From Candidatus Helarchaeota archaeon (GTDB lineage Archaea; Asgardarchaeota; Lokiarchaeia; Helarchaeales; HEL-GB-A), in contig JAEOSY010000074.1 in the NCBI GenBank assembly GCA_016840125.1, positions 1 to 6,730 of the forward strand: 6,730 nt of DNA, given 5' to 3'. A program made the translations under genes and the position numbers. Position 1 is the stretch's first letter. Every line of letters starts with the position of its first letter. Shown here in pieces: positions 1 to 6,730 of the stretch. Below the pieces are notes generated by a model. That model did no database searches. It was not told the DNA's origin and saw only the letters and a list, made by a program, of their open reading frames with translations.

Positions 1-45
1 ACGTTCGCAACGTGGAGGCCGCGGGTCCAAGTCCCGCCTGGTCCA
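1..45 (+). tRNA. tRNA-Ala (anticodon CGC), 3' part only
   Basis: This is the 3' portion of a tRNA whose 5' half lies before the window. Positions 1-3 (ACG) are the end of the 5' anticodon-stem strand. They are followed by a 7-nt loop TTCGCAA (4-10) with U33 and anticodon CGC (6-8), and the 3' stem strand CGTGG (11-15). A 5-nt variable region (16-20) leads to a T-arm with stem GCGGG/CCCGC (21-25 and 33-37) and loop TCCAAGT. The 3' acceptor strand CTGGTCC is at 38-44 and the discriminator A at 45. Position 70 is U (base 42). If position 3 is G, this makes the G3-U70 wobble pair that identifies alanine tRNAs. CCA is not encoded. No intron is visible in this part; the 5' part cannot be judged. 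Confidence 0.92.
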
Positions 46-46
46 C

Positions 47-60
47 TATTTATTTTTTCT
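47..60 (+). terminator. T-rich terminator of tRNA-Ala
   Basis: A T-rich stretch with six consecutive T at 53-58 begins two bases after the tRNA discriminator. Archaeal RNA polymerase commonly terminates at such oligo-T runs after tRNA genes. Confidence 0.5.
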
Positions 61-74
61 CTTAAAGGGCAGAA

Positions 75-114
75 CCAAAAAATATCGGTAGATTACTAAT
101 CAAAGATTTTTTGG
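75..114 (-). terminator. Stem-loop at the 3' end of the 172-residue zinc protein gene
   Basis: A perfect 9-bp inverted repeat pairs CCAAAAAAT (75-83) with ATTTTTTGG (106-114). A smaller nested hairpin GATT/AATC (91-94 and 98-101) lies inside. The stop codon of the minus-strand gene (100-102) sits within the loop side, so the transcript's 3' end would fold around its own stop codon. It may serve as a transcript end or stability element. It lacks a clean downstream U-run, so termination is only a guess. Confidence 0.4.
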
Positions 115-618
115 ATATAATACCAAAGAATTGCAGTTTCTACAAAATCTATAAATCTTATTCAGACTTTTTGTGAATTGAACAAGGGGAGTAGCAGCAA
201 TAGGTTTGTGGCATTCTCCACAAGCCAATTCTTCGATAGCTTCTTCTTCCTTGAGAATGAATATTTTTTCCCAGCCCCCCTCTTTTTTAGACACTTTCTT
301 AACACAATCAACTACAGTCCTCCAGGTTCCTTTTATCTCCTTAAATCCCGAATATTTCGGTTTAGGACGACGAGTAACCTCAATTCCATGAATTGCAAGT
401 ATTTTCAATAAACCCTTTTTTGGGTTAAAGACGTTTAAAAAACAAACTAAGCCTTTTTTAAAGGCACCAACAACTGGGCCGGTCAAAGTTTGGTTTTTGT
501 TAAGGAGGTGGTCATGGTATTTACTTTTTTCTAAAAAAAAGTACTTTCGATTTGTGGTCAGATTAACCTCCCAATCCTTTACTTCTTCATAAGCATGGTA
601 AATATCCTTAAATTTCAT
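100..618 (-). CDS. Hypothetical protein with C-terminal zinc ribbon
   Basis: This encodes a 172-residue cytosolic protein without membrane segments. I do not recognise the family. The N-terminal 120 residues are basic and mixed alpha/beta in appearance, with a conserved-looking hydrophobic stretch around residues 47-80 (GPVVGAF, GLVCFLNVF, LLKILAIHGIE). A helical acidic linker (residues 121-132) leads to a C-terminal zinc ribbon with CGEC (C133, C136) and FCRNC (C159, C162). Two CxxC knuckles 23 residues apart are typical of single-zinc ribbons found in nucleic-acid-binding or archaeal adaptor proteins. The start ATG lies about 10 nt behind a purine-rich GGAAGG stretch, a weak SD. A TATA-like stretch on the minus strand lies near 705-716. 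It is transcribed in the same direction as the 53-residue zinc protein upstream, 134 nt away, so the two may or may not share a transcript. Confidence 0.75.
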   Translation of the reverse strand: MKFKDIYHAYEEVKDWEVNLTTNRKYFFLEKSKYHDHLLNKNQTLTGPVVGAFKKGLVCFLNVFNPKKGLLKILAIHGIEVTRRPKPKYSGFKEIKGTWRTVVDCVKKVSKKEGGWEKIFILKEEEAIEELACGECHKPIAATPLVQFTKSLNKIYRFCRNCNSLVLYPKNL

Positions 619-752
619 TTAGAATCATTCCTTCCTTAATGTGTTTACTTAAGATCTTTCTCAAGAGTTAAATTACTTTTGTTTGTGTAGGGGTGAGATT
701 CTTGTTTTTATAATTTTATTCTTTTTTGTTAGGAAAAAAAAGGGGAAAATTA

Positions 753-914
753 TTAGTCAACGATGTTCCAATGGGGAAACCCTGCACCGCATTTAGGACA
801 GCTACCAGCGGGTTCACTACAGCTGCTACACAGAGCAAATCCGGTGCGACAATCTTGACATATGGCGGTCCTTTCAACAAAACTCGAACCGCATTTTGCG
901 CATTCGCCACCCAT
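753..914 (-). CDS. Small protein with four CxxC motifs (double zinc ribbon)
   Basis: This encodes a 53-residue cysteine-rich protein. Four CxxC knuckles at C5/C8, C19/C22, C29/C32 and C39/C42 make up 8 of its 53 residues, enough to bind two zinc ions in a treble-clef or tandem-ribbon arrangement. No other domain is present. I chose the ATG at 912-914 because AGGAG lies at 925-929 (minus strand), 10 nt upstream. The frame also opens 39 nt further up at 953 (66 residues), but that extension would translate the SD and an AT-rich, promoter-like stretch (TATA-like near 941-950). Small multi-CxxC proteins of this kind are common in archaea, where they usually act as protein or nucleic-acid adaptors. 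The exact role cannot be told from sequence. It lies divergent to the CPBP protease gene. Confidence 0.72.
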   Translation of the reverse strand: MGGECAKCGSSFVERTAICQDCRTGFALCSSCSEPAGSCPKCGAGFPHWNIVD

Positions 915-924
915 ATTTTTAACA

Positions 925-929
925 CTCCT
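925..929 (-). promoter_or_regulatory. Shine-Dalgarno site deciding the start of the 53-residue zinc protein
   Basis: On the minus strand this reads AGGAG, 10 nt before the ATG at 912-914. It favours the internal start over the longer open frame that begins at 953. Confidence 0.55.
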
Positions 930-989
930 AATTTTATAGTAATATATATTCAATATCTCTAATAAATGCTCCTTCGAATTTAGAGAACG

Positions 990-997
990 TTTATATT
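990..997 (+). promoter_or_regulatory. TATA box of the CPBP protease gene
   Basis: The sequence TTTATATT lies about 50 nt upstream of the chosen ATG at 1046. With the usual 22-27 nt spacing, transcription would start near 1018-1022, leaving a leader of roughly 25 nt. Confidence 0.45.
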
Positions 998-1003
998 GGG
1001 AAA

Positions 1004-1022
1004 AATCACAATTTTAGTGATT
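1004..1022 (+). promoter_or_regulatory. Palindrome at the likely transcription start (candidate operator)
   Basis: AATCAC, a 7-nt spacer AATTTTA, and GTGATT form a perfect 6-bp inverted repeat. It lies just downstream of the TATA box and covers the predicted transcription start of the CPBP gene. A site of this size and place would suit a dimeric helix-turn-helix repressor. No regulator gene is seen in the window. Confidence 0.4.
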
Positions 1023-1045
1023 ATAATAATAGTAATGTGATTCAA

Positions 1046-1789
1046 ATGGAGAATGGGCAAAAGGATGCAGCCAAAACACCAACAAGCATGAAGGAAAACA
1101 ACGATAATTTCTCTAAAATATTCTTCTTCATCATTCCATTTACAGTCCCCGTTATAGTTACTTTGGTGACATATTTGTTCTATCCCTTGACTCAAGCTTC
1201 CAATCTTGTCTGGATTCCACTCCTATTCATTTATTGGGCAACGATCTGGGGCTTTACGTTTCTCTATCGATATAAACGTGGAGGAGTCTTTAACAAAGAA
1301 CGCTTTAAATTCACTTTAAAACTCAAAGGAGAGCGAGTATGGTTACAATATTTACTTGTCTATGGACCATTTATCTATTCAATTCCCTTGTTCTTCATGA
1401 ATTATGCATTCAAATTATCTCTGGCAATGTATATTGTGATTCTTCTGGCCTCCATCATGAATGGTCCCGCTGAGGAGACTTTTTGGAGAGCCTGCTTAGA
1501 TGATGCTGGAAAAAATGCGGGAGTTACTGAAAGGAACCGTCTTATATTTGCCCCAATTGTTTTTGCACTTTGGCATACCGCCTTTGTCATCCATTTATTT
1601 CCTTGGGATAACACCTGGATTCTGTGGTGGGGGGGAGTAATGGCGATGACCTGGTCTAGTGGGTTTATTTGGATGTGGGTTATGCACCGGTCTGGAAGAT
1701 TAATGCCTCAGATCACCTATCATGCGTGTGCGAATTTTCTAAGTATATTTCCGATGTTCCTCATTACCGTGCTTGCATTCTATTTTTGA
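1046..1789 (+). CDS. CPBP family intramembrane metalloprotease (CAAX protease-like)
   Basis: This is a polytopic membrane protein of 247 residues, the usual length for the family. About six to eight hydrophobic segments follow a short charged N-terminus. The family motifs are visible (numbering from the ATG at 1046): AEETFWR with E143, E144 and R148, then FALWHTAF with H177, then a late ITYHACANF with H226 and N230. These glutamates and histidines are the expected metal-binding and catalytic residues of CPBP/Abi (Rce1-like) proteases, which cleave near the C-terminus of prenylated proteins in eukaryotes and handle bacteriocin immunity or peptide processing in bacteria. The archaeal substrate is unknown. 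I start at ATG 1046, not GTG 1037, because GTGAT at 1037-1041 matches the AUCAC of archaeal 16S 3' ends and sits 4 nt before the ATG. The gene is convergent with its downstream neighbour, 39 nt apart. Confidence 0.88.
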   Translation: MENGQKDAAKTPTSMKENNDNFSKIFFFIIPFTVPVIVTLVTYLFYPLTQASNLVWIPLLFIYWATIWGFTFLYRYKRGGVFNKERFKFTLKLKGERVWLQYLLVYGPFIYSIPLFFMNYAFKLSLAMYIVILLASIMNGPAEETFWRACLDDAGKNAGVTERNRLIFAPIVFALWHTAFVIHLFPWDNTWILWWGGVMAMTWSSGFIWMWVMHRSGRLMPQITYHACANFLSIFPMFLITVLAFYF

Positions 1790-1828
1790 TTATAGCGCAT
1801 ATGGTCAAATTGATTTCGTGATTAATTC

Positions 1829-2566
1829 TCAGTGAGGGTATAACTTAGCAAGTTTCTTTGCGGTTTCTTTTACTATTGAGGACGCTACTTCAATGGGTGT
1901 GTCTCGTCGCACAAATACACACAGGATCAAATCGTCATTTAATCTATGAAAAATACCATATCTTTTCTGATAATTGAGAATGATTTCATCCAACATGAGA
2001 CCCTTGAATTTCCAAAAGGCATCCATTTGGGTCTTAACTAAATCTAAAAACTCTTTTTTCCCCATCCGAATCAAAGGAACACCTTCGATTGTAATTAGCG
2101 CGCAGTCTAAAATCTCATTCTTCGAACTTAACTTATCCATTATTTTCAAATATTTCTCTTTTAGTTTCTGGCCGATGTCAATTGTTTGCGTGTTTAAAAA
2201 GACATCTTCAATAATCTCACTTAAACCGCTGAAATCCTCGCTTGTACAATGAGGATTTCCAATGGAGTCACTGAATCTTACTTGGATGATATTTCTTATT
2301 TCAATTAATTTCTGATGAATATTGATAACGCTATCAGATTTATCAAAAAGAACCGTTAAGATTAACTCATCTCCAATAACCTCGAACAATATCCGAAAGG
2401 GTCCTAGTTCTATATCTTGTACATCTGCTTGAAAGAGACTTTGAGATAGCGTAAAAAAGGCTGAAAAAAAGCCACTGAGGATTGTCTCATCCACTTCTAG
2501 CTGTCCGAGGTCTTTCTTGTATATATTTGCCCCAGTTCTTTTGAGGATTAAGAAGTGTTGAATCAT
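1829..2566 (-). CDS. Longin-like plus roadblock-like domain protein
   Basis: This encodes a 245-residue soluble protein in two halves. Residues 1-95 show the pattern of archaeal longin-type domains: a first strand MIQHFLILKRTG, a second strand around IYKKD, an amphipathic helix after DETILSGFFSAFFTLSQSL, then strands DIELGPFRILFEV and ELILTVLFDK and a further helix. Residues 150-245 have a second profilin/roadblock-like alpha-beta sandwich: ILDCALITIEGVPLI, a helix LVKTQMDAFWKFKG, strands IILNYQKRYGIF and LILCVFVRRD, and a terminal helix. In eukaryotes such domains regulate small GTPases (Ragulator, TRAPP, Mon1-Ccz1), and Asgard genomes carry many of them. The domain calls come from fold pattern by eye. 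No GTPase gene is in the window. A TATA-like stretch about 25 nt upstream suggests a nearly leaderless mRNA, and no SD is seen. Confidence 0.68.
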   Translation of the reverse strand: MIQHFLILKRTGANIYKKDLGQLEVDETILSGFFSAFFTLSQSLFQADVQDIELGPFRILFEVIGDELILTVLFDKSDSVINIHQKLIEIRNIIQVRFSDSIGNPHCTSEDFSGLSEIIEDVFLNTQTIDIGQKLKEKYLKIMDKLSSKNEILDCALITIEGVPLIRMGKKEFLDLVKTQMDAFWKFKGLMLDEIILNYQKRYGIFHRLNDDLILCVFVRRDTPIEVASSIVKETAKKLAKLYPH

Positions 2567-2582
2567 TCTATTATTATTGTAC

Positions 2583-2600
2583 CTTTTTAAACTTTTAAAA
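2583..2600 (-). promoter_or_regulatory. TATA-like promoter of the longin/roadblock gene
   Basis: On the minus strand the stretch TTTTAAAAGTTTAAAAAG is centred about 26 nt before the ATG at 2564-2566. This spacing fits a leaderless transcript and agrees with the absence of an SD. Confidence 0.4.
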
Positions 2601-2648
2601 TCATTTAACGGAAAAATTTAATATTATTTATGAATTAGAAATCAAAGG

Positions 2649-2658
2649 TATATTTAAA
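2649..2658 (+). promoter_or_regulatory. TATA box candidate for tRNA-Ile
   Basis: TATATTTAAA follows a purine-rich stretch (AATCAAAGG) that could be the B-recognition element. It lies 50-59 nt upstream of the tRNA, so the primary transcript would have a 5' leader of roughly 30 nt. Confidence 0.4.
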
Positions 2659-2721
2659 ATCGGTAAATCTTTAACTAAATGTAATTGATGAATTTTAAAC
2701 AATTAAAGGTCCAGTGGCTTA

Positions 2722-2751
2722 AGTTCTGGGCTTATAACCCAGTACGGCGAA
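2722..2751 (+). other. tRNA-Ile intron 1 (D-loop), about 30 nt
   Basis: This insert falls between tRNA positions 13/14 or 14/15. Its core is a hairpin CTGGG-CTTATAA-CCCAG (2726-2742), extended by GT/AC across a T-T mismatch. The flanking exon bases GCT (2717-2719) can pair with GGC (2746-2748), leaving TAA (2720-2722) as a 5' bulge and GAA (2749-2751) as a 3' bulge. This is a relaxed bulge-helix-bulge, the substrate of archaeal tRNA splicing endonuclease. The cut sites are uncertain by one base because of repeated A. The exon strand used here must refold into the D-stem after splicing. The hairpin also looks exactly like an anticodon arm with UAU (see findings). Confidence 0.75.
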
Positions 2752-2785
2752 GCTTGGTTAAAGCGCTCGGCTGATAACCGAGAGA

Positions 2786-2822
2786 AAGGGTCGAACTTTA
2801 GAAGTTTTAGCCCTTCTCTAAA
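2786..2822 (+). other. tRNA-Ile intron 2 (variable region), 35-37 nt
   Basis: AGAG (2781-2784) pairs with CTCT (2816-2819) as a 4-bp central helix. It is flanked by a 5' bulge AAA (2785-2787) and a 3' bulge AAA (2820-2822), close to a canonical 3-4-3 bulge-helix-bulge. The intron side continues as GGG/CCC (2788-2790 and 2811-2813) and an inner hairpin AACTT-TAG-AAGTT (2794-2806). The A-runs make the cut sites ambiguous. Removing 37 nt gives the standard 5-nt variable region AGATC, whereas cutting both bulges after the second A removes 35 nt and gives a 7-nt region. Confidence 0.75.
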
Positions 2823-2854
2823 TCGTGGGTCCGAATCCCACCTGGACCACCATC

Positions 2855-2861
2855 TTTTTTT
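2855..2861 (+). terminator. Oligo-T terminator of tRNA-Ile
   Basis: Seven consecutive T begin two bases after the encoded CCA. The run overlaps the stop codon (2860-2862) of the convergent minus-strand gene, so the two transcription units meet with essentially no spacer. Confidence 0.55.
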
Positions 2862-3612
2862 AAATTATAGGTAATTCGCCAGGCGGATAATACAGAATCT
2901 TGCCATTTTCTAATTGCTGCTCCCAGAAGAGCAGAGCTTTTTTATAAGCCTCTTGTTCGTATAATTCTGCAACCCCGGAAACGGAAGCTTGAATTTTTGT
3001 TTTCTTCTCGTAGGCTTGTCGTCGTAAAAGTAAGGCGCGTTCAAAGAAGGGGCGTTCGATCTCATCATGTTCATTAAGTCCTACAATCCCATTCCGTTTA
3101 TGAAAGGTGAGGAATTCACGGTACAATTCCTTGTGAAATAGTTTCTGTTTAGCTGCTGTTGTGTCCATGCGACTTGTTAGCCAGGCATGAATTTGGCGCG
3201 AAATAAAGATAGCATCGAGAAGTTGATCATCGGAAGCCCCCCAAAATTGGTTGGAATAACCTATGATTTGCTTGCCGATTTCATCAATTTCGGAGTCATG
3301 GTAAATAATAAAGTTGGAAGCGGTATTCAGAGTAGGAAACGTTTCGAGAAGATCCCAGAAGGTGAGCATTACAATTTTCGAGGTCTCCTTCCGTTTCTTG
3401 GTGTCTTCATCCTCCAGTGAAATCGAGAATTCAAAGGGCATGATGATTATAACCTTATCAAGATATTTGAGATGAATAAAGGGTTCTGAGATATAGATTA
3501 AGCGACCATCCTTTTCATCGATGGTTGGAATAAAGGGGATTATAATGTCTTTCAAAGTCGGAGCCCTCTTTATTGCGTGAGCTTTTTCTCGAGTTCTAAG
3601 GCTAATTCCCAC
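2860..3612 (-). CDS. Uncharacterised protein, partner gene of the TGT-like protein
   Basis: This encodes a soluble protein of up to 250 residues that I do not recognise. An N-terminal beta-rich half (residues 22-62, including IIIPFIPTID and KVIIIMPFEF) is followed by a mid region with several tryptophans and a mostly helical, charged C-terminal half (residues 125-235) ending in a short YYPPGELPII tail. No cysteine motif, membrane segment, P-loop or nuclease motif is visible. It is transcribed with the TGT-like gene immediately upstream, so a shared pathway or complex is likely. The start is uncertain. GTG at 3612 overlaps the upstream gene by 43 bp and has no SD. TTG at 3552 (230 residues) lies 15 nt after the upstream stop with GAGGG 8 nt before it, and is a strong alternative. 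The longer form is given to keep the full frame. Confidence 0.75.
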   Translation of the reverse strand: MGISLRTREKAHAIKRAPTLKDIIIPFIPTIDEKDGRLIYISEPFIHLKYLDKVIIIMPFEFSISLEDEDTKKRKETSKIVMLTFWDLLETFPTLNTASNFIIYHDSEIDEIGKQIIGYSNQFWGASDDQLLDAIFISRQIHAWLTSRMDTTAAKQKLFHKELYREFLTFHKRNGIVGLNEHDEIERPFFERALLLRRQAYEKKTKIQASVSGVAELYEQEAYKKALLFWEQQLENGKILYYPPGELPII

Positions 3613-4535
3613 TTTCGTTGATAATATTTGGATTTATTTTCAGAGACCTCGTTGTTAATAAGCTCTGCCAGCTCATATTTATCTGTACAAGCATTAATAG
3701 ACGAGACTCTCGCATTGAAGATTGCCAAATTATGCCTCACTCGCGCGAAGCGGTTTATATTAAACTCTTCAATCACATTTCCCATAAAATTTTGACAGAA
3801 TTCACAAGTACAATCCCACTTGGTCAGATCTCTCACCTTAAATCCTTTGCCTTTGGATGTATAGACGGTTCCTCTTGCTAATGCAGAAGTGACGGGCGTA
3901 CTTCCATCTACAGAAGTTGCACCCAGATAAGCTACAATTGGGAGAAGATATAAACTGGAGATGCCCGAAAGGTGGAGAGGCAGATCCCCTAATACGCTTC
4001 TAGCCCCAATAGTGAGTTCAAATATCGTTTCAATTCCTTTTTTCCGAAGTTTCGGGCTACTCAAAAACTCGGCAACGCCCCTGCAAAAGCATTCATGCCC
4101 TAACTCGCGAGCCTTCTGAAACCATGATCGTGCTTCTTCGTAGGTTGATACCTCCAACGAACAGTAGATCGGGACTTTTACTGTTTTGTTTTTCACCGCC
4201 CAATTGGCATTGTCCAGACATTGCTGAATCGCTTTCTCTCTTACCTTTCTATCCATATTCCAGTATTCATAATTGGTTAAGCTGGCTGGAGTATTGAGAG
4301 ACATGAAGCCTATAGTCTTGCCAGGAACATAAAACTTTTCCTGATTTCCGAGAACTGCATCAAGTGTTCGTTTTTTCGGGTCCAGATTCCACCAGTTTCC
4401 ACTATGTATAAAGTGTGAACCCGGATACACCTTTACGAGATCAATATTCTTAGGCGTGCATTTTTCATAACCGATCACGATCGGATTTGTCGAACCTAAC
4501 TTTGGGACAAATGTAATAAAGAATGTGAACTCCAT
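3570..4535 (-). CDS. Divergent tRNA-guanine transglycosylase (TGT)-fold protein
   Basis: This encodes a 321-residue protein of the queuine/archaeosine transglycosylase TIM-barrel superfamily. The zinc site is clear: DCTCEFC (C242, C244, C247) and H268 in VRHNLAIFN. Upstream, LHLSGIS (187-193) matches the family HxFGxG loop, and GATSVDGS places D210 where the nucleophilic aspartate lies, 32 residues before the first zinc cysteine, as in archaeal TGTs. The first catalytic aspartate of the family's DSGG motif is not obvious. HSGNWW (44-49) is the best positional match, with His for Asp. There is no PUA domain and the N-terminus is short, so it is not a full-length archaeosine TGT. It could modify tRNA, modify DNA like DpdA paralogs, or be a catalytically altered subunit like eukaryotic QTRT2. 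It is the first gene of a two-gene unit with its own TATA box. Confidence 0.8.
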   Translation of the reverse strand: MEFTFFITFVPKLGSTNPIVIGYEKCTPKNIDLVKVYPGSHFIHSGNWWNLDPKKRTLDAVLGNQEKFYVPGKTIGFMSLNTPASLTNYEYWNMDRKVREKAIQQCLDNANWAVKNKTVKVPIYCSLEVSTYEEARSWFQKARELGHECFCRGVAEFLSSPKLRKKGIETIFELTIGARSVLGDLPLHLSGISSLYLLPIVAYLGATSVDGSTPVTSALARGTVYTSKGKGFKVRDLTKWDCTCEFCQNFMGNVIEEFNINRFARVRHNLAIFNARVSSINACTDKYELAELINNEVSENKSKYYQRKWELALELEKKLTQ

Positions 4536-4582
4536 CGCTCAAATCTCAATTCCTTTTCTTGGTTCTGCATCTGGTTGATTAA

Positions 4583-4592
4583 TTTTATAAAA
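4583..4592 (-). promoter_or_regulatory. TATA box of the TGT-like operon
   Basis: TTTTATAAAA reads the same on both strands and lies about 50 nt upstream of the minus-strand ATG at 4533-4535. This predicts a leader of about 25 nt. On the plus strand the same element could also serve the initiator tRNA, giving a much longer 5' leader. Confidence 0.45.
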
Positions 4593-4626
4593 GGAAAATT
4601 TTAATATTCTTCCAAGTTATCTTAAC

Positions 4627-4688
4627 TTGACCATAATAAAATCCTGTCGAAGTGAACAGAAACCCACCGGAAACGTTGCATTGGTCAA
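4627..4688 (+). repeat. Inverted repeat bracketing the initiator tRNA upstream region
   Basis: TTGACCA (4627-4633) and TGGTCAA (4682-4688) are perfect 7-nt reverse complements. They enclose a small hairpin CTGT/ACAG (4644-4647 and 4656-4659) and end 4 nt before the tRNA's first base. If transcription starts upstream of 4627, the tRNA leader would close into a 62-nt structured element. If it starts downstream of the AATAAAA stretch near 4636, only the right arm is transcribed. Confidence 0.4.
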
Positions 4689-4731
4689 CCTCAGCGGGAT
4701 AGGGTAGTCAGGAGATCCCACGGGGCTCATA

Positions 4732-4741
4732 TTTTCGAGAT
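4732..4741 (+). other. Initiator tRNA intron 1 at 37/38, only 10 nt
   Basis: The loop must mature to CTCATAA, which fixes the intron to 10 nt between A37 (4731) and A38 (4742). CTC (4726-4728) can pair with GAG (4737-4739). This leaves ATA (4740-4742) as a 3' bulge and the 5' cut in an 8-nt loop, a bulge-helix-loop rather than a full bulge-helix-bulge. Confidence 0.8.
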
Positions 4742-4763
4742 ACCCCGAGATCGGTGGTTCAAA

Positions 4764-4796
4764 ACTCACCAGCGGCTGCCTGGTGCAGTGGACAAA
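4764..4796 (+). other. Initiator tRNA intron 2 in the T-loop (59/60), 33 nt
   Basis: TTCA of the T-loop (4758-4761) pairs with TGGA (4789-4792) as a 4-bp central helix with one G-U. The 5' bulge is AAA (4762-4764), and the predicted cut after its second base matches the exon end needed. The 3' bulge CAAAT (4793-4797) is larger than usual. The intron core is a hairpin CACCAG-CGGCTGC-CTGGTG (4767-4785) plus CT/AG pairing. A-runs allow the splice sites to slide between positions 57 and 60 with the same product. Confidence 0.8.
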
Positions 4797-4855
4797 TCCA
4801 CCTCCCGCTACCTTTTAAAAAACAACCGTATTCTAAACAAATTGGAGATTATCAG

Positions 4856-4886
4856 TGAATTATCTCGTTTTTTTACTCATAATTCA
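4856..4886. repeat. Inverted repeat downstream of the initiator tRNA
   Basis: TGAATTAT (4856-4863) and ATAATTCA (4879-4886) are perfect 8-nt reverse complements around a 15-nt loop that contains seven T. It lies 46 nt past the tRNA in the otherwise plain AT-rich gap 4813-5003. It may be a backup transcript end or a binding site; nothing decides between these. Confidence 0.35.
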
Positions 4887-4993
4887 TCAAAAATATTCTT
4901 TTTACTAAAAAAGAAAGTCTATTTCAAGATAATTTACTTATCGATCCCACCCTCTTCTTTTAAAATGAAATTAGCCAAAAATATTTATTAAAC

Positions 4994-5135
4994 AGGTGAT
5001 ATCATAGTAGATCCTAATCAGACCAATTTTATTGAGCTTTCTTTTACTCCAATTAGTGATCTTGCTAGCACCTTTGATAATTTTCTCAAAGGGTGGCCTA
5101 AATTTTGTGAAGAGATCGATGATGCTATAAATTAT
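4994..5135 (+). other. In-frame open extension upstream of the homing endonuclease, with SD but no AUG
   Basis: A strong SD, AGGTGAT (4994-5000), complementary to the AUCACCU of archaeal 16S rRNA, is followed after 3 nt by ATA GTA GAT. From there the frame stays open into the endonuclease without a stop. It adds about 44 residues (beginning IVDPNQTNFIEL), with ordinary protein composition including two tryptophan/phenylalanine-rich turns (FDNFLKGWPKF). No ATG, GTG or TTG occurs in frame before 5136. Either AUA (5004) or another near-cognate codon starts translation, or an original ATG has been lost, or the short TTG form is used. Confidence 0.5.
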
Positions 5136-6113
5136 TTGAAGAAAATCAAAATATGCTTAAAAGGAGAATTTCCGACTGTAAAACAATTAAAAAAAATTGG
5201 GCGGAACGACTTGGTTCGTGTTATTCATAAAAAATACGGGGGTTTTAGAGAAGTCAGAAGGAGATTGAATCGTGAAAAAATAAAATTAGACGCGAATTAT
5301 TTTGAAATAATTGGTACTAAAGAAAAAGCATATTGGTTGGGATTTCTCTTTGCGGATGGTTGGATGTATATCAGAAAAAATAAACCTGATACTAGACAGC
5401 TGGGAATTGAAATCCATAAAAAGGATGAGGGGATAATAGATCGGTTCTTGAAGAGTTTAAAAGCAGAAGGAATAGAAAAACACTATAGGAAAAATAATGA
5501 TATGGTGTATATTAAGGTTGGAAACAAGAAACTTACAAAAGACCTAATAAACCATGGAGTAGTTCCAAATAAATCGAAAACGATAAAATTCCCTAACCTA
5601 AATTCACGTGAGTTAGAGCTCGCCTTTTTGCTAGGATATTATGATGGAGATGGAAAAAAGGATACAACAAGAATTGCTTCAGGAAGTAAAAAATTTCTAG
5701 AAAAAATTAAAGAAAAATTTCAATTAGAATTTAAAATTACTAAGCAACAAACAAAAGGGATTACTTATAGAATGATTTTAGGAGCAGAACTGTTTAATGA
5801 AATGATGGATAATTATTCGATGTCCTCTCCTAATAAACGCCGATACTTTTATACGAAGGAAGATCAATTGATTGCTTTCATTGAGGGAGGGAAATCTTAT
5901 AGGTCTAAAGTGGAAAAAGGACAAATAAATATTGAGAAGTGGCAAAATATTACAAAGGAATTCCTTACTAAACTTGTTTGGGAAAAACCATCTACTCAAA
6001 TTGCTCTTGAATATGGTATATCACCAAGTAGTATTATTAAAAAATGTCACAAATGGAATATCTTAAAACCCCCGCGAGGATATTGGGCTAAAATTAAAAG
6101 CAAAAAAGTATAA
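5136..6113 (+). CDS. LAGLIDADG homing endonuclease
   Basis: This encodes 325 residues from TTG at 5136. It carries two LAGLIDADG motifs, LGFLFADGW (68-76, acidic residue D74) and LLGYYDGDG (165-173, acidic D172), 98 residues apart. That is the arrangement of single-chain endonucleases that cut long asymmetric DNA sites. An N-terminal module FPTVKQLKKIGRNDL...GGFREVRRRL (12-44) is a known accessory DNA-binding element. The C-terminus has a helix-turn-helix (about 279-307) ending in KPPRGYWAKI (311-320). The active-site aspartates are present and the frame is intact, so it may be active. No splice-domain motifs of an intein are seen, so it is free-standing. TTG is a poor start with no SD, and the frame is open upstream to 4992. 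The stop overlaps an AAGGAGGT that follows. It lies 325 nt downstream of the intron-bearing initiator tRNA. Confidence 0.9.
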   Translation: MKKIKICLKGEFPTVKQLKKIGRNDLVRVIHKKYGGFREVRRRLNREKIKLDANYFEIIGTKEKAYWLGFLFADGWMYIRKNKPDTRQLGIEIHKKDEGIIDRFLKSLKAEGIEKHYRKNNDMVYIKVGNKKLTKDLINHGVVPNKSKTIKFPNLNSRELELAFLLGYYDGDGKKDTTRIASGSKKFLEKIKEKFQLEFKITKQQTKGITYRMILGAELFNEMMDNYSMSSPNKRRYFYTKEDQLIAFIEGGKSYRSKVEKGQINIEKWQNITKEFLTKLVWEKPSTQIALEYGISPSSIIKKCHKWNILKPPRGYWAKIKSKKV

Positions 6114-6136
6114 AGGAGGTTGGAATGACATATTAG
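6113..6136 (+). other. Strong SD followed by a three-codon reading frame
   Basis: AAGGAGGT (6113-6120) is a near-perfect SD, 4 nt before ATG (6125-6127). The frame ends after two more codons (ATG ACA TAT TAG). One base further the alternative frame is open for about 20 codons. This looks like the start of a broken gene or a translational remnant behind the endonuclease. Confidence 0.35.
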
Positions 6137-6184
6137 AATAATTAAACTCGCATCTCTCGAACACTATTTATTAGTTCTGCTAAA

Positions 6185-6231
6185 AAGATTTTAAAGACTA
6201 ATGGATCTCTAATAAATTGATTTAAAATCTT
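6185..6231. repeat. 11-bp perfect inverted repeat between the endonuclease and dprA genes
   Basis: AAGATTTTAAA (6185-6195) and TTTAAAATCTT (6221-6231) are exact reverse complements around a 25-nt loop. No T-run follows, so it is not a typical terminator. It may be a protein-binding site or a remnant of the element that carries the endonuclease. Confidence 0.45.
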
Positions 6232-6257
6232 ATAAGAAGTACTCTCTACCAATTAAT

Positions 6258-6269
6258 AAATATTTAAAA
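6258..6269 (+). promoter_or_regulatory. TATA box of the dprA-like gene
   Basis: AAATATTTAAAA lies about 20-26 nt before the ATG at 6284, the spacing expected for a leaderless archaeal mRNA. The AAAGG touching the ATG is too close to act as an SD. Confidence 0.4.
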
Positions 6270-6283
6270 TTAAATATTAAAGG

Positions 6284-6730
6284 ATGATAGAAAATAGGTG
6301 TAATATATATCAAAATAATAAAAGTGAATCCTTCTTGACAGATGATAAAGTATTATATATTGCACTAGGACGAATTCAAGGTATCACACTGAAGAAAATT
6401 TTACTGTTAGTAGAAAAAGGGTTAAGATCGCCACAAGAAATTATTGAAGCTCCTGTAAAAGATTTAAACAATGTCTTAAAGAAGGATGAAGTTATTGAAA
6501 AAGTTAGAGAACTAAATAACCCAGAAAATAAAAGAGTTTCAAATATTAAATCAATGATTAATTTATGTAAGAGAAAAAAGATTAATGTAATAACTTATTT
6601 TGATGACAATTATCCACTTATGCTCAAAAGGGTAGAAGATCCGCCTCTTTATTTATTTATTAAGGGGTCATTTTTGCCTCAAGATGAAAAATCATTATCA
6701 ATTATTGGAACCCGAAATCCATCATATTAT
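6284..6730 (+). CDS. dprA: DprA/Smf-like DNA-processing protein, 5' part (runs off the window)
   Basis: The first 149 residues are visible and the frame is open to the window edge. Residues 20-70 form an N-terminal helical region resembling the helix-hairpin-helix/SAM-like domain of DprA (IALGRIQGITLKKILLLVEKG). Residues 109-128 match the family signature NYPLMLKRVEDPPLYLFIKG. Residues 138-149 (LSIIGTRNPSYY) start the Rossmann-like domain with the IGTR loop that binds single-stranded DNA. In bacteria DprA loads RecA on incoming DNA during transformation, while Smf-like homologs without that role are widespread. The archaeal function is not established. The ATG at 6284 is fixed by an in-frame stop TAA just upstream (6278-6280). 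The gene has its own promoter, so it is probably not part of the endonuclease unit. Confidence 0.87.
   Translation, partial: MIENRCNIYQNNKSESFLTDDKVLYIALGRIQGITLKKILLLVEKGLRSPQEIIEAPVKDLNNVLKKDEVIEKVRELNNPENKRVSNIKSMINLCKRKKINVITYFDDNYPLMLKRVEDPPLYLFIKGSFLPQDEKSLSIIGTRNPSYY

Follow-up and report, generated by a model that had tools for sequence, protein, structure and literature searches.

The tRNA-Ile(GAU) gene and its introns

The window, by which we mean the whole stretch of 6,730 nucleotides that was analysed, carries a tRNA-Ile(GAU) gene that is interrupted by two introns. The features of the gene, with the evidence for each in brackets, are as follows.

2708..2852, + strand: tRNA-Ile(GAU) gene with two introns and an encoded CCA (sequence, Rfam, relatives, spliced form)
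2708..2721, + strand: exon 1, comprising the acceptor 5' strand, positions 8-9, the D-stem 5' strand and A14 (homology to the intronless tRNA in locus L008)
2722..2751, + strand: D-loop intron of 30 nt at position 14/15 (removal gives GGCTTAGCTTGGTTAAAGC, matching relatives)
2726..2742, + strand: intron hairpin CTGGG-CTTATAA-CCCAG, an anticodon-arm lookalike (sequence, arm comparison, pairing probability)
2752..2785, + strand: exon 2, comprising the D-loop 3' part, the D-stem 3' strand, the anticodon arm and the start of the variable region (relatives, spliced form)
2766..2782, + strand: true anticodon arm CTCGG-CTGATAA-CCGAG, anticodon GAU (sequence, Rfam)
2786..2822, + strand: variable-region intron of 37 nt (removal gives AGATC, matching relatives)
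2823..2852, + strand: exon 3, comprising the end of the variable region, the T arm, the acceptor 3' strand, A73 and CCA (sequence, Rfam, spliced form)

The acceptor strands lie at 2708-2714 and 2842-2848, the T arm at 2825-2841 and the encoded CCA at 2850-2852. ARAGORN made no call for a tRNA-Ile(GAU) at 2708-2852, and Rfam gave a partial match of 27.8 bits, against a threshold of 29. When 2722-2751 and 2786-2822 are removed, at sites chosen by homology, a 78-nt tRNA is left. It shares 76 of 78 positions with the gene of genome G002, spliced in the same way, and 68 of 78 with the intronless tRNA of G004. The first-pass annotation had placed an intron in the D-loop of this gene, and the match of the spliced product to its relatives bears this out. 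The borders of that intron are ambiguous by 1 nt, with 2721-2750 and 2722-2751 giving an identical product.

Position 14/15 is outside the 37/38 site, and removal of the intron nevertheless yields a canonical tRNA that matches relatives. In these respects the gene resembles those with non-canonical introns in Thermoproteales, Thaumarchaeota, Atabeyarchaeia and Freyarchaeia, which are small, lie outside 37/38, occur several to a gene and leave a normal tRNA when removed; it differs from them in having an intron hairpin that resembles an anticodon arm and in its relaxed splice motif. In three complete genomes from two other Asgard lineages, 92-95% of the tRNA genes are reported to bear introns (PMC11291895).

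The predicted fold of the precursor consists of a helix (GGCTT/AAGCT), an uneven (2/4) internal loop and then the hairpin. A strict 3-4-3 bulge-helix-bulge was not found at the splice sites of the D-loop intron in this fold, and the predicted motif is a relaxed one rather than the textbook form; relaxed motifs are reported to be accepted by some endonucleases (PMC12397907). The pairing probability of the hairpin stem in the predicted precursor is 0.989-0.999, and that of the true anticodon arm is 0.001 or less. The same prediction gives no cloverleaf for the spliced tRNA or for intronless tRNAs, and because the program misfolds these as well, the predicted precursor fold is weak evidence.

Several other features were seen in the window. 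The 3' part of a tRNA-Ala(CGC) occupies positions 1-45, at the start of the contig; G002 and G001 (loci L153 and L121) likewise have tRNA-Ala and tRNA-Ile(GAU) side by side, and the distance between the two genes is about 2.7 kb in the window versus about 0.1 kb in G002. An initiator-Met-like tRNA gene at 4693-4810 (AGCGGGA ... CTCATA ... TCCCGCTA) has, by eye, an apparent anticodon-loop intron and a T-loop intron. A LAGLIDADG endonuclease ORF (5136-6113) stands free between genes; after it comes the beginning of a DprA-like gene (6284-6730). The ORF at 3570-4535 on the minus strand (321 aa) has 18 homologues besides itself at 68-79% identity, several of them in Helarchaeota MAGs.

Resemblance of the hairpin to isoleucine anticodon arms

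The hairpin consists of CTGGG (2726-2730), CTTATAA (2731-2737) and CCCAG (2738-2742), exactly as first annotated. It has the form of a tRNA-Ile(UAU) anticodon arm: a 5-bp stem and a 7-nt loop with U33, the anticodon UAU and A37, and also A38. With the GAU arm of the gene itself, 23 nt downstream, it shares 14 of 17 positions. Identity to the spliced arm of the tRNA-Ile(UAU) genes in G001 and G004 (CTGGC-CTTATAA-GCCAG) is higher, at 15 of 17 and all 7 loop positions, and the sole difference is one flipped base pair. The earlier description of a very good isoleucine anticodon-arm lookalike is therefore apt.

The role of chance was assessed by comparing random perfect 5-bp/7-nt hairpins with 48 anticodon arms from the clade, five of them isoleucine arms. 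At least 15 of 17 positions matched any of the 48 arms in 0.06-0.14% of random hairpins, and matched the five isoleucine arms in 0.01-0.05%; both are rates per hairpin, to be set beside a match that was picked from a very large scan. Among 40,000 shuffled introns, 26 reached 14 of 17 and none reached 15.

As a yardstick we used the tRNA genes of at least 85 nt among those called by ARAGORN (69 of 117) in loci from four Helarchaeales genomes and G042; most bear introns, and Ser, Leu and SeC genes can reach 85 nt without one. Of the 31 perfect 5-bp/7-nt hairpins in these 69 genes, fifteen agree with an arm of the library at 12 or more of 17 positions, and on reading all fifteen are true anticodon arms; the other 16 score 11 or less, and at least three of them are also real anticodon arms on reading. 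Since the yardstick hairpins that are not arms reach 11 of 17 at most, the window hairpin scores like a real arm. The hairpin is unusual for a given intron, yet a scan of many windows will meet such cases.

Variation of the intron within Helarchaeales

None of the four genomes of the order that formed the comparison set (G001, G002, G003 and G004) has the CTTATAA loop in its tRNA-Ile(GAU) gene. G002 has a D-loop intron at the identical site with a different hairpin, GTGCA-AAA-TGCAC. Between the window and G002, 16 of 32 aligned columns are identical in the D-loop introns and 23 of 38 in the variable-region introns. On reading, G001 carries two introns in its tRNA-Ile(GAU) gene, one further 3' in the D-loop and the other in the anticodon arm; the gene of G003 has a D-stem intron, and that of G004 has no intron. 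The 3' border GGYGA-A-GCYTGG is common to the window tRNA-Ile, a tRNA with a CAU loop in G002 and the tRNA-Ile(UAU) of G080, with a different hairpin in each; judged from these sequences, the splice context at the D-loop site is less variable than the hairpin that it encloses.

A locus of G001 (L117, G001:C3:622500-632000) has 19 ARAGORN tRNA calls on one strand, many of them unusual and intron-rich. This cluster may belong to a mobile element.

TiaS and the reading of AUA

AUA is in use in the window, where it accounts for 37 of the 161 isoleucine codons in eight ORFs. The first-pass annotation had noted that Archaea normally read this codon with a modified CAU tRNA, which depends on TiaS. 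For this clade that route is not borne out. TiaS (PF08489) was found in none of the four Helarchaeales genomes and exceeded the cut-off in one of the 83 genomes of the class (G081), leaving 82 without a match over the cut-off. In the phylum as a whole 113 of 227 genomes were positive, 112 of them among the 144 outside the class, as were all four archaeal control genomes. A further 15 class genomes gave only sub-threshold matches, with E up to 0.1. Two of these loci were read, and their frames resemble what we take to be an aconitase and an acyltransferase domain; because these two look like other proteins, the sub-threshold matches were treated as chance. The CAU tRNAs that were encountered, in a reading that was not exhaustive, were taken as initiator or elongator Met.

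tRNA-Ile(UAU) genes in the class

Genes for tRNA-Ile(UAU) were read in sequence in 69 of the 83 class genomes, with near-identical genomes counted separately (for example loci L204-L233, L236-L252 except L246, L283-L303, L254 and L256). None of these 69 genomes has a TiaS match over the cut-off. UAU is thus a genuine AUA-type anticodon in the clade, in line with the first-pass remark that UAU also decodes isoleucine, and separate tRNA-Ile(UAU) genes are present in G001 and G004.

The search combined one pattern, an RNA model built from ten genes (R1) and a second pattern for Helarchaeales, each followed by reading; 67 of the 69 came from RNA-model matches and the remaining two are G001 and G004. 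Model R1 missed the Helarchaeales genes. Its matches in G001 and one in G004 showed no tRNA on reading, and a second weak match in G004, at C115, overlaps a place read as showing no tRNA. The pattern AGCGCNSGTCTTATA found the genes in G001 and G004 and gave no UAU gene in G002 or G003. An arm-like match in G002, GGCGGCTTATAACCCAG, has no tRNA features around it and by eye resembles part of a protein gene. The R1 match in G079, a CAU-loop tRNA, was left out of the count.

The search found no tRNA-Ile(UAU) in 14 of the 83 genomes (G002, G003, G009, G010, G016, G017, G044, G050, G056, G062, G071, G079, G081 and G083), perhaps because the assemblies are incomplete or the genes too interrupted. G081, the sole class genome with TiaS over the cut-off, is one of the 14.

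Seven genomes outside the class also gave model matches. Four of them (G173, G174, G176 and G177, at L281, L282, L278 and L280) hold intron-bearing genes like tRNA-Ile(UAU), with the arm CCGGC-CTTATA, and have no TiaS match. In G122 and G123 the matches are tRNAs with CAU loops, and both genomes have TiaS. The seventh, G195 (L279), has an intronless tRNA with a CTTATAA loop, and TiaS; this tRNA looks bacterial and is possibly contamination.

When spliced UAU tRNAs were compared with the intronless tRNAs at hand, those of G011 and G013 were closest to tRNA-Ile(GAU), and that of G008 scored one point higher with a tRNA-Arg.

The tRNA-Ile(UAU) genes are interrupted in the anticodon loop. A direct test showed that no uninterrupted UAU arm is possible in 68 of the 69 loci. 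The one flagged, L251, makes four of five pairs, with G-U, and has a perfect 3' strand further downstream, and was counted as interrupted. A script set to look for the 3' strand at a distance of 20 nt or more placed it in 63 of the 69, with introns of about 31-80 nt; in the remaining six the intron is visible by eye. In an alignment of the 60 distinct sequences, the intron has a 7-bp stem in which 52-57 of 57-58 sequences are paired at each position, and most positions use several kinds of base pair; the stem was predicted from the alignment in which the pairs were then counted, with relatedness uncontrolled. In 50 of 63 cases pairing with U33-U36 is possible for the final 14 nt of the intron, versus 44% in shuffles. 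Individual introns (for example at L222, L228, L287 and L299) display the covarying 7-bp stem together with conserved single positions. The stem and conserved positions suggest constraint beyond splicing.

Origin of the hairpin

We consider it probable that the sequence at 2722-2751 is an ordinary non-canonical intron, with a lineage-specific hairpin that has no decoding role and that resembles an isoleucine arm either by chance or as a decaying copy. By homology, the tRNA splicing endonuclease would be expected to excise the intron at 14/15 before the tRNA becomes functional, and the hairpin would be the fast-changing tip of the intron. Its likeness to a UAU arm would then be specific to the lineage of the window and would play no part in decoding. 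AUA would most likely be read by a separate tRNA-Ile(UAU) gene, seen in relatives and presumed for the host; with such a tRNA available in the clade, decoding does not require the hairpin. Against this reading stand the 15 of 17 identities with a complete loop match, the chance rate of about 0.001 or less per hairpin and the strict bulge-helix-bulge that was not found. The likeness may reflect either coincidence or the decay of a copied isoleucine anticodon arm.

The first-pass annotation had listed possible functions for the mimic, of which there is no sign, and had said that it would be a coincidence if the loop varied among relatives and the genome had a normal CAU tRNA with TiaS. The loop does vary. 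TiaS was not found in the four Helarchaeales genomes, and a dedicated UAU tRNA is present instead in G001 and G004, which makes the mimic just as unnecessary.

A copying origin, with the hairpin as the relic of an isoleucine anticodon arm, derived either from local duplication of the GAU arm or from an RNA-mediated copy of the spliced UAU arm, is the strongest of the alternatives, and we think it unlikely. It would account for the 14 identities with the gene's own arm and the 15 with the Helarchaeales UAU arm, including the compensated pair flip and the identical loop, a score reached by none of the 40,000 shuffled introns, and for other archaea there are reports of tRNA introns that transpose or are inserted by mobile elements (PMC3293823, PMC4090602). 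A copy of the UAU arm must come from spliced RNA, because an intron divides that arm in the DNA of the relatives that were read. The relative with exons identical at 76 of 78 positions, however, has no trace of the hairpin, so that a copy would be recent and yet already two to three bases off; moreover, there is no convincing similarity beyond the arm, and the match was picked from a very large scan. An extended tandem duplication of the D-loop and anticodon arm (21 of 28 by eye) was also considered and rejected, because its upstream part belongs to exon sequence that tRNA-Ile genes have in common.

It is very improbable that the hairpin works in the precursor as a decoy or modification substrate for IleRS, the t6A37 machinery or a pseudouridine synthase. 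Its loop and stem look complete (U33, UAU, A37 and A38), the precursor prediction gives the stem a high pairing probability, and modification of the anticodon that depends on an intron is known from yeast tRNA-Ile(UAU) (PMC11408192). The loop is missing, however, from tRNA-Ile(GAU) in all four genomes of the order, and with a single sequence in hand no covariation speaks for it. A conserved role is not supported and was rejected, because the nearest relative does not have the loop.

We give hardly any credence to a gene with two products, in which alternative processing would put the upstream arm in place of the normal one and so make a tRNA-Ile(UAU). Two complete anticodon arms are indeed enclosed by one pair of acceptor strands, but the 11 nt between acceptor strand and hairpin leave no space for a D arm, the reason for which this product was rejected; moreover, dedicated tRNA-Ile(UAU) genes were read in most genomes of the class, and the nearest relative is without the loop.

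Discussion

The switch in AUA decoding is a more interesting result than the hairpin that led to it. Archaea have been described as nearly without tRNA-UAU and as using agmatidine for AUA, with tRNA-UAU reported from Korarchaeum and Nanoarchaeum, 2 of 167 archaea (PMC6000648; also PMC8450103), and a review describes UAU as an anticodon that prokaryotes generally do not use (PMC8879553). Most of the genomes examined in this Asgard class seem to depart from this rule, and the intron of their UAU gene is conserved in structure. No report of an AUA switch in Asgard archaea or Lokiarchaeia was among the matches listed in our literature search, which left most subscription papers and bioRxiv preprints outside its range.

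The class resembles Korarchaeum and Nanoarchaeum in that AUA is most likely read by a UAU tRNA, and the Korarchaeum gene is also reported to have an intron and to resemble its own tRNA-Ile(GAU) (PMC6000648, PMC8450103). The scale is different, two species in those cases and 69 of 83 genomes of one Asgard class in ours, and the window hairpin, unlike the Korarchaeum and Nanoarchaeum genes, is only a lookalike inside the intron of another tRNA. A second parallel is with yeast, where the intron of tRNA-Ile(UAU) is reported to be needed for pseudouridines 34 and 36, made by Pus1 (PMC11408192); the tRNA-Ile(UAU) genes of the window's relatives are likewise interrupted in the anticodon loop by an intron. 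This likeness lies in the interruption by an intron, and it concerns the real UAU gene of the relatives and not the mimic in the window.

A bolder scheme, which we also think unlikely, is that the whole Asgard class dropped agmatidine, that the conserved UAU-gene intron is needed for modification of U34 and U36 as in yeast, and that the hairpin is a stray copy of the spliced UAU arm, made from RNA and lodged as an intron in tRNA-Ile(GAU). In this scheme the lack of a TiaS match over the cut-off in 82 of 83 genomes and the UAU genes in 69 of 83 are observations, and modification and copying are proposals.

For the annotation of tRNA introns the hairpin is a caution, in that intron stems may look like complete anticodon arms without being used. 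For the class, the data suggest that many genomes read AUA in an unusual, eukaryote-like way. If the intron-dependent scheme were true, eukaryote-like reading of AUA that depends on an intron would exist in archaea, and it can now be tested whether this is an archaeal parallel to, or the root of, the eukaryotic system with its UAU tRNA and intron-dependent pseudouridines.
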